Part shown: one piece after another, positions 1 to 64,000 of the stretch
Position numbering within the stretch: position 1 is the first letter of the stretch
How the letters are laid out: each line of letters starts with the position of its first letter
Origin: an uncultured Verrucomicrobiales bacterium
Lineage (GTDB): Bacteria > Verrucomicrobiota > Verrucomicrobiia > Verrucomicrobiales > Akkermansiaceae
Direction: 5' to 3'
Assembly (NCBI GenBank): GCA_937951675.1
Contig: CALFBI010000007.1
Location: 62,001-126,000, forward strand
DNA length: 64,000 nucleotides
Notes under the pieces: generated by a model
What the model was told of the DNA's origin: nothing
The model's database searches: none
The model's input: only the letters and a program-made list of their open reading frames with translations
Position numbers and translations under genes: made by a program

Positions 1-1082
1 ACTGGTTCAATCCTCACGCAGAAGAACATGTCGCAGCTCATCTTGAGGGCCGCACCTTTCATCCTAAAAAAATCATGGCAAATCTCGAGAATGATCTCGA
101 GATGCTCATGCTCCCCTTCTGCCATCCTGATGACATCCTCTTGCTCCGCAACCTTCCTCGCCAAGAGCACCTTAGAAAACTCCGTGAAGGGGGAGTTCCA
201 CTTTGCCAATTTGAAACCTGTGAAACACTCGACTCTCGCAAGCTAGGAGGGCTATCCCCATGGGCCTGGAGTCCTGATGCCATTAACGACCTGCAGCCTT
301 TTCAAGAGCAGGTCACTGATAAGAGCGCCACACAAGCACCTCCTACTTACCGCTCCGAATTTTTCTCTAAGCGAATCGCACTCCCTTACCAAAGAGAAAC
401 TAGTAGCCTCATCCGGACCCTTTCTGAATTCGAAAAACATCTCGCCAACCACCCTCTCCCTCTCCGGGTCAAAGCGCTCTACGCATGCAGTGGTCGCTCG
501 CAATTCACGATCCTCAACCATGATGAAGCTTCTGCTCTTACCTCCTGGGCCGAGAAACAATGCCAGGCTGGCGGCTTCATCATCGAACCTTATTACAACC
601 GTCTCATTGACTTCTCCTCCCTTTATCAGAAGCGGGGCTCTGAACTCAAATTCCTAGGATTTACGCGAGGAGAATACACTCCCAAAGGTCAATACCAAGG
701 CAGCATCGTCGATCTCAAATGGGGAAACCTCTTCCCGCCCGAAGTGTGTTCTTTCCTCGCCCAAAAAACGTCCTTTTTATCCTACTACCAAACAGAGCTT
801 CCCGCCCAACTTTCGCAACAGCTCTCTGCATACGAAGGTCCTCTCGCGGTCGACGCTTTCCTTTATCGAGAAAACGGCGAAATGCAACTACGCCCCGTCG
901 TTGAAATAAATCTCCGCTATAGTATGGGAAGAGTTGCTCATGAATTGATGCATAAAACTGGAAAAGCGGGCTCCTTAAAACTTCTTAAAACAAGCGATGC
1001 CATTCCCCTACACGGAATCTGCCTGAATGACCCTGAGACCGCCCGAAGTCACCTTGCGATCTGGACTCCTAAAGTCATTTGA
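1..1082 (+). CDS. ATP-grasp-like protein, 5' end cut by window edge
   Basis: The reading frame (codons from base 3) is open from the left edge, so the first residues are missing. The visible N-terminus begins WFNPHAEEH, which resembles the FNPEHDLALA-type start of an uncharacterised ATP-grasp-like family known mainly from Bacteroidetes. Near the C-terminus the segment LRPVVEINLRYSMGR has the look of an ATP-grasp metal-binding strand (acidic residue followed by N-x-R). About 360 residues are visible. The ATG at 75 is internal and not the true start, because family-like sequence lies before it. The substrate is unknown. The family call rests on these two segments only. Confidence 0.6.
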   Translation, partial: WFNPHAEEHVAAHLEGRTFHPKKIMANLENDLEMLMLPFCHPDDILLLRNLPRQEHLRKLREGGVPLCQFETCETLDSRKLGGLSPWAWSPDAINDLQPFQEQVTDKSATQAPPTYRSEFFSKRIALPYQRETSSLIRTLSEFEKHLANHPLPLRVKALYACSGRSQFTILNHDEASALTSWAEKQCQAGGFIIEPYYNRLIDFSSLYQKRGSELKFLGFTRGEYTPKGQYQGSIVDLKWGNLFPPEVCSFLAQKTSFLSYYQTELPAQLSQQLSAYEGPLAVDAFLYRENGEMQLRPVVEINLRYSMGRVAHELMHKTGKAGSLKLLKTSDAIPLHGICLNDPETARSHLAIWTPKVI

Positions 1083-1145
1083 AGTCAAGAAACAGAATTC
1101 GACTTCCGTGACGTTTCAGGTATAAGAACTCACCTCTCCCACGCC

Positions 1146-1619
1146 ATGTTTGGAAAACTTTTACTTATTTTCATCCTCGTCCCCTTGATCGAACTGGGAA
1201 TTTTTATGCAACTTGGAGGGATCGTAGGTATCCCTGAAACAATCGTCATTATCATCTTCACCGGAGCTCTTGGAGCATGGCTCGCGAAAACGCAGGGAGC
1301 GCTTGCGCTACGCAACTTTAAAGAAACTAGTAATGCCGGAAAAATGCCGCATCGAGAAGTGACCGATGGCCTGCTCATCCTCATCGCTGGAGCAGTGCTC
1401 ATCACACCAGGGTTCCTCACCGATGCGATTGGCTTCTTCTTACTCATCCCCCCTTGTCGCGCTCTAGTGAGAGGGAGACTCGCCTCCTTTCTCAAAAAGA
1501 ACGTCTCAGTCAACACCCCCTTTGGCCCGATCTCCGCCGAAAACTCTCCCGAGACAGGGTCCGAACAAGCACGTCCCGTGAAAGGGCGCGTGATCGAGGC
1601 GGATGTCCTCGACGATTAA
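1146..1619 (+). CDS. fxsA: FxsA family membrane protein
   Basis: A 157-residue inner-membrane protein. Hydrophobic segments lie at about residues 2-20, 27-46 and 73-95, with the FxsA hallmarks PLIELGIFMQLG near the N-terminus and GLLILIAGAVLITPGFLTD in the middle. FxsA in E. coli is linked to relief of F-plasmid exclusion of phage T7, but its general cellular role is not established. The C-terminal tail after residue 110 is hydrophilic. It stands alone on the plus strand and ends 48 bases before the convergent ABC-F gene, with no clear terminator between them. Confidence 0.88.
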   Translation: MFGKLLLIFILVPLIELGIFMQLGGIVGIPETIVIIIFTGALGAWLAKTQGALALRNFKETSNAGKMPHREVTDGLLILIAGAVLITPGFLTDAIGFFLLIPPCRALVRGRLASFLKKNVSVNTPFGPISAENSPETGSEQARPVKGRVIEADVLDD

Positions 1620-1666
1620 ATAATCATCAAGGGAAATCCAAAAAACAAACTCGTTCTTAAACGCAG

Positions 1667-3274
1667 TTAAGAAGCGGTGATCGCCCCCTTCTCATCATCA
1701 AGAAGGCCTGACTTCTCGAGGTAATAGTCATACCCTCCCGCATAACGAGTGTATTTCCCATGGGTAATATGAAGCGTCGTTTCGCCTAGTGACCGGATAA
1801 AGTGCACATCATGCGAAATGAAAACTAAAGTTCCCTCAAAAGCTTTTAGGGCCTGCACAAGAGCTTCAATCGAAATGATATCTAGGTGAGTTGTAGGCTC
1901 ATCCATCAAAAGAAGGTTAGGAGGGTCGACAAGGAACTTCACGAGATTCAGACGACTTTTCTCTCCTCCACTCAAGATTCTTATTTTCTTATGAACATCA
2001 GCGCGGCGGAAAAGGAATGACCCTAAGATCGAACGAGCGTCCTCTTCTCTAATTCCACCTGCATCCATCACTTCCTCAAGGACCGAATTACTCTCATTGA
2101 GAGATTCCGAGCGATGCTGTGAATAGTAACCAATCTTGGTGCTATAACCTGCCTTCACTTCACCTTTTTGGTGCTCCACCACTCCCGCCATCAGCTTGAG
2201 TAAAGTTGACTTCCCGGCCCCATTAGGACCTACCAAAGCGATCTTTTCTCCACGCTCGACGGTAAGATCAAGACCTTCATAAATTTTCTTTTCTCCGTAT
2301 GCCTGATGCACATCAGACAACTCGATCACCTTTTGAGTGCTCCGAGTGGGTTGAGGGAAGTTAAACTTAAAGATTTTACGAGGGGCCAAAGGCTTCGGCA
2401 CTCTTTCAAACTTCTCTAATTGCTTCACTCGGCTCTGCACTTGTGAGGCCTTTGACGTTACTGAACGGAAACGGTCAATGAACTCCTGAATCCGATCAAT
2501 CTCTTTCTGCTGGTTCCGGTAAGCCGCGACCTTCTGGTCATACCGCTCTTCACGTTGCTTAAGGTAAGCCGAATAATTCCCGCTATACTCACCTAATTTT
2601 TCCTGATCGATCTCGTAAACCGTCTCGACCACCTCATCCATAAAGTCCCGATCATGCGAGATGAGAAAGATCGCTCCTGGGTAATTGGCGAGATAACGTT
2701 GAAACCAAAGCAAGGCCATCAGATCAAGATGGTTTGTAGGCTCATCGAGCATCAACAAATCCGGCTCGAGAACCAATAACTGAGCAAGATTCGCTCGCAT
2801 AACCCACCCTCCGGAAAATTCGCTCGCGGGCTTATCAAACTGATCTTGCTCAAAACCAAGTCCCGCTAAAATTTTCTTCGCCTTAGGCTCAAGCTGATAA
2901 CCATTGTTCCCTTCGAAAACTTCCTGCGCCGCAATATACTCTGGAGATCCTGTCTCATCAGATTGATCTCCAAGGCGGATCACGGCGAGTGCCTCTCGCA
3001 TTTCCTCATTAATCCCGATCGCGATCTCAAGAATCGTCGCATTCTTAACCTCTCCTGCTTCCTGTGCCAGAAAGCCTACGATCGCATAATCATCCTGCTC
3101 TACCGTTCCCTCATCAGGGTCTTCTTGTCCTAGGATGATTTTGAAAATAGTCGACTTCCCAGCCCCATTGGGCCCAACAAGAGCGACTCTTTCTCCCCAG
3201 TTGATGGTCATTTTAGCCCCATGGAAAAGAGTCCGGCCGGCGTATGTTTTCGTCAGGTTGCGTATAGTCAGCAT
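1667..3274 (-). CDS. ABC-F family ATPase (ribosome-associated type)
   Basis: A 535-residue soluble protein with two ABC ATPase domains and no membrane segments, the plan of ABC-F proteins that act on the ribosomal E site or in translation-factor-like roles. The first domain has Walker A GPNGAGKST at residues 34-42, signature FSGGW, and LDEPTNHLD. The second has GPNGAGKST near residue 350, LSGGEKSR, and MDEPTTHLD, with Thr in place of the usual Asn. The linker between the domains is a charged helical hairpin rich in Arg, Lys and Gln, as in EttA/YbiT/Uup. The closest subgroup appears to be YbiT-like, but I cannot assign it firmly. It starts at an ATG. Confidence 0.9.
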   Translation of the reverse strand: MLTIRNLTKTYAGRTLFHGAKMTINWGERVALVGPNGAGKSTIFKIILGQEDPDEGTVEQDDYAIVGFLAQEAGEVKNATILEIAIGINEEMREALAVIRLGDQSDETGSPEYIAAQEVFEGNNGYQLEPKAKKILAGLGFEQDQFDKPASEFSGGWVMRANLAQLLVLEPDLLMLDEPTNHLDLMALLWFQRYLANYPGAIFLISHDRDFMDEVVETVYEIDQEKLGEYSGNYSAYLKQREERYDQKVAAYRNQQKEIDRIQEFIDRFRSVTSKASQVQSRVKQLEKFERVPKPLAPRKIFKFNFPQPTRSTQKVIELSDVHQAYGEKKIYEGLDLTVERGEKIALVGPNGAGKSTLLKLMAGVVEHQKGEVKAGYSTKIGYYSQHRSESLNESNSVLEEVMDAGGIREEDARSILGSFLFRRADVHKKIRILSGGEKSRLNLVKFLVDPPNLLLMDEPTTHLDIISIEALVQALKAFEGTLVFISHDVHFIRSLGETTLHITHGKYTRYAGGYDYYLEKSGLLDDEKGAITAS

Positions 3275-3369
3275 AGCGAGTGCCCGAAAATTCCCAAAAT
3301 TCGAAGCAATGTAAAGGCGCGACTTTAGAAAGAAAGAAGAAGCCCTCCCGCCGTCTCACTATTTACCGC

Positions 3370-4419
3370 CTAAGGGTCGGGGAAAAGTTCAGACTGTGAG
3401 ATTGCCTCCGGATCAGCCAAACGAAAACCCACCCCTAGTAAACGCACTGCTTTTTTTTCTCCTCGCTCCCAGGCTTCACGAAGTAATGACTCGACCAACT
3501 CAGGGCTGGGATGTGCCGTCACTCGCTCGATCGAGGTTCTGCCGAAGTCATGGAATTTGAGTTTCACTACCAGACTTCGCACCTGTCGATCCGAATACCG
3601 CCGTTCAAAAACATCACGCACGGCCTCAAGAAGTTGGCACGCTGTTGGAGTCAACATTTCAAAAGTCGACACATCTTCCATAAAAGTGCGCTCTTTACTG
3701 ATTGATTTCCGCGTCCGCTGAACCTCAACGGGACGATGATCGATCCCTCGGCAACGATCATATAATTCTACTCCCCATTTACCAAAACGCTCCGCAAGAA
3801 CGAATTTCGAAACCTCTTGCATCTGGCCACAAGTTTCAATTCCGATTGCTTCAAGTGAAGCCTGCATTTTTCGCCCGACTCCCGAGAGTTTCGCTACCGG
3901 CAAATCTAACATAAAATGGTTCACCTCATTCTCCGAAAGGCTAAACTGACCATTCGGCTTTTCCCAATCACTACAAATCTTAGCGAGAAGCTTATTAGGA
4001 GCAATTCCTGCGGAAGCGGTAATCTTAACTTCCTCCGCAATCTGAGCCCGGATTTCACGAGCGAGAGTAGCGCCGTCTGTTTGCCAATGCGAAAGGTCTA
4101 AATACGCTTCATCTAATGAAAGGGGTTCAATCTGATCTGTAAACCTCTGAAAGATCGATCGCACTTTCAGAGAAATCTCTTTATATCTTTCGAAGCGAGG
4201 GGGCACTATAATGAGATGAGGGCAACATTCTTTTGCTTTAAATCCTGGCATCGCAGAATGGCACCCATATTGACGAGCTTCATAGTTGGCAGTCGTCAAA
4301 ACTCCCCGCCTTCCTTCTCCTCCGACCGCTAAAGGCTTCCCCCGATACTCAGGGTGATCGAGTTCCTCGACTGCTGCATAAAAGCAATCCATATCGAGGT
4401 GCACAATCATTCGGCTCAT
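3370..4419 (-). CDS. dinB: DNA polymerase IV
   Basis: A Y-family translesion DNA polymerase of about 349 residues. The N-terminus carries the metal-binding segment IVHLDMDCFYAAVEE and the second catalytic acidic pair in SLDEAYLDLS near residue 100. The little-finger domain follows, and the tail ends in the DinB-like LLGVGFRLADPE segment. I place the start at the ATG at 4419 because it gives MSRMIVHLDMD and its ATGA overlaps the stop of the upstream histidine kinase (4416-4418). A further-upstream ATG at 4449 would add ten residues that lie inside the kinase gene. The overlap suggests translational coupling to the two-component system. Confidence 0.95.
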   Translation of the reverse strand: MSRMIVHLDMDCFYAAVEELDHPEYRGKPLAVGGEGRRGVLTTANYEARQYGCHSAMPGFKAKECCPHLIIVPPRFERYKEISLKVRSIFQRFTDQIEPLSLDEAYLDLSHWQTDGATLAREIRAQIAEEVKITASAGIAPNKLLAKICSDWEKPNGQFSLSENEVNHFMLDLPVAKLSGVGRKMQASLEAIGIETCGQMQEVSKFVLAERFGKWGVELYDRCRGIDHRPVEVQRTRKSISKERTFMEDVSTFEMLTPTACQLLEAVRDVFERRYSDRQVRSLVVKLKFHDFGRTSIERVTAHPSPELVESLLREAWERGEKKAVRLLGVGFRLADPEAISQSELFPDP

Positions 4420-6062
4420 CGCTCCAGGGGGATCCTTAATTGGAAACAAGACCCTTTCCCCGCCACCGAAAGAATCACTAAGTCACCTCCTAAAGCACGT
4501 GCCAAGCGACGACTCAAAGACAGCCCCAAACCTACGCCTGGCTGAGTATATGAAGCTTCTTGAGCGGATTTGTGAAAGGCTCGAAAAAGTTTTTTTTGCT
4601 CGCGAGGGTTCACTCCAGGGCCATGATCACGCAATTCAAAATAATAATATCTCGGCCCCTTTTTCCCAGTTAAAAGGAAACGTGCCCCTTCCCCTTTTCT
4701 GACTCCATATTTACAAGCATTATCAACCAGGTTGAAAAGAATTTGCTCACATGCAGTTTGATCTGTGAGAATAAAAGTCGACTCTTCTTGTAACGAGATG
4801 TCGACTCGAGCCCCTACTTCCCCTGCCCGGTCTTGAAAGCGAGGCTCCATACCTCCTATGAGATCACCCACACCTTGTTTCTCCCACTTTGCAGAAGCAT
4901 TGCCACGCTCTACGCGCGAATACGAGAGGACATTCTCAACGAGATGATTTAAGCGCTCTGACTCTCTGCGAAGAGTCCCTAGATAAGACTGTTTCTTCGC
5001 CTCATCTTTAATCATTCCTGATTCTAGTAATTCTGAATACAGGCGAAACGTCGTTAAGGGAGTGCGAAGCTCATGCGTCACGGACGAAACAAACGTTGCT
5101 CGCCGTTCGCTCAAGACCATCACTCCACGCAATAAAAAACCGGAAGCTAAAACACCTAACACGACGACAAGCCACGCCCCTCCTAAAGGGCCGCGCAAGG
5201 GAGCCCAGCTCCATCGTAATTCTTCATACCCTCCTTCATTTGAAATGAGCTTCAAAGGAAGTGAAACAAGGGCATCGGGATCGAGTGCCGCAGCAGAAGG
5301 GTCCACCTTTAATAGATCCGCCTGTGGTAAAAGATCTGCGATTCTTTCTAACATTTCGCCCTTCAACTTCTCGAAAGCAACTCCTTCCACAAGAACGAGA
5401 GATTTGTCCTCTTTCTTTGCAAATGACAAATCTGAGTCCTCCTGTAAGTCTAATGATTCCTCGGAAAGTCCCGTCGACGACGAATGAGAAAAACTCTTCT
5501 CATTACCTTCTGATCCTTTCTGACGCTTGGAAAACTTTTCCGTTCGCCCCTTGTTCTTGAGGTAAGGTTTCTTTCTCGACTTCTTATTTAAGCGTTCATT
5601 TACGATCTGAGAACGTTCTGCTTTCTCGATCGTATTTCGCGCCTGCTGATACTGGCCGCTTTTAGAAATACTCAGTTTCTTTTGTAAGTTCTGGGGCTCA
5701 ACTTGATTTTTCGTATCAATCACTGACCCTTTGAGAGCCTCTGCCTGTTGAGCTAACTCCTCGGTTTGAATTGTCTCAGCGAGTGGAATTTGACGTTCCT
5801 CCAACAAGGAGGAATCCGCTTGAAGATCCTGCGCGCCCCCTTCTGACTCCTGATCAAGAACGTAATTTGATGCAATCCCCTCCAACCTCCAGAGAGAAAG
5901 CCGCATGCGCGTTTCTAAATCAACCTGTGCGTCCACTTGCCACTTCTTTACTTCTAACTGCACTACTCGAAACGTCACTGCTGAAGCGGCCAGAATGATC
6001 AAGCTCCCGATGAGCGCGAACGCGACCCATGTTCCATACTGACGTTGTAATATTTGCCTCAT
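4416..6062 (-). CDS. Sensor histidine kinase with long charged extracytoplasmic region
   Basis: A 548-residue membrane sensor kinase. One membrane helix lies at about residues 12-34 and a second at about 288-310, enclosing some 250 residues that are very rich in Lys, Arg, Glu, Ser and Gln and look partly disordered. The phosphoacceptor helix SVTHELRTPLTTFRLYSELL places the conserved His near residue 333. The ATPase domain follows with the N box NLVDNACKYG, the G1 box DHGPGV and the G2 box GVGLGLSLSRRL. It overlaps the response regulator upstream by ATGA (6059-6062) and dinB downstream by ATGA. The signal sensed is unknown. Confidence 0.93.
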   Translation of the reverse strand: MRQILQRQYGTWVAFALIGSLIILAASAVTFRVVQLEVKKWQVDAQVDLETRMRLSLWRLEGIASNYVLDQESEGGAQDLQADSSLLEERQIPLAETIQTEELAQQAEALKGSVIDTKNQVEPQNLQKKLSISKSGQYQQARNTIEKAERSQIVNERLNKKSRKKPYLKNKGRTEKFSKRQKGSEGNEKSFSHSSSTGLSEESLDLQEDSDLSFAKKEDKSLVLVEGVAFEKLKGEMLERIADLLPQADLLKVDPSAAALDPDALVSLPLKLISNEGGYEELRWSWAPLRGPLGGAWLVVVLGVLASGFLLRGVMVLSERRATFVSSVTHELRTPLTTFRLYSELLESGMIKDEAKKQSYLGTLRRESERLNHLVENVLSYSRVERGNASAKWEKQGVGDLIGGMEPRFQDRAGEVGARVDISLQEESTFILTDQTACEQILFNLVDNACKYGVRKGEGARFLLTGKKGPRYYYFELRDHGPGVNPREQKKLFRAFHKSAQEASYTQPGVGLGLSLSRRLARALGGDLVILSVAGKGSCFQLRIPLER

Positions 6063-6748
6063 CTGACTCCCCCCAATCGGTAACCTTTCCCTCTCACTGT
6101 CACAATCGAGTCCGCATCACGGAGTTTCTGTCGAAGGCGTGCCACATGCATATCAATCGTTCGCGTCGCGAGCCCCTTAGGATCTAAACCCCATACTTGT
6201 CGGAGAAGTTCCTCTCTCGAAATAGGTCTCGGCTTTTGGTTTTCAAAATAACGCAGGAGTTTCACCTCCGTCTCTGACAGTTCTTCGACTTCCCCATTCG
6301 CAAATAAAACCTGCTGCTTCACGAGATCGACCTCGACTTCCCCAAACGGAATCATCTCCACCACCGCCGCTCGCTCGGTGCTGCGCCGTAATACCGCGTC
6401 CACTCTCGCCAGAAGCTCTCTCAGACTAAAAGGCTTCACCACATAATCATCTGCCCCGAGAGAAAGCCCTTTCACCCGGTCATTCTCCTCCCCCCGAGCG
6501 GAAAGAATAATAGTAGCCTGACCGGGGCGGCTTTCTTGCAAGGCCTTTAAAATCTCAAACCCGGTATGATGTGGCATAATCAAATCGAGAAGCATTAGCT
6601 GATAACTCGCGTGTAAGGCCAATTGCATGCCTTCTGCCCCATCTGAAGCCGAGATGACCTCGTATCCAACTGCGACAAGGGTATCGACGATTCCTTCGCG
6701 GATCGCGTCATCATCTTCAACAACAAGAATGGTCGGTCTTTCTGACAT
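6059..6748 (-). CDS. OmpR/PhoB-family response regulator
   Basis: A response regulator of about 229 residues. The receiver domain has the acidic cluster VEDDD near residues 8-12, the phosphoacceptor Asp in LLDLIMPHHTG near residue 53, and the conserved Lys in VVKPFSLREL near residue 102. The C-terminal winged helix is of the OmpR type (TIDMHVARLRQKL, then VTVRGKGYRLG). The start is the ATG at 6748. A TTG two codons upstream at 6754 is less likely. It is the first gene of the regulator-kinase-dinB unit and is divergent from the Lon-domain gene. Confidence 0.94.
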   Translation of the reverse strand: MSERPTILVVEDDDAIREGIVDTLVAVGYEVISASDGAEGMQLALHASYQLMLLDLIMPHHTGFEILKALQESRPGQATIILSARGEENDRVKGLSLGADDYVVKPFSLRELLARVDAVLRRSTERAAVVEMIPFGEVEVDLVKQQVLFANGEVEELSETEVKLLRYFENQKPRPISREELLRQVWGLDPKGLATRTIDMHVARLRQKLRDADSIVTVRGKGYRLGGVR

Positions 6749-6831
6749 TATCAAATGCTAGCTTATCAGTGCGGCCTCAAATGTAACGAGAAGGTCACAA
6801 AGGCAAAAGCGGTAAATTTAAAGACCTCCCC

Positions 6832-6859
6832 TTGCGACATTTCTAAAGAGGCCTTATCT
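6832..6859 (+). promoter_or_regulatory. Candidate promoter for the Lon-domain gene
   Basis: TTGCGA at 6832-6837 and TTATCT at 6854-6859 are separated by 16 bases. A transcript from about 6866 would begin two or three bases before the proposed TTG start at 6869. The same TTGCGACAT string recurs as the likely -35 region before nuoD (7624-7632). This is a motif match only. Confidence 0.4.
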
Positions 6860-6868
6860 TCTCTTAAC

Positions 6869-7483
6869 TTGGCTCAACTCACCATTCCTCAGAAATGCGG
6901 CGTTATCATCCTTCCCGATGGTGCCCTCTTCCCGCATGGGACTCTGCCTCTTCATCTTTTTGAGCCTCGATACCGTGAGATGGCTCAAGAGGCGCTGCGA
7001 GGAGACTGTATGTTTTGCGTCGGTAATCAGATTCATTGTGAGGAAAAAGAACAAGACGGCGTTGCCCCCGTCGGAACGATTGGCCTAATCCGTTCTGCGC
7101 GAGAACTTCCCGATGGCCGGCTTTACCTTCTACTTCACGGAATCGTGCGCGTCCGGTTCCAAGACTGGATCCCGAACAAAAAGCCTTACCCTTATGCCGT
7201 CATCGAGCCTGAAATCACACAGGTTCCTCCCCATTTAGATGAATTAGGACTCCGCACTCTCCTCGATAAAGCGGTCTTAGAAGTTTTAAAATACACCGCT
7301 CGAGATGTTCAGGAAGAAATCAGCCACGTCCTCTCCCACATCGACGAACTTGAAGTTCGCGCTGATTTAATCGCGCAACAGTTCGTAAACGACCCTGAAT
7401 CTCGGCAGGAGCTCATCGAAGAAACCGATTTATCGAAACGCCTGCTTTCCCTATCTTCCATCCTGAAGAATATTCTCGGATAA
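6869..7483 (+). CDS. LON peptidase substrate-binding-domain protein
   Basis: A stand-alone Lon N-terminal (substrate-binding) domain without the AAA+ or protease parts. The diagnostic stretch VIILPDGALFPHGTLPLHLF followed by EPRYREM matches the conserved start of the domain, and the GTIGLIRSARELPDGRLYLL segment matches its core. I prefer the TTG at 6869, which gives about 204 residues with the usual short lead before the IPLFPL-like strand. The ATG at 6755 adds 38 residues that look unlike the family and would leave no room for a promoter between it and the divergent regulator. Such proteins may bind misfolded clients or act in proteostasis, but the function is not established. Confidence 0.8.
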   Translation: MAQLTIPQKCGVIILPDGALFPHGTLPLHLFEPRYREMAQEALRGDCMFCVGNQIHCEEKEQDGVAPVGTIGLIRSARELPDGRLYLLLHGIVRVRFQDWIPNKKPYPYAVIEPEITQVPPHLDELGLRTLLDKAVLEVLKYTARDVQEEISHVLSHIDELEVRADLIAQQFVNDPESRQELIEETDLSKRLLSLSSILKNILG

Positions 7484-7600
7484 CATTCATTCACCAGAAA
7501 AGCGCATTGTCTGACTACTCGTTTCTATTGCGGATACCAAGCCCCTTATGATCGATCATTCCGCCAAAATAATGCCGTAAAGCCGACAAAGCAGCAAAGT

Positions 7601-7618
7601 TTGTGAAAAATTTCACAA
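7601..7618. promoter_or_regulatory. Rex-type operator upstream of nuoDEF
   Basis: TTGTGAAAAATTTCACAA is a perfect match to the 18-base consensus TTGTGAA-N4-TTCACAA of the NADH-sensing repressor Rex. The palindrome extends further as AGTTTGTGAAA..TTTCACAAACT. It ends six bases before the likely -35 element of nuoD. Rex homologues release DNA when NADH is high, so the site predicts derepression of these complex I genes under high NADH/NAD+. No rex gene is in this window. Confidence 0.8.
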
Positions 7619-7623
7619 ACTCC

Positions 7624-7654
7624 TTGCGACATGAGGCTCTATTGAGGATATGAT
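7624..7654 (+). promoter_or_regulatory. Candidate nuoD promoter
   Basis: TTGCGA at 7624-7629 and TATGAT at 7649-7654, with a somewhat long 19-base spacer, lie between the Rex-type palindrome and the nuoD ATG at 7678. A start site near 7661 would leave a leader of about 17 bases. This is a motif match only. Confidence 0.45.
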
Positions 7655-7677
7655 GTCCGCACCGAAACCTTTGATTT

Positions 7678-8931
7678 ATGAGTAAGACCACCTATGAAGC
7701 TCCTGATGCAGCTGCGAAATCGGCGCAAGCCGTCGCTGATTATCAGGCCCAGACTGAGGACTTGCTTGGCGAGAAAATGACCCTGAATATGGGACCTTCT
7801 CACCCTGCGACTCACGGCGTCTTGCGACTCATTCTTGAGCTCGATGGCGAAATCATCACGAAAGCCGACCCTGACGTTGGTTTCCTTCACCGTGGAGATG
7901 AGAAAATCGCTGAGAACATGCATTACAATCAGTTCATTCCTTATACTGATCGTCTTGATTACCTCGCCCCTCTTGCCAACAATGTCGCCTATGCCTGTGC
8001 TGTTGAGAAATTAATGGGATGGGAGCTCCCGCCTCGCGGCCAAGCAATTCGAGTGCTTTCTTGTGAACTTGCACGTATTTCAGCGCACCTTCTCGGCATT
8101 GGTGTTTTCGGGATGGACGTTGGAGCCATGACCGTTTTCCTCTATACTTTCACTGAACGTGAAAAGATTTATAACCTGAGCGAGCAGCTCACCGGAGCGC
8201 GTTTTACGACTTCCTACACTCGCGTAGGTGGCCAGATCCGCGATCTTCCAGAAGGCTTCCTTGCTGAAGTCGCTAACTTCTTAGACGAATGTGAAGTAAC
8301 CATTGATGAAGTGGATAAGCTTCTCACGAAGAGCCAGATCTTCCTTAATCGAACCAAAGACCTTGGCATCATCACGAAGGAAGACGCGATCAGCTACGGG
8401 ATCACGGGACCAAATCTCCGTGCCGCGGGTGTTCCTCGCGATCTACGGAAGGATAGCCCGTATCTTGGTTACGAGAATTACGACTTTGACGTTCCCATCG
8501 GCGAACATGGCGATTGTTATGATCGCTACCTCATGCGGATGGAAGAGATGAGGCAATCAATCCGCATTGTTCGCCAAGTGATCGAGACCATTCCTAATGG
8601 TCCTGTGAATGTCACGGATGCCAAAGGGCTTCTCCCTAAGAAGCAAGATGTGTTAATGAAGATGGAAGAACTCATTCATCACTTCATCGTCGCGACGCAA
8701 GGGCTCGAAGCTCCAGAAGGAGAAGTTTATTTTGGTCATGAAAACCCTAAGGGAGAGCTTGGGTTCTATATTAATTCTAAAGGGGGCGGGGCTCCCCACC
8801 GTCTCAAAATCCGCAGCCCGTCTTTCATCAACCTCTCTATTTTACCTAAATTACTGAAAGGCTGCATGGTTTCTGATGTCCCTGCGATCCTCGGTTCTCT
8901 TGATTTCGTCATGGGCGAATGCGACCGTTAA
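7678..8931 (+). CDS. nuoD: NADH-quinone oxidoreductase subunit D
   Basis: The 49-kDa-type subunit of respiratory complex I, part of the quinone-binding connecting module facing the cytoplasm. At 417 residues it has the usual length. Conserved segments include MGPSHPATHGVLRL, FLHRGDEKIAENM, DRLDYLAPLANN and RVLSCELARISAHLLG, and the C-terminus ends LDFVMGECDR, close to the canonical GEIDR/GEVDR end. The first 33 residues before MTLNMGPSH are a poorly conserved leader. It is the first gene of nuoDEF and lies downstream of a Rex-type operator. nuoC, its usual upstream neighbour, is not here. Confidence 0.97.
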   Translation: MSKTTYEAPDAAAKSAQAVADYQAQTEDLLGEKMTLNMGPSHPATHGVLRLILELDGEIITKADPDVGFLHRGDEKIAENMHYNQFIPYTDRLDYLAPLANNVAYACAVEKLMGWELPPRGQAIRVLSCELARISAHLLGIGVFGMDVGAMTVFLYTFTEREKIYNLSEQLTGARFTTSYTRVGGQIRDLPEGFLAEVANFLDECEVTIDEVDKLLTKSQIFLNRTKDLGIITKEDAISYGITGPNLRAAGVPRDLRKDSPYLGYENYDFDVPIGEHGDCYDRYLMRMEEMRQSIRIVRQVIETIPNGPVNVTDAKGLLPKKQDVLMKMEELIHHFIVATQGLEAPEGEVYFGHENPKGELGFYINSKGGGAPHRLKIRSPSFINLSILPKLLKGCMVSDVPAILGSLDFVMGECDR

Positions 8932-8958
8932 CGAACTTAATTTACTCATCCTTATCTG

Positions 8959-9540
8959 ATGTCCAACGATATCCTTGAACACAACGTTGCCTTGGAGGCG
9001 ACCCCAGGAAACCAGTTCTTTGAACCTTTCCATGTCACTCCTGAGCTCGAAGCAGAAGCGAACGAACGCATCTCTCATTATCCAGCAGATCAAAAACGTT
9101 CTGCCGTTTTAATGCTTCTCCATGCCGTGCAGCATCAGTTCGGTTACATTTCAGCCGAAGCTCTCGAGTGGGTTGCTGGGAAACTTGAAATCGAGCCGAT
9201 TAAAGTGCTCGAGGTCGTTTCTTTCTACCCAGGATTCCGCCAATCAGCGCCTGGTAAATTTCACATCCGAGTCTGCCGCACTCTTTCTTGCGCAATGGCA
9301 GGAAGTGGAGAACTCATGGAAAAGCTTTGTGAGCTCACTGGCATTGATCGCTCTAAGTCTGACCCTCACCATCATCCTGTTGCCGTTTCTCCCTGTGGGA
9401 AATGGTCTCTTGAATTTGCGGAATGCCTCGCCTCTTGTGGCACGGCTCCTGTCTGCCTTGTGAATGACGACTTCCATGAAGGCGTGGCTCCTGAGAAAGC
9501 GCAGGACCTCCTCACCAAATACGATTCATCCGAACAATAA
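8959..9540 (+). CDS. nuoE: NADH-quinone oxidoreductase subunit E
   Basis: The 24-kDa-type subunit of the NADH dehydrogenase module, carrying one [2Fe-2S] cluster. In 193 residues the four ligands appear as C-x4-C in CRTLSC and C-x3-C in CLASC, in a thioredoxin-like fold. The segment AVQHQFGYISAEALEWVA is typical of the N-terminal helical part. It starts 27 bases after nuoD and ends eight bases before nuoF, consistent with one operon. Confidence 0.96.
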   Translation: MSNDILEHNVALEATPGNQFFEPFHVTPELEAEANERISHYPADQKRSAVLMLLHAVQHQFGYISAEALEWVAGKLEIEPIKVLEVVSFYPGFRQSAPGKFHIRVCRTLSCAMAGSGELMEKLCELTGIDRSKSDPHHHPVAVSPCGKWSLEFAECLASCGTAPVCLVNDDFHEGVAPEKAQDLLTKYDSSEQ

Positions 9541-9548
9541 TCACTCCG

Positions 9549-10940
9549 ATGTCAGTCACTTATAAAGCTGGAAAAGAGCCCCACGAGAAGGAATATCGAC
9601 TCATTTTCAAAAACGTCGACCGGGAAGGTTGGGACACAAGTCTCGATACTTACGAAAATGAGGGCGGTTATGAGATGCTCAACAAAGCTCTCAAGATGGA
9701 AACTCAGTCCATCACCAATGAAGTCAAAGCTTCTGGCCTTCGTGGTCGTGGTGGAGCCGGATTTCCTACCGGCGTGAAATGGGGGTTTATCCCACCCAAT
9801 AACACGAAGCCTGTTTACCTCATCTGTAACTGTGATGAATCAGAACCGGGCACTTTTAAAGATCGCTATATCGTTCACCAAGACCCTCATCAGTTGATCG
9901 AAGGAATGGTGATCTCCTGCTTTGCGGTCGGAGCACACACTGCTTACATTTACATCCGCGAAGAATTTCCAGAAGCGGCAACCATTGTTGAAAAAGCCAT
10001 CGCCGAAGCTCGTGCTAAAAATTACGTTGGAAAGGACGTCCTTGGATCTGGTTTCGACTGTGAAATTTACGTCCATCGCGGAGCAGGTGCTTACATCTGT
10101 GGAGAAGAAACTGGCCTAATTGAGTCTCTCGAAGGCAAACGCCCTTACCCCCGCATTAAGCCCCCTTACTTCCCTGCAGCAATGGGGCTCTACCTTGCTC
10201 CTACCATCGTTAACAACGTCGAGTCTCTCTGCCATGTGGTTCACATTCTCAGAATGGGTGGTGAGGAATATGCGAAGCTCGGAGTGGCCCGTAATACCGG
10301 AACACGAATTCTCTGTGTCTCTGGGGACGTGAAAAAGCCCGGCTACTTTGAAGTGGAAGTTGGGAAGGTCACCTTCCGCGAACTTCTCTTCGACATGTGT
10401 GGAGGACCGAAAGAGGGCCGTGAATTCAAAGCCGTTATCCCAGGCGGCTCTTCTTCAAAAATCCTCCGTTGTGACGAGTCATTCAAAATCCGGCAAGGAG
10501 ACTCTGAGGTCAACCTTGACTTCATGGACCTCCCTCTCGATTTTGATACTCTTGCTGCGGCAGGCTCCATGGCTGGTTCTGGCGGAGTCATCGTCCTTGA
10601 TGATTCACGTAAAATGTCTTGGGTTTTAAACAATATTAACCATTTCTACGCTCATGAATCGTGCGGGCAGTGCACTCCTTGCCGAGAAGGTTCGACTTGG
10701 ATGCGTAAGCTCTCGGACCGGATCGTGGAAGGGAAAGCATCCCCTACCGATATCGACACTCTAGAGTCAGTTGCCTACCAAATTGACGGGAAAACAGTCT
10801 GTGCTTTCGGGGAGGCTTCTTCCTGGCCTGTGGAAGCGATCGTTGCTAAGTTCAAAGATGAACTCGTCTCCGAAACTTCTACCAATAATGATGATGCGAT
10901 CCTCACTCCGGAAGAGGCCTCTGCAACAAAATACCTTTAA
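9549..10940 (+). CDS. nuoF: NADH-quinone oxidoreductase subunit F
   Basis: The 51-kDa-type subunit that binds NADH, FMN and one [4Fe-4S] cluster. In 463 residues it shows the nucleotide-binding segment GLRGRGGAGFPTGVKW, the FMN-site region GAGAYICGEETGLIESLEG, the long PPYFPAAMGLYLAPTIVNNV segment, and cluster ligands in ESCGQCTPCREG with the distal Cys in KTVCAFGE. It closes the operon: a strong terminator follows at 11001-11030. nuoG does not follow, so the rest of complex I must be encoded elsewhere. Confidence 0.97.
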   Translation: MSVTYKAGKEPHEKEYRLIFKNVDREGWDTSLDTYENEGGYEMLNKALKMETQSITNEVKASGLRGRGGAGFPTGVKWGFIPPNNTKPVYLICNCDESEPGTFKDRYIVHQDPHQLIEGMVISCFAVGAHTAYIYIREEFPEAATIVEKAIAEARAKNYVGKDVLGSGFDCEIYVHRGAGAYICGEETGLIESLEGKRPYPRIKPPYFPAAMGLYLAPTIVNNVESLCHVVHILRMGGEEYAKLGVARNTGTRILCVSGDVKKPGYFEVEVGKVTFRELLFDMCGGPKEGREFKAVIPGGSSSKILRCDESFKIRQGDSEVNLDFMDLPLDFDTLAAAGSMAGSGGVIVLDDSRKMSWVLNNINHFYAHESCGQCTPCREGSTWMRKLSDRIVEGKASPTDIDTLESVAYQIDGKTVCAFGEASSWPVEAIVAKFKDELVSETSTNNDDAILTPEEASATKYL

Positions 10941-11000
10941 CTTAAAGGGGGCTATTTCTTCCCCTGAAGAGGCCTTCGTCAAGAATGGATCTTTTTGAAA

Positions 11001-11030
11001 TGGCCACACTCCAGGTGTGGCTATTTTTTT
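11001..11030 (+). terminator. Terminator of the nuoDEF operon
   Basis: A nine-pair stem TGGCCACAC / GTGTGGCTA (11001-11009 and 11015-11023, one G-T pair) closes a five-base loop and is followed by seven T residues. It lies 60 bases after the nuoF stop and ends only ten bases before the next start codon. It overlaps an apparent upstream start at 11017, which argues against that start. Confidence 0.92.
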
Positions 11031-11040
11031 ATCTAGTTTG

Positions 11041-12156
11041 ATGAAACACTACGACTATCTGATCACCGGAGCAGGAATTTCGGGCTTAGTCGCCGCAGAA
11101 CGCCTGGCGAAAGAAGGCCTGTCGAGTCTCGTCATTGATAAACGTGACCATATTGGAGGAAATTGTTATGACGAATATGATGAGCACGGAGTTTTAATTC
11201 ACCGATACGGGCCTCATTATTTCCGAACCCAATCCAAAGAAGTGGTCGATTACTTGAGCCAATTTACAGAATGGATTCCGGCTCATTACCGCGTTCTGTC
11301 TCATATTCAGGGAACCTATTATCAATTCCCGATTAACCTCACCACCTTCGAGCAAATCATGGGGCGATCTTCTTCGGAAGCGGAAATGGAAGCTACTCTT
11401 AAGGAGTGGAGGCACGACTACCCGAACCCTTCTAATTCTGAAGAAGCGGTGCTCGCTCAAGTTGGTGAAAAGCTTTATCGAATGTTTTATGAAGGTTACA
11501 CGACGAAGCAATGGAAGTGCTCCCCCAAAGAGCTCGACCCGAGTGTCTGCCAGCGGATCCCCATTCGAACGAACCGAGACGATCGTTATCTTACTGAAGA
11601 ATTCCAAATGATGCCGAAACAAGGCTACACCGCAATGTTTCAAAAGATGATCGGTTCCTCTCCTCTCATTGAAATTCAGCTCCAAACCTCCTTAGAAGAG
11701 ATTCGAGCTCACACTTCTTTTGGCTCCCTCATTTATACCGGCCCCATCGATCGGTATTTCAATGATTGCTTAGGGAAGCTCCCTTACCGCTCTCTGAGGT
11801 TTGAACACGAGCACTACCCCCACTGCGACTATTATCAAGAAACAGTGCAGGTCAACTACCCCAACGAAGAAAAATACACTCGTATCGTTGAGACAAAGCA
11901 CATCACTCAGCAGCAAATCAAAGGAACCACTATCACCAAGGAATACCCTCAAGATATCGATTCATCGCACCCTCCATATTATCCGATTCCTAATCCGGAA
12001 TCGAAGGCCCTCTATCAACAATATGCGCAACTCGCGAAACAAGAATCCCAGGTTTATTTCATCGGGCGCCTCGCAAAATATCGATACTATAATATGGACC
12101 AAGTGGTCGCAATGGCGCTTCAACTCGTAAGTAAACTTACCTCTCCAGGCCCATGA
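11041..12156 (+). CDS. glf: UDP-galactopyranose mutase
   Basis: An FAD enzyme that interconverts UDP-galactopyranose and UDP-galactofuranose, the precursor of galactofuranose in surface glycans. The N-terminal dinucleotide-binding segment is DYLITGAGISGLVAAERLA with the acidic and GG signature VIDKRDHIGGNCYDEY. The family segment HRYGPHYFRTQSKEVVDYL follows. The start is the ATG at 11041 (371 residues), because the preceding terminator occupies the region of the alternative start. It overlaps the DUF2062 gene by ATGA. Related NAD/FAD oxidoreductases are possible, but the YGPH region fits Glf well. Confidence 0.87.
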   Translation: MKHYDYLITGAGISGLVAAERLAKEGLSSLVIDKRDHIGGNCYDEYDEHGVLIHRYGPHYFRTQSKEVVDYLSQFTEWIPAHYRVLSHIQGTYYQFPINLTTFEQIMGRSSSEAEMEATLKEWRHDYPNPSNSEEAVLAQVGEKLYRMFYEGYTTKQWKCSPKELDPSVCQRIPIRTNRDDRYLTEEFQMMPKQGYTAMFQKMIGSSPLIEIQLQTSLEEIRAHTSFGSLIYTGPIDRYFNDCLGKLPYRSLRFEHEHYPHCDYYQETVQVNYPNEEKYTRIVETKHITQQQIKGTTITKEYPQDIDSSHPPYYPIPNPESKALYQQYAQLAKQESQVYFIGRLAKYRYYNMDQVVAMALQLVSKLTSPGP

Positions 12157-12680
12157 AGAAACGCTACCTGAAACTTGTCCGGAAAACATACCGTTATCTC
12201 CGAAGCCCAAAGCTAAGAAATTACCCGTGGCTTCAGAAACTGATCGCCCCGGTCTTCCAGAGAATTTATTGGAACCCTTCCCGCTCCACGGTAGCAAGCG
12301 GCGTCTCCATTGGGCTTTTCTGCTCGATGCTCCCGATTCCTCTCCAAACACTGTTGGCGGCTCTGGCCTGTATCCGATTCAAGGCAAACATTCCACTTGC
12401 GATTGCCTTCTGCTGGGTCAGTAACCCCATTACTCAAGTCCCGATTATGCTCTTCCAGGAAAAAGCGGGAGATCTTATTAAAAGCGTGGTCGGCTTCCAT
12501 GCTCCTAGCCCTCTCGAAGCACTGACTAAAGTAGAGTTCCAAATTCTCGAAACCACCTTTAATGCCAGCAGTTTCATCGTTGGATTTCTTTTTACTGCGA
12601 TAGCGGTCAGCCTTTTAGGATACCCTCTTTGTCGCCTTATCTGCTCCCGGATAATCAAAGATGAAAAGACGAAACCTTAA
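12153..12680 (+). CDS. DUF2062 membrane protein
   Basis: A 175-residue protein of the DUF2062 family. A basic N-terminal segment precedes the hallmark SRSTVASGVSIGLFCSMLPI, and two to three membrane helices follow (about residues 50-95 and 130-165), with the conserved WVSNPITQVPIM between them. Family members are often found near glycan or lipid biosynthesis genes, and their function is not established. The ATGA overlap with glf (12153-12156) implies coupled expression. Its stop overlaps the convergent TPM gene by four bases. Confidence 0.85.
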   Translation: MKKRYLKLVRKTYRYLRSPKLRNYPWLQKLIAPVFQRIYWNPSRSTVASGVSIGLFCSMLPIPLQTLLAALACIRFKANIPLAIAFCWVSNPITQVPIMLFQEKAGDLIKSVVGFHAPSPLEALTKVEFQILETTFNASSFIVGFLFTAIAVSLLGYPLCRLICSRIIKDEKTKP

Positions 12681-13450
12681 TATTTCCGTTCGGCACCCAT
12701 CCCCCCTGAATAGACAGCGCCAAGACGAGGCTTCACAAGTGGCTCGGGGAATTCATACTTTCTCTGCACAATCTCTGCTCGCTTCCAGTAATAGTGCTTC
12801 ATCAAAGAGCCCACTAGTAAGCAAACCAAGAGCGCAGGAAAAATCCGAAAAAGAAAGAGGCGCCGTGCGACTGACTTCTCGGCTGCTTTTTGCTTCTGCG
12901 CATGAAATTTGTGATCCTCGATCACAAAATGATCTACAATGAAATTCAAAATTTCCACCTGAGAAAGGTCGCTCTGGTTCATTTTCGCGAATTTTTCCCC
13001 AAGCTCAACCAAACTCTCGTGAATCCAAGCCGAGTTCCAGCGCTGGTTAAACTGATCCACCTGTTCTGCCTTTTCTAAATCTGTATACGCGGAAGCCATA
13101 AAAAACCGCCGCGTATCGATGTCCAAAATAAACACATAGCCTTCCTCATTTCCTGGAAACCAAAAATTCCTTAACTTTTCTGCGATTTCCTGGATGGGCT
13201 CGATATCAAAGCCCTGATAAGTAACGAGATAAAAAGGAGCTCCCCGTGATTTGGTCAGCTCATCAAGCTTCTTAATAAGCTTCCCCTTTTCTCCTGAAAG
13301 TCCCTTAAAGACCCCGGCTTGATCAAAAACAGCCTGGCTAGGTCGCTCTCCCCAAACAGGGTCGCCCTGCGGCTCAAACCCCATCAGCAAGGCTGACTGA
13401 AGCAACCACAAAACCAGCAAAAGGTTTTCCCTAAAAAGCCTAGTAACCAT
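12677..13450 (-). CDS. TPM-domain exported membrane protein
   Basis: A 257-residue protein with a hydrophobic N-terminal signal or anchor (about residues 8-24), a TPM/YgcG-like domain at about 40-170 (Q-AVFDQAGVF, then APFYLVTYQGFDIEP and EGYVFILDIDTRRFFMAS), and a second membrane helix near residues 205-222. TPM domains are extracytoplasmic and have been linked to phosphatase activity and photosystem repair in plants. Their bacterial role is unknown. Its 3' end overlaps that of the DUF2062 gene. Confidence 0.75.
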   Translation of the reverse strand: MVTRLFRENLLLVLWLLQSALLMGFEPQGDPVWGERPSQAVFDQAGVFKGLSGEKGKLIKKLDELTKSRGAPFYLVTYQGFDIEPIQEIAEKLRNFWFPGNEEGYVFILDIDTRRFFMASAYTDLEKAEQVDQFNQRWNSAWIHESLVELGEKFAKMNQSDLSQVEILNFIVDHFVIEDHKFHAQKQKAAEKSVARRLFLFRIFPALLVCLLVGSLMKHYYWKRAEIVQRKYEFPEPLVKPRLGAVYSGGMGAERKY

Positions 13451-13495
13451 CGTAGGATTATGAACCTAAAAATGGTTTGAAATCAAGACGGAACT

Positions 13496-14047
13496 CTACT
13501 GAGCCTCTTTCTCTACCGTCTTGAATGATGTCACTACTAATAGAATCGCGGCGATTGAAATACAAGAATCCGCCACATTAAAAGTCGGCCAATGGTTCCC
13601 TGTGATCTGATAATAACCTGGTAACTTTACATCGAGAAAATCAACCACATACCCCTGCTTCAAACGAGTTAAGAATGATTCTTGGGCAAACTCTGGAAGC
13701 CAAAACCCTTGAAACAATCGGTCCGTTAAATTTCCGATAATCCCTGATAGCAATAAAGCGGCCGCAATATCGCCGAGTTTCCCTTCGAAAAACCCCTTCT
13801 TCCACGCAAGAGATACTCCTACTAAGGCCGTTAAAAGCACAAACGGAAATACCAAAGGAGCCCAGTCACTCCCATTTCCCAAACCAAAAGCAACCCCTTG
13901 GTTATGAACACGAGTAAACCAGAGAAAACCTGGAATCTGAATACGCGACTCAAGATAGCCAAAATCTAAAACAACCCACCACTTGGTGATTTGATCTAAA
14001 ATATAAAGCGGAAGGGTGATTGTTAAGAGTAGTTTAAGCATCGACAT
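13496..14047 (-). CDS. lspA: Lipoprotein signal peptidase (signal peptidase II)
   Basis: An inner-membrane aspartyl protease that cleaves prolipoproteins before the lipid-modified Cys. In 183 residues there are four hydrophobic segments and the two catalytic Asp motifs GNLTDRLFQGF and FNVADSCISIAAI. The early segment DQITKWWVV matches the family start. It lies 24 bases downstream of ileS, a pairing common in many bacteria. The glycine-zipper lipoprotein at 30825 is one likely substrate. The length is slightly above the common 160-170 residues because of a longer loop before the first catalytic motif. Confidence 0.95.
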   Translation of the reverse strand: MSMLKLLLTITLPLYILDQITKWWVVLDFGYLESRIQIPGFLWFTRVHNQGVAFGLGNGSDWAPLVFPFVLLTALVGVSLAWKKGFFEGKLGDIAAALLLSGIIGNLTDRLFQGFWLPEFAQESFLTRLKQGYVVDFLDVKLPGYYQITGNHWPTFNVADSCISIAAILLVVTSFKTVEKEAQ

Positions 14048-14070
14048 CGATCGTAAGAGGAATAAAGAAT

Positions 14071-16797
14071 TTAAGCCTTTGGAAGCGCGGAATCACACCG
14101 TTCGCATAGCTCTGTTACGAGTGGTTCGTAGCGGCGGCAGCGCGGGCACATCACATGCGCAGACTTTTGCACAGCGACTTTCAATTCACTCCCTTCTTCC
14201 AACTGAAGTTCTGAAATGATGAGAAATTCTTTCGCCAACTCCTGGTCCGCTAATAACTCTCTGAGTGGGTCCCCTTGCGGTAAAGTAAGGATGACTAGAG
14301 CTTCGTTGTTTTTCTGGAAAGCCTTCGCTTGCACTTGCGCTTCAATCGCAGTTTGAATTTGAGCTCGAAGTTGAAGTAACGCTTTCACCTTTTCCGATGC
14401 TTCTCCTCCTTCGTAAACAGGGTCAGGTTTCGGGAAGTCTTGCTCATGAATACTTCCTTCCAATCCGGCATGCTCGCGAGCCTCTTCCGTCGTAAAGGCC
14501 AGGATCGGAGCAAGGAGCTTTGAAAGAGAATCAAAGACCTGCCACATCGCAGTTTGAGTCGCTCTTCGGCGCACCCCTTTTTCCGAATCACAATACATGC
14601 GATCCTTTGTCATATCGACATAAAGAGCGCTGAGATCATTCGCGCAGAATTGATTCACCGCCGAAAAGACTTTTCGGAATTCATACGCCTCATAAGCGGC
14701 AAGACACTCTTTAGTCAAAACATGGAGACGTTCTAAAATCCAACGATCGATGAGAGTCATCTCACTTGGCTCTACCAAATCTTGTTGAGGGTCAAACCCG
14801 TTAATATTCCCCAAAAGAATCCGTAATGTATTGCGCAAACGACGATACGGTTCTGCAATTTGCTTGAAGAGGTCCTCCCCGAACGGAACTTCGCTCTGCC
14901 AATCAACACTACTCACCCACAGCCGAACGATATCCGCTCCATACTGATTATAGAAATGAGCGGCATCAGTAGGTTTCCCGCTTTTCTTGGCATCAGATTT
15001 CGAAGTTTTCTTCCCGGTATCTTGATCAACAACAAACCCATGAGTCAAAACGGCCTTATAAGGAGCCGTGCCTCGCACTGCGGTTGAGAGAAGAAGTGAG
15101 CTTTGGAACCACCCCCGATGCTGATCCGTCGCCTCGAGATAAAGGTCCGCTGGGGCCGATAATTCTGGGTGGCGATCCATCACTGCAACGTGGCTACTTC
15201 CGGAATCAATCCAAACATCCAGAGTATCTCTCCCTTTTTGGTAATGACTTGGTAAACCTAATTTCGCGGTAAGCTCTTCATTCGAGAGCGCAAACCAGAC
15301 ATTGGTGCCTTCCTTCTCAACAAGATCAGCCACCTTACGCGCGACATCAGCATCTAGAACCGCCTTCCCGCCATCAAAGAAAACAGGAAGAGGCACGCCC
15401 CAAGTGCGTTGACGACTGATGCACCAATCTGGACGGGATTCCACCGTGCCATAAATGCGATTGCGCCCCCATTTAGGAAGCCACTCGACTTGATCAATTT
15501 CATTTAAGGCCTTCTCCCGAAGTCCATCCAAAGAGATGAAAAATTGTTCTACTGCACGAAAAATAATAGGAGTCTTTGAACGCCAGCAATGAGGATACGA
15601 ATGCTCGTAAACTTCTTCGCCTAAAAGGTCTCCTTGCTCAGACAACAAGGCTACGATCGATTTGTTTGCTTTGAAAACATGCGTGCCAACGAGATCAGGC
15701 AGCCCACATTCATCCGTAAACTTCCCTTCGTTATCAACCGGGGAAAGAAGTCCGAGGTTATTCTGCATCCCTGCCACGTAATCGTCCGCTCCGTGACCTG
15801 GAGCAATATGCACGGCCCCAGTTCCGGTCTCAGTCGTCACGAAAAGAGCTGTAATTAACTTTGATTGGCGGTCCAAAAAGGGATGCTTCGCTTGGAGACC
15901 TTCCAGATCTTTCCCTCTCAGCTCACTTAATTCCCCGGAAGGTTTAAAAGCAGTTTTTTCAGCAAAAGCCTCTAAAAGTTCTTTCGCGATCACCAACTTC
16001 TTTGTCACTTCTCCATTAGAAAAGTCCCCTACTACATAATCAAAATCAGGGTGAACTGCAATCCCGAGGTTCGCAGGAAGAGTCCAAGGAGTGGTCGTCC
16101 AGACCACCATGGAAGCGCCGTCTAAAGCTTCTTTTGCCCCTTCCAGCTGGAAGGATACATAGATTGCGGAGCTTTTTTTATCCATGTATTCCACTTCCGC
16201 TTCGGCCAGGGCCGTCTGGGCACCATAGCTCCATTGAACTGGCTTTTGGCTTTGGTAAACAGCACCTTGCTCGACCAAGGTCGCAAAAACGCGAATAATA
16301 TCCGCTTCGTAGCTTGGGTCTAAAGTCAGATAAGGATTCTTCCAATCTGCAAATACTCCGAGACGGCGAAAACTGTCTCGCTGGATATCAATAAATCCTT
16401 TGGCGAATTCCTCACAACGACGGCGAATCTCGGCAGGTTCTTCATCACGAGCATCCTGCATCACTTTGAATTCGATCGGAAGTCCATGGCAATCCCAACC
16501 CGGAATAAGAGGCACTTCATACCCCGCCATTGTCTTCGACTTCACAACGAGATCTTTTAAGACCTTATTCAAAGCCGTTCCCATGTGCACATCTCCATTC
16601 GCAAAAGGAGGTCCATCATGAAGAATGAAGCGGGGAGCGTCTTGTGACTGGCGACGCTTAATAATCCGCTCATATAAATTTCCTTTTTCCCAAGCCGCTA
16701 ATCGATTGGGCTCTTTTTTGACAAGATCTCCCCGCATCGGAAAGGTCGTCTCTGGAAGATGTAAGGTCTTCTTGTAGCTTGGTTGTTCGTCGCTCAT
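14071..16797 (-). CDS. ileS: Isoleucine-tRNA ligase
   Basis: A class I synthetase that charges tRNA-Ile. The start at the ATG at 16797 gives MSDEQPSYKKTLHLPETTF, in line with the family, and about 908 residues. An upstream ATG at 16839 adds an atypical 14 residues. The HIGH-type motif reads HMGT within FANGDVHMGTALNKVLKD, and the KMSKS-type motif reads KTSKS. GWDCHGLPIE and the editing-domain segment VWTTTPWTLPANLG are conserved. The C-terminus has a zinc ribbon, CPRCRRYEPLVTELCERC. A hairpin lies in the leader at 16894-16930. No T-box consensus is seen. Confidence 0.96.
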   Translation of the reverse strand: MSDEQPSYKKTLHLPETTFPMRGDLVKKEPNRLAAWEKGNLYERIIKRRQSQDAPRFILHDGPPFANGDVHMGTALNKVLKDLVVKSKTMAGYEVPLIPGWDCHGLPIEFKVMQDARDEEPAEIRRRCEEFAKGFIDIQRDSFRRLGVFADWKNPYLTLDPSYEADIIRVFATLVEQGAVYQSQKPVQWSYGAQTALAEAEVEYMDKKSSAIYVSFQLEGAKEALDGASMVVWTTTPWTLPANLGIAVHPDFDYVVGDFSNGEVTKKLVIAKELLEAFAEKTAFKPSGELSELRGKDLEGLQAKHPFLDRQSKLITALFVTTETGTGAVHIAPGHGADDYVAGMQNNLGLLSPVDNEGKFTDECGLPDLVGTHVFKANKSIVALLSEQGDLLGEEVYEHSYPHCWRSKTPIIFRAVEQFFISLDGLREKALNEIDQVEWLPKWGRNRIYGTVESRPDWCISRQRTWGVPLPVFFDGGKAVLDADVARKVADLVEKEGTNVWFALSNEELTAKLGLPSHYQKGRDTLDVWIDSGSSHVAVMDRHPELSAPADLYLEATDQHRGWFQSSLLLSTAVRGTAPYKAVLTHGFVVDQDTGKKTSKSDAKKSGKPTDAAHFYNQYGADIVRLWVSSVDWQSEVPFGEDLFKQIAEPYRRLRNTLRILLGNINGFDPQQDLVEPSEMTLIDRWILERLHVLTKECLAAYEAYEFRKVFSAVNQFCANDLSALYVDMTKDRMYCDSEKGVRRRATQTAMWQVFDSLSKLLAPILAFTTEEAREHAGLEGSIHEQDFPKPDPVYEGGEASEKVKALLQLRAQIQTAIEAQVQAKAFQKNNEALVILTLPQGDPLRELLADQELAKEFLIISELQLEEGSELKVAVQKSAHVMCPRCRRYEPLVTELCERCDSALPKA

Positions 16798-16893
16798 AAA
16801 CAAGGCGCGGAACTTATCGAGGGGAGCGTTCTTGGTCAATGGTTCAATGAAATGATCTCGGCAATTCTAATGAACTTAACCTCTAAAACACGA

Positions 16894-16930
16894 CTTGCCG
16901 CATCCAGACACACAAAATGGATGCAGCAAG
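16894..16930 (-). other. Inverted repeat in the ileS leader
   Basis: CTTGCCGCATCC (16894-16905) and GGATGCAGCAAG (16919-16930) form an eleven-pair stem with one mismatch and a 13-base loop, about 97 bases before the ileS start. On the minus strand it is followed by TCGTGTTTTAG, a poor U-run. It may be a leader structure or a protein site. It lacks T-box sequence features. Confidence 0.45.
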
Positions 16931-17071
16931 TAGAGTTTAATTAGGGGGTTTCGCTTTATTGGACATGGGCTTGAATATGAAAGTCACATTTCGCTCATTT
17001 TTTATTTTATCGATCACCCCTGTAATGGGAGGCCTTGACTTCTTTCGGTAAGGCAAGGTAATTAATGGGTC

Positions 17072-17707
17072 GTGAATTCAACAACCACTTTGCTCAGCGC
17101 TTTAGCCCTCATTCTTGTCATTGCGATTGTGATTTCGACTGGCGACCTGACCCAGGGTCAGAAAGGAAGCCGGGCCGAAGCAGATCGGATCAAAGCCGAG
17201 ATCAGTTTACTCGACCAAAATTACCGTGAACTTTCTCAACTCCGTGCTCAGGCACAGGATCAAGAAGAAGGAAAAATGGCGGAAATTAAAACTCGAATGG
17301 CAGAAATGGAGGCAGAGAATAAGCAACTGGCTGCCGCAAAAGAAGAAGCCGAAAAGCTGGCCTCTCTCCAAGAAGAAGAAGCTGCCATGGCTTGGAAAAA
17401 AGAAATCGAAGACAATACGCAAGGTGATCGCCGCGCGAAGCAAATTCAAAACGCTCTCGTCATGGCCCGCGTGACTGAATGGTCTGCTCAAGACGGCTTT
17501 GCTGTGATTAGCCTCGTCATGCCAGAATCGCTACAACAAGGCACTGAACTCGGAGTGCGTCGCAATACTGGCATCATTGGGAAATTAGTTCTTTCCACGA
17601 TTTACCATAACGAAAACAGAGGAATTGCAGACGCTTTGCCTGAAAGTTTCCTCTCTGGGGAAATTGAGGTTCAAGCGGGGGATGAATTAATCATCCCACC
17701 GCTATGA
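17072..17707 (+). CDS. Membrane-anchored periplasmic coiled-coil protein
   Basis: I do not recognise a named family. The 211-residue product starts at a GTG (the nearby ATG at 17065 is in another frame). It has one membrane helix at about residues 6-24, a long coiled coil at about 33-115 rich in Glu, Gln, Lys and Ala, and a C-terminal beta-rich domain. In that domain the succession GFAVISLVMPESLQQGTELG, GIIGKLVLST and AGDELIIPP resembles FlgT-C or MreC-like beta modules in layout. It is probably an envelope-structure protein. It ends just before the 3' end of rnpB on the other strand. Confidence 0.6.
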   Translation: MNSTTTLLSALALILVIAIVISTGDLTQGQKGSRAEADRIKAEISLLDQNYRELSQLRAQAQDQEEGKMAEIKTRMAEMEAENKQLAAAKEEAEKLASLQEEEAAMAWKKEIEDNTQGDRRAKQIQNALVMARVTEWSAQDGFAVISLVMPESLQQGTELGVRRNTGIIGKLVLSTIYHNENRGIADALPESFLSGEIEVQAGDELIIPPL

Positions 17708-17714
17708 AGCCAAA

Positions 17715-18100
17715 AAAGAAGCTCTCCCCTATAAGCCGGATTCTGTTCCCCTTCACTGACTGAAGGTTCGATGATCATTTGACTATCCCGAAGGATTCTC
17801 GCAAGCGAGATGCGACTAATACCCGGAGTTTCTAGTCGGGCGGGTCGCCCTACTCCTGTTATGTCTTGCACGGCGCGGGGTTTACCTAGCCTCCTTTGTT
17901 ACCTCTGGAGCGGTGGGCTCTTACCCCACCTTTTCACCCTTATCTCACTTTCGTAAGACGGTTTATTTTCTGCTGCACTTTCCGTCCTGCATCCCTTTAA
18001 GAACACAGTCCCTCTTTTTCAAAAGGCACGCGACCCTACCGTGTCCGGACTTTCCTCAGCAAACTTAAAAAGCAAACCGCGATCATCCGGGGAGAGGTTC
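17715..18100 (-). ncRNA. rnpB: RNase P RNA, bacterial class A
   Basis: The catalytic RNA of ribonuclease P, which matures tRNA 5' ends. On the minus strand the P4 5' element GAGGAAAGTCC is at 18057-18047 and the universal 3' element ACAGAATCCGGCTTAT is at 17746-17731. The P1 helix pairs CTCTCCCC (18096-18089) with GGGGAGAG (17729-17722), which sets the ends to within a few bases. A run of six T residues follows the 3' arm of P1 and may serve in termination. The length of about 380 nt fits class A. Confidence 0.96.
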
Positions 18101-18170
18101 GCACCCTAGGCACTCTTTCAAAACGAAACGAGCTTTTTTTACCCAAACCCACGGATCTTTTATGAAGACT

Positions 18171-18677
18171 TCAATTCCATTTGATAATATCAAATAAGAG
18201 AAAGGAAATCATCAATACGGTCATTACGAGGCGAATCAAAATCCCTGTGATTACACCCACGAGAGAACCTATTCCAGAAGCTGATGCCGCCTTGAGCTCT
18301 CTACGGGCAATGAGTAACTCAAGAGTAATAGCCCCTATTAAAGGCCCTAAAAATAAACCTAAGGGCATGAAAAACAATCCTACTAGCCCTCCCGATAAGG
18401 CTCCAAAGCCCCCCCACTTCGACCCACCAAATTTCCGACTGCCCGCCGCACTGCTTAAAAATTCAATCAGCTGAGAAAGCCCCCAAATGAGGACTAAAAT
18501 CAAAAAGCTCACTCCGGTCAGGCCAGAAGCTTCCTTGAGCATCAGCCAGTGCCATAATGCCGCAATCATCACTAGAATTTGTGCCGGAATAATAGGGATA
18601 AAAGCTCCTAGAAAAGAGCCTCCTAATAGTAATCCGGTCACGACCCATGTTAAAATTTCGATCAAATGCTCTGGCAC
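18171..18677 (-). CDS. DUF456 family membrane protein
   Basis: A 168-residue membrane protein with four to five hydrophobic segments. The family features are the N-terminal LGAFIPIIPAQILVMIAAL and the glycine-rich central KFGGSKWGGFGALSGGLVGL, followed by GLFLGPLIGAITLELL. DUF456 proteins have no established function. The start is a GTG at 18677. It lies upstream of rnpB on the same strand, 71 bases away. Confidence 0.8.
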   Translation of the reverse strand: MPEHLIEILTWVVTGLLLGGSFLGAFIPIIPAQILVMIAALWHWLMLKEASGLTGVSFLILVLIWGLSQLIEFLSSAAGSRKFGGSKWGGFGALSGGLVGLFFMPLGLFLGPLIGAITLELLIARRELKAASASGIGSLVGVITGILIRLVMTVLMISFLLFDIIKWN

Positions 18678-18690
18678 TATTTCACTTTGA

Positions 18691-18775
18691 ACAAAAAAAA
18701 GAGCCTCACAAGGGCGCTCTTTTCCAAAAAAGGACTCTTTTCCCTCAAAAAAGCCCTTTTTTCTTTTTTAATAAG
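18691..18775. other. Terminator-like A/T-rich hairpin cluster
   Basis: AAAAGAGC and GCTCTTTT flank about eleven bases. A second set, AAAAAAGG and CCTTTTTT, and a run TTTTTTCTTTTTT follow directly. The region sits between two divergent genes, so it is in the leader of one or both and not at the end of a plus-strand gene. Its role is unclear. Confidence 0.4.
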
Positions 18776-18834
18776 CTCAAAATGCTTGCCAAAGCCTCTC
18801 TCAGCAGCAATAACCGCCTCTATAACATATAGAT

Positions 18835-20166
18835 ATGCATAAAGATATCACACATATAGCAAACCCCCAAAGCTTGACTCATGATATTCGCCCTATTGAA
18901 GAAGTCGTCCCTGCTCATGCCGACCAGGAACTGAATTCACTTCTCATTAGGCTCAATCCGGACCAAGCCCCCCTTCCTTCTCCCGAAAATCTTGAGCTTT
19001 TATTAACTCAGCTTGAGATGCTTAAGGAAACCCCTCACCCTCATCTCTCTGAAATTTATGAGGTCTACCGTTACTCAAAGCCTACTTCCTATTTTAGGGA
19101 GCATTCTAATGGGCCTACCTTAGACCGTCTGGTAGCAGATGACACTTATAACTTTGAGCTTTTTCTCTCTTTAGCGAGTCAATGTCTCTCTGCTTTTGAG
19201 CATCTTCACTCCCTTGGTATTATTCACCGAGGACTTTCCCCCCGCTTCATCGTCCTCAGAGAAGAAAGCCTTCCTGATATTGTCTATAAAATCCAAGGGC
19301 TTGCCGAAACATCGATGAGCTTGATGATGAAATTGCCACACCTGGTCCTCGACCCACAATACATGAGCCTCGCTCAACTTGAAGGGAAGCCCCCAGGCAG
19401 ACGTGATGACCTCTTTTCTCTCGGGCTCATTTTTTACGAAGTGCTCGCGGGAAAATCCGCCTTCGCAGGCACCACTGAAAAAGAAAAGCTTCACTCGATC
19501 CTCCATTCAGAAGCAATTCACCTCTCCAATATTCGCGCTGATTTGCCGGATTGGATCTGTGATTGGGTGATGAACTTTATTCAGAGACACCCAGAAGAGA
19601 GACACACTTCCGCTTATGATGCTTCTTATGCCTTAAGCCAAGAAATCTCTAAAGTAACCCGCTCAACCGGCCCTCTAAGCACCCCGAAGCCTCCTTTCAG
19701 GCCAGAAGCGCTGATTGATTCAGGTCCTGCTCCAACGAGCCTTATTTCCAATGGGATTCATACTCAACGCCTTACCCTTTCTGACTCTACTCCTGAGGGG
19801 CCAAAAACCAGATCTCTCCGGGCAGGATACCCTTCTGAAGGTCCTAAAACAATGTCTCTACGAGCAGGATTCCCCTCTGATGGACCTAAAACGATAGCGC
19901 TGCGGGTGGAGTCTCCCGCCGCTCCTTCCACCACTATCCTGACAGGGCGCAAAACTATGCCTCTACAAGTGAAGCAACCAGTGCCAACTTCGAGCTTTCA
20001 CCCTCAAAATAACAATCTGGGAGGCGTTCCTTCGCGGAATCTCAATATAAGACCACGTAAAAATGCGACGACAGCTCATCAGGATGATACTGAATTCAAT
20101 GTTCTCTTCATCTCTATTTTCATTGTTTTCCTAGTAGTGATCTTTTTCTCTGCAGCGGGAGGTTAA
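18835..20166 (+). CDS. Tail-anchored protein-kinase-like pseudokinase
   Basis: The 443-residue product has the C-lobe plan of a Ser/Thr kinase (residues 105-275), including HLHSLGIIHRGLSPRFIVL and RRDDLFSLGLIFYEVLAGKSAF, but key residues are changed. The HRD Asp is Gly133, the metal-binding Asn position is Phe138, the DFG segment is replaced by KIQGLAE, and no N-lobe VAIK lysine is visible. After a Pro-rich linker, three 14-residue repeats of the form (E/D)GPKT-x-(S/A)L (residues 321-360) and one degenerate copy (GRKTMPL, 371-377) occur. A single membrane helix at about 424-440 ends the protein. It is likely a scaffold or sensor and not an active kinase. A hairpin lies 36 bases after its stop. 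Confidence 0.8.
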   Translation: MHKDITHIANPQSLTHDIRPIEEVVPAHADQELNSLLIRLNPDQAPLPSPENLELLLTQLEMLKETPHPHLSEIYEVYRYSKPTSYFREHSNGPTLDRLVADDTYNFELFLSLASQCLSAFEHLHSLGIIHRGLSPRFIVLREESLPDIVYKIQGLAETSMSLMMKLPHLVLDPQYMSLAQLEGKPPGRRDDLFSLGLIFYEVLAGKSAFAGTTEKEKLHSILHSEAIHLSNIRADLPDWICDWVMNFIQRHPEERHTSAYDASYALSQEISKVTRSTGPLSTPKPPFRPEALIDSGPAPTSLISNGIHTQRLTLSDSTPEGPKTRSLRAGYPSEGPKTMSLRAGFPSDGPKTIALRVESPAAPSTTILTGRKTMPLQVKQPVPTSSFHPQNNNLGGVPSRNLNIRPRKNATTAHQDDTEFNVLFISIFIVFLVVIFFSAAGG

Positions 20167-20170
20167 TGAA

Positions 20171-21241
20171 GTGACTTCCTCTCTCCAATCTTTAGAACTT
20201 CAAAAGGCCTCTTTGAAAAAAGAGGCCTTTCGTTCTTTTAAACTTTCTAATTCCAATGGGTATTCAGCGGTATTCCTTAGCCATGGTGCCACATTGACTC
20301 ATTTCTATGCTCCTGACAAAAGCGGTGAAATCGATGACCTTCTCTTAGGATACGACCACTTAAAAGGTTGGCAAGACGACCAACATTTCATGAATGCCTG
20401 TGTCGGCAGAGTGGCAAACCGTATCTCAAAAGGCTCGTTCCCTCTCGCAAACACTTTTTATCAAGTTGAGCAGAATAGCCAAGAACACTGCCTTCATAGC
20501 GGTGACGACTCCCCACTCCACAAAGTCAATTGGCAAGCCTCACTGCTCCAAGAACCACATCGAGTCGGAGTCAAGTTCACACACTTTTCTCCTCATGATA
20601 CAGGGGGCTTTCCCGGGGGATTAAGAATCACCCTCTACTATTGGCTTACCGAAGAAAATGAATTGATCTGGGAAGCGAAAGCCTCATGCGACCGCCCTTC
20701 CGTTATCAATCTTGCCTCTCATTCATATTGGAATCTCAATGGGCAATCAGAGTCGTCGATCCTCGATCATCATCTCCAGCTCCACGCCACTCACTACCTT
20801 CCTACTCATCATGAAGGCATCCCGACAGGAGAAGCTAAAGCCGTCGCTGGGTCCGCAATGGACTTCCTCCAAAGTCGAAACATTCAAGAGGCTCTCAACC
20901 ACAATGACCCTCAACTTCTCGCTTCTAATGGGTTCGATCATACGTGGATCGTCAAAGGCCCGATTCACACTCTGCGGCCTGTTGCAAAATTAACTCACCC
21001 TGAGAGCGGAAGATGCATGGAGTTACTCAGTAATCAGCCAGGAGTTCACTTCTATAGTGGTAATTCCCTCGCCGGAATCTCAGGCAAGGAAAACGTCCTT
21101 TATCGCAAACACCAGGGCCTCTGTTTAGAAACTCAAAATTTTCCCGACGCCTTGAATCAAAATCAATTTCCAAGCGCGGCACTTCTTCCCGGGCAAGAAT
21201 ACTCTCACCTCATGATTCACCGCTTCTCCGTAGAGTCATGA
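20171..21241 (+). CDS. galM: Galactose mutarotase (aldose 1-epimerase)
   Basis: Interconverts alpha and beta anomers of galactose or related aldoses in the cytoplasm. In 356 residues it shows SHGATLTHFYAPDKSG near the start, the substrate His in HCLHSGDD, the catalytic His in INLASHSYWNLNG, the FDHTW segment, and the catalytic Glu in LCLETQNFPDALN near the C-terminus. The start is a GTG at 20171, four bases after the pseudokinase stop. A perfect hairpin at 20203-20230 lies within codons 11-20, so the exact start and its control are uncertain. The gene overlaps the convergent Dabb gene by six bases. Confidence 0.9.
   Translation: MTSSLQSLELQKASLKKEAFRSFKLSNSNGYSAVFLSHGATLTHFYAPDKSGEIDDLLLGYDHLKGWQDDQHFMNACVGRVANRISKGSFPLANTFYQVEQNSQEHCLHSGDDSPLHKVNWQASLLQEPHRVGVKFTHFSPHDTGGFPGGLRITLYYWLTEENELIWEAKASCDRPSVINLASHSYWNLNGQSESSILDHHLQLHATHYLPTHHEGIPTGEAKAVAGSAMDFLQSRNIQEALNHNDPQLLASNGFDHTWIVKGPIHTLRPVAKLTHPESGRCMELLSNQPGVHFYSGNSLAGISGKENVLYRKHQGLCLETQNFPDALNQNQFPSAALLPGQEYSHLMIHRFSVES
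20203..20230 (+). other. Perfect 12-bp hairpin with GAAA loop inside galM start
   Basis: AAAGGCCTCTTT (20203-20214) pairs with AAAGAGGCCTTT (20219-20230) around a GAAA tetraloop. CGTTCTTTTAAA follows. It resembles a terminator or attenuator for the upstream gene, but it also encodes residues 11-20 of GalM. Confidence 0.7.
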
Positions 21242-21550
21242 GCTAAGCTCCATATCTTTGATCATGACCTTAGCCCATTGCTCTCTATAACTCGTGAGAA
21301 ATTCGAGATGGAGAGGGTCAACCTGATACTTATCGTGCTCGGTTAAAGAGTCAAACTGCACCGTGAGGGCATAGTCCCAAGACTGGTCTAAAACCGGGCG
21401 ATGTTCTACTGCGGCCGGCTTCCCCCATGCCGCCGATCGAACGGCCTCAATTTGATAAAGTTTTTTGAGACCTCCCTCGAAAGCAGCTCTTGCTTCTGCT
21501 CCTTGGAATTCTTCCTTCATCCAAAAATAAACATGATGTGATATCGCCAT
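21236..21550 (-). CDS. Dabb (stress-responsive alpha/beta barrel) domain protein
   Basis: A 104-residue single-domain protein. The order SHHVYFWMK, AAFEGGLKKLYQIEAVR, WDYALTVQFDSLTEHDKYQ, and HLEFL follows the Dabb ferredoxin-like fold, which usually forms dimers. Members range from stress proteins to small cyclases and dehalogenases, so the substrate cannot be deduced. It starts at an ATG and converges on galM with a six-base overlap. Confidence 0.82.
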   Translation of the reverse strand: MAISHHVYFWMKEEFQGAEARAAFEGGLKKLYQIEAVRSAAWGKPAAVEHRPVLDQSWDYALTVQFDSLTEHDKYQVDPLHLEFLTSYREQWAKVMIKDMELSS

Positions 21551-21594
21551 TCACAAAGAATGATCCAAAGAATTTTCCTGTCGAGCCCCCTTCT

Positions 21595-21861
21595 CTATTT
21601 CCTACGGCCCGGGGAAGTGCGGTGCTGGCCGAAATATTTTTCACTACGATACTTGAGCCATACTTTTAGAACCTGAGGAACCTGTTCTCGTTGTTCCAGG
21701 GTCAAGGTTTCATAAAGTGCTAAAGCCCGGTCCCTCTCTCGGCGGCACGCTTGATTACGGTGTGCGTCCCAATAAGAGCGCGCTAACCGGATCCGGCGAT
21801 TCACTTCTTTGACAAGTTCTTTACCTTGCAGAGATTTTCCTGGTTTTTTCTTTGCCGGCAT
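21595..21861 (-). CDS. Small basic protein of unknown function
   Basis: I do not recognise this 88-residue protein. It is strongly basic, with a Lys-rich N-terminus (MPAKKKPGK) and an Arg-rich C-terminus (TSPGRRK). The middle is predicted helical and rich in Arg, Glu and Leu (EVNRRIRLARSYWDAHRNQ). The composition would suit a nucleic-acid-binding or ribosome-associated protein, but no family motif is visible. It lies 44 bases upstream of the Dabb gene on the same strand, and codon use looks like that of its neighbours. Confidence 0.6.
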   Translation of the reverse strand: MPAKKKPGKSLQGKELVKEVNRRIRLARSYWDAHRNQACRRERDRALALYETLTLEQREQVPQVLKVWLKYRSEKYFGQHRTSPGRRK

Positions 21862-21939
21862 CAGATCAACTTTACTCTCTCTTATTTAAAAAACTCGTTT
21901 CATCAAATCCAAGCCCCCCTTCTTAACCTAAGAAGTCCA

Positions 21940-22656
21940 TTAGAAATGGCGATCTACCCAAGTCGTAATTTCTTCTACTAAGAAATCCCAATGACCGACA
22001 AAAGAATGATCAGCACCCGGAATCTGAATCAACTTCTTCTCGCTCTGAATCACCTCAAAAACTGTCTCGCTATCCTCTAAAAGAACCACATCATCGTCTT
22101 TTCCATGTATTAATAACCATGGCACTTGAATCTTTGGAGCAACTTCTAGTAAGTGATCGATTTGATAAAGATCTTCCTTAAAGCCTGTCGAAAGCGGCTT
22201 ACTTTTATCTTCCCACATACAACCTGTCGCAGGGTCTTCATCGGAAAACTCTCGATCATAAAATGCCTTTGTGTGAACCATACCCGCAAGTGACACGAGT
22301 CCCGAAACTCGATCATCCCCGACGGCATTAAGCGTGCCAACCGCACCCCCCATACTATAACCAATTGAAATCAATTTCTTCCCTCCTGCGTAGGCATCAA
22401 GCACCGCTTTCAGGTCTCCCACTTCTTTCGTAATGGTCGCTTCACGAAACTCTCCCTCAGACTCACCATTCCCTGCAAAGGAAAACCGTAAGGCTGAAAT
22501 CCCCTTCGCGGCGAGTCCCTCGGCCAAAGTCTTCATTAGCTCCCGATCCTTATCTCCAGTCACCCCGTGCGCAAGAACCGCCAGAACACCTTCCCGGCAA
22601 CCTTCGTGGTAAGCGAAATCGATTTTTTCGCCAAAAGAATTTAAAATTTCCATCAT
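21940..22656 (-). CDS. Alpha/beta hydrolase
   Basis: A soluble serine hydrolase of about 238 residues. The oxyanion segment AVLAHGVTGDKD, the nucleophile elbow GYSMGGAVGTLN, the acid in LLIHGKDDDVV and the final His in GADHSFVGHWDF make a complete Ser-Asp-His triad. The pattern is close to cinnamoyl-esterase or FrsA-like hydrolases, but the substrate is unknown. The start is the ATG at 22656. It is 22 bases downstream of the 3-hydroxyisobutyrate dehydrogenase-like gene and probably co-transcribed with it. Confidence 0.88.
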   Translation of the reverse strand: MMEILNSFGEKIDFAYHEGCREGVLAVLAHGVTGDKDRELMKTLAEGLAAKGISALRFSFAGNGESEGEFREATITKEVGDLKAVLDAYAGGKKLISIGYSMGGAVGTLNAVGDDRVSGLVSLAGMVHTKAFYDREFSDEDPATGCMWEDKSKPLSTGFKEDLYQIDHLLEVAPKIQVPWLLIHGKDDDVVLLEDSETVFEVIQSEKKLIQIPGADHSFVGHWDFLVEEITTWVDRHF

Positions 22657-22678
22657 CAATCGTGGTTCGTTTTCAAAA

Positions 22679-23557
22679 TTAAGCCCCTCGCCCTTGGAAC
22701 GTTAATTCCGCCACTCCTGACTTATCAAGCTCTCCCAGCCCTTTTTGAACCATCAAATCATACTGCTTTTCAGTAGCTATCGAAATAGGGAGTGCCATCC
22801 CTATTTCCTCGCCCAAAGCATTAGCGATCCCGCTATCTTTCGCGGCATGGCTTGCCGAGAAATAACACTCATGATCGCGAATCATCATATCCTCCGCATC
22901 GGTCTCGAGCACTCTGGAATTCGCTCCGGTCTGAGAGAAGACCTCACAAAGAATATTCAGGTCCAAGCCCAAGGCCTCTCCTAAACCAAGCCCCTCTGCC
23001 AAAGCGGCGGTATTACAGTTCATCACCATATTCACCAAAGCCTTCACCTGTGCTGCCTTTCCGGCAGAACCAATATAGCGAAGTGAAGTCGACAACTCTT
23101 TGAGTAAACCCTCATGAGCTTTAAAAACGGATTCTTCCCCTCCGACCATTAAATAGAGAGACCCTTCTCGCGCCTGTGTAATACTGGAAGCCATACAAGC
23201 TTCTAGAGATGAGGCTCCAACCGCTTGCGCCGCAGCCTCCACTTCAACATGAACATTGGGAGTGACTGTTGCACAGTTGATGAAAGTCGTCCCCTTAGCC
23301 TCTTTCAAAAGATTCTCTTCTGTGAAGATAGCACGCATCGCCGCATCATCTGTTACCACGGTCAACACGATCTCAGACTGCTCAGTAACAGAAGCCAAAT
23401 CCTGTGCTTGCGAACATCCCAACTCTTGTGCCAGCTCCGACGCATTTTCCGAACGCACATCATAGACACATGAAATATGATACCCCACCTCTTTCAGATG
23501 ACGTGCCATATTTGCTCCCATTCTACCGACTCCTACAACCCCGATGACTTTTGACAT
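22679..23557 (-). CDS. NAD(P)-dependent beta-hydroxyacid dehydrogenase family protein
   Basis: A 292-residue member of the 3-hydroxyisobutyrate dehydrogenase / GlxR family. The Rossmann motif GVVGVGRMGANMARHL is near residue 5, the substrate-loop segment is EACMASSITQAREGSLYLMV, and the catalytic Lys lies in GKAAQVKALVNMVM. The substrate loop departs from the usual D-A-P-V-S-G-G pattern (EACMASS), so substrate preference cannot be assigned. The start at the ATG at 23557 gives MSKVIGVVG. An ATG three codons upstream is possible. Confidence 0.85.
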   Translation of the reverse strand: MSKVIGVVGVGRMGANMARHLKEVGYHISCVYDVRSENASELAQELGCSQAQDLASVTEQSEIVLTVVTDDAAMRAIFTEENLLKEAKGTTFINCATVTPNVHVEVEAAAQAVGASSLEACMASSITQAREGSLYLMVGGEESVFKAHEGLLKELSTSLRYIGSAGKAAQVKALVNMVMNCNTAALAEGLGLGEALGLDLNILCEVFSQTGANSRVLETDAEDMMIRDHECYFSASHAAKDSGIANALGEEIGMALPISIATEKQYDLMVQKGLGELDKSGVAELTFQGRGA

Positions 23558-23635
23558 GCCCCACATTCACCTCAAACCATCCTTTTTGTAAAGAGGAGAG
23601 CAACACGGCGCTACCCCCTTCACTCTGCCCCTTCA

Positions 23636-24604
23636 TTACTGGAGCTGTTTTCGTTGTTCAGGGGATAAGAACTTGAGTGCTTTTCTAGGATGCGTCCGAG
23701 CCCAAGCATTCACTTTCGTCGCTTGCTTCTTTGTTAATGATAGCTTTTCAAATGGAGTTCCTTGAATTTGTTTCTTCTGATCTGACTTGTTAGCAGCCCG
23801 ATAACCGTCCGCTAAAACACCAAACGACAACTCTTTTTGGTCCCTCATTTTGCTAAACTCTTCGGCAGGAAGAAAGATCTTCTCCGCGCAGCTTAGAGTC
23901 GCAGCCTTTTTTACAAGATCTCTCGTCGAAAGAAGGTTCGAATCATAAATCACTCGGGTTACCTCTCTTCCTTCCAGCCAGCCAGCCTCCGTTTCTAGAA
24001 CTCCATCTAATCTCCCTAACATCATCTCCCCAGTCCAAAAACAATGCATTGCAAAAGCCGCTTCTTTTCGCACCTCAGCTCCTTGCTTACCTCCCTTCTT
24101 TACCAGCCCTTCCAGACGCTCCGACGCTGGGCGGTCAGCATGCTTTAAGGCGAGTCGCATTCTTTGCGCCAAAGGCTCGAGTTCCCAAACCTTCTCTCGA
24201 CGAGGAATCAGATCTTCTCCCTTTCCATTCAAAAAACGAACCACTTGATAGTTCCAAGCGGGTTCCCGGTATTTTTTAAGTAAAGCCTGATCACTTGCTT
24301 GATTATTATAGATCAACAAAGGCACAAACTCTTCCTCAATCACCTTCACTAGCCCCGCATGACTGAGCACGGTCTTCCCGAAATGCTGACAACCCGCACA
24401 CCCTGGGACTTCTTGAAATAAAGCAAATACGGGCTTTCCTGTTTTCTGAGCTAGCTTCAAGGCCGCATCGTGATCACGTAACCAGCGCACTTGCCCCACT
24501 TCCACTCCTAAGCTCCCTCGCTCCTGAACAATATCTCCAGCTCCCATTAAGGCTGACTGAATAGCCACCAGCCCGATCATTGATAACAAAAGAATGAGTC
24601 TCAT
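23636..24604 (-). CDS. Exported thioredoxin-like protein with VPGCxxC motif
   Basis: A 322-residue protein with an N-terminal signal peptide (about residues 1-20). A thioredoxin-like domain at about 40-150 contains the redox segment FQEVPGCAGCQHFGK, which resembles the VPGUxxT family of thioredoxin-like (seleno)proteins, with Cys at the selenocysteine position. The rest (about 160-322) is helical and basic without a motif I recognise. It is likely periplasmic. It lies upstream of the dehydrogenase gene on the same strand. Confidence 0.65.
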   Translation of the reverse strand: MRLILLLSMIGLVAIQSALMGAGDIVQERGSLGVEVGQVRWLRDHDAALKLAQKTGKPVFALFQEVPGCAGCQHFGKTVLSHAGLVKVIEEEFVPLLIYNNQASDQALLKKYREPAWNYQVVRFLNGKGEDLIPRREKVWELEPLAQRMRLALKHADRPASERLEGLVKKGGKQGAEVRKEAAFAMHCFWTGEMMLGRLDGVLETEAGWLEGREVTRVIYDSNLLSTRDLVKKAATLSCAEKIFLPAEEFSKMRDQKELSFGVLADGYRAANKSDQKKQIQGTPFEKLSLTKKQATKVNAWARTHPRKALKFLSPEQRKQLQ

Positions 24605-24716
24605 TTCAAGTAAGAGTCCATCTCAGGCCCTTTATTCCCTTTCCTCAAATCAAATAAAAAGCCCTTACACGTTGTTGAACGCATAAGAGCTTTTAAACCT
24701 TTCGTTCTAACGATTG

Positions 24717-25637
24717 TTAGACCGTTTGCATTTCAATGAAACGCGCTTTGCGGGTCTCAATTTTTTCTGCCGTTAATTCTTGTAAAACTCGGGTTGAATA
24801 CCCTTCGCAGGTGAAGCTCGCCATGACGGAGCCCTCAATGACCGCTTGTTTTAAATCACGAAAGCTTGGCGAAGAATTCCCCCCTGCGGCTAAAAATCCA
24901 GCGAAAGCTCCGAGGAAAGAATCTCCTGCCCCGGTCGGGTCAACAACTTCCTCAAGGGGGTAAGCTCCACAACGGAAAAACTCACCCTGATTCTGACCGA
25001 AGAGCATTGCTCCAAACTCACCTAACTTAATAATCACATATTGCGGCCCCTTCTCGAGAAGAAGGTGACCTGCTTTAACTAAATTTGAAGTCTTTGCAAA
25101 TTCGCGAGCTTCGCCTTCATTGATCACGAGAAGGTCGATTTTTTTCAAAACTTCGTGGAGTTGCTCATTTGCGATACTGATCCAAAGGTCCATTGTGTCG
25201 GCAATTACAAATTTTGCTTCCGAGCATTGTTCAAGCATCTCCAACTGGTTTTGAGGTGCCATATTCGCTAAGACTACGACTTCACTTCCTTGATAAACTT
25301 CCGGAACTTTAACAGACCAGCTTTCTAAAACATTAAGACCTACCTCATGCGTGGTGCGGTCATTCATATTTTCAAAATACTCGCCTGTCCAGGTGAAGGA
25401 GTCGCCGTCTGACTTTTCAATCGCGCCAAGATCAACCCCCTTCGAGCTTAACATTTCAAGATGCTCTACAGGGTAATCTTTCCCGATGACGCCAAGAAGT
25501 GCCACCGGCTGATGATAATAGCTTGCTGATAAAGCCGCATAAGAAGCGGACCCTCCTAATAAGGACCGCTGTTCTCCCTTTGGAGTGATCACGTTATCAA
25601 TCGCTACTGTGCCGCCAACAATCATACTTAAACTCAT
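24717..25637 (-). CDS. PfkB-family carbohydrate kinase
   Basis: A ribokinase-like sugar or nucleoside kinase of 306 residues. The N-terminal substrate segment includes GGSASYAALSASYY, and the ATP-site signature VDPTGAGDSFLGAFAGFLAA with its catalytic Asp lies near residue 245. The segment LLVINEGEAREFA matches the family NxxE element. The pattern is closest to bacterial adenosine-kinase-like PfkB proteins, but the substrate is not defined. It is divergent from rph, with about 120 bases between starts. Confidence 0.88.
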   Translation of the reverse strand: MSLSMIVGGTVAIDNVITPKGEQRSLLGGSASYAALSASYYHQPVALLGVIGKDYPVEHLEMLSSKGVDLGAIEKSDGDSFTWTGEYFENMNDRTTHEVGLNVLESWSVKVPEVYQGSEVVVLANMAPQNQLEMLEQCSEAKFVIADTMDLWISIANEQLHEVLKKIDLLVINEGEAREFAKTSNLVKAGHLLLEKGPQYVIIKLGEFGAMLFGQNQGEFFRCGAYPLEEVVDPTGAGDSFLGAFAGFLAAGGNSSPSFRDLKQAVIEGSVMASFTCEGYSTRVLQELTAEKIETRKARFIEMQTV

Positions 25638-25756
25638 GCCTCACTCATCGGTGGAATGAGGAAGTGAATCAAGTCGGAACTGCCTCGAGGGCGACGAAAA
25701 TACTAAAATGTTCTTTCAGTCTTGCCAGCCGGGCTCAGATCACAGATCTAAAAGTG

Positions 25757-26533
25757 ATGGAAAGACCAGACGGCCGCTCAATTGATCAACTTCGCCCTAT
25801 TAGCTTCACTCCTGGGATCGCTCCTCATGCGGCAGGTTCTGTGCTTGTGTCTTTCGGCGATACTCGCGTCATCTGCGCGGCAACTATCGAGGAATCTGTC
25901 CCGCGTTGGATGAAAATGCAAAACGTGCAGGGAGGCTGGGTCTCCGCAGAATATTCGATGCTTCCCTACTCCACACTGAGCCGGAAAAACCGTAATATTG
26001 GCCGGGGTATTGATGGCCGTTCTTCCGAAATCCAACGCCTCATTGGCCGCTCTCTTCGCGCGGTGGTCGATTTAAAAGCGCTTGGTCCACGCACGGTATG
26101 GGTTGACTGCGATGTGCTCCAAGCAGATGGCGGCACACGCACCGCTTCGGTAACAGGTGGCTGTGTCGCAATGGCGATTGCTTTTGATAAATTACTCCAA
26201 GAGGGTAAAATCAAAGAAAACCCACTGAAACAGCTCATCGCCGCGATTAGCGCCGGAGTTTACAAAAAAACACCTGTTCTCGACCTTAACTACCCTGAAG
26301 ATCGTGATGCGGAAGTCGATTTCAACATTGTAATGACCGAAAAAGGGCAATTTGTAGAGCTTCAGGGCAGCGGTGAAGAAGCCGTCTTCTCTGATGAAGA
26401 AATGATGGCGATGATTAATCTTGCGAAAAAGGGAGTCTCCGAGCTTGTCGAACTTCAAAAAGCAGCGATTCAAGAAGCCGGAAAAGCTAACGATAACGAC
26501 CTCAAAAGTTTAGCTGACGCTTTCGCGAGCTGA
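25757..26533 (+). CDS. rph: Ribonuclease PH
   Basis: A phosphorolytic 3'-to-5' exoribonuclease that trims tRNA 3' ends and forms hexamers. The start at the ATG at 25757 gives the canonical MERPDGRSIDQLRP and 258 residues. The ATG at 25664 would add 31 atypical residues. Conserved segments are GDTRVICAATIEESVPRWM, GRGIDGRSSEIQRLIGRSLR, the DCDVLQADGGTRTAS phosphate and metal region, and EVDFNIVMT. It is monocistronic as far as can be seen. Confidence 0.96.
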   Translation: MERPDGRSIDQLRPISFTPGIAPHAAGSVLVSFGDTRVICAATIEESVPRWMKMQNVQGGWVSAEYSMLPYSTLSRKNRNIGRGIDGRSSEIQRLIGRSLRAVVDLKALGPRTVWVDCDVLQADGGTRTASVTGGCVAMAIAFDKLLQEGKIKENPLKQLIAAISAGVYKKTPVLDLNYPEDRDAEVDFNIVMTEKGQFVELQGSGEEAVFSDEEMMAMINLAKKGVSELVELQKAAIQEAGKANDNDLKSLADAFAS

Positions 26534-26714
26534 AAACAATCTTGAGCTAAGCTCTTCGCCTTGGCGAAAGAATTTCCGTAAAGTTCTGGCGTGTCATTGA
26601 GCACGTTTGGAGGGCTCCCAGGTCTGATTTCCAACCCTAAAACTCGGGCCTCTCCTTCTTAAATTGTAAATTGGGATTTCCCTTTTCGTGAAATTCGCTT
26701 ATTTGTCGCGAAAG

Positions 26715-28514
26715 ATGTCGATCGAGCTTACCAGAAACTTTTCCATCATTGCCCACATTGACCATGGGAAAACAACGCTTTCGGACCGGCTTTTAGAGTT
26801 TACTCAAACCGTTTCCGAGCGCGAATCACAGGACCAACTCCTGGATGCGATGGACTTAGAGCGAGAAAAAGGGATCACCATCAAATCCCATCCGGTCACG
26901 ATGCGCTACAATGCTAAGGACGGGAAAAGCTATAAGTTCAACCTTCTCGACACCCCGGGGCACGTTGACTTCTCCTACGAAGTTTCACGCTCTCTCGCCG
27001 CATGCGAAGGAGCCATTTTAATTATTGATGCGGCCCAAGGAGTCGAAGCCCAAACCATGGCGAATGTGAATCTCGCGATGGAGCAAGATCTCGCGATCGT
27101 CCCAGTCCTTAACAAAATCGACCTTCCCGCCGCAGATATCGATAAATGCCGACAGCAGCTCGAAGACATCCTCATGATCCCTGGGGAACATGGGATTCCC
27201 GCTTCTGCCAAAATGGGGCTCGGAATCGAAGACATCCTCGAAGCGGTCGTCAAACTGGTCCCCCATCCAACCGACAGTGAAGATAAGCTTCTTCGCGCTT
27301 CGGTCTTTGATTCCGTTTATGATGCCTACCGTGGCGTTATCTCTTACGTTCGCGTGGTCTCGGGAAGCCTTAAAAAAGGGGACAAAGTCAAACTCTTCCA
27401 CACAGACTCTACTTACGAAGTGAAGGAAACGGGCGTTTTCACACCTAAAATGACAAAAACGGACGGGCTCAGCGCGGGGGATGTTGGCTATATCATCGCG
27501 AATATGAAATCTGCCGCAGAAGTCAAAATCGGCGATACTTTCACTCATAAGGACAAACCTTGTTCAAAGCCTCTTCCTGGGTTCAAAGAAATCCGCCCGA
27601 TGGTCTTCTCTGGAATCTATCCTGTTGATGGAGCCGACTATGAAGCCCTTAAAATGGCGATGGGGAAACTCCAAATCAACGATGCCGCTTTTACTTTCCA
27701 AAATGAAAGCTCTTCAGCCCTCGGCTTTGGATTCCGTTGTGGCTTCCTTGGCCTGCTCCATATGGAAATCATCCAGGAACGACTTTCACGAGAATTCGAT
27801 ATGGAGGTCATCTCCACTTACCCCTCTGTGATTTATGAAGTCACGAAGTCAGATCACTCCGAGATGATTGTCGACAACCCTACTTACCTTCCTGAAGCTC
27901 AAGAAATCCAAGAGATTCGAGAGCCTATTGTTCGAATCTTCATCATGGTGCCAGGAGAATACATTGGCGACATGATGCAGCTCATCATGGAAAAACGGGG
28001 TGAACTCGAAAATACCGAAACCATTGATGAGTTTCGAGTGCTCTTAACAGGCACCGTGCCTCTTTCTGAAATCTTAGTCGATTTTAACGATCGGCTCAAA
28101 TCCCTCACCAAAGGATATGGCTCTATGGATTACGAACACGCTGGCTACAAAGCCGCGAAAATGGTCAAGATGGACATGTTCATCGCCGGAGAACCTGTCG
28201 AGGCCTTCTCTACCATCGTTCACCGTGACAAAGCGGAATATTACGGCCGACGCTTAGCAGAACGACTCAGGGAAGTAATTCCGCAACAAATGTTTGTGGT
28301 CGCCATTCAAGCTGCGATCGGAGGTAAAATTATCGCTCGAGAAAGTATTTCCGCGATGCGTAAAAACGTGACTGCCAAATGTTATGGTGGCGATATCTCG
28401 CGGAAGCGGAAGCTTCTTGAGAAACAGAAAAAAGGCAAAGCGAAGATGAAGCAGTTCGGAAAGGTCAACATTCCACAAGAAGCCTTCATCCGCGTTCTTA
28501 AATCTGGAGATTAA
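26715..28514 (+). CDS. lepA: Elongation factor 4 (LepA)
   Basis: A translational GTPase of about 599 residues that acts on ribosomes and is linked to back-translocation or initiation. G motifs are complete: AHIDHGKTTLSDRL, EKGITIKS, DTPGHVDF and NKIDLPAAD. The LepA-specific C-terminal domain is seen in YGSMDYEHAGYK and in the basic tail CYGGDISRKRKLLEKQKKGK. The start is the ATG at 26715 (MSIELTRNF). A start at 26688 adds nine residues. It is followed by lepB, as in many bacteria. Confidence 0.97.
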   Translation: MSIELTRNFSIIAHIDHGKTTLSDRLLEFTQTVSERESQDQLLDAMDLEREKGITIKSHPVTMRYNAKDGKSYKFNLLDTPGHVDFSYEVSRSLAACEGAILIIDAAQGVEAQTMANVNLAMEQDLAIVPVLNKIDLPAADIDKCRQQLEDILMIPGEHGIPASAKMGLGIEDILEAVVKLVPHPTDSEDKLLRASVFDSVYDAYRGVISYVRVVSGSLKKGDKVKLFHTDSTYEVKETGVFTPKMTKTDGLSAGDVGYIIANMKSAAEVKIGDTFTHKDKPCSKPLPGFKEIRPMVFSGIYPVDGADYEALKMAMGKLQINDAAFTFQNESSSALGFGFRCGFLGLLHMEIIQERLSREFDMEVISTYPSVIYEVTKSDHSEMIVDNPTYLPEAQEIQEIREPIVRIFIMVPGEYIGDMMQLIMEKRGELENTETIDEFRVLLTGTVPLSEILVDFNDRLKSLTKGYGSMDYEHAGYKAAKMVKMDMFIAGEPVEAFSTIVHRDKAEYYGRRLAERLREVIPQQMFVVAIQAAIGGKIIARESISAMRKNVTAKCYGGDISRKRKLLEKQKKGKAKMKQFGKVNIPQEAFIRVLKSGD

Positions 28515-28637
28515 ACGCTACTTTTTAGGCAAACTTCTCTCATAAATCTCACAAAAAATTTTCACCCTGCTTCTTCATCCCCCTTCTCAAAGGGCTTGGT
28601 TCTTGCATCGAGGAGAATTCATCGCCATAGATAAAGC

Positions 28638-29867
28638 ATGTTTACACCCAAGTGGAAAAAGGACGCGCAACTGCTCTTAAAAGCAGGGCGTAAATTTCTT
28701 CATTACAAGCGTGACCTCTTAAAGGAAGATCGCATTCTCGAAGTTGAATCACGGCTTCAAGACTTAAAGGAATGCCTCAAACGCAAAGACAAGGATGGGG
28801 TGAAAGAGGCCTCCAAGCAGCTTGATGCCACTTGTGAAAAATCGCTCCCTCGTTCTCATCGTCAAAACGCCTTACAGGAAAACATCGAAGTTCTTTTCGT
28901 TGCTATTGTGATCGCGCTGGGTATTCGCACCTATTACCTCCAGCCCTTTCGAATCCCAACAGGGTCAATGCAGCCTTCCTTGAATGGAATCCAAGTTCAC
29001 CATGCTGGGGCTGATGATAAAAACCCGAACCTGATCAAAAAAGGAGCCGACTTCGTGCTACGAGGACGCACTTATCTTAATAAAAAAGCGCACCGGGACC
29101 TCGAAGTGGTCAAAATCAAGGATAGCTCTTTCTTTCTCTTTGTGCGCTCGACCGTCTTTTTTAATGACGGCTCAAAAGTAAAGCTTCCTATTCCGACCAA
29201 TGAATACCGTCCAAATGGAGCGGCGGAGCATCTCTCTATAGGTCAGTCTCTTCAAAAAGGTGAGCCGATTTTCAGAGGCTGGATCGACACCGGAGACCTG
29301 GTTCTGGTGGATAAAATATCTTATCACTTCCGGCGTCCGCAACGCGGAGAGACTTTCGTTTTCAACACCCTTGGGCTCGACACACAACGGACGAAGAATC
29401 TCCCTCGTGAATACATTCGAGCACGATTCAGAGGACAGGAAAAAGGCTCCCATTTCATCAAACGGCTCTGTGCTCTACCAGGTGACGAGGTTACTATTTC
29501 GCGCCCTTATCTCTTTATCAATGGTGAAAAAGCCACCGAACCAGGCATCGTGAAAGTGGCTGAAGCACAAGGAATCTACGGCGAAGAAGGGCGGCGAGGC
29601 TATTACAATCAGATCCAGCCTAACAAAGCTAAGCCATGGGGGCGCTATACGATCCCTCCACAAAAATTCTTTCTCCATACCGAAAAACCTACCGCCACCT
29701 TAAGCGCAGAGGGGAAACACTTTCGCGAATATCTCGCCCTAGGAGACAACAGTGTAAACTCTTCTGATTCTCGTTTCTGGGGACCTGTAAAAGAATATAA
29801 TCTTGTGGGTCCTGCTTTCTTCTCTCTTTGGCCTATTACCACAGGGCACTGGGGCTTTATCGACTGA
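28638..29867 (+). CDS. lepB: Signal peptidase I
   Basis: An inner-membrane serine protease that removes signal peptides. The 409-residue product has an unusually long charged cytoplasmic N-terminus (about 80 residues, coiled-coil-like), one membrane helix at about 84-98, the catalytic Ser110 in PTGSMQPSL, the catalytic Lys in HFIKRLCALPGDEV, and the late box LGDNSVNSSDSRFWGPV. A large insertion between boxes (residues 120-230) makes it longer than the E. coli enzyme. The TGA at 29865 is in the same frame as the following squalene-synthase gene. Confidence 0.95.
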   Translation: MFTPKWKKDAQLLLKAGRKFLHYKRDLLKEDRILEVESRLQDLKECLKRKDKDGVKEASKQLDATCEKSLPRSHRQNALQENIEVLFVAIVIALGIRTYYLQPFRIPTGSMQPSLNGIQVHHAGADDKNPNLIKKGADFVLRGRTYLNKKAHRDLEVVKIKDSSFFLFVRSTVFFNDGSKVKLPIPTNEYRPNGAAEHLSIGQSLQKGEPIFRGWIDTGDLVLVDKISYHFRRPQRGETFVFNTLGLDTQRTKNLPREYIRARFRGQEKGSHFIKRLCALPGDEVTISRPYLFINGEKATEPGIVKVAEAQGIYGEEGRRGYYNQIQPNKAKPWGRYTIPPQKFFLHTEKPTATLSAEGKHFREYLALGDNSVNSSDSRFWGPVKEYNLVGPAFFSLWPITTGHWGFID

Positions 29868-29888
29868 TTCTCACCTTTCCTTTTTCGT

Positions 29889-30743
29889 ATTAATTCGCCA
29901 TCACCACCTCCGCAGGAAACCGCACAGGAAATCACAAAAAAGGCTAAGTCAAATCTGGCTTACGCCCTCCAGTGTCTTCCTAAAGAAAAACGGCAGGATC
30001 TCACTATATTCTACGCCTTTTGTCGGCAAATTGACGATATTGCGGATGATCTCAACATCCCTCTAAAGGATCGTATTTCGCAGCTCAACGAATGGAAAGA
30101 GAGTCTTACACTCGACCGGGCTCATCATTCCCTCGCAGAGGAAGTGATCAAGATGCGTCAAAAGCATCACATCGACCCTGAACTCTTTATTGAGCTCATT
30201 TCGGGCTGCCAGAAAGACTTGTCTCCCCAGCGGTTCGGCACCTGGGAGGACCTCCAAGAATACACTTACCAAGTCGCCTCTGCGGTAGGTTTGATCTGCC
30301 TTCCTCTCTTCGGAGCAAACTCGGAACGCTCCAAAGATTATGCGATTGCACTAGGCCATGCCCTGCAGCTTACAAATATTATCCGTGATGTCGGCGAAGA
30401 TATCGAAAACGGGGTCCGCATTTACCTCCCCCTTGCCGATTTACACCGCTTTGCCTACACGGAGCGGGACCTTCTCGGGCAAGTCTATGATAGCCGGTTC
30501 ATCGCCCTCATGGACTTCCAAGCCCAACGGGCGCAGGAGCTCTTTCAAGAAGCTCGCCGGTTACAGCCAGCGGAAGATCGAAAAGCACTAGTTGCGGCAG
30601 ATACCATGTTTTCGATCTATTTCGAACTTTTACAAAAGATGCAAAAAGACCGCTTCAAGGTCTTTTCAAAGCGTTATCAAATCAGCAAAGCTAAAAAAGC
30701 CCTCCTTCTCGCTAAAAACATGCTCTCGAGCTCAAGAGCTTAA
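29889..30743 (+). CDS. Squalene/phytoene synthase family protein, non-AUG start
   Basis: A trans-prenyltransferase that joins two prenyl diphosphates head to head, with both Asp-rich motifs: FCRQIDDIADD and NIIRDVGEDIENG. The pattern is HpnD/HpnC-like, so hopanoid or carotenoid synthesis is possible. Family-typical sequence (EITKKAKSNLAYALQCLPKE) begins well before the first GTG in frame (30144). Between the lepB stop (29865-29867, same frame) and that GTG there is no ATG, GTG or TTG in frame. I mark the ATT at 29889 as the most upstream plausible start (284 residues). CTG at 29955 is an alternative. A sequencing error cannot be excluded. Confidence 0.8.
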   Translation: MNSPSPPPQETAQEITKKAKSNLAYALQCLPKEKRQDLTIFYAFCRQIDDIADDLNIPLKDRISQLNEWKESLTLDRAHHSLAEEVIKMRQKHHIDPELFIELISGCQKDLSPQRFGTWEDLQEYTYQVASAVGLICLPLFGANSERSKDYAIALGHALQLTNIIRDVGEDIENGVRIYLPLADLHRFAYTERDLLGQVYDSRFIALMDFQAQRAQELFQEARRLQPAEDRKALVAADTMFSIYFELLQKMQKDRFKVFSKRYQISKAKKALLLAKNMLSSSRA

Positions 30744-30824
30744 AGCAGGGCCCCTTAGCCAAATTTTAGAATCAATCATTCTTCGCTTGAATACTTTTTC
30801 AATCTCAGTCGTCATAGAGGAGAT

Positions 30825-31247
30825 ATGAAAGTAACTCTCCTCATCCCATCTCTCTTAACGGCCGCATTTGCCGTTTCGTGCACCCCACTCCAACAACAAG
30901 GAGCCTCTGTCGGAGCTCTTGGCGGAGCTGCCATTGGAGCTCTCACTGGTAAGACAAGCACTGATATCGCGCGAGGAGCCGCCATCGGGGCTGCTGCTGG
31001 AGCCGGGGCTGCCGTGGTCAAAGAACAACACGAAAAAAGCCAAGGAGCTTATAATACTGGCGGAAATCAAACCCCTCAGGTCAGCCAAACAGCACCGCCA
31101 CCTCAATACTTAGTTGCTACGACCACCTCGACTCCTGGACACGTCCGTAGCCCTTACGCTCCATATCAAGTAGTCAACGTCAAAGGCTTCAAGTCAGGGC
31201 AGCTCGCAAAAGTTCCTGGAACCAATCAGGTCTTCAGACTTCCTTGA
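30825..31247 (+). CDS. Glycine-zipper lipoprotein
   Basis: A 140-residue secreted lipoprotein. The signal peptide ends in the lipobox FAVSC with the lipid-modified Cys at residue 19. A glycine-zipper region (residues 26-60, rich in GAxxGxxxG spacing, for example GALGGAAIGALTG) suggests membrane insertion or oligomers, as in Pcp/SlyB-like proteins. The tail is Pro, Gln and Thr rich and ends in a short beta segment. The clear Shine-Dalgarno AGGAG five bases before the ATG is unusual in this window. A strong terminator follows. Confidence 0.82.
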   Translation: MKVTLLIPSLLTAAFAVSCTPLQQQGASVGALGGAAIGALTGKTSTDIARGAAIGAAAGAGAAVVKEQHEKSQGAYNTGGNQTPQVSQTAPPPQYLVATTTSTPGHVRSPYAPYQVVNVKGFKSGQLAKVPGTNQVFRLP

Positions 31248-31270
31248 TTTTATTGATTCCTCTTCGAACC

Positions 31271-31301
31271 AAAAGCGTCCCTTTAAAGGGGGCGCTTTTT
31301 T
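31271..31301 (+). terminator. Terminator after the glycine-zipper lipoprotein gene
   Basis: AAAAGCGTCCCTTT pairs with AAAGGGGGCGCTTTT across a tiny loop, with T-runs on one side and A-runs on the other, so it can act on both strands. It lies 24 bases after the lipoprotein stop and before the convergent rsgA. Confidence 0.92.
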
Positions 31302-31344
31302 AATGGAATCTTATCGAGCCCCTTTCTCAAAGGCCTCTGCCAAA

Positions 31345-32451
31345 TTAAATTTCCCCCCGCTCGTCCTTTTCGAGCTGGATCCGGTCATTGAGATTGCGAG
31401 CTGTCACTTTCGAGGTTCTCTTACTCCAACGTTCAGCGATCATTTGTCGCTTCTTCCTTTTTCGCTTCAGCTCTACGATCTCCTCTTCTAAGCGCAGATA
31501 ACTTTCATAACGTTCCTCTTCCAGCTCCCCACTCTCTACCGCGAGCCGGATCGCACAGCCCTTATCTCCCTGGTGTCTACAATCATGAAACTGGCAACGC
31601 TGCGTGAGATCCTCAATATCTTGAAAGCTCTCTCGAAGAGTCGCTTCATCCGTCCACATTTGAACTTCCCGAATCCCCGGGTTATCAACTAAGAGCCCTC
31701 CTTCTTCTAAAACTAAGAGTTCTCTTGCCACCGTCGTGTGTCGGCCTTTCCCCGTCACCTCATTAACTTCTGCGGTCCATTGCCACTCTTCTCCAAGGAG
31801 TTGGTTAATCAACGTCGATTTCCCGACTCCACTCGAACCAACTAAGGCCATCGTGATGCCTTCCTTTAAATATTGCCGAAGAACTTCGAGGCCTTCATGG
31901 CGAACCGCACTCGTAATCCATACCTCCACTCCTTCACTCAATGCTTTAATCTCACGAGCGGCCGCTTCGTTCTGCTCCGCTGGAAATTGGTCAGATTTAT
32001 TAATCAAAATGACCGGAGTCGCTCCACACTTTGCAATCAAAGTCAGGTAGCGCTCCACTCGGCGTAAATTGAAATCAGAACCTGCATCAGTCACTAAAGT
32101 CACGTAATCGACATTAGCCGCAATCACCTGCTCCTGCGCAATATTCCCGGGCATCTTACGCGAGAATTTTGATTTTCGTTCCAAGATCGCTTTGATGATT
32201 GGCTCATCTTTTTCATCACCCAGATCGATTGCCACCCAGTCTCCTACCGCCGGAAGGTCCGCATCCTCTTCGGCATCATGCCAGAGCTTCCCTGAAACGC
32301 TCACCGTCACCTCATCGCCTGCTAATAAGGCGGTGAAATTGATTTTCGTTTCTCGAATCAACCTCCCACAAACCAAATGAGGTTGTTTGAGTGCATGGAA
32401 AGCTTTTTCGAAGTGGCTATCCCAGCCCAGATCTTTTGGTGTTGGAGTCAT
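31345..32451 (-). CDS. rsgA: Ribosome small-subunit-dependent GTPase A
   Basis: A circularly permuted GTPase that assists late 30S maturation. After an OB-fold N-terminus, the G4 motif INKSD precedes G1 GSSGVGKSTL and G3 DNPGIRE, the permuted order typical of RsgA. The C-terminal zinc site is CQFHDCRHQGDKGCAI. A basic tail (ELKRKRKKRQ) ends the protein. I choose the ATG at 32451 (368 residues). An upstream start at 32484 is possible but adds atypical residues. Confidence 0.95.
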   Translation of the reverse strand: MTPTPKDLGWDSHFEKAFHALKQPHLVCGRLIRETKINFTALLAGDEVTVSVSGKLWHDAEEDADLPAVGDWVAIDLGDEKDEPIIKAILERKSKFSRKMPGNIAQEQVIAANVDYVTLVTDAGSDFNLRRVERYLTLIAKCGATPVILINKSDQFPAEQNEAAAREIKALSEGVEVWITSAVRHEGLEVLRQYLKEGITMALVGSSGVGKSTLINQLLGEEWQWTAEVNEVTGKGRHTTVARELLVLEEGGLLVDNPGIREVQMWTDEATLRESFQDIEDLTQRCQFHDCRHQGDKGCAIRLAVESGELEEERYESYLRLEEEIVELKRKRKKRQMIAERWSKRTSKVTARNLNDRIQLEKDERGEI

Positions 32452-32549
32452 GAGTGTCTCCCTCATCCATATCGTAGAAAACAATCTAAATCAAGCTAGA
32501 CGGGAAGTGCCTCATCATCTATTTATTTAGGGTCTAAATCTTGTCTTTT

Positions 32550-34202
32550 ATGAGCTTTCTTCCAGCTGAGTATCAGCATCCTTACCAGATCCATCCTAAA
32601 TATCAGAAAAGTGTCGCTTACTTTTCGAGTGAATTTGCGATTGATCAAACTTTGAAAATCTATTCTGGAGGGCTTGGTTTCTTAGCGGGCTCTCATATGC
32701 GTAGCGCTTACGATCAACAGCAAAATACAATCGGCATTGGAATTCTGTGGTCTTATGGCTATTACAGTCAGATTCGGGGTGAAAACCGTGAGATGGCCGT
32801 GCAACACCAGCGTAATAACTACCATTTCCTACGTAGCACTGGTATTCGATATAAAATTACGGTGCACGAAGCTGATGTCTGGGTCGAAGCCAAATACCTC
32901 CCTGGAGATATTTTTGGGACATGCCCCATGTTTCTCCTTACCACTGATATCGACGGCAATGATGACCTCTCCCGGAGTATTTCTCGTAATCTCTATGATT
33001 CCGATCCTATGACCCGGATCGCGCAATATATCCTACTCGGTGTCGGAGGAGCCAAACTCCTCGATGAATTGAATGTCGAGCCTGATGTCTATCATATGAA
33101 TGAGGCCCATGCTCTTTCCGCTGCTTTTTACAAATACTCTCAACACCGGGATCTAGAAAAACTTAAGAACCAATTTGTCTTCACTACTCATACCCCTGAG
33201 GAAGCCGGGAATGAAAAGTCTGATTTCCATACCCTCGAACGCTTCTCATTTTTCTCTGGCCTCTCTGGCGATGAAGCTCGTGAAATTACAGGGATTCATG
33301 ATCACAGCTTTAACCACAGCTTAGCCTCTCTTCGGCTAAGCGGGAAATCAAATGCAGTTTCCAAACTACATGGTGATGTTTCTCGTAAAATGTGGGGGTC
33401 TTATCAAGATATCTGCGAGATCACTCACATTACCAATGCTCAAAATAAAAAATTCTGGGTCGATGCCATCATGGAATCTGCTCGTGTCAAAGGAGACCTC
33501 TATGGTCTAAGAGCTCGTAAACGGGAAAGAAAAGCGCGCCTCTTCCGAGAAGTCGCCGATCAAACCGGGAAAATTTTTGACCCTGATATTTGCACCATTG
33601 TTTGGGCTCGGCGGTTTGCGGGTTACAAAAGAGCAGACTTGATTGCTCGAGACCGTGAATTTTTCAGAAAACTTCTCAATAATACCGAGCAACCAGTGCA
33701 AATCATTTGGGCCGGGAAGCCTTACCCTAAAGACTACGGTGCCATCGACCTCTTCAACGAGCTCATTCACTTTACAAACGATATCCAAAACGCGACGGTG
33801 CTCGTCGGGTATGAGCTCGCGCTTTCTAAACTTCTCAAAGACGGAAGTGATATCTGGCTTAATACTCCTGTGGTAACAAGAGAAGCTTCTGGAACCTCGG
33901 GGATGACAGCAGCGATGAATGGAAGCCTCAACCTTTCGACCCTCGACGGGTGGGTCTGTGAATTTGCGCAAGACGGAAAGAATAGTTTCATCGTCCCAAA
34001 CGCGGAAGAAGGCCTCACCGTTGAAGCCCGTGACCGAAGAGATATGCTAGCACTTCACCACGTCCTAGAAAACAAAGCTCTTCCACTCTACTATAAAGAC
34101 CATGCAGCTTGGCTAAAAATGATGCTTCAATCCATGAACGATGTGGCCCCTGCCTTCGACTCAGACCGGATGGTTAATGAGTATTACGCAAAACTTTACT
34201 GA
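32550..34202 (+). CDS. Alpha-glucan phosphorylase-like protein lacking PLP lysine
   Basis: A 550-residue GT35-like protein of the short alpha-glucan phosphorylase group. It has VAYFSSEFAIDQTLKIYSGG and LGFLAGSHMRSA near the start, WARRFAGYKRADL and WAGKPYPKDYGA in the middle, and EASGTSGMTAAMNGSLNLST near the end. In true phosphorylases the residue after GTSGM is the Lys that binds pyridoxal phosphate. Here it is Thr (codon ACA at 33906-33908, residue 453). Phosphorolysis is therefore doubtful, and it may be a glycosyltransferase of other type. A TTG three codons upstream (32541) is an alternative start. Confidence 0.82.
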   Translation: MSFLPAEYQHPYQIHPKYQKSVAYFSSEFAIDQTLKIYSGGLGFLAGSHMRSAYDQQQNTIGIGILWSYGYYSQIRGENREMAVQHQRNNYHFLRSTGIRYKITVHEADVWVEAKYLPGDIFGTCPMFLLTTDIDGNDDLSRSISRNLYDSDPMTRIAQYILLGVGGAKLLDELNVEPDVYHMNEAHALSAAFYKYSQHRDLEKLKNQFVFTTHTPEEAGNEKSDFHTLERFSFFSGLSGDEAREITGIHDHSFNHSLASLRLSGKSNAVSKLHGDVSRKMWGSYQDICEITHITNAQNKKFWVDAIMESARVKGDLYGLRARKRERKARLFREVADQTGKIFDPDICTIVWARRFAGYKRADLIARDREFFRKLLNNTEQPVQIIWAGKPYPKDYGAIDLFNELIHFTNDIQNATVLVGYELALSKLLKDGSDIWLNTPVVTREASGTSGMTAAMNGSLNLSTLDGWVCEFAQDGKNSFIVPNAEEGLTVEARDRRDMLALHHVLENKALPLYYKDHAAWLKMMLQSMNDVAPAFDSDRMVNEYYAKLY

Positions 34203-34221
34203 AAAGGGCTTTTTTTTCTGT

Positions 34222-34259
34222 CAGCTTGGGGGAAAGAGTCTCCCTCCAGCTGGTTTTTT
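34222..34259. terminator. Bidirectional terminator between phosphorylase-like and methyltransferase genes
   Basis: CAGCT (34222-34226) pairs with AGCTG (34248-34252), and GGGGGA pairs with TCCCTC inside, giving an interrupted stem. A run of six T residues follows on the plus strand. It separates two convergent genes. Confidence 0.65.
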
Positions 34260-34989
34260 ATGCCTTTCTTTCCCAAACGGTCACTAACGAAACCGTCCAT
34301 TGATATTTCCGACGAGTCTCTCGGATCAGAAAAGGCTCGTTTACTTTTGAGACGAAATCAAAATGCGCTGCCAACTGTGAGCTCAACCACTCCAAGGTTT
34401 CCCCCTTAGGCCAATTCTCTAGAGGCGTGTATTCCTCTAACCAAGTGCACGGAGTCGCCAAAACTAATTGCCCTCCTGGGCGGACCAGATTCGCGAATTG
34501 CGCTACTAATTTCTCAGGAGAATGAAGCCGGCAAAGTAAATTAGCCGCATGAACCAAATCAAAATTTCCTAAATCATTTCGCAAATCATGAGCATCACCT
34601 TGCTCGAAAAAGACTTTCTCACTACGTGCTGAGGCAGGAAGCTCCAAAGAAACACTCTTAAACACCGAGGCTTCCTCGCTCACTTTTACTTCACAAGCCT
34701 GCCCAGATTGCATCTCTTTAGCCGCCGTAATAAACTGGTTCGAATAATCAATCCCGATCACTTCTTCAAAGTGAGCACTCAACTCGAAACTAGAACGCCC
34801 TACGGCACACCCCAGATCTAAAGCTCGTTCACGTGCCTGCCCATTGTAGTGCTGAGGTGTCCGCGCCGCAAAACCTAGAGCCTCATGCGGACCTTCTGGC
34901 CAAGGGAGAATATCTTCGTCTTTTCCGTAGTGGAAAAGTAAGTATTCATCCCTTAAACGATCCGTTTCATAGATAGGTGCCTCTGCCAT
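34258..34989 (-). CDS. OvoA C-terminal-type methyltransferase (stand-alone)
   Basis: A SAM-dependent methyltransferase of about 243 residues. It starts with PIYETDRLRDEYLLFHYG, then the SAM site ALDLGCAVGRSSFELS, FDLVHAANLLCRLHSPEKL, and LATPCTWLEEYTPLENWP. These segments match the family of putative 4-mercaptohistidine N1-methyltransferases, usually the C-terminal domain of OvoA in ovothiol synthesis. The sulfoxide synthase domain is absent from this protein and from the window, so the substrate may differ. The ATG at 34989 is preferred over the GTG one codon upstream. It lies 13 bases after the M29-like gene. Confidence 0.8.
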   Translation of the reverse strand: MAEAPIYETDRLRDEYLLFHYGKDEDILPWPEGPHEALGFAARTPQHYNGQARERALDLGCAVGRSSFELSAHFEEVIGIDYSNQFITAAKEMQSGQACEVKVSEEASVFKSVSLELPASARSEKVFFEQGDAHDLRNDLGNFDLVHAANLLCRLHSPEKLVAQFANLVRPGGQLVLATPCTWLEEYTPLENWPKGETLEWLSSQLAAHFDFVSKVNEPFLIRETRRKYQWTVSLVTVWERKA

Positions 34990-35002
34990 CACAAACTTCC
35001 AA

Positions 35003-36214
35003 TTAACGACCAGAAGCCAAAGCTTTCATGAGATATTCACTCGGCTGAAAATTTTGAATGAGAATTTCGGTCTGTTCGCCCCGAATCATTCGCGCCTCTT
35101 TGACATTAAAGTTAGGAGTTTTATGGGGAGCAAAAAGGATATCATCGTGAGTGCTGTTCTCATGCTTCTTAAACATGTCAGGAATAATATCTCCACCCAA
35201 ATGGTCATCTCTCCCAGTTGCTAAATGACAGGTTCCTAAGACCTTTTCATCTTGAATATCGGAATAAGAAACAGGCAGAACTTGTGTGCCAAAACCTAAC
35301 TCTCCTAGAGTTCCCGTCATTGGGTCGTCGGCAAGGCGAGCATTATGAGCATCGATCGTTTCTTGATTCCCCTCAATGAGGGTCGACTTCACAATATTCC
35401 GGTCAACGACATCGAGCACTCCGAGGGTGCCGTCTTCATATTTCATCGGAAACTGTCCTTTCGCATCATGAGGCACAAAATAAACCTCTCCTGCCGGAAG
35501 GTTTGCAATATCGGGAGATTTCCCACGGCAAAGTCCGTGTGACTTCTGGGCCTCCTGCCCGTCTAATCCAAGCCAAGCTGTTAAAACACGACCATCTTCG
35601 AGCGCAAAATCAATCTCAACAGAATCAGATCCCGTCATCGCTAAACGAAGACGCTCTGCATCCGCAGACACATCGTGGTAACTCACTGCTAAGCCGGAGT
35701 TAAGAATCACGTCATTGATTCCGTGCATCGTTGCGCCACGAAAGCCAAATTCCTTACACTTCGCCGTCAAAGGTGCCGTCGCCGAAAAGGTGGAGATACA
35801 AAGAATGATATCGTATTTCGAATAAATATCAGCATCGAGTGAAAGCTGGTTACCTTCCACATCCCAGACTTCATCGGCAAGATCGAGATTCGAACCATGA
35901 GTGCAGCGATAGGCATACATCTCCCCACCTGTCATCCCAAGTTCCTCTAATGCGGACCCCTCATTGAAAGGTTGATAAAATTCTTCGTGAGCCTTTTTCT
36001 GCACTTCAAATCCTGGCTTTTCCAAAAAACTAAAATTCTTAATCAGGTCAACAGGCTCATCGAAATCTGTTAAAATACAGACTCGGCAATCTTTCGTCGG
36101 CTCAAAAACCTCCGAAAGTAAAGACACTAGAGAAAAAGGAGGAAACTCCCGTGACAACGGATTTAAAAGAACTTCCTTTGAGTAATAAGGAGGAAGCAGT
36201 GTTTCAGTGCTCAT
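35003..36214 (-). CDS. M29 aminopeptidase-like metalloprotein
   Basis: A 403-residue protein that resembles the M29 (aminopeptidase T / PepS) fold in its C-terminal half. Candidate metal ligands are in LPAGEVYFVP (Glu), GTLGELGFGTQ (Glu), LGTCHLATGRDDHLGGDI (His, Asp) and THDDILFA (His, Asp). The spacing fits M29, but the usual Tyr region after the first His differs, so peptidase activity is uncertain. The N-terminal part, about 1-200, is divergent. It is directly upstream of the OvoA-C-type methyltransferase and likely co-transcribed. Its function is unknown. Confidence 0.6.
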   Translation of the reverse strand: MSTETLLPPYYSKEVLLNPLSREFPPFSLVSLLSEVFEPTKDCRVCILTDFDEPVDLIKNFSFLEKPGFEVQKKAHEEFYQPFNEGSALEELGMTGGEMYAYRCTHGSNLDLADEVWDVEGNQLSLDADIYSKYDIILCISTFSATAPLTAKCKEFGFRGATMHGINDVILNSGLAVSYHDVSADAERLRLAMTGSDSVEIDFALEDGRVLTAWLGLDGQEAQKSHGLCRGKSPDIANLPAGEVYFVPHDAKGQFPMKYEDGTLGVLDVVDRNIVKSTLIEGNQETIDAHNARLADDPMTGTLGELGFGTQVLPVSYSDIQDEKVLGTCHLATGRDDHLGGDIIPDMFKKHENSTHDDILFAPHKTPNFNVKEARMIRGEQTEILIQNFQPSEYLMKALASGR

Positions 36215-36272
36215 AATATCAACTTATCTCTCATCAGAAATCTCGCAAGGGATGTTTTTAATGAAAATCTAT

Positions 36273-36752
36273 TCAGCTTTCTGAGCGGGGATCTTGCAAA
36301 TCTTCAAACCCCTCTTGTTGAGCGAGCTCTTGAAGGGTCTCACTCATATCACGAAGATTCTCCCAAACTTCCTTGAGAACATACATCGGTGCTCCAAAAC
36401 GAATCGTCATCGCAATCGCATCGCTTGGGCGGCAATCAATCTCAATCACCTTCTTCGCCATCGTCTCATTCTCAGCCTCGATCCGAAGCTGCGCAAAGAA
36501 AACTTCGTCTTCTACATTAACAATCACCATTCGAGTCACCTTTCCTCCCAACGCTTTCAACGTCTGCCCGAAGAAATCATGTGATAAGGGACGCGGAGGT
36601 TGATCGTCATTCAGCACCGCCTGGATTGAGGCCCCGATGGATGGGTCGATATAAAAAAGAATCTCCTTCTTTCCGTCTCCTAAAAACACCGCACAACCGG
36701 AAGGAGTCGGGAAAAGAGCCACTGGCTCTACACGAACGAAATTCTCTTTCAT
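36273..36752 (-). CDS. Bifunctional nuclease family (BFN / DUF151) protein
   Basis: A soluble protein of about 159 residues. The core segments VFLGDGKKEILFYIDPSIGA, SHDFFGQTLKALGGKV and DCRPSDAIAMTIRFGAPMYV match the BFN/DUF151 family, named for a plant protein with RNase and DNase activity. The last 35 residues form an acidic helix (ETLQELAQQEGFEDLQ). The ATG at 36752 is preferred over a GTG two codons upstream. It lies 11 bases after the gamma-carbonic anhydrase gene on the same strand. Confidence 0.88.
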   Translation of the reverse strand: MKENFVRVEPVALFPTPSGCAVFLGDGKKEILFYIDPSIGASIQAVLNDDQPPRPLSHDFFGQTLKALGGKVTRMVIVNVEDEVFFAQLRIEAENETMAKKVIEIDCRPSDAIAMTIRFGAPMYVLKEVWENLRDMSETLQELAQQEGFEDLQDPRSES

Positions 36753-36763
36753 AGACACTGCTT

Positions 36764-37288
36764 TTACCGAGGATCGAAAGAGCGAGCGAGATATTTACGC
36801 GACTGACGAACATATTTTTCAGCCCACCCCTTCACCGAAGCTTGGTCTTTATGGTCGAGTTTTTTAACGACCTTGCCAGGGCTTCCTAATACCAACGACC
36901 CTGGCGGGATCTCCATCCCCCCTGTCACAAGGGTATTTGCCCCAATAATGGATCGCTCCCCGAGCACCGCTCCATCCAGAATAGTCGCACCCATTCCAAC
37001 TAAAACCTCATCCTTCACAGTGCAGGCATGCACAATCGCCCCATGCCCAATCGTCACATATTCTCCAAGATAGGTTCCGTAATCGTCTGAAAGATGGATC
37101 ACAGCCTGGTCTTGCACATTCGAGCGAGGCCCTACCACGATCTCATTGATATCGCCCCGAAGCACCGCATGATACCAAACACTACTTTCCTCCTCGAGCT
37201 TCACTCTCCCAATCACATCTGCACTCTGCGCCACAAAAGCGCTTGAATCGATCTCTGGCCAGAGCTCTTGGTAAGGTTCCATTGCCAT
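36764..37288 (-). CDS. Gamma-carbonic anhydrase family protein
   Basis: A left-handed beta-helix protein of 174 residues with hexapeptide repeats. The metal-ligand His positions are visible in QDQAVIHLSDDYG and VTIGHGAIVHACTV, and VGMGATILDGAVLGERSIIG is the typical following turn. Zinc-dependent CO2 hydration is possible, but many members of this family (YrdA/PaaY-like) have other or unknown roles. It is upstream of the BFN gene and divergent from the 37381 gene. Confidence 0.88.
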   Translation of the reverse strand: MAMEPYQELWPEIDSSAFVAQSADVIGRVKLEEESSVWYHAVLRGDINEIVVGPRSNVQDQAVIHLSDDYGTYLGEYVTIGHGAIVHACTVKDEVLVGMGATILDGAVLGERSIIGANTLVTGGMEIPPGSLVLGSPGKVVKKLDHKDQASVKGWAEKYVRQSRKYLARSFDPR

Positions 37289-37380
37289 ATTTCAAAAACT
37301 AGCGAAACACATTTAGAGATTCAACTCCGATTCACTTTAAACGTGACTCTTAAGAGCAGTTTCTTACTTTGTTTAAAGCC

Positions 37381-37824
37381 ATGAAACACTTAGTCACCCT
37401 TTTTCTCATTCTCAGTTTTTCGACTCGTGCCTTCGGTGAATTAATTCCATTATGGTCCGCTAATTTGCATGGAGAAGAAATCAAGTATTATATCAATCTC
37501 GATCGGCTCAAGAAGCTAGAGTATCATAATCTTTTGGAGGAAAAGCCTCAAGTAGACATCCAATCTGCAGCAAAGACGGCAATGAGCCATCTTAAAGCCA
37601 AGCACCCCAATGCTCTTCTCTCTTTCTATCATATTACTTTTTCTGACTTCTCTACTGATTATAAAAAAATGAGTGCTTATGAGGTTCAGATCACTCTCAG
37701 GGAGCCAGGCGTCGCATCCGTCCAAATGATGCACGTTTATATTCTGATGGATGGAAAGATTCTTAAAAGCATGGATTCAGAGAGATTTAAGCGTATGCGC
37801 TCGAGTGAAGTCATTGTCGAATAA
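37381..37824 (+). CDS. Secreted protein of unknown function
   Basis: I do not recognise this protein of about 147 residues. The N-terminus is a signal peptide (hydrophobic core LVTLFLILSFSTRAFG, likely cleaved before ELIPLW). The mature part has alternating beta segments (ALLSFYHITFSDF, YEVQITLREPGVASV, MHVYILMDGKIL) and would be a small periplasmic domain. The ATG at 37381 starts MKHLV. An ATG four codons upstream is possible. It lies 20 bases before the OB/HD gene. Confidence 0.65.
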   Translation: MKHLVTLFLILSFSTRAFGELIPLWSANLHGEEIKYYINLDRLKKLEYHNLLEEKPQVDIQSAAKTAMSHLKAKHPNALLSFYHITFSDFSTDYKKMSAYEVQITLREPGVASVQMMHVYILMDGKILKSMDSERFKRMRSSEVIVE

Positions 37825-37844
37825 CCCTTTTACCAGTCCTGATT

Positions 37845-38915
37845 ATGAGCTCCATTTCCGACCTCATTGAAGAAGCTGGAGAGATTCCGCTTCCAGCATC
37901 CCTAGAATGCCAACTCGAGTCGAAAGTCTCCCGGACGACCCGCACTGATAAGCCTTACTGGGAACTTACTTTAGTAGATGTCCGAGGAAATTGTAAAATC
38001 AAGGCCTGGAATAACCACCCTCAATTTTCTGAAATTGAAAACCTCTCAGACGGAGCCTTTCTGATCATCGAAGGAGAATGGACTCAGAATAGTTATGGGC
38101 TCGACTCCAAAGCTTGGTCCTGGGCCAAGATGCGGGACGATCAAATCGATCAATTTCTCTTAGGGGATCCGGAACTAGCCAAAAAGCAGAGCCAAGATTG
38201 GAAAGACCTCCAAGGTATGCTTGCTCAGATTGCAGACCCCCGCCTTCACGCTCTCTGCCAACTCTTTATTCGAGACTTCGGGGACCGCTTTCGCCGCACG
38301 GCCGCCGCAAAGAAAAACCATCACGCGCGACGCGGAGGCCTCTTAGAGCATGTCTCACAAATGGCACGCGCGGCCGTCGCCCTTTGCGAGGTCTACCCGA
38401 CTCTTAATCGAGACCTCCTAGTGAGTGGTATTTTATTCCACGACTGCGGAAAGCTTTGGGAAAATTGCTACCCTGAAAATAGCTTTGCTCAAACCCGCAC
38501 CCTTGCAGGAGAATTACTCAGCCATATTCCTCTCGGGATGGAACTCGTCAACCACCTCTGGCGAGAAACCGCTCAATCTGAAGCCGCCCAAGCATGGGAG
38601 CCCTTAGTCCCTAAATCTGATGAAGTCCGGCTTCACTTACTCCATCTTGTTGCGAGCCATCACGGCACTTTAGAGTTTGGCTCTCCTGTCTTTCCCAAGA
38701 CCCCTGAAGCTTACATCATTCACTTCATCGACAACCTCGATGCCAAATTCGAAATGACACAAGACGCTTATCAAAAATCGGAAGAAATCAGTCCTGGTAT
38801 TTACCAAAGACAGTTTCCTCTCAGCGCGGGGCTCGTCGCACCGCTCCCTTCTTTTCAGGCTCCTAATGACCCGTCACAGAGCTCCACACAAAACGGTTCG
38901 GACCTTTTTTCCTAA
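37845..38915 (+). CDS. OB-fold / HD-domain protein, YhaM-like
   Basis: A 356-residue protein with an N-terminal OB-fold-like nucleic-acid-binding part (residues 15-100, PYWELTLVDVRGNCKIKAW) and an HD phosphohydrolase domain. The HD motifs are GGLLEHVSQMA, GILFHDCGKLW and LHLLHLVASHHG. The arrangement matches YhaM-type 3'-to-5' exoribonucleases of Gram-positive bacteria and their relatives. RNA turnover is the likely role by family. The disordered C-terminus is rich in Ser, Gln and Pro. The next gene starts three bases after its stop. Confidence 0.85.
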   Translation: MSSISDLIEEAGEIPLPASLECQLESKVSRTTRTDKPYWELTLVDVRGNCKIKAWNNHPQFSEIENLSDGAFLIIEGEWTQNSYGLDSKAWSWAKMRDDQIDQFLLGDPELAKKQSQDWKDLQGMLAQIADPRLHALCQLFIRDFGDRFRRTAAAKKNHHARRGGLLEHVSQMARAAVALCEVYPTLNRDLLVSGILFHDCGKLWENCYPENSFAQTRTLAGELLSHIPLGMELVNHLWRETAQSEAAQAWEPLVPKSDEVRLHLLHLVASHHGTLEFGSPVFPKTPEAYIIHFIDNLDAKFEMTQDAYQKSEEISPGIYQRQFPLSAGLVAPLPSFQAPNDPSQSSTQNGSDLFS

Positions 38916-38918
38916 AAA

Positions 38919-39332
38919 ATGGCGCAACCCTCTTTAGTCATCCTTCGCGTTCTTCGCCTCATCGTAGGCTTTATTTTACTGCAAACTCTTTTCTTTAAAT
39001 TCACAGGGGCTCCGGAATCGATTCACCTTTTCACCGAGCTTTCTAAAGCCCTAGTCGGACATAGTGAGTTAGAAAAAGTGCTCCGGCTTGGAACAGGAAG
39101 CCTCGAGCTTTTGACGGGGATCCTGCTTTTTTTACCAAAAACATCTTTCCTAGGCGCCCTGCTCGCAGCCGGCACAATGGGAGGCGCCCTTTTGGCCCAT
39201 GTCACCGTGCTAGGAATAGATACGGGAGACGGTGGTCTTTTGTTCTCGCTCGCTTGCCTGACTTTCTTTGCCAGTCACGCCATCATGGCCTTACTGTGGA
39301 AGACCCAGCGGCGAAAATGCTGGCCTTTTTAA
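38919..39332 (+). CDS. DoxX-like membrane protein
   Basis: A 137-residue protein with four predicted membrane helices (about residues 7-26, 57-75, 80-98 and 108-127). The first helix with RVLRLIVGFILLQTLFFKF and the second with GSLELLTGILLFLP resemble the DoxX/DoxD family. The family is linked to redox or thiosulfate metabolism in some species, but the role here is unknown. The three-base gap to the OB/HD gene suggests an operon. Confidence 0.72.
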   Translation: MAQPSLVILRVLRLIVGFILLQTLFFKFTGAPESIHLFTELSKALVGHSELEKVLRLGTGSLELLTGILLFLPKTSFLGALLAAGTMGGALLAHVTVLGIDTGDGGLLFSLACLTFFASHAIMALLWKTQRRKCWPF

Positions 39333-39382
39333 TCTTCTCTGCTCAGAATCTTGCTCCTCTTACTCTCTAACAAAGATACACT

Positions 39383-40012
39383 TTGGTTGACGCTCTTAAA
39401 AAATTGGCAAGCCGACACGTCGAAGGCCTAGAAGACCTTAGCGACGAGGAAATTGTTGCTTTGTGTAAAAAAGAGCTCCCCCATGACTTGACCTCTTACC
39501 GCGAACTTCTCCGCAGATATGAACCGCTTGTTTTCAATACCTGTCAGCGCGTGATTGGAGCCCGACAGGATGCTCAAGAAGTCGCCCAAGACGCTCTCAT
39601 TCAGGTCTTTCACAAAATTCATCAATTTGAAGGTCGCTCAAGTTTCAAAACGTGGCTTTACCGTATCGTTCACAACTATTGTAAAAATAGGATTTCTAAA
39701 ATCATCCGGAAGCGTGAAGGCTCAGAAGCTTACGAAAATTACGCGGCTATTAAAATCGACACCGATAGTCACGATTCGGCTCGGCTTGAACTTTCCGAAC
39801 AAATCAATTCGGTCCTAGACCAGCTCAAAGATAAGGACCGCGAAATCATTGTCCTAAAGTTTATGTCAGGGTTGACTCTGCAAGAAATTGCAGAAGTTCT
39901 CGATCTTGGGCTCAGTGCTGCTAAAATGCGCCTTTACAGAGCTCTTGAAGCCTTCAAAGAAGCCTATGGCCAAACCGAAGAAATAAACTTCTCGCCCCCT
40001 ACCTCACCATGA
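39383..40012 (+). CDS. ECF-type RNA polymerase sigma factor
   Basis: A 209-residue sigma-70-family factor. Region 2 is seen in EPLVFNTCQRVIGARQDAQE and DALIQVFHKIHQFEGR, then SSFKTWLYRIVHNYCKNR. Region 4 is seen in LKFMSGLTLQEIAEVLDLG followed by SAAKMRLYRALEAF. Regions 1.2 and 3 are absent, as in ECF factors. About 35 extra acidic residues precede region 2. The start is a TTG at 39383. Its stop overlaps the next gene by ATGA, which may encode its partner. Confidence 0.92.
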   Translation: MVDALKKLASRHVEGLEDLSDEEIVALCKKELPHDLTSYRELLRRYEPLVFNTCQRVIGARQDAQEVAQDALIQVFHKIHQFEGRSSFKTWLYRIVHNYCKNRISKIIRKREGSEAYENYAAIKIDTDSHDSARLELSEQINSVLDQLKDKDREIIVLKFMSGLTLQEIAEVLDLGLSAAKMRLYRALEAFKEAYGQTEEINFSPPTSP

Positions 40013-40260
40013 TCACCGAAGAAGCCTACCGTAACGAAGAGCAAAAGTTCAACAACCTCCTCCAACAGGCGGGCTGGTCCGAACTTCCTCCGGTTGACAA
40101 CGCTCGGATTGATCGAATTGTAGAGAGAGCTCATTTCGAAAATATCGCTAAAGAATCTACTTCTTTTATCTTCAGCAGCTTTTCCACCGTCATTACCAGC
40201 TTCATGGCAACGGCCTTCGGCTCGGTTCCCAAAAATGATCATCCCGATTACCGGGCTTAA
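40009..40260 (+). CDS. Small protein coupled to the ECF sigma factor
   Basis: I recognise no family. The 83-residue product has a hydrophilic N-terminus (residues 1-52, many Asn, Gln and Glu) and a moderately hydrophobic segment at about 53-73 (FIFSSFSTVITSFMATAFG) that could be a membrane helix. The ATGA overlap with the sigma gene is the usual arrangement for an anti-sigma factor, and the N-terminus could bind the sigma factor. The zinc anti-sigma motif HxxxCxxC is absent. The anti-sigma role is inference from position and size only. Confidence 0.6.
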   Translation: MITEEAYRNEEQKFNNLLQQAGWSELPPVDNARIDRIVERAHFENIAKESTSFIFSSFSTVITSFMATAFGSVPKNDHPDYRA

Positions 40261-40308
40261 TGATTCTCCATTTCACCTTACTTTCCCCTTACTCACCTTT
40301 TTATCGAT

Positions 40309-41214
40309 ATGACTACCTGGCCACTGATCATCGCTCAAACCGCCGCAACTGAGACTGCTTGCACCACAGAAGCTCCCGTTGCTTTCTTCCCGCAACTTTT
40401 CAGTGAGATCAAAAATGCTCTCATCGAAAATGGAACTGCGATCGGGGTCTTTCTTCCCAAAATCATTATTGCAATCGTCCTGCTCATCATTGGGGGAATC
40501 ATCGCAAAACTTGTTCGCTCCTTCCTCAAAGTCACCTTTAAAAAAATCAATCTCGACGGAATTTCCGAAAAGGCAGGGATTTCACAAGTGCTTGGAAAGG
40601 CAGGCTTGAAAACTGGGATTTCGGAAATGATTCCGAAGCTCATTTACGGTGTCATCCTCCTCTTTGTGATCAAAATGGCGGCAGAAACAGCCCAGATCAA
40701 AGACATTGTCGATGTCATTACCTCCATCATTGCCTTCCTTCCCAAGGTTATCACGGCGAGCCTTATCCTTCTCATCGGATTCATGGTCGCTGATATGGTG
40801 CAGAACGTGGTTCAAAACGCCCTTGAAAATGTGGGAGTAGATTATGCCAAAAGCCTCGCCATGATTCTTTTTGGCTTCATCTTCGTGATCGTCCTAACCG
40901 TTGCTCTCAGCCAACTCGGCATCGAAACCGAGCTTCTGAAAGATTCCGTCAAAATCATCCTTGGAGGCATTGCGGTCGCGCTTGCGCTTGCGCTTGGGCT
41001 TGGGCTCAAAAAACTCGCGGGCAATGTCGTTTCAGGAGTCTATGCCAGAGACCTTTACCAAGTGGGCACAGAGATCGAACTCAATGGAGAGCTTCATAAA
41101 GTCGCCGGAGTGGGCCCTGTGACCACGAAACTTACTCGCCAAGACGGCGGGTTCGTCATCCTGCCAAACTCACGTTTAATCGGAGAAGAAGTGCGAGGAC
41201 GCTCTGCAGAATAA
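40309..41214 (+). CDS. MscS-like mechanosensitive channel family protein
   Basis: A 301-residue inner-membrane protein. It has a hydrophobic N-terminal segment, then helices near residues 45-65, 108-122, 142-160, 180-203 and 220-240. The repeated KIIIAIVLLIIGGIIAKLV and KVITASLILLIGFMVADMV are TM-helix-repeat units of the conserved small MscS-like family. The pore-like helix is rich in Gly and Ala (GGIAVALALALGLGLKKLAG), followed by a beta domain (VGTEIELNGELHKVAGVG). Release of solutes on osmotic down-shock is the likely role. It is 48 bases after the small coupled gene. Confidence 0.85.
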   Translation: MTTWPLIIAQTAATETACTTEAPVAFFPQLFSEIKNALIENGTAIGVFLPKIIIAIVLLIIGGIIAKLVRSFLKVTFKKINLDGISEKAGISQVLGKAGLKTGISEMIPKLIYGVILLFVIKMAAETAQIKDIVDVITSIIAFLPKVITASLILLIGFMVADMVQNVVQNALENVGVDYAKSLAMILFGFIFVIVLTVALSQLGIETELLKDSVKIILGGIAVALALALGLGLKKLAGNVVSGVYARDLYQVGTEIELNGELHKVAGVGPVTTKLTRQDGGFVILPNSRLIGEEVRGRSAE

Positions 41215-41298
41215 TTTTTTCCGTCCTTTTGTGACAAAACCTTCTTTTGGTCAGTCTATAGAAGTGTCCAAGCAATTGGACAGTGTGCGTTGTTGTTT

Positions 41299-41345
41299 GA
41301 TGCGCGGAATTGGTGAAAGCCCATTCCGCGCATTAACTTTTTAGA
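41299..41345 (+). terminator. Terminator after the MscS-like gene
   Basis: An eleven-base arm ATGCGCGGAAT (41300-41310) pairs with ATTCCGCGCAT (41323-41333) around a twelve-base loop, and CTTTTT follows. It lies about 85 bases after the channel gene and before the convergent folP. Confidence 0.85.
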
Positions 41346-41359
41346 GAAGGCGCTTCTTT

Positions 41360-42253
41360 TTAGAGACGCCAGTCTGATGAACTCCCCTCGGATCGGGTCA
41401 ATTCCCAAATCACTTTTGTAGCCTGCCAAGCCGCCTCGACATTGTGCACCCGAAAAATTTGGGCTCCTTGCATCATACCCGCTGTTAAACAAGCAATGGT
41501 TCCCGCATCTCTCTCTTGAGGGGCCTCAATTCCGAGCACTTCACCAATGACTGTTTTACGAGAAATAGGGAGCATGATGGGACATCCAAACTGATGCAGC
41601 CGCGAAAGCTCCCGATAAACAGCCAAGTTGTCATCACGCTGCTTCGCAAAATCGATTCCGGGATCAAAAATAAGTTGCTCTTTTTTCAATCCTACTTTCT
41701 TAGCCGTTTCTAGCTTCTCTGTAAAAAATGCTTCCATCGCGCTCATGACATCATCCCAACGCTGAGATAAATGAGGCACTTTAGGTTCTCCCACAGAATG
41801 CATGATCAAAAGCGAAGTTCCATACTGAGCACATAATTCTGCATTTCTAGAAACAGACAAGCCTCCCATGTCATTGAGGAGCTCCACTCCCAGAGGTAAA
41901 ATCGCTTCCACCACCTCCGAACGCCATGTATTTGCCGACAGAATTGGGGGCCATACTTGTTCTACATCTCTTGGTTGAGCCTTCGCAAGCATCTCTTGCC
42001 AGCCTTTTAAAAAAGCGCTGAATCGGGTCACCTCTTCTTCAATCGCGATAGCTTTCCGGTTCGTGCGAGCGCTTTCTGCACCAACATCAATAATATCAGC
42101 CCCGCATACGATCTGCTCACGTGCTTGCTCAAGAGCCTCTTTCACATCTAAAGTGCCATCCCCACAAAAAGAATCATCATTCACATTCACAATCCCCATT
42201 AACAGGGGCCGGCGGGGGAAAGAGATCATGCGAGTAGGCAAATTCCAATCCAT
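41360..42253 (-). CDS. folP: Dihydropteroate synthase
   Basis: A TIM-barrel enzyme of 297 residues that joins p-aminobenzoate and pterin diphosphate in folate synthesis. The pterin-site segments are present in altered form: MGIVNVNDDSFCGDG (usually NxTPDSF), DIIDVGAESAR, LLNDMGGL, MHSVGEPKV, FDPGIDFAKQRDDN, and SRKTVIG near the end, with RVHNV closing the barrel. The altered first loop (NDD for TPD) makes this a divergent member. PabB, which supplies p-aminobenzoate, is encoded at 58127. Confidence 0.9.
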   Translation of the reverse strand: MDWNLPTRMISFPRRPLLMGIVNVNDDSFCGDGTLDVKEALEQAREQIVCGADIIDVGAESARTNRKAIAIEEEVTRFSAFLKGWQEMLAKAQPRDVEQVWPPILSANTWRSEVVEAILPLGVELLNDMGGLSVSRNAELCAQYGTSLLIMHSVGEPKVPHLSQRWDDVMSAMEAFFTEKLETAKKVGLKKEQLIFDPGIDFAKQRDDNLAVYRELSRLHQFGCPIMLPISRKTVIGEVLGIEAPQERDAGTIACLTAGMMQGAQIFRVHNVEAAWQATKVIWELTRSEGSSSDWRL

Positions 42254-42376
42254 GCTCTAATTTCTCCTTAGATCGCATAAGTTTCAATTGAATCTTTTTC
42301 AGATAGGCGACGGACTCTGAAATAGGAAGACAAGTTTCGCTCGTCAAAAAGCATAATCATCGCTTCAGTAATAATT

Positions 42377-43230
<854 letters not shown>

Positions 43231-43234
<4 letters not shown>

Positions 43235-44271
43235 GTCCTCGCGAAATGGGTTTTCGCATGCCTGCGGAATGGGAACCGCAAGCTGGAGTGTGGTTGAGCT
43301 GGCCAAGTCATCCTGCAAATTGGCCTCAAAACCATCTCGTTTTGCAGGCTCTCTTTGCTCAAATCGCCGCCACCATCAGTAAGTATGAAAATGTTTACTT
43401 AAATCTTCCTGCTTCACAAGAAAGCCAGGTTCTTGAGCAACTTCTCGCCGCAGGAGCCGAACCTGGTCACCTCTCCTTTTATCATCATCCTACCAATGAC
43501 GTTTGGTGCCGTGATCATGGGCCTCTCTTCATTACTAATGGAGACAGCCTTGCTGTCACAGACTGGGGATTTAATGGATGGGGAGAAGCTTTCACGCCAT
43601 ACGATCTCGATAATCACATCCCTCAGTGCATCGCCGAAGCTCTTCAGATAGAACGCTTTGACCCTAGAATGATCTTAGAAGGTGGCTCTATTGAAATGAA
43701 CTCGGTTGGGCAACTCCTTACTACCGAGGCGGTTCTTCTGAATCCTAATCGTAACCCAAGCCTTTCTCGCTCTGAGATCGAAGCCCGCCTTTGTGACTTC
43801 CTCGGCGCGAAAGAAATTCTTTGGCTTCAACAAGGAATTGAGGGAGATGATACTGGGGGGCATATCGACGACCTCGCTCGCTTTGTGAACGATGATACCA
43901 TCGTAGCCTGCGTTGAAAAGAACCCCAACGCTCCCAACTTTCAGGTGCTCGAAGATAACTTGAAAAGACTTCGGTCTTTTAAAACGCTGACGGGAGCCCC
44001 CTTCAACATCATTGAAGTTCCGATGCCTCAACCCTGTCAGATCCCGGGCTGGAGGCTTCCTCTCTTGCCAGCAAGCTATGTTAACTTTCTTATTATCAAT
44101 GAAGCTGTGCTCGTTCCAACCTTCCAACAAGAATCTCTAGAGGTCTCTATTCTGGGGCTCTACCAAGACCTTTTCCCTGGGCGACAGATCGAACCGATTC
44201 CTTGCCTCGACCTCGTGATGGAAGGCGGAGCGCTCCATTGTATTTCCCAACAACAGCCGCAAATTTTTTGA
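43231..44271 (+). CDS. aguA: Agmatine deiminase
   Basis: Hydrolyses agmatine to N-carbamoylputrescine. The true start is the ATG at 43231 (346 residues, MSPREMGFRMPAEWEPQ), overlapping aguB by ATGA. An apparent longer frame from 42973 overlaps aguB and lacks family support. Conserved features are MPAEWEPQAGVWLSWPSHP, NDVWCRDHGPLF, GWGEAF, LEGGSIE, GDDTGGHIDDLARFV and the active-site Cys in GGALHCISQQQP at the C-terminus. All are in the guanidino-group-modifying fold. The cytosolic pathway yields putrescine. Confidence 0.95.
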
Positions 44272-44333
44272 AAAAAAATAAAACCTCTTCTTTTTGTGAC
44301 TTATACGCCCGGCCTCTTGTCTATATTAACGAA

Positions 44334-44430
44334 ACCAAAAGGACACCCCCTTAAACCCCCTCCTTTTGCTATTCACCCAAAACCCCAAAAAAATGGCTGC
44401 TTCATCTTTGATGCAGCCATTTTCTTTTTA
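44334..44430 (+). ncRNA. Candidate small RNA between aguA and rpmB
   Basis: A TATATT box at 44322-44327 precedes a stretch with two hairpins. CAAAAGGA (44336-44343) pairs with TCCTTTTG (44361-44368). The terminator stem AAAATGGCTGC (44390-44400) pairs with GCAGCCATTTT (44413-44423) and is followed by CTTTTT. No -35 with normal spacing is clear and no ORF is evident. The terminator may simply end aguA. Confidence 0.3.
44390..44429 (+). terminator. Terminator downstream of aguA
   Basis: An eleven-pair perfect stem AAAATGGCTGC / GCAGCCATTTT with a twelve-base loop is followed by CTTTTT. It lies about 120 bases after aguA and 107 bases before rpmB. Confidence 0.88.
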
Positions 44431-44536
44431 AAAAAAAGACTTTAATTTTTGAAATGTCCTTGACGTTTCGTTGGAATATCGTTTTTCTCCTCCCCCCCTC
44501 GTTTAATCACTCCATTAACTTACTACCACTTTTATC

Positions 44537-44800
44537 ATGTCTAGAGTTTGCAGCATCCGCGGTTCCAAAGTTCGCATGGGTCGTCGTATCCACCGCTCCG
44601 GTTTAGCCAAGAAAAAAGGCGGAATCGGTCGTCACGTTACTAAAACAGTAAAACGTAGCGTTTCTCCGAATCTCCAAGAGAAAAAAGTTTGGGTTCCTGA
44701 ACTTAACCGCGCTATCAAAGTCAAAGCGAGCTGCAAAGCATTCAAGACCATCAACAAGAATGGTGCTTACGTTACTTTGAAAAAAGCAGGCTTAATCTAA
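44537..44800 (+). CDS. rpmB: 50S ribosomal protein L28
   Basis: The large-subunit protein L28, 87 residues. The N-terminal MSRVCSIRGSKVRMGRRIHR, the basic middle KKKGGIGRHVTKTVKRS, and the late CKAFKTINKNGAYVTLKKAG follow the family pattern. CxxC zinc ligands of some L28 forms are absent, so this is a zinc-independent type. It appears monocistronic, with a terminator 25 bases after the stop. Confidence 0.95.
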   Translation: MSRVCSIRGSKVRMGRRIHRSGLAKKKGGIGRHVTKTVKRSVSPNLQEKKVWVPELNRAIKVKASCKAFKTINKNGAYVTLKKAGLI

Positions 44801-44824
44801 GGATTAGTCTCTTATATTTATTCG

Positions 44825-44857
44825 AAAGACGAGCATTCCCATGTTCGTCTTTTTTTG
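44825..44857 (+). terminator. Terminator after rpmB
   Basis: AAAGACGAGCAT (44825-44836) pairs with ATGTTCGTCTTT (44841-44852, one G-T pair) around a four-base loop and runs into seven T residues. It separates rpmB from the convergent dus gene. Confidence 0.92.
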
Positions 44858-44875
44858 TGCCCTGACCCCTCGATC

Positions 44876-45910
44876 TTATGAGGAGGAAAGGAGATCACTA
44901 AACCCGCAGAACAAACGGGAATTCTCAGGCGGTAAATCAGGGAGCTTTTCATCGTTTCCGAGAAAGTCTTCCAAAATGCCCATGAGCTCACTCTTCAGTT
45001 TAGCTCGGCGCATCTGGTATTCCAGATCCTCATCTAGGCCCTGAACCAGGTAGACCATGTATTTCTTCATCTTATTCACATGGAGCCTTTCTTCTGCAAT
45101 GCCGTGAAATGACATGGCCTCTTCATAAAGATCCATGACGTAGTCAAATAAGTCCCTCTTGGTTGGCTGAATTTTTTCTCTTCCCTCCCAGTGCGCTCGT
45201 AATTGCGAAAAAATCCAGGGGGACCGAATCGCTCCTCTTCCAATCATTAACCCTGCCGCTTGAGTCTGCTCTAAATAAGCAAGACCCGTCTCCACATTAA
45301 CGACATTCCCATTCGCCATTACCGGGCAATTTAAGCGCTCAACTGCACGGCGTAAAAGATCTGGATGAACGGGCGTCTGATATTTTTCACGCACCGTTCT
45401 CCCATGAATGACTAGAGCGTCAATAGCGTGTTTTTCAAAAACGGAAAGAAGAAGATCAATCTCTTCGGGCGCCTCATAGCCCAAACGGGTCTTCACTGTA
45501 AAGGGGCAGGCACAGGCCTCTCGCAACGCTCCTAGAATCTGATCAATCTTATCAGGGTGGCGTAAAAGCCCCCCGCCTGCTTGCTTATTGCAGACCTTCG
45601 GCGCCGGGCAACCAAGGTTCAGGTCTATTCCTGCGACCGGATGATTTTGTAACTCCTTTGCGATATGAACAAGCGCCGGAATATCCTGACCAATCATTTG
45701 AGCATAGACTGGAATCCCGGTCTCATTTTCAGTAATCGATTGAAGAATTTTCGAATTCAGCTTCGAATTCTCATAAACACGAAAATACTCTGTCACAAAA
45801 TAATCGGGACCACCTCGCTTCGCGACTACCTTCATAAAAGGTAAATCGGTGACGTCTTGCATAGGCGCCAACGATAAAGCGGGCCGCCCAATAGAAATTC
45901 CAGGAATCAC
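44876..45910 (-). CDS. dus: tRNA-dihydrouridine synthase
   Basis: An FMN enzyme that reduces uridine in tRNA D-loops. The 344-residue product has the barrel start LSLAPMQDVTDLPF, the phosphate loop and active-site Cys in LNLGCPAPKVCNKQAGGGLL, VKTRLGY, VIHGRTVREKYQ and the FMN segment VMANGNVVNVETGLAYLE. The helical tRNA-binding domain follows. The subgroup is DusB/DusC-like, not resolved further. The start is a GTG at 45910, immediately after the flavin reductase stop. Confidence 0.92.
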   Translation of the reverse strand: MIPGISIGRPALSLAPMQDVTDLPFMKVVAKRGGPDYFVTEYFRVYENSKLNSKILQSITENETGIPVYAQMIGQDIPALVHIAKELQNHPVAGIDLNLGCPAPKVCNKQAGGGLLRHPDKIDQILGALREACACPFTVKTRLGYEAPEEIDLLLSVFEKHAIDALVIHGRTVREKYQTPVHPDLLRRAVERLNCPVMANGNVVNVETGLAYLEQTQAAGLMIGRGAIRSPWIFSQLRAHWEGREKIQPTKRDLFDYVMDLYEEAMSFHGIAEERLHVNKMKKYMVYLVQGLDEDLEYQMRRAKLKSELMGILEDFLGNDEKLPDLPPENSRLFCGFSDLLSSS

Positions 45911-46504
45911 TTAATCTTGGCAGAATTGATGGTCCGTCGTGCAGTAAACATTAGGTGAAGCCATCCGCCCCACTGGAGCATAGACGCCTTCCTCAAGATG
46001 GTAGGTTAAAGGATCCATCACACCATCTTCAACATAGACATGTTGAACTAACCCAATCACCAAACGATTTGACCCAATTTCTAAAGTCCCCCACTCCCGG
46101 CACTCGAAAGCCACCGGGCTCCCTGTAATCCGAGGAGGAGAGACTGAAACGGAAGCCTCTGCACTCAGGCCCGCACTGATGAGCTCTGATTCTCCCTGAG
46201 GAAGGTCTTCCGCGGTCTTCACCATGGCAGCCACTTGGGGCATCGCGACCATATTAACGACAAACTCTTTATTAAGCTTAATGTTACGCGCCGTATCTTT
46301 GGGAATTTCAGACTCTTTATTCCCAGGAGCAAAAGCCACAATCGGGGGATTTGACCCAAAAACATTAAAATAAGAAAAAGGAGCCGCATTGACGACGCCT
46401 TCTGGATCTACCGTTGTCACCCAAGCAATTGGGCGCGGCGTAATCAAAGATGATAAAACCTTATACCTCTCGCTTGAGGTTAGCTGATCAAGGTTAATTT
46501 CCAT
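45911..46504 (-). CDS. Flavin reductase family protein
   Basis: A 197-residue split-barrel FMN-binding protein. The conserved segments are SSLITPRPIAWVTTVDPEGV, APFSYFNVFGSNPPIVAFAP, KDTARNIKLNKEFVVNM and AFECRE. By family it reduces flavin with NAD(P)H or serves as an FMN oxidoreductase. It abuts dus with no gap (TAA at 45911-45913), so the two flavoproteins are likely co-transcribed. Confidence 0.9.
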   Translation of the reverse strand: MEINLDQLTSSERYKVLSSLITPRPIAWVTTVDPEGVVNAAPFSYFNVFGSNPPIVAFAPGNKESEIPKDTARNIKLNKEFVVNMVAMPQVAAMVKTAEDLPQGESELISAGLSAEASVSVSPPRITGSPVAFECREWGTLEIGSNRLVIGLVQHVYVEDGVMDPLTYHLEEGVYAPVGRMASPNVYCTTDHQFCQD

Positions 46505-46692
46505 CGAGCCAACCTAATCTCAAGGAACAAAGATGACAAGAGGATCAGGGAAAGAAGATCCATCATGAGAGCCGTCGAGGGCTCAAAAATGCAAAACTCA
46601 ACTCTACGAGAAAACTCTCTTACCTCCCATAAAACTGCTTGTATCCAGCCTTTACGACCGGAAAGAGAATCTTCATAGTCCCTTCTTTCACC

Positions 46693-49413
46693 ATGACTGC
46701 AGCAGAGATCCGCCAAAGCTTCCTCGATTTTTTCCAAGAAAAGCAGCACAGTATTGTGCCATCTGCTTCGCTCTTGCCCCAATCTCCAGGCCTTCTATTC
46801 ACCAATGCAGGGATGAATCAATTTGTCCCGTATTTCTTAGGTTCTGAAAAAGCGCCCTATCATCCACCAAGGGCGACAGATACTCAGAAATGCATTCGAG
46901 CCGGCGGAAAGCATAATGACCTCGAAGATGTGGGATACGATACCTACCACCATACTTTTTTTGAGATGTTGGGAAATTGGTCTTTCGGGGATTTTTTCAA
47001 AAAAGAAGCAATCGAATGGGGCTGGGAATTGATCGTGGACCGCTGGGGCTGCCCTCCCGAGCGTCTTTACGCAACGGTTTATTCCCCCTCAGAGGGCGAC
47101 CCTTCTTCCTTTGACCAAGAGGCCTACGACCTTTGGGCTGCTCTTTTTGAAGCCAAAGGGCTCGATCCCAAAGTGCACATCGTCAATGGTGATGTGAAAG
47201 ACAATTTTTGGATGATGGGAGAAACAGGACCTTGTGGCCCTTGCTCTGAACTCCACGTCGACATGACCCCGGATGGGGATACCGAAGGAAAACTGGTCAA
47301 TATGGACTCTGACCTCTGCATCGAGATCTGGAACCTCGTCTTCATTCAATACAATGCCGAGGCAGACGGATCTTTCCGAGACCTCCCCGCAAAGCACGTT
47401 GATACGGGGATGGGATTTGAGCGCGCTTGCTCACTCATTCAAAACACCAAGGGGTTTACTGACTTCTCACAAAAACCGACTAACTACGCTACCGACGTCT
47501 TCCAACCGATCTTCCGCACACTCGAAAGGCTGAGTGGCAAAACGTATCAAGATATCTACCCTGAACCAAGATCGACAGATCATTCCCAAGAACTCGAAGA
47601 AGCGATTGCTTTCCGCGTCATTGCTGATCACATCCGAACCCTGAGCTTTTCGATTGCAGATGGAATTCTGCCTGGGAATACTGGTCGTAACTACGTCTTG
47701 CGTCGGATCTTGAGACGTGCGGTGAAATATGGACGCACCCTTGAGTTCGCAGGAAATGAACCCTTCCTTCCTAAACTGGTCGATACCCTCGTTACTGAAT
47801 TTGGCAACGTATTCCCTGAAATAGAAACCCGGGCAGAAGTCGTCAAAGAAACTCTCGCCACTGAAGAGAATAGCTTCAATAAAACGTTAGATCGAGGACT
47901 TCAGCTTTTCGAAGCCGTCACTAACTCTCATGAAACCTTCCCTCCCGAAGAAGCCTTTAAGCTCTACGATACTTATGGTTTCCCTCTCGACCTCACCGCC
48001 CTTCTTTGCCGAGAGCGTGGAATTGAGCTAGACGAAGCGGCGGTTGAAACCCGGATGGAACAAGCACGGGAACTCTCCCGTGGTGCGCAAAAGAAAACCA
48101 TCGTTCGCGCCCTTGACCTCTCTTCCGAAGCCGTTACTGAATTCGTCGGCTTTGAGAGTGACTCTTGCGAAGCAACCATTCTAGAAATCCACGAACAAGA
48201 CGGCCAACACCTCCTCATCACTGACAAGACAGTCCTCTTTACCGAAATGGGAGGTCAGGATGGTGACCTTGGCTCTCTCCAAGGCAACCCTATCCTGGGC
48301 GTTCAAAAAATTGGAGCTGCTACTGCGCACCTCATTGCTAAAAATGATTCCCTTGCAATTGGAGACTCTATTCTCGTGACTCTCAACCGTGAACGCCGAG
48401 CCCCTATTGAAGCGCATCATACTGCAACTCATTTACTCCATTGGGCTCTGCATGAAGTCGTTTCTAACGAAGCGACACAACAAGGATCGAGTGTGACTCC
48501 CGACCGACTTCGTTTTGACTTCAATAGTAAAGCGCTTACTCCAGAACAAATCTCTGCGATGGAAGAGAAGGTCAATGCCGCGATCAACAATAATCACTCG
48601 GTCTCCTGGAAAGAAGTCCCTCATTCTGAAGTCAAAGAACGCAGTGATATCATGCAGTTCTTCGGTGATAAATACGGAGACCTGGTCCGCGTCGTTCAAA
48701 TCGGGGGTGAGCCTCAAGCTCTCAATGGTTATTCGATGGAGCTTTGTGGAGGGACTCATGTCCAAAAGACTTCTGACATCGGCCTCTTCAAAATCAAGTC
48801 CGAAGGAGCAATCGCCTCCGGAGTGCGCCGGATCGAAGCCGTTTGTGGCTCCGCCGCCGAAACTTATCTTCAAGAACTTGGCGCGAAGGAAGAAGAAGAC
48901 AAAAAGCTCGCTCTTGAAAAACTTTCTGAAATCAATACCGCTCTAGTATCTCTGAGGCTTCCATCCACTTCGATTCCCGAGCAAGCGACCGCTGAAGCCG
49001 TAAAACAGGCCTCTATTAGCGCTGAAAAACAACTCAAAAAAGCGCAGGCCGCCGCCGCCGCCTCTCTCGCAGATACGGCCTTAGAAGAATCCTTATCCCA
49101 ATCACCAAGCGCATTAGTGCAATCATTCGAAGGACCGGCGAATCTCTTACAAGAGCTCTTCAACGGACTTAAAAAGCGTCAGTTCCAAGGCGCCGCCTTC
49201 CTTGTGGTCGATGACGGAGACAAGCTCCACCTCGGAGCTTACTCTGGAAACGAAGGGCAAAATGCGGGGCTCAAAGCTGGTGACCTGATCAAAAACATCG
49301 CCCCTCTCTGTGAAGGAAAAGGGGGTGGCAAACCAGACATGGCACGTGGTGCCGGCTCGAATCGAGAGGCCCTTTCCGAGGTTCTCAAAGTGGCCAGAGC
49401 AACCCTCGGTTAA
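46693..49413 (+). CDS. alaS: Alanine-tRNA ligase
   Basis: A class II synthetase of about 906 residues that charges tRNA-Ala and edits mischarged Ser or Gly. The start is the ATG at 46693 (MTAAEIRQSFLDFF), not the ATG at 46639. Motif 1 and 2 regions appear as FTNAGMNQFVPYFLG and DDLEDVGYDTYHHTFFEMLG-like sequence. The editing site has HTATHLLHWALHEV and the zinc-site CGGTHVQKTSDIG. The C-terminal C-Ala domain has GGGKPDMARGAG. It lies 18 bases before the TfoX-C gene. Confidence 0.97.
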   Translation: MTAAEIRQSFLDFFQEKQHSIVPSASLLPQSPGLLFTNAGMNQFVPYFLGSEKAPYHPPRATDTQKCIRAGGKHNDLEDVGYDTYHHTFFEMLGNWSFGDFFKKEAIEWGWELIVDRWGCPPERLYATVYSPSEGDPSSFDQEAYDLWAALFEAKGLDPKVHIVNGDVKDNFWMMGETGPCGPCSELHVDMTPDGDTEGKLVNMDSDLCIEIWNLVFIQYNAEADGSFRDLPAKHVDTGMGFERACSLIQNTKGFTDFSQKPTNYATDVFQPIFRTLERLSGKTYQDIYPEPRSTDHSQELEEAIAFRVIADHIRTLSFSIADGILPGNTGRNYVLRRILRRAVKYGRTLEFAGNEPFLPKLVDTLVTEFGNVFPEIETRAEVVKETLATEENSFNKTLDRGLQLFEAVTNSHETFPPEEAFKLYDTYGFPLDLTALLCRERGIELDEAAVETRMEQARELSRGAQKKTIVRALDLSSEAVTEFVGFESDSCEATILEIHEQDGQHLLITDKTVLFTEMGGQDGDLGSLQGNPILGVQKIGAATAHLIAKNDSLAIGDSILVTLNRERRAPIEAHHTATHLLHWALHEVVSNEATQQGSSVTPDRLRFDFNSKALTPEQISAMEEKVNAAINNNHSVSWKEVPHSEVKERSDIMQFFGDKYGDLVRVVQIGGEPQALNGYSMELCGGTHVQKTSDIGLFKIKSEGAIASGVRRIEAVCGSAAETYLQELGAKEEEDKKLALEKLSEINTALVSLRLPSTSIPEQATAEAVKQASISAEKQLKKAQAAAAASLADTALEESLSQSPSALVQSFEGPANLLQELFNGLKKRQFQGAAFLVVDDGDKLHLGAYSGNEGQNAGLKAGDLIKNIAPLCEGKGGGKPDMARGAGSNREALSEVLKVARATLG

Positions 49414-49431
49414 AACGAGTTTCTCTTAACA

Positions 49432-49701
49432 ATGTCTCCTCCTCAGCTTCCTGATCACACCCCGATCAAAGAAGCTCGTAACCTTGGACCTCAATCCGCT
49501 TTATGGCTAGCAAGTATCGGCATTGAGACTCTTGGAGATCTTAGGGCCTACGGTTCCGTCGCAGCTTACCAAAGCGCCATCATTGCCAGCACAAAGCCCC
49601 ACTTGATGTTTCTCTATGCCCTGGAGGCTGCTCTTCTCAATATCAATCTCAATGATTTGAGCCTTGAAACCAAAAGAACGCTGCAATTACAACTACAGTA
49701 A
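49432..49701 (+). CDS. TfoX C-terminal domain protein
   Basis: An 89-residue protein made of a TfoX/Sxy C-terminal domain. The NLGPQSALWLASIGIETLGD segment is a helix-hairpin-helix-like unit that is diagnostic, and LMFLYALEAALLNINLNDL matches the rest of the domain. The N-terminal TfoX domain is absent. In gamma-proteobacteria TfoX regulates competence, but lone C-terminal domains are of unknown function. It follows alaS by 18 bases. Confidence 0.82.
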   Translation: MSPPQLPDHTPIKEARNLGPQSALWLASIGIETLGDLRAYGSVAAYQSAIIASTKPHLMFLYALEAALLNINLNDLSLETKRTLQLQLQ

Positions 49702-49741
49702 ATGCTTCGAAACGCTCTTTAAATCCGCAGCTCTTTCTCAT

Positions 49742-50455
49742 TCAAGAATCTTGTGCCAAGAGCTTTTCTAATTCTCTCAAGACATTCATAGGTCCAAAAT
49801 ATTTACCATCAACATAACTTCCCTGGACCACCTCTCCTTCTAAATCAACCAGGACAAGATTTGGAATTCCTCGCTGCGAATAATTATATTCCTGATGAAG
49901 CTCTGCGATTTCTTTCTTCTTCAATGCAGGCCAAGGCATTTCAGCCTTAATCATATAACTTTCCATTTTCTCTTCGCTTCGATCACGAGAAATTAAAATG
50001 ACTTCGAATTGCTCTCCTTCTGCGTGCTTATGATAAAAATCAACCAGCTTTGGAGTGAACTTTCGACAAGGAGGACACCAAGAAGCGGTATAATAAAAAA
50101 GATAATATTTTTTAGGGCGGGTCTTCCCTTGATATCTCATCACTTTCCCGTCTCGAAGCGCGATGAGCTTGCGATCTAAAATGGCATCAAAAACACTTGT
50201 CGCTTCCGGTTCGTTATCCTTCAACCATTTCTCAAATCGCTCTCCTTCACTTTCATCAAGTTGGGATATTTTTAGCGTAACTATTTTTCCGTTACGCATT
50301 TTAAACTCACCCTGTTTTTCGCCGTCAACTTCTGTGACGCTAATGAGATCTAACTCCGCTTCTTTCCCTTCTGCATTCGTCCATGTTTCAAATTCGGCAT
50401 GCGCTGAATAGGCTCCCAATAAAAAAATGATTCCTAATAAAACCTTCGTCTTCAT
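49742..50455 (-). CDS. Secreted nucleoredoxin-like thioredoxin with SHD1-like domain
   Basis: A protein of about 237 residues. A signal peptide (about 1-20, ending SAHA) precedes an SHD1-like module (FETWTNAEGKEAELDLISV, GKIVTLKISQLDESEGERF). A thioredoxin domain follows with the redox site TASWCPPCRKFTPKL and the cis-Pro segment RGIPNLVLVD. The domain is of the nucleoredoxin/tryparedoxin type. It is probably a periplasmic disulfide reductase. The ATG at 50455 is preferred over earlier starts up to 50491. Confidence 0.87.
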   Translation of the reverse strand: MKTKVLLGIIFLLGAYSAHAEFETWTNAEGKEAELDLISVTEVDGEKQGEFKMRNGKIVTLKISQLDESEGERFEKWLKDNEPEATSVFDAILDRKLIALRDGKVMRYQGKTRPKKYYLFYYTASWCPPCRKFTPKLVDFYHKHAEGEQFEVILISRDRSEEKMESYMIKAEMPWPALKKKEIAELHQEYNYSQRGIPNLVLVDLEGEVVQGSYVDGKYFGPMNVLRELEKLLAQDS

Positions 50456-50592
50456 GTCATTTATCATAAAGGAGATCACCATGACGTCCATGATAATTCT
50501 TAAATGCTAAAGTAAAAAACCGAGTCTCTTATATCATCGCCAAACGTTTTCTGGAAGCTATGCTCTTTTCATTACTTCAACCCGCACTCATC

Positions 50593-50916
50593 ATGAAAAT
50601 CAGTAATATCGAAGATATCCCAGGCCACAATATCGTTGAATTCTACGGCATCGTTCAGGGAAGCACCATTCGCGCCAAGCATTTTGGAAAAGACATGCTC
50701 GCAGGATTCAAAAATATCGTTGGGGGAGAGCTGAAGGGCTACACCGAACTTCTCCATGAAAGTCGTGAAGAGGCCTCCAAGCGGATGATCCAACAAGCCA
50801 CCGACCTCGGGGCAAATGCTGTGGTCAACGTCCGCTTCTCGACTTCCTCGGTCGCCCAAGGCGCTGCAGAAATCCTCGCTTACGGAACCGCTGTCAAAGT
50901 TGTCCCCCATGATTAA
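50593..50916 (+). CDS. YbjQ (DUF74) family protein, soluble
   Basis: A 107-residue protein of the YbjQ/heavy-metal-binding-domain family. It has IPGHNIVEFYGIVQGSTIRA, the helix ELLHESREEASKRMIQQATD and the late strand GANAVVNVRFSTSSV-like end. The fold forms ring-shaped pentamers in known structures, and function is not established. It overlaps the next YbjQ gene by eight bases. The ATG at 50593 is preferred over 50560. Confidence 0.88.
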   Translation: MKISNIEDIPGHNIVEFYGIVQGSTIRAKHFGKDMLAGFKNIVGGELKGYTELLHESREEASKRMIQQATDLGANAVVNVRFSTSSVAQGAAEILAYGTAVKVVPHD

Positions 50917-51349
50917 TCTCGCCATCTTCTTAGCGCTCCTCACTTTGGGGATCGTTTTTGGTAAGCTCAATGAAAAGAGGCACTACCGTAGTATTCATGC
51001 ACGTGAAAAAGCGGCCTCTGCTATTCCTACCACTACGTTCAAAACGCTTCCAAAGGAAATGATTTCCAAACATTGCGAGCTCGCTTCGGGGTCTGTTGTC
51101 ATCTCAATTGATTACTTTAAGCGCTTCCTTTCAGGGTTTCGCCTTACTTTTGGAGGGGAAATGAATAGCTATAGCTCACTGATCGACCGGGCTCGTCGAG
51201 AAGCCGTGCTTCGCATGCAGGAGTCTCATCCTGGCGCGAGTTTCTTTCTCAATGTCAGAATTGAAACCTCTTCAATTGGAAACGGTTCCGACAAAGGAGT
51301 GGGCAGTATTGAAGTGCTCGCCTACGGCACTGCGATCTATTCTGCATGA
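50909..51349 (+). CDS. YbjQ-like protein with N-terminal membrane anchor
   Basis: A protein of about 146 residues. An N-terminal membrane helix (about residues 2-16, INLAIFLALLTLGIVFG) precedes a YbjQ-like domain: ELASGSVVISIDYFKRFLSG, SSLIDRARREAVLRM and SFFLNVRIETSSI. This is a second, diverged copy of the gene just upstream, with an added anchor. The ATG at 50909 is within the upstream gene's last codons. The downstream M48 gene starts at a GTG eleven bases after its stop. Confidence 0.8.
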   Translation: MINLAIFLALLTLGIVFGKLNEKRHYRSIHAREKAASAIPTTTFKTLPKEMISKHCELASGSVVISIDYFKRFLSGFRLTFGGEMNSYSSLIDRARREAVLRMQESHPGASFFLNVRIETSSIGNGSDKGVGSIEVLAYGTAIYSA

Positions 51350-51359
51350 CGACTCCGCT

Positions 51360-52139
51360 GTGAAATTTATTTCCAAAACGCTCAGCTCGGAGGCTTCTGA
51401 TGCCTCAAGTGGGAAAATTCCGTGGTATGTCTCGGCTCGATTTTATCTAGGAGTTTTTCTCTTTTTCATTATCAGCTATCTCGCGCTGGGATGGATTGGG
51501 AATTATATGGGAGGAAGGATGAAAGACTCATCAGAGGTCGCTCTCTTCAAAAAATGGGTCGATCAAGCTGAGTTATACCAAGACCCACAAACTCCGGAAG
51601 AAAAGCTCATGCAAGAAAGAGGCAATCTCATCCTCCAAAAGCTTCTCGCGCTCTCGCCACACCGGGCCCTTCCTTATGAGATTAAAATCGCCAACATCCA
51701 AGAACCTAACGCTTTTGCGACTCCTGGCGGGACGATTAGTATCTCGCCAAGTCTTTTCACTCTTCTCGAAACAGAAGAAGGCCTCGCCTTCGTGATCGCT
51801 CATGAACTCGGCCATCACGAACTAAGACACCTTGGCAAACGACTGGGCAAAGCTCTCACCATCAGCGTCGCGCTAGGCCTCGTCTCTAATAACCTTTCTG
51901 GAAGGTTTCTAGGAAACAGCGTCAAAACTCTCGACATGAGTTATTCTCGCGCTGCAGAAAGAGACAGTGACGCCTTTGCTGTAAAATTACTACAATCTCT
52001 GTATTCTGACCTTAGTAATGCTTCTGAATTCTTTGAAAAAATGGAATCCGAAGACACTCGACATTTTCATTACTTTGACACCCACCCACTCACGACAGAG
52101 CGACTCAATTCCCTTAAAAAAGTCACCAAAGGTCCTTAA
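51360..52139 (+). CDS. M48-family membrane metalloprotease
   Basis: A zinc peptidase of about 259 residues. The membrane helix is near residues 25-48, and the catalytic domain has the zinc motif AHELGHHELRH (HExxH) and the third ligand Glu in SRAAERDSDAFA. The substrate-strand segment PNAFATPGGTISISPSLF is typical. The HtpX/Oma1-like family degrades damaged membrane proteins. I choose the GTG at 51360. A frame extension to 51252 overlaps the YbjQ gene and is unlikely. Confidence 0.85.
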   Translation: MKFISKTLSSEASDASSGKIPWYVSARFYLGVFLFFIISYLALGWIGNYMGGRMKDSSEVALFKKWVDQAELYQDPQTPEEKLMQERGNLILQKLLALSPHRALPYEIKIANIQEPNAFATPGGTISISPSLFTLLETEEGLAFVIAHELGHHELRHLGKRLGKALTISVALGLVSNNLSGRFLGNSVKTLDMSYSRAAERDSDAFAVKLLQSLYSDLSNASEFFEKMESEDTRHFHYFDTHPLTTERLNSLKKVTKGP

Positions 52140-52164
52140 AAACGGCGCCCTAAAAAAGAAATCA

Positions 52165-55100
52165 TCAAGAGTCTAAGGACTGATCATCGCTTGCAAAAAT
52201 TTCTTCAAACAACTCAGCGTTGAGTTTAAGGCCTTGGGAGGAACCCGCGAGAAGGGCATTCGCGAGCTGTCCCTTTTTTAACTGCAGTTTTTGAATCTTC
52301 TCCTCGACTGTATTTTTACAAATCAGTTTATGCACAAATACGGGCTTATCTTGCCCGATTCGATACGCTCGGTCTGTCGCTTGATTTTCCGCAGCAGGAT
52401 TCCACCAAGGGTCATAATGGATAACCGTATCTGCCGCAGTTAAGGTCAGACCAGTTCCTCCTGCTTTCAGCGAAATCAGAAAAATGGGAACCTCTCCGGT
52501 TTGAAACTCCTCCACCATTCCACTCCGATTTTTGCTCGCTCCGGTGAGTTTTAAGTAACGAATATTCCTGTCAATGAGGTGCTGCTCAATCAAGCTCAAC
52601 ATTGTTGTAAACTGTGAAAAAATAAGCACTCTCCGGTCTTGCTGTAGAAGGGAGTCTAAAAGGTCTTTAAGAAGCTCAAACTTGCTCGACTCTTGCTGGC
52701 TTTTTTCATCAATGAGAGCCGGATGGCAACACAGTTGACGTAGCTTTAACAAGGCTTCTAAAAAAACGATCTGCGATTTTCCTATCCCGCGCTCTGCGAT
52801 GGAATCTCTCACCTTCTTTGACATCATCGAGCGAACCGTTTCATAAAGATCCTTCTGCCCCGAATTAAGCTCAAGATGATGAAGCAGCTCGGTTTTAGGA
52901 GGAAGGTCCTTCGCGACCTCATCCTTCGTCCGGCGTAAAATAAGAGGGCCTACTCGTGCATTAAGCAAAGCTTGCCGCTCTTCATTATCTTCCTTCTCGA
53001 TCGGAAGTTGGAAAGTAGCCCTGAAATCTGCCTCTGTTCCTAGTAACTGAGGCATCAGAAAATTAATCTGTGACCAAAGTTCTCCGAGATGATTCTCAAC
53101 CGGAGTTCCCGAAAGGCAAAGACGGTGTGATGACTTCAGTCTCGTGGCAGCTTTCGTAACTTGCGCATTTGCATTTTTGATGTATTGAGCCTCATCTAAA
53201 ATGAGTAAGTGAAACTCATACTTCTCCAGTCGCTCAATATCACGGTGCAAAAGAGCGTATGATGTCAGCACCAGGTCCGCATGCGGAATCGAATCGAAAT
53301 ACTGCTTCCTCTGCCCACCCTGCAAAACCAAAACTCGCAGCGAAGGCGTGAACTTTGCTGACTCACGCTGCCAGCTTCCAACGACACTCGTAGGGGCAAT
53401 CACGAGGCAGGGCTTTTTCACCCCCTTCTGATTCTCGGTCAAAATGTGAGCCAGAGCTTGCACCGTTTTGCCTAAACCCATGTCATCAGCTAAAATTCCG
53501 TTCAGCTGATATTTTGTCAGAAACTGCATCCACTGGTAACCTGTTTCCTGATAGGGGCGAAGCGTCGCCTGAAGGCCTCCTGGCACTTGCACTTCTTGGG
53601 TATGACCAGCCTTCGACATCGCGGCATGGAGTTTCCGAGCCGATTCTGGAATCTTAAGATCTACCGATCCCACAAGCTGCGCGACCTCCACCGCATGAAG
53701 TTCGAGTTTCTTTTTAGGGTTCGGCTCGAATCTTAAAACCCGATAAAGGGCCTTCATCATCTGACGAACCCGACCAAGTGGAAGCTGCAGTGCTTTCCCG
53801 TCTGGCGCATGATAAAGGAAGCTTTCATCTGAACGCCTACCCTCGTATTCACTTAGTAAATCATTCTCAATTAAGTCTACTAAGATCGGCTGAAGCTCAA
53901 TTCTTTCACCCTCAACCTCAATTCCTCCTTCGAAAGAGAACCAGCCATTCTCTTCTTCATGGAACCCTGCTTCCCATTCCTTAACCTCGATCACCTCGTG
54001 CCCCACATTCGGTGCAATCTGAACGATCCAACCCGCTTTCTTAAATTGCTCGATGCCTAACTCTCTGAACCAAGTCCAGTAATGATCAACCGAAGTCGTC
54101 AATTCAGGGTCTGGCCCTCTCTCTTCTCCCCGCCACTCTCGCTCTCCTTCCTTCCACTGCTTAAAGGCCGCAGGAGGCTCTAAAATCACCATCCCACGCT
54201 CGGTAAGAAACAGGCTCGCTTGTAAAGCAGCTTGCGCTAAATGGACCGGAGGCTGAATCAAAGAATATTTCTGCCCCTTTTCTTGAATCGAGGCCTTCGC
54301 CACCACCCATTGATCTCGGCGAGGGTATTGCCCCCGATAAGCGAGAGGGATGATCTCCCGCCGAACCTCAAGAAGGAAGATACGAGACAAATTCACTGAC
54401 ACTTGCGCCTCTGGAACAGGTTCGACCCCTGGGTATTGCGCTGCGATTTGCTCCGCCTTCTCACGTTGTAAAACGGGTCCTGTCGGCCAGGCAGCAAAAA
54501 GCTTTGGCTTGGCCTTACTCTCTAACAACCCGATCTCATTTCCATCTAGGTAAAGAGAGGGATTTGTCGAAAGAAGCTTCTCAACAGCTGAATCTAACAC
54601 TGGCTGAATTTCTTTTTCAGAAAGAACCTTCCATCCTAATTTGGCCTCTCGAGGCTCACTCCATTGAAGCTTTGCTCCTGTAATGACATTCTCTCGATAA
54701 GCCCTGCCGGACCGAACTAAGCTCTCTAACATTCCTGCTGTGATCGACCAGCGACTTGTCGCAGCGGGTTGCTCCTGTTGCAATATTTTCAGAAAAGAAA
54801 CATCTTCAGATGGGGGGGACTTTGGGAAACCTTTTGAAAAATCAAGCCGTTGTGGAGAAGCGATTAAAGCCCCCTCTTTTAAGCTCACTTGCCAAATCTG
54901 AATCACCTCTTTGCCCTCTTCCTCTGTGAAAACATACCTCCACTCCTGAATACGGGAGGACTCGACTGAAACCGCCGCCTCTAGACTTTCTAACCAAGAA
55001 TCTTCCTGCACAGGCTCAGAAGCAATTCCTTCCTCTTCTTCAAAAAATTTCTGAAACCGAACTGGCTTCTGTGAATACTCTAATAATGAAATTGCATGCA

Positions 55101-55365
55101 CGCAGAGAAGACCACGTTTGCACGCACAAGAGCTCTCGCAGCAGATCCGAGGAATCTCTTGCCAGAGAACCACTTCACAAGAAAGGCCTTCAACCTCTCC
55201 ACGCAAAATCAACTCTGCTTGCTCCGTCAGTTCTGCAGAGGGTCTCTGCACTCCGACTTTGCGGGCAAGCTTGCGTCCCTCTTGACTCAAGGATTGAGAA
55301 ACTTCGCCCTCCCAACGCCGCTCTTTTAAGTAAGCGCCGTAAAGGGGAAGAAGCTCTTCCTTCAT
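52165..55365 (-). CDS. SNF2-family helicase with SWIM zinc finger
   Basis: A 1066-residue protein. The N-terminal SWIM-type zinc finger has CCESSCACKRGLLCVHAISL (CxC...CxH) near residue 75. A large unconserved region follows. The SWI2/SNF2 ATPase starts near residue 620 with the Walker A DDMGLGKTVQALAHI, then LDEAQYIKN (DEAQ box), SGTPVENHLGELW, and motif VI AYRIGQDKPVFVHKL. It is probably a DNA translocase that remodels nucleoprotein. It has no associated restriction genes. It begins nine bases after leuS on the same strand. Confidence 0.92.
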   Translation of the reverse strand: MKEELLPLYGAYLKERRWEGEVSQSLSQEGRKLARKVGVQRPSAELTEQAELILRGEVEGLSCEVVLWQEIPRICCESSCACKRGLLCVHAISLLEYSQKPVRFQKFFEEEEGIASEPVQEDSWLESLEAAVSVESSRIQEWRYVFTEEEGKEVIQIWQVSLKEGALIASPQRLDFSKGFPKSPPSEDVSFLKILQQEQPAATSRWSITAGMLESLVRSGRAYRENVITGAKLQWSEPREAKLGWKVLSEKEIQPVLDSAVEKLLSTNPSLYLDGNEIGLLESKAKPKLFAAWPTGPVLQREKAEQIAAQYPGVEPVPEAQVSVNLSRIFLLEVRREIIPLAYRGQYPRRDQWVVAKASIQEKGQKYSLIQPPVHLAQAALQASLFLTERGMVILEPPAAFKQWKEGEREWRGEERGPDPELTTSVDHYWTWFRELGIEQFKKAGWIVQIAPNVGHEVIEVKEWEAGFHEEENGWFSFEGGIEVEGERIELQPILVDLIENDLLSEYEGRRSDESFLYHAPDGKALQLPLGRVRQMMKALYRVLRFEPNPKKKLELHAVEVAQLVGSVDLKIPESARKLHAAMSKAGHTQEVQVPGGLQATLRPYQETGYQWMQFLTKYQLNGILADDMGLGKTVQALAHILTENQKGVKKPCLVIAPTSVVGSWQRESAKFTPSLRVLVLQGGQRKQYFDSIPHADLVLTSYALLHRDIERLEKYEFHLLILDEAQYIKNANAQVTKAATRLKSSHRLCLSGTPVENHLGELWSQINFLMPQLLGTEADFRATFQLPIEKEDNEERQALLNARVGPLILRRTKDEVAKDLPPKTELLHHLELNSGQKDLYETVRSMMSKKVRDSIAERGIGKSQIVFLEALLKLRQLCCHPALIDEKSQQESSKFELLKDLLDSLLQQDRRVLIFSQFTTMLSLIEQHLIDRNIRYLKLTGASKNRSGMVEEFQTGEVPIFLISLKAGGTGLTLTAADTVIHYDPWWNPAAENQATDRAYRIGQDKPVFVHKLICKNTVEEKIQKLQLKKGQLANALLAGSSQGLKLNAELFEEIFASDDQSLDS

Positions 55366-55373
55366 CAGATCAA

Positions 55374-57950
55374 TTAGTTCGCCACGATATTCACGAGACG
55401 TCCCGGAACAACGATCACTTTTCGGATCGTTTTACCGTCGGTAAAAGCAATCACGTTTTCATCAGCAAGAGCAAGGGCTTCGACCTCTTCTTTTGAAGCC
55501 TCTTTAGAAACGGTAATTCTTCCGCGAAGCTTCCCATTCACCTGAAGCACCACCTCCACTTCCGTTTCAATTAAAAACTCAGGCTGATACTCAGGCCAAT
55601 CTTGTTGGCAGAGAAGCCCTGCTTCTGGAGAGACCAAAAGATTCAATTCTTCGGTAAGATGGGGAGCAAAAGGATTTAGAATCCGTAGAAAATCAAGAAA
55701 AGTATCAAGGGGAACTTTCTCTGCTTTCGTAAAGGAATCGACACAAATCATCATCTGAGAAATCGCAGTATTAAACTTCATCGCCTCAATATCTTCTCCT
55801 ACTTTCTTAATCGTTTCGTGAAGAGTTTTTCGCATCGCATTTGATAATTCAGCTTCCGCGGAAACCTTACCTGAGGATGCCCACTCTCCTTCTTGATTTT
55901 GAACCATCACCACGCGCCAGACTTTAGCGAGGAAGCGGGAAACCCCTTCGACGCCCTTCATCTGCCATGGTTTTACTTGCTCGAGTGGCCCCATGAACAT
56001 TTCGTAAAGACGAAGACTATCTGCACCATAGAGATTCACGACATCATCTGGGTTCACGACATTCCCGATAGACTTGGACATCTTCTGCCCATCTTCTCCA
56101 AGGATGAGGCCCTGATTCACCAATTTATCAAATGGCTCTGGAGTGCTTAACAAGCCTTGATCATAAAGAACCTTATGCCAGAAGCGGGCATACAAAAGAT
56201 GTAATACTGCATGCTCGGTTCCCCCCACATAGAGGTCGACCATCCCTTTCTCTCCCGACCAATATTTTTCGATTTCTGGGGCGATGAAATGCTCCTCGTT
56301 TTTAGGGTCGCAGTATCTCAAGTAATACCAGCATGATCCAGCCCATTGCGGCATCGTATTTGTTTCGCGCTTCGCCGTTTCTGAATATTGGATCCAGTCG
56401 GTAGCCTTCGCCAAGGGTCCTTCGGGTGAGCCCGTCGGTTTGAAATCTTCGAGATCTGGCTGCAACACGGGCAATTCGTCTTCACTCACCGCAAAGTGCT
56501 TTCCTTCTTCCCACAGAACAGGGAAAGGTTCGCCCCAATAACGTTGGCGAGAAAAAAGCCAATCACGAAGCTTGTAGTTAATCTGCTGACTTCCCACTCC
56601 TTCTTTCTCCAGCCACTGAATCATCTCAGCTTTCGCCGCGTGAGTTGGTAAGCCATTTAAAAATCCGGATTCAACGGCGACCCCATGACCAGGAGCGGCT
56701 TTCTCAAGCTCACAATCACAGCCTGCAGAATGACCTCCCACCGAATCGGGAGATGCGACTACTTGAATAATAGGAAGCTCAAACTTCTGAGCAAACTCGA
56801 AGTCTCGCTCATCATGAGCAGGCACCGCCATAATCGCGCCCGTCCCATACCCCATCATCACGTAATCCGCGATCCAAATAGGGATCTCTTTCCCATTGGC
56901 TGGGTTGATCGCAAAAGCACCCGTAGGCACCCCTGATTTATTTTTATTAAGGTCGCCTCGTTCTAAGTCTGACTTCGATAAACATCCTTGCTGGTAAGCT
57001 TCAACGGCCTCCTTATTGGCCTCCGTTGTAATCTCTTCCACATAAGGGTGCTCTGGGGCAAGAACCATATAAGTCGCCCCAAAAAGAGTATCTGGTCGCG
57101 TCGTGAAAACTTCAATTTCCTGAGTTACTCCCGCTATTTTAAAGCTAACAGAAGCGCCCTCTGAACGACCAATCCAATTCCGCTGGGAAGCCTTAATGGA
57201 ATCTGGCCAGTCCACATCCTCAAGCTCATCGATCAAGCGTTGTGCATATTTGGTAATGCGAAGCATCCACTGGCGCAGAGGGCGTCGCTCCACGGTATGG
57301 CCCTTTGCCTTCCACTCTTCCACTTCCTCATTGGCAAGCACGGTGCCCAAGTCTGGGGACCAGTTCACAGGAGCTTCTGAGACAAAGGCCAGGCGCTCCG
57401 CATCAATCTGCTCACGAGTATACCCCTTTGCTTCCAATTCCGAAATCGGAGCTGATTTCTGAGTCTCAGGATTATAATAAGAATGATAAAGGCGTAAAAA
57501 GATCCACTGAGTCCAGCGCACGTAGCCAGGGTCGGTGGTATTAACCTCTCTCTCCCAATCATAAGAAAATCCCAATGACTTCAACTGGCGGCGAAAATTA
57601 TTAATATTCGTCTCGGTCGTCACCCGTGGATGTTGCCCCGTCTTAATCGCGTATTGTTCTGCTGGAAGCCCAAAGGCATCCCAGCCCATAGGGTGCAGGA
57701 CATTAAACCCTTTCATCCGCTTATAACGAGCGAGGATATCTGTCGCAGTATACCCTTCTGGATGACCAACATGAAGGCCCGCTCCGCTGGGGTAAGGGAA
57801 CATATCCAGCACGAAATACTTCGGCTTACTTGCATCAAAATCCGCATCCCCGGGATTCGGAGTGCGATAAGTATGGTTCTGATCCCAATGGTCTTGCCAC
57901 TTGGATTCAAAAACATCGAAAGGGAATGGTTTACGGCGCTCGTCAGACAT
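55374..57950 (-). CDS. leuS: Leucine-tRNA ligase
   Basis: A class I synthetase of about 858 residues that charges tRNA-Leu. The HIGH motif reads HVGH in [20 protein letters not shown], and KMSKS is in [16 protein letters not shown]. The editing domain has [20 protein letters not shown]. The start is the ATG at 57950 ([13 protein letters not shown]). An upstream start at 57992 would lie within the leader hairpin. A terminator-like hairpin ends 18 bases before the ATG. Confidence 0.97.
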
Positions 57951-57961
57951 CTTGGATTCGC

Positions 57962-57997
57962 AAAAAAGGTGTGCCCGGAGAGTAAGCTCCACACACC
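57962..57997 (-). terminator. Terminator-like hairpin just upstream of leuS
   Basis: On the minus strand GGTGTG and GGAG pair with CTCC and CACACC in an interrupted stem (57968-57997), followed by TTTTTT (57967-57962). It ends about 11 bases before the leuS ATG. It may end the pabB transcript or serve as an attenuator in the leuS leader. Confidence 0.6.
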
Positions 57998-58046
57998 ACT
58001 TGAAAAGGAAAAGTCCTCGAAATATGAGGGTATTCTTCGAATCGTT

Positions 58047-58109
58047 CTACTTCAGCTTCCCCGTTTGCTTATCCTCGCTCTGAGACTTTGCGATGCGGAG
58101 CTCGCTCAT
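58047..58109 (-). CDS. Possible 20-codon leader ORF before leuS
   Basis: ATG at 58109 to TAG at 58047 encodes MSELRIAKSQSEDKQTGKLK. It lies between the pabB stop and the leuS leader hairpin. It has only two Leu codons, so it does not look like a classical leucine leader peptide, and no Shine-Dalgarno is visible. It may be chance. Confidence 0.15.
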   Translation of the reverse strand: MSELRIAKSQSEDKQTGKLK

Positions 58110-58126
58110 TCGTAGAGGCTTTTGGC

Positions 58127-59362
58127 TTACCCTCCAAAGATCGCTTTTCGCACTCCTTTCGCCTTATGAAGGGTTTCCTCATATTCAGCTAAGGGATCGG
58201 AGTCTGCCACAATGCCTGCCCCAACATGGTAGCTTAAGGATTTGCCCTCTCTTACCAGGCTTCGAATTATAATATTAAATTGCGACTCCCCGTTGTAGCC
58301 CAAATATCCCATCACCCCAGTATAGAGACCTCGAGAATTCGGTTCTAGCTCCGCAATTAATTCTGTTGCTCGTTTTTTAGGCGCCCCGGTAATGCTTCCT
58401 CCAGGAAGACACGCTTGCAGAGCGTGCAAATGATTTAGCTCTTCTCGAAGTTGACCCGTCACCGTCGAGACAAGGTGATAGACCTGCTCAAGTTTTTCTG
58501 GCTGAAGAAGCTCTGGAACGGATACTGATCCGTATTCTGAAACTTGTCCGAGATCGTTGCGTAAAAGGTCCGTAATCATGACCAACTCTGCAGACTCTTT
58601 CTCCGAAGAGGCTAATTCTACTCGTGATCTCTCGTCCTTCTCAGGGTCCGAATAGCGAGGACGAGTTCCTTTAATGGGGCGAGTTTCCAAATGCCGACCA
58701 CTCATTCGTAAAAAAGTCTCGGGAGAAGAGCACAGTAACTCCCGGCCTCCGAGGCTCAGATAGCTCGCCATTGGCGAAGGTGATGCTTCGCGCAAGCTCT
58801 CATACACAGGCCAAAGACTTAAATCTGCAGCCACTTCCGCAGTGAATTTCTGAGCAAGATTGACCTGATAAATATCACCACTTGCGATGTATTCTTGGGC
58901 CTTCGCCACCATTTCAAGATACTCGCTCTGATTTAAATTCGCGTCCCAATGGATGGGCAAGAGTGGTTGCGTTGACACAGCTGGCTCTCTCCACTGCTCT
59001 TCTAAGCTCCCATTCGAATACCAGCGCCCTTCTTCATGGTGATACACCAAGAGCTCTGGGTAATCCCCAAAAGCAAAACAACCCTCATAATCAATCCAGC
59101 CACATAGAGCTCCATCAGGAAAAGCTCCTCCATCTGAGCCCTTCATTCTCTGATGATAGCGTGCCTGCAAGGCCTCAAAATCATCCATACTCCCAAGAAA
59201 CAAATCAACAGGGCTCGCTGTGACGATAGAAAGAGGCTGATGGTAAGAAGTTGGGAGATTTCCGGAGGTATCAAAGAAAATCATCCCCTCCAAATGAGCT
59301 AAACCCTCCGCCATCTGGCTAGGGGTCAGATCAAAATCAAGAAGATGGAATCTTTGTGACAA
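58127..59362 (-). CDS. pabB: Aminodeoxychorismate synthase component I
   Basis: A chorismate-binding enzyme of 411 residues that forms 4-amino-4-deoxychorismate for folate. The segments SGDIYQVNLAQKF, LLCSSPETFLR, TRPIKGTRPR, LRNDLGQV and GSITGAPKKRATELI are typical, and the PIKGT motif favours PabB over TrpE. The start is a TTG at 59362. The glutamine amidotransferase partner (PabA) and the PabC lyase are not in the window. leuS lies about 175 bases downstream on the same strand. Confidence 0.92.
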   Translation of the reverse strand: MSQRFHLLDFDLTPSQMAEGLAHLEGMIFFDTSGNLPTSYHQPLSIVTASPVDLFLGSMDDFEALQARYHQRMKGSDGGAFPDGALCGWIDYEGCFAFGDYPELLVYHHEEGRWYSNGSLEEQWREPAVSTQPLLPIHWDANLNQSEYLEMVAKAQEYIASGDIYQVNLAQKFTAEVAADLSLWPVYESLREASPSPMASYLSLGGRELLCSSPETFLRMSGRHLETRPIKGTRPRYSDPEKDERSRVELASSEKESAELVMITDLLRNDLGQVSEYGSVSVPELLQPEKLEQVYHLVSTVTGQLREELNHLHALQACLPGGSITGAPKKRATELIAELEPNSRGLYTGVMGYLGYNGESQFNIIIRSLVREGKSLSYHVGAGIVADSDPLAEYEETLHKAKGVRKAIFGG

Positions 59363-59451
59363 GGCCGCTATTAAGACTCAGAAAAGAAGAGCAATCAAGG
59401 GTGCTAGTAGAGGAAATGAATTCATGACCTGCTCACGATAAAACGAAAACC

Positions 59452-59907
59452 CTATGAGGGATTTGGCAAGATCACTTGTTTTGACCTTCTCATCAGGACA
59501 ATCAATATTCCAAAGAAGTTTGCAACATGGAAGAGCACCCAAATAAATGAGATTTGCAATGATGCTGCTTGCTCTGCCGTCGCCACTTTTTGTTCCAGAG
59601 TATATCCTGAAGCAACTTTAGTTGCTTCATAAAGTGCCAACGCTCCGAAAAGACATCCTACCAAGGCACATGGGATGGCGATACATGGACGTTTCACAAA
59701 AAACCAACCCAACGCGGCGCAAAGAGATAAAGCAGCAAATGCTCCTATAAACTGTCGCGCCATATTCATAAGGAGCTGACGAGCTTGTTCCCCACTTGGC
59801 CCAGCCCCTTCAATCGTATGAGCGGCATTCAAAAACAAACCCTGATACGCAAAATAAAGAAAAAATAAGCTAAAAAAGCCCCCTAAAAGAAAACGAAGAA
59901 TCTTCAT
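59452..59907 (-). CDS. Membrane protein of unknown function
   Basis: I recognise no family. The product of about 151 residues has four hydrophobic segments: near residues 4-22, 50-68, 72-92 and 115-133. The loop after the first helix (HTIEGAGPSGEQARQLLMN) is the most distinctive part. The ATG at 59907 (MKILRFLLGG) is preferred because the alternative start at 59976 lies inside a terminator hairpin. It is downstream of the peroxiredoxin-like gene. Confidence 0.6.
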   Translation of the reverse strand: MKILRFLLGGFFSLFFLYFAYQGLFLNAAHTIEGAGPSGEQARQLLMNMARQFIGAFAALSLCAALGWFFVKRPCIAIPCALVGCLFGALALYEATKVASGYTLEQKVATAEQAASLQISFIWVLFHVANFFGILIVLMRRSKQVILPNPS

Positions 59908-59954
59908 AAGAATGAAAAAAGATCTCTTGCTCGAAAGCTTTTGTCGATCCCTAG

Positions 59955-59989
59955 AAAAAAAAAGGCGAAGCATCACGCTCCGCCTTTTC
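59955..59989 (-). terminator. Terminator after the peroxiredoxin-like gene
   Basis: On the minus strand AAAAGGCGGAGC pairs with GCTTCGCCTTTT around a short loop (one mismatched step) and runs into nine T residues. It follows the peroxiredoxin-like stop by about 25 bases. Confidence 0.9.
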
Positions 59990-60013
59990 CCGCTATGATC
60001 TACAAACTGGTAT

Positions 60014-60706
60014 TTACTTTTTCAAAAATGCTGAAATCTCAGAAGGCTCCGCTCTCTTTTTATAATCAGCATCAAGAAAGGCCCATTGAATCGTTCCATC
60101 CTGCCCGATAATGTAAGTCGCGGCAAGTGGCAGAGTATGTTTCGGGGCTTCTGCTCCATTCGTAGCCTCGAGATCAAAGAACGAATCATAAACCTTTGCC
60201 ACCTCAGGCGTCAGCTTGAAAAGTAAGCCGTATTCCTCTGCGACCTTGGAGTTAAGATCCGTCAGCACTGGAAACTTTAGTTCATTTTTCTCCTGTGTAG
60301 ACAGAGACTTATCTGGAAGCTCTGGTGTTAACGCCAGCAATTGAGCCCCCGCCGCTTCGAAATTCGGTAATTCCTCCTGAAGCGCGGCTAACGTGATATT
60401 ACAATATGGGCACCAGCCCCCTCGATACCAAGTAAGAACCACTGGACCTTTTTTCAATAGTTGCGCGAGTTGAACTTCTTCTCCCTGCGCGTTTTTCAGC
60501 GTAAAATCCGGAGCTTTTTCTCCGACTTGCTTCGCTTTCTTAACCGTATCAGCGACCGCCTCAACGCCTGCTTCGAAAAGAGCCGGAACTCCTTCTGGAA
60601 GTTTTTGAGCTGATTCTTGAGCATATTGAGATAACTTGGGAGCCAAAGGATCTGCCGAAAGACTCATCAGAGAACAAAGAGATAGAATAGGAATAAATGA
60701 TTTCAT
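60014..60706 (-). CDS. Exported peroxiredoxin-like (AhpC/TSA) protein
   Basis: A 230-residue protein. A signal peptide (about 1-18) precedes a thioredoxin-fold domain with the motif TWYRGGWCPYCNITLAALQ, typical of peroxiredoxin-like alkyl hydroperoxide reductase/TSA proteins with a CxxC pair. GEKAPDFTLKNAQGEEVQL marks the domain start. It is likely a periplasmic thiol peroxidase or reductase. A TATAAT box lies upstream (60758-60763 on the minus strand). Confidence 0.86.
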   Translation of the reverse strand: MKSFIPILSLCSLMSLSADPLAPKLSQYAQESAQKLPEGVPALFEAGVEAVADTVKKAKQVGEKAPDFTLKNAQGEEVQLAQLLKKGPVVLTWYRGGWCPYCNITLAALQEELPNFEAAGAQLLALTPELPDKSLSTQEKNELKFPVLTDLNSKVAEEYGLLFKLTPEVAKVYDSFFDLEATNGAEAPKHTLPLAATYIIGQDGTIQWAFLDADYKKRAEPSEISAFLKK

Positions 60707-60757
60707 AGAACGCTAGGTAAGAGCAGAGGATGGAATGCTTATTCCCCTCTTTTTTAA

Positions 60758-60763
60758 ATTATA
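60758..60763 (-). promoter_or_regulatory. Candidate -10 element for the peroxiredoxin-like gene
   Basis: A perfect TATAAT reads on the minus strand at 60763-60758, about 50 bases before the ATG at 60706, and is preceded by a TGG extended -10-like element. No convincing -35 is visible. Confidence 0.45.
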
Positions 60764-60838
60764 TACCACTAAATGATTTACCCTACAAATCGTAAAAGCA
60801 TCCTTTCCCGAACACCAAAACCGTCTTCATGCTCTCTC

Positions 60839-62209
60839 TTATTCTAAAACAGCTAACAATTCCTCAGCTGCATCGGCTCCCATTCGCATCGCTTTGTGCA
60901 TATTCGGGTAAGTGAATGCTCCTTGGCGACCAGTGGTTCGCAGGTTTCCAAATGGAGCGAGCTCATCGATTACGATTCTATGGAATTGCTCAAAGCCTAA
61001 TTTAAAGATTGGGTAACCATTTGCAGTGCGAAGATGGTGCCTCTCTATCACCTCTTCTGGCTCACAGAGACCCTCTTCCGCAAGATCCTGCGCGATTTTT
61101 TCCCATTCCGCTGGATCATCGTTCCACTTCGAGTCCCCTACCGAGCAGGTCGTCTCCACAATTAAAGTCGTATAATCCTCTGGAACCACTTTCAATCCCG
61201 CATTTTTGGGCTCTCCCACACGGTGAAAATGACGGTCCCGGTAGTAGGTGTAGAGAGCTTTCATACACTGTCGCTTTTTCACTAAAAGAGCATGGACCAC
61301 AATCGCCTTAAACTCGAGGTGACGAGCTGCTTTACAAACTTCTTCCCCAAGAGCTGGCGAAAATAACTCCGGAAGCTCTGGTAACGGAATCGTAGAAAGG
61401 AGAGCGTCGCAAAAAAGCTCTTCCTCTTTCCCTGAACTCTCCGAAACGACGACCGAAGTGATTTTTTTCTCTGTAGACCGAATCGAGTCTACCTGTGCAG
61501 AAAGACGAATCTCGGCGCCCAAGCGTTGCAGCTCATCAACCATTTTTCGAGGCATGGTTTCCGCCCCCGATCGCGAATAATGAAGGGTCTCAAAACGTAA
61601 AGCACCTTCTACCGCGTCTTGAGGTTTCGCTAAATGAAGCTTCTGCAAAGCGTTTTTAAAAACATCCACCGCAGAGAGGCGAGGCATTTTGCGACGAATA
61701 AATTCGGCTGATAAATCACGTGGATGAATTCCCCAATACCGATGCGTGAATTCCTCAAAGAAAAATTCATATAAAGGGGAGCCATATAACTCCACCAGAG
61801 CTCCTTCCGCATCGACTGCGGTGGGCTCTTTAATGCGTGAAGAGATCTCTGCAATGACCAAGCCGATCAAACATCGCGTCAGCGTCAAGGGAGGGATTCC
61901 CGCTAAGATATCTCGCCCCCGCAGCGGGTAGTGATAAAGTTTTCCAGCCCACTTGATCCTGGCGTTTAAGGGAACTTCGATTCTTTCTTCCCCCATAAGG
62001 CCCTTCATGTCGGCGAAGATTTCTTGATCAAAAGCATGTAACATATGCACCCCTAAATCATAGAAATTCTCTCCTCTCTGAAATCCGCCTGCAATCCCTC
62101 CAGGCTGAGCGGCTTTCTCAATCACAGTGACCTTTACCCCAGCACGCGCGAGTTTCAAAGCCGCATATAAACCGCAGACCCCCCCTCCAAGCACGATCAC
62201 TTTTTTCAT
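60839..62209 (-). CDS. FAD-dependent oxidoreductase (protoporphyrinogen-oxidase-like)
   Basis: A 456-residue amine-oxidase-fold flavoprotein. The N-terminal FAD site is VIVLGGGVCGLYAALKLARA followed by VIEKAAQPGGIAGGF. The C-terminal FAD segment is GNLRTTGRQGAFTYPNMHKAM. The FAD-binding pattern resembles enzymes in polysaccharide clusters, where related proteins act on nucleotide sugars or polyprenyl intermediates. The substrate is unknown. It overlaps the upstream SAF gene by ATGA (62206-62209), so the two are translationally coupled. Confidence 0.82.
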   Translation of the reverse strand: MKKVIVLGGGVCGLYAALKLARAGVKVTVIEKAAQPGGIAGGFQRGENFYDLGVHMLHAFDQEIFADMKGLMGEERIEVPLNARIKWAGKLYHYPLRGRDILAGIPPLTLTRCLIGLVIAEISSRIKEPTAVDAEGALVELYGSPLYEFFFEEFTHRYWGIHPRDLSAEFIRRKMPRLSAVDVFKNALQKLHLAKPQDAVEGALRFETLHYSRSGAETMPRKMVDELQRLGAEIRLSAQVDSIRSTEKKITSVVVSESSGKEEELFCDALLSTIPLPELPELFSPALGEEVCKAARHLEFKAIVVHALLVKKRQCMKALYTYYRDRHFHRVGEPKNAGLKVVPEDYTTLIVETTCSVGDSKWNDDPAEWEKIAQDLAEEGLCEPEEVIERHHLRTANGYPIFKLGFEQFHRIVIDELAPFGNLRTTGRQGAFTYPNMHKAMRMGADAAEELLAVLE

Positions 62210-63417
62210 GAAGAAAGTTGTGTTTTGAATCGATCTACTAGATTGGAGCTAGGTATTTTAAAATGCCCCCAAGTGAGAGGTGTGTCTTTCGCGATATCTT
62301 TCGTCAAAACCCAAGGTTCCTTCGAATCGACGACGCATACCGGAACCTGCCCCGCGACATCTCCTCGCTCGCAAGGCTCGGCCAGACCATAAATCTCGTC
62401 TGACCCAATCGCATGGTTCATCTCCATTCCTGCCTTCAAATCCATCTTCGCATAAGCGTAAACATCTGTGACTCGACCGTGCCATGCCTGTAAGACCGCC
62501 TCGCGATGAAAATGCACCTGCGCAATCGCCCGAGTCGTTTCCAAATGGCAAAGGTGATAAGGGCGGTAAAATAAATAATAAGGCCCATCTCCTAACTTAT
62601 AATACCAAAGATAATGCTTCTGGTCCGGCCAGTCACATTTACCCACCACATAAACGCCTCCTCCTGGCTCAGCCCCTAAAATATAATCGATCCGCCCCTG
62701 GTCGTTGTAAGAATCAAAATCGAAAGACGACATCGCTTCTTCGACCTTATCTACCCGTGGTCCCGTCATCCCTCCTTCTGGAGGTAAATAGCCATACCCA
62801 TTCGCGAGCACCGCCATTTCGATATGGAGCTTGGTCCCATCTGTATAGGCACAACACTGGTTCACATTGAGTTCACGGATAGCTGCCTCGTGAGCTAGTG
62901 ACTCCACCGTCGCATAGCGATTCAAAAAACCTTTAATATTGCCTGCTTGCACAATGTCGAAACCCCAAAGGCGAATCTCCTCAATCATCGTTGCCAAGAC
63001 TCCATGCTGATCTCCGGCATCACTGGTCACAACTAGGCCACGTTCTTCACCGTAGTTTTTGAGGTAAACCCCAAGAGCGAGATCAACCTCTGCATTCATC
63101 AATACCACATGGGCTCCTTGATCCATCGCAGCCACACAATAATCAGCTGCCGCCGCGATACTATTAGTCGCCTCCACAAAAACATCAATGGGGGACTGTT
63201 GGAGCATTTTCACAACGTCTTCTCCAACTAATTCACACCCTCCCATTTCAGCCGCTTGCTTCGCAGCTTGCAAATTCAAGTCTGAGACCCAGACCAGCTC
63301 CATTCCAGGTGTTTTACCGACTTGAAGGGCAATCCCTCTCCCCATCGATCCTGCTCCGACAAGTCCAACTCGGATCCGCTCTCCTCTTTTTTCAGCTTGT
63401 TCTAGTTTTCGTCTCAT
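62206..63417 (-). CDS. NAD(P)-dependent oxidoreductase with SAF domain
   Basis: A protein of about 403 residues that resembles homoserine-dehydrogenase-like Rossmann proteins with a C-terminal SAF domain. The nucleotide site is VGLVGAGSMGRGIALQV, followed by VFVEATNSIAAAADYCVAAM and NAEVDLALGVYL. SAF-like sequence (YAYAKMDLKAGMEMN, AKDTPLTWGHF) is near the end. Such enzymes occur in nucleotide-sugar and branched-sugar gene clusters. The ATG at 63417 is preferred. A TTG at 63462 would extend it and overlap the asparagine synthase gene by 14 bases. Confidence 0.8.
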   Translation of the reverse strand: MRRKLEQAEKRGERIRVGLVGAGSMGRGIALQVGKTPGMELVWVSDLNLQAAKQAAEMGGCELVGEDVVKMLQQSPIDVFVEATNSIAAAADYCVAAMDQGAHVVLMNAEVDLALGVYLKNYGEERGLVVTSDAGDQHGVLATMIEEIRLWGFDIVQAGNIKGFLNRYATVESLAHEAAIRELNVNQCCAYTDGTKLHIEMAVLANGYGYLPPEGGMTGPRVDKVEEAMSSFDFDSYNDQGRIDYILGAEPGGGVYVVGKCDWPDQKHYLWYYKLGDGPYYLFYRPYHLCHLETTRAIAQVHFHREAVLQAWHGRVTDVYAYAKMDLKAGMEMNHAIGSDEIYGLAEPCERGDVAGQVPVCVVDSKEPWVLTKDIAKDTPLTWGHFKIPSSNLVDRFKTQLSS

Positions 63418-63448
63418 TCTTCGGGGGGCGTATATCAAACGAATAATC

Positions 63449-64000
63449 CTATAAGAGGTCAATGAATTCTTGATGCCAGAGCTCTAAGACCACAAAGGCC
63501 ATCACCTGTTTCCCAGGAAGGAAAGAGGAGCTCTTTTCAGCCTGATCAAGGAGCTCTAAGATCGCACCCTGTTCGAAATATCCACGCTGCTCAAGACGAG
63601 AGAGCGAATCATGAATAAGGTCGCGGAACTCTCCCCTCTCCTCGAATGAAGGCGCTGGAAAGTAAAAAGGCTGTTTCGCTCGCTGAGTTAACCGCTTTGG
63701 CAACCGCTTCTCGGCGAGCTGACGCCAAATCCATTTATCTTCTTTCCCTCTCCACTTCCATTCATTGGGCAGAGAGAAACCAAACTCTATCACACGATGA
63801 TCCAAAAACGGGATTCGGTATTCTAACGAATGAGCCATCGCATTTTTCTCCTGCCGAATCATGGCCCAGTCCTGCATCCACTCACGAAAATGATAACGCA
63901 AATGATCATCTAACAAATCTCCTGAGTGCTGAAACTCGGGAGCTAAAATTTCACCTCCCGATCCAGGCCTCACTTTCCCAACCTCTGCCGCAGACATCAA
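63449..64000 (-). CDS. Asparagine synthase-like protein, 5' end cut by window edge
   Basis: The C-terminal part (about 183 residues visible, no start) of an AsnB-type amidotransferase. The segment MAHSLEYRIPFLDHRVIEFG and PNEWKWRGKEDKWIWRQLAE, then LPKRLTQRAKQPFYFPAP, match the synthetase domain end. These proteins amidate carboxyl groups in asparagine or in surface-sugar pathways. It is followed by the SAF and FAD oxidoreductase genes, which together suggest a polysaccharide cluster. Confidence 0.85.
   Translation of the reverse strand: MMSAAEVGKVRPGSGGEILAPEFQHSGDLLDDHLRYHFREWMQDWAMIRQEKNAMAHSLEYRIPFLDHRVIEFGFSLPNEWKWRGKEDKWIWRQLAEKRLPKRLTQRAKQPFYFPAPSFEERGEFRDLIHDSLSRLEQRGYFEQGAILELLDQAEKSSSFLPGKQVMAFVVLELWHQEFIDLL

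Follow-up and report, generated by a model that had tools for sequence, protein, structure and literature searches.

A predicted Rex operator before nuoDEF and four identical sites before other oxidative-phosphorylation operons of an uncultured Verrucomicrobiales bacterium

An exact inverted repeat in front of three complex I genes raises the question of which regulator reads it and how much of respiration that regulator would govern. The repeat lies in the window (the whole stretch of DNA that was analysed, 64,000 nucleotides in length), upstream of a plus-strand operon composed of nuoD (7678–8931, complex I 49 kDa subunit, Pfam PF00346), nuoE (8959–9540, thioredoxin-like [2Fe-2S] subunit, PF01257) and nuoF (9549–10940, FMN/NADH-binding 51 kDa subunit, PF01512 and PF10589). 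An earlier note, made from the letters of the window, described this as an exact Rex operator before an isolated nuoDEF operon. Both parts of that description hold: TTGTGAAAAATTTCACAA at 7601–7618 fits the published Rex consensus TTGTGAANNNNTTCACAA (PMC6391272; PMC5355995) exactly, and nuoBC and nuoGHIJKLMN are located on other contigs. A longer palindrome of 24 bp, AGTTTGTGAAA-AA-TTTCACAAACT (7598–7621), with 11-bp arms and a 2-bp centre, surrounds the predicted operator. The operator is found 59 bp upstream of nuoD and is followed after 5 bp by a -35-like hexamer, TTGCGA (7624–7629, plus strand), a distance close to the six bases claimed before. The probable -10 element (7647–7654, plus strand) would be either GATATG at 17-bp spacing or TATGAT (7649–7654) at 19-bp spacing, both weak matches. 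Within three mismatches the window holds this site only, its two strands giving the two hits listed, while the shuffled-sequence control produced 0.18 hits on average. The gene preceding nuoD is a LON-domain-like gene on the same strand that ends at 7483. Adjoining it, a minus-strand pair (4416–6754) reads by eye as a histidine kinase and a response regulator.

The genome under study (G000; 2.05 Mb in 28 contigs, 96.8% complete) contains exactly five perfect TTGTGA-N6-TCACAA sites and none of the reversed control pattern in a genome-wide pattern search; each of the five has TTGTGAAAAATTTCACAA as the sequence of one strand. The stricter pattern TTGTGAAANNTTTCACAA gave five exact hits and 28 with three mismatches but none with one or two, against 14 hits in all for the control. 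Each perfect site precedes an oxidative-phosphorylation operon, namely nuoDEF (C7), nuoBC (C4), nuoGHIJKLMN (C24), the alternative complex III operon (C5) and atpB with the downstream ATP synthase genes (C17), where the first genes were assigned by Pfam and the others were named by eye from their translations. The genes downstream are other than the cydAB, ldh or adh targets suggested by the earlier note, and none of the five sites precedes rex. Downstream of the complex III genes on C5, and in the same orientation, come genes reading by eye as cbb3-type and aa3-type oxidase subunits, a reading supported by the NCBIfam cox-I match of a homologous gene in a relative, and no further perfect site was found between the complex III and oxidase genes. 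The genes for alternative complex III and for the two oxidase types form one same-strand block with a single operator ahead of it (C5 of this genome; loci L030 and L245). No nuoA was seen beside nuoB or in the nuoG-N run (loci L029 and L032, on C4 and C24). We located the two one-mismatch sites that have the best-looking cores: the first falls within a helicase gene, and the second is intergenic between genes reading as rplI and dnaB. Neither was counted as a regulon member.

The palindrome in front of nuoD is well conserved among relatives. The nearest named nuoD records belong to Akkermansiaceae and Roseibacillus, which places the window in Verrucomicrobiales or close beside it. In a set of 80 loci from named genomes (nuoD 76–83% identical) we searched 450 bp upstream of the conserved nuoD motif GPxHPxTHG. 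A perfect site was present in 58 of these loci and in none of the control stretches further upstream, and the flanking bases vary while the operator sequence does not. Most whole-genome relatives also carry a perfect palindrome before nuoD; the objection that it might not be conserved there, raised in advance by the earlier note, is thereby answered. Some rex-carrying relatives (G010 and G022) lack a site immediately upstream of nuoD. These data also bear on the reading of the palindrome as an RNA hairpin or terminator of the LON-domain gene, or as a chance repeat. The 11-bp arms are able to fold and the upstream gene ends on the same strand, but the palindrome lacks a following T run, the same letters turn up ahead of unrelated transcription units, here as well as in other genomes, the site is kept where its flanks diverge, and sites track rex over 190 genomes (see below), so we give this reading next to no credence.

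A regulator of the expected type is encoded in the genome. The rex gene (C6:103168-103782), whose absence would have spoken against a Rex operator, encodes a protein with a winged-helix DNA-binding domain (PF06971) and an NAD(H)-binding Rossmann domain (PF02629) with a GVGNLG motif, and scores 228.3 bits against the NCBIfam equivalog NF003993 (cut-off 217). The closest solved structure by sequence is that of Thermotoga maritima Rex (E 8e-38). Its DNA-binding domain aligns with ours without gaps, so that the T. maritima residue numbers carry over, and ten of its 12 DNA-contact residues are kept (Arg12, Ser33, Lys43, Gln46, Arg48, Lys49, Gly58, Arg60, Gly61 and Tyr64). The two changes, Glu34 to Thr and Ser52 to Ala, affect residues that are named among the DNA-contact residues of lower conservation (PMC8836258). 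The base-reading residues Arg48, Lys49, Arg60 and Gly61, which are all intact, are common to this protein and T. maritima Rex (structures 5ZZ5 and 7WB3; PMC8836258).

We found that the sites occur together with rex across the order. In a sample of 190 genomes, rex was scored as a match to PF06971, which was present in 150 genomes and missing from 40. All 150 genomes with the domain have at least two perfect sites, with a mean of 6.1. Among genomes at least 90% complete, those with two or more versus fewer than two sites number 122 and 0 when rex is present and 4 and 28 when it is not, i.e., 28 of 32 rex-less genomes have one site at most (Fisher's exact p = 8e-27, uncorrected for ancestry; the species are not independent, as most rex-less genomes belong to one genus, g3). 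Placement suggests that this genus is Akkermansia. Other rex-less genomes with fewer than two sites are found in genera g14 (G013, G159) and g13 (G190), where sister species have both rex and sites, and, in a smaller sample, in g5 (G004, G016). These natural losses of rex offer ready-made comparisons. Before nuoD, the rex-less G013 carries CTGTGAAAATTTTCACAA and G190 carries CTGTGAAAAGTTGCACAA, which we read as probable operators decayed after rex loss; loci L170 and L192 of the 80-locus set match these two in both sequence and coordinates. Three genomes (G080, G145 and G150; 90–95% complete) have 4–8 sites and no rex found, which probably reflects assembly gaps. In the rex-less genus g3, the core TTGTGACACGTGTCACAA and other cores were treated as having no relation to the Rex operator.

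The TGTGA-N6-TCACA motif is also the core of the Escherichia coli CRP site, with equal spacing. The palindrome could accordingly be a CRP/FNR-type site, the more so as its centre is placed about 50 bp ahead of the inferred start, and a site upstream of the -35 would suit an activator. Yet searches of the genome, which is 96.8% complete, detected neither the CRP-type helix-turn-helix (PF13545) nor the cNMP-binding domain (PF00027), while both searches match in control genomes; within that completeness, the main rival reader of the motif is thus removed. The sites also track the presence of rex and keep the outer TT..AA, so a CRP/FNR-type site appears very improbable.

Taken as a Rex operator, the palindrome very probably belongs to a five-site regulon controlling oxidative phosphorylation as a whole. 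Characterized Rex proteins bind and repress without NADH and are released by it (PMC8836258; PMC5355995), and we infer binding, repression and release here from them. Rex without NADH, whether carrying NAD+ or free, would occupy the operator beside the -35 and hinder RNA polymerase, so that respiration genes would be repressed at a low NADH/NAD+ ratio. When NADH builds up, e.g., when respiration falls short, it would bind Rex and take it off the DNA, and complex I, alternative complex III with the oxidases, and ATP synthase would be transcribed together. All these complexes would then be set jointly by a single regulator acting through five identical operators. The earlier proposal of an NADH/NAD+ switch on the NADH-input module is thus supported as regards the Rex operator, but the predicted control is not limited to that module, since it takes in all three nuo operons, alternative complex III with the oxidases, and ATP synthase.

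Systems of this kind are already known, and the additions made here are a new lineage, a near-invariant operator and a predicted regulon spanning the respiratory chain and ATP synthase. The closest counterpart is the Rex regulon of Streptomyces avermitilis, which shares the consensus TTGTGAANNNNTTCACAA and in which Rex directly represses nuoA1-N1, atpIBEFHAGDC and ndh2, with NADH reducing binding (PMC5355995). However, the S. avermitilis sites are degenerate (1–3 mismatches; PMC5355995), whereas all five sites described here are perfect. That regulon also comprises cydA1B1CD, rex-hemAC1DB, hppA and wblE (PMC5355995), while our genome has one site before the alternative complex III and oxidase genes and none before rex. 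In Staphylococcus aureus, the Rex site TTGTGAAW4TTCACAA is nearly identical, but the S. aureus sites lie upstream of anaerobically induced genes (PMC2883068), in contrast to the aerobic respiratory chain and ATP synthase genes that follow the sites found here.

The promoter geometry is regular at nuoD. A TTG starts 5 or 7 bp past the operator in 58 of 58 perfect-site loci, the best -10-like hexamer mostly follows at 16–18 bp spacing, and the nuoB, nuoG and atpB loci show by eye a similar layout. As the -10 matches are weak, this promoter layout is a proposal. At these four of the five promoters (nuoB, nuoD, nuoG and atpB), the operator is positioned upstream of the -35 and not across it, which makes the means of repression less certain there. 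Activators commonly bind just upstream of the -35. It could be argued from this, and from the position of the TTG, that Rex binds but activates where its operator occupies that place. We find this quite unlikely, because activation at low NADH would run contrary to metabolic logic, characterized Rex proteins act as repressors, also on nuo and atp in S. avermitilis (PMC5355995), and the alternative complex III gene seems to have a repressor layout. There, the operator stands only 20–43 bp from the start codon and offers its own TTGTGA, followed by a weak -10-like hexamer at 15–17 bp, so that operator and promoter seem to overlap. Repression by Rex remains our reading for all five operons, with the difference that the nuoA1 and atpI operators of S. 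avermitilis cover the -35 (PMC5355995), while four of ours are just upstream of it. A more elaborate scheme, which we consider speculative and rather improbable, would make Rex a global throttle with two modes: tuning or activation from upstream of the -35, in alpha-CTD territory, at nuo and atp, and a hard block at alternative complex III, where the operator supplies the -35. Loss of Rex, probably in Akkermansia and in a few other lineages, would then free respiration from NADH control.

As judged from the sites and their neighbors, a Rex regulon covering respiration looks likely to extend to most of the order Verrucomicrobiales. Nearly all sites read in relatives precede nuoB, nuoD, nuoE, nuoF, nuoG, nuoH, actA, atpB, NDH-2, polyprenyl diphosphate synthase or ctaD. 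The complex III target is its cytochrome gene, and the further targets are NDH-2-like genes, the polyprenyl diphosphate synthase (quinone tail) gene and the gene for cytochrome oxidase subunit I. One site with a mixed core, at L124, falls within an open frame, lacks any neighboring respiratory gene and looks like a chance match, and the site at L138 is cut by the contig end. Tandem operators 23–25 bp apart precede alternative complex III at L117 (G015) and L131 (G023), and site pairs at similar spacing are seen in G007 and G019. Three genomes (G046, G054 and G047) have 12–13 perfect sites each, only part of those of G047 having been read; larger regulons may exist in these genomes.

In the literature collection searched, we found no paper on Rex control in Verrucomicrobia, and the predicted regulon would give the phylum a concrete redox regulon. 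Across the phylum, the stricter pattern was detected in 17 of 289 sampled genomes, 15 of which belong to this order. A genome from the same class but outside the order (G422) has four sites: one upstream of atpB, one between nuoD-like and NDH-2-like genes, one upstream of a polyprenyl synthase gene, and one 25 bp before a gene that reads by eye as a radical-SAM enzyme of the menaquinone (futalosine) pathway. In a genome from another class (G345), the single perfect site (L267) is located at a rex-like gene, which suggests autoregulation in that genome.
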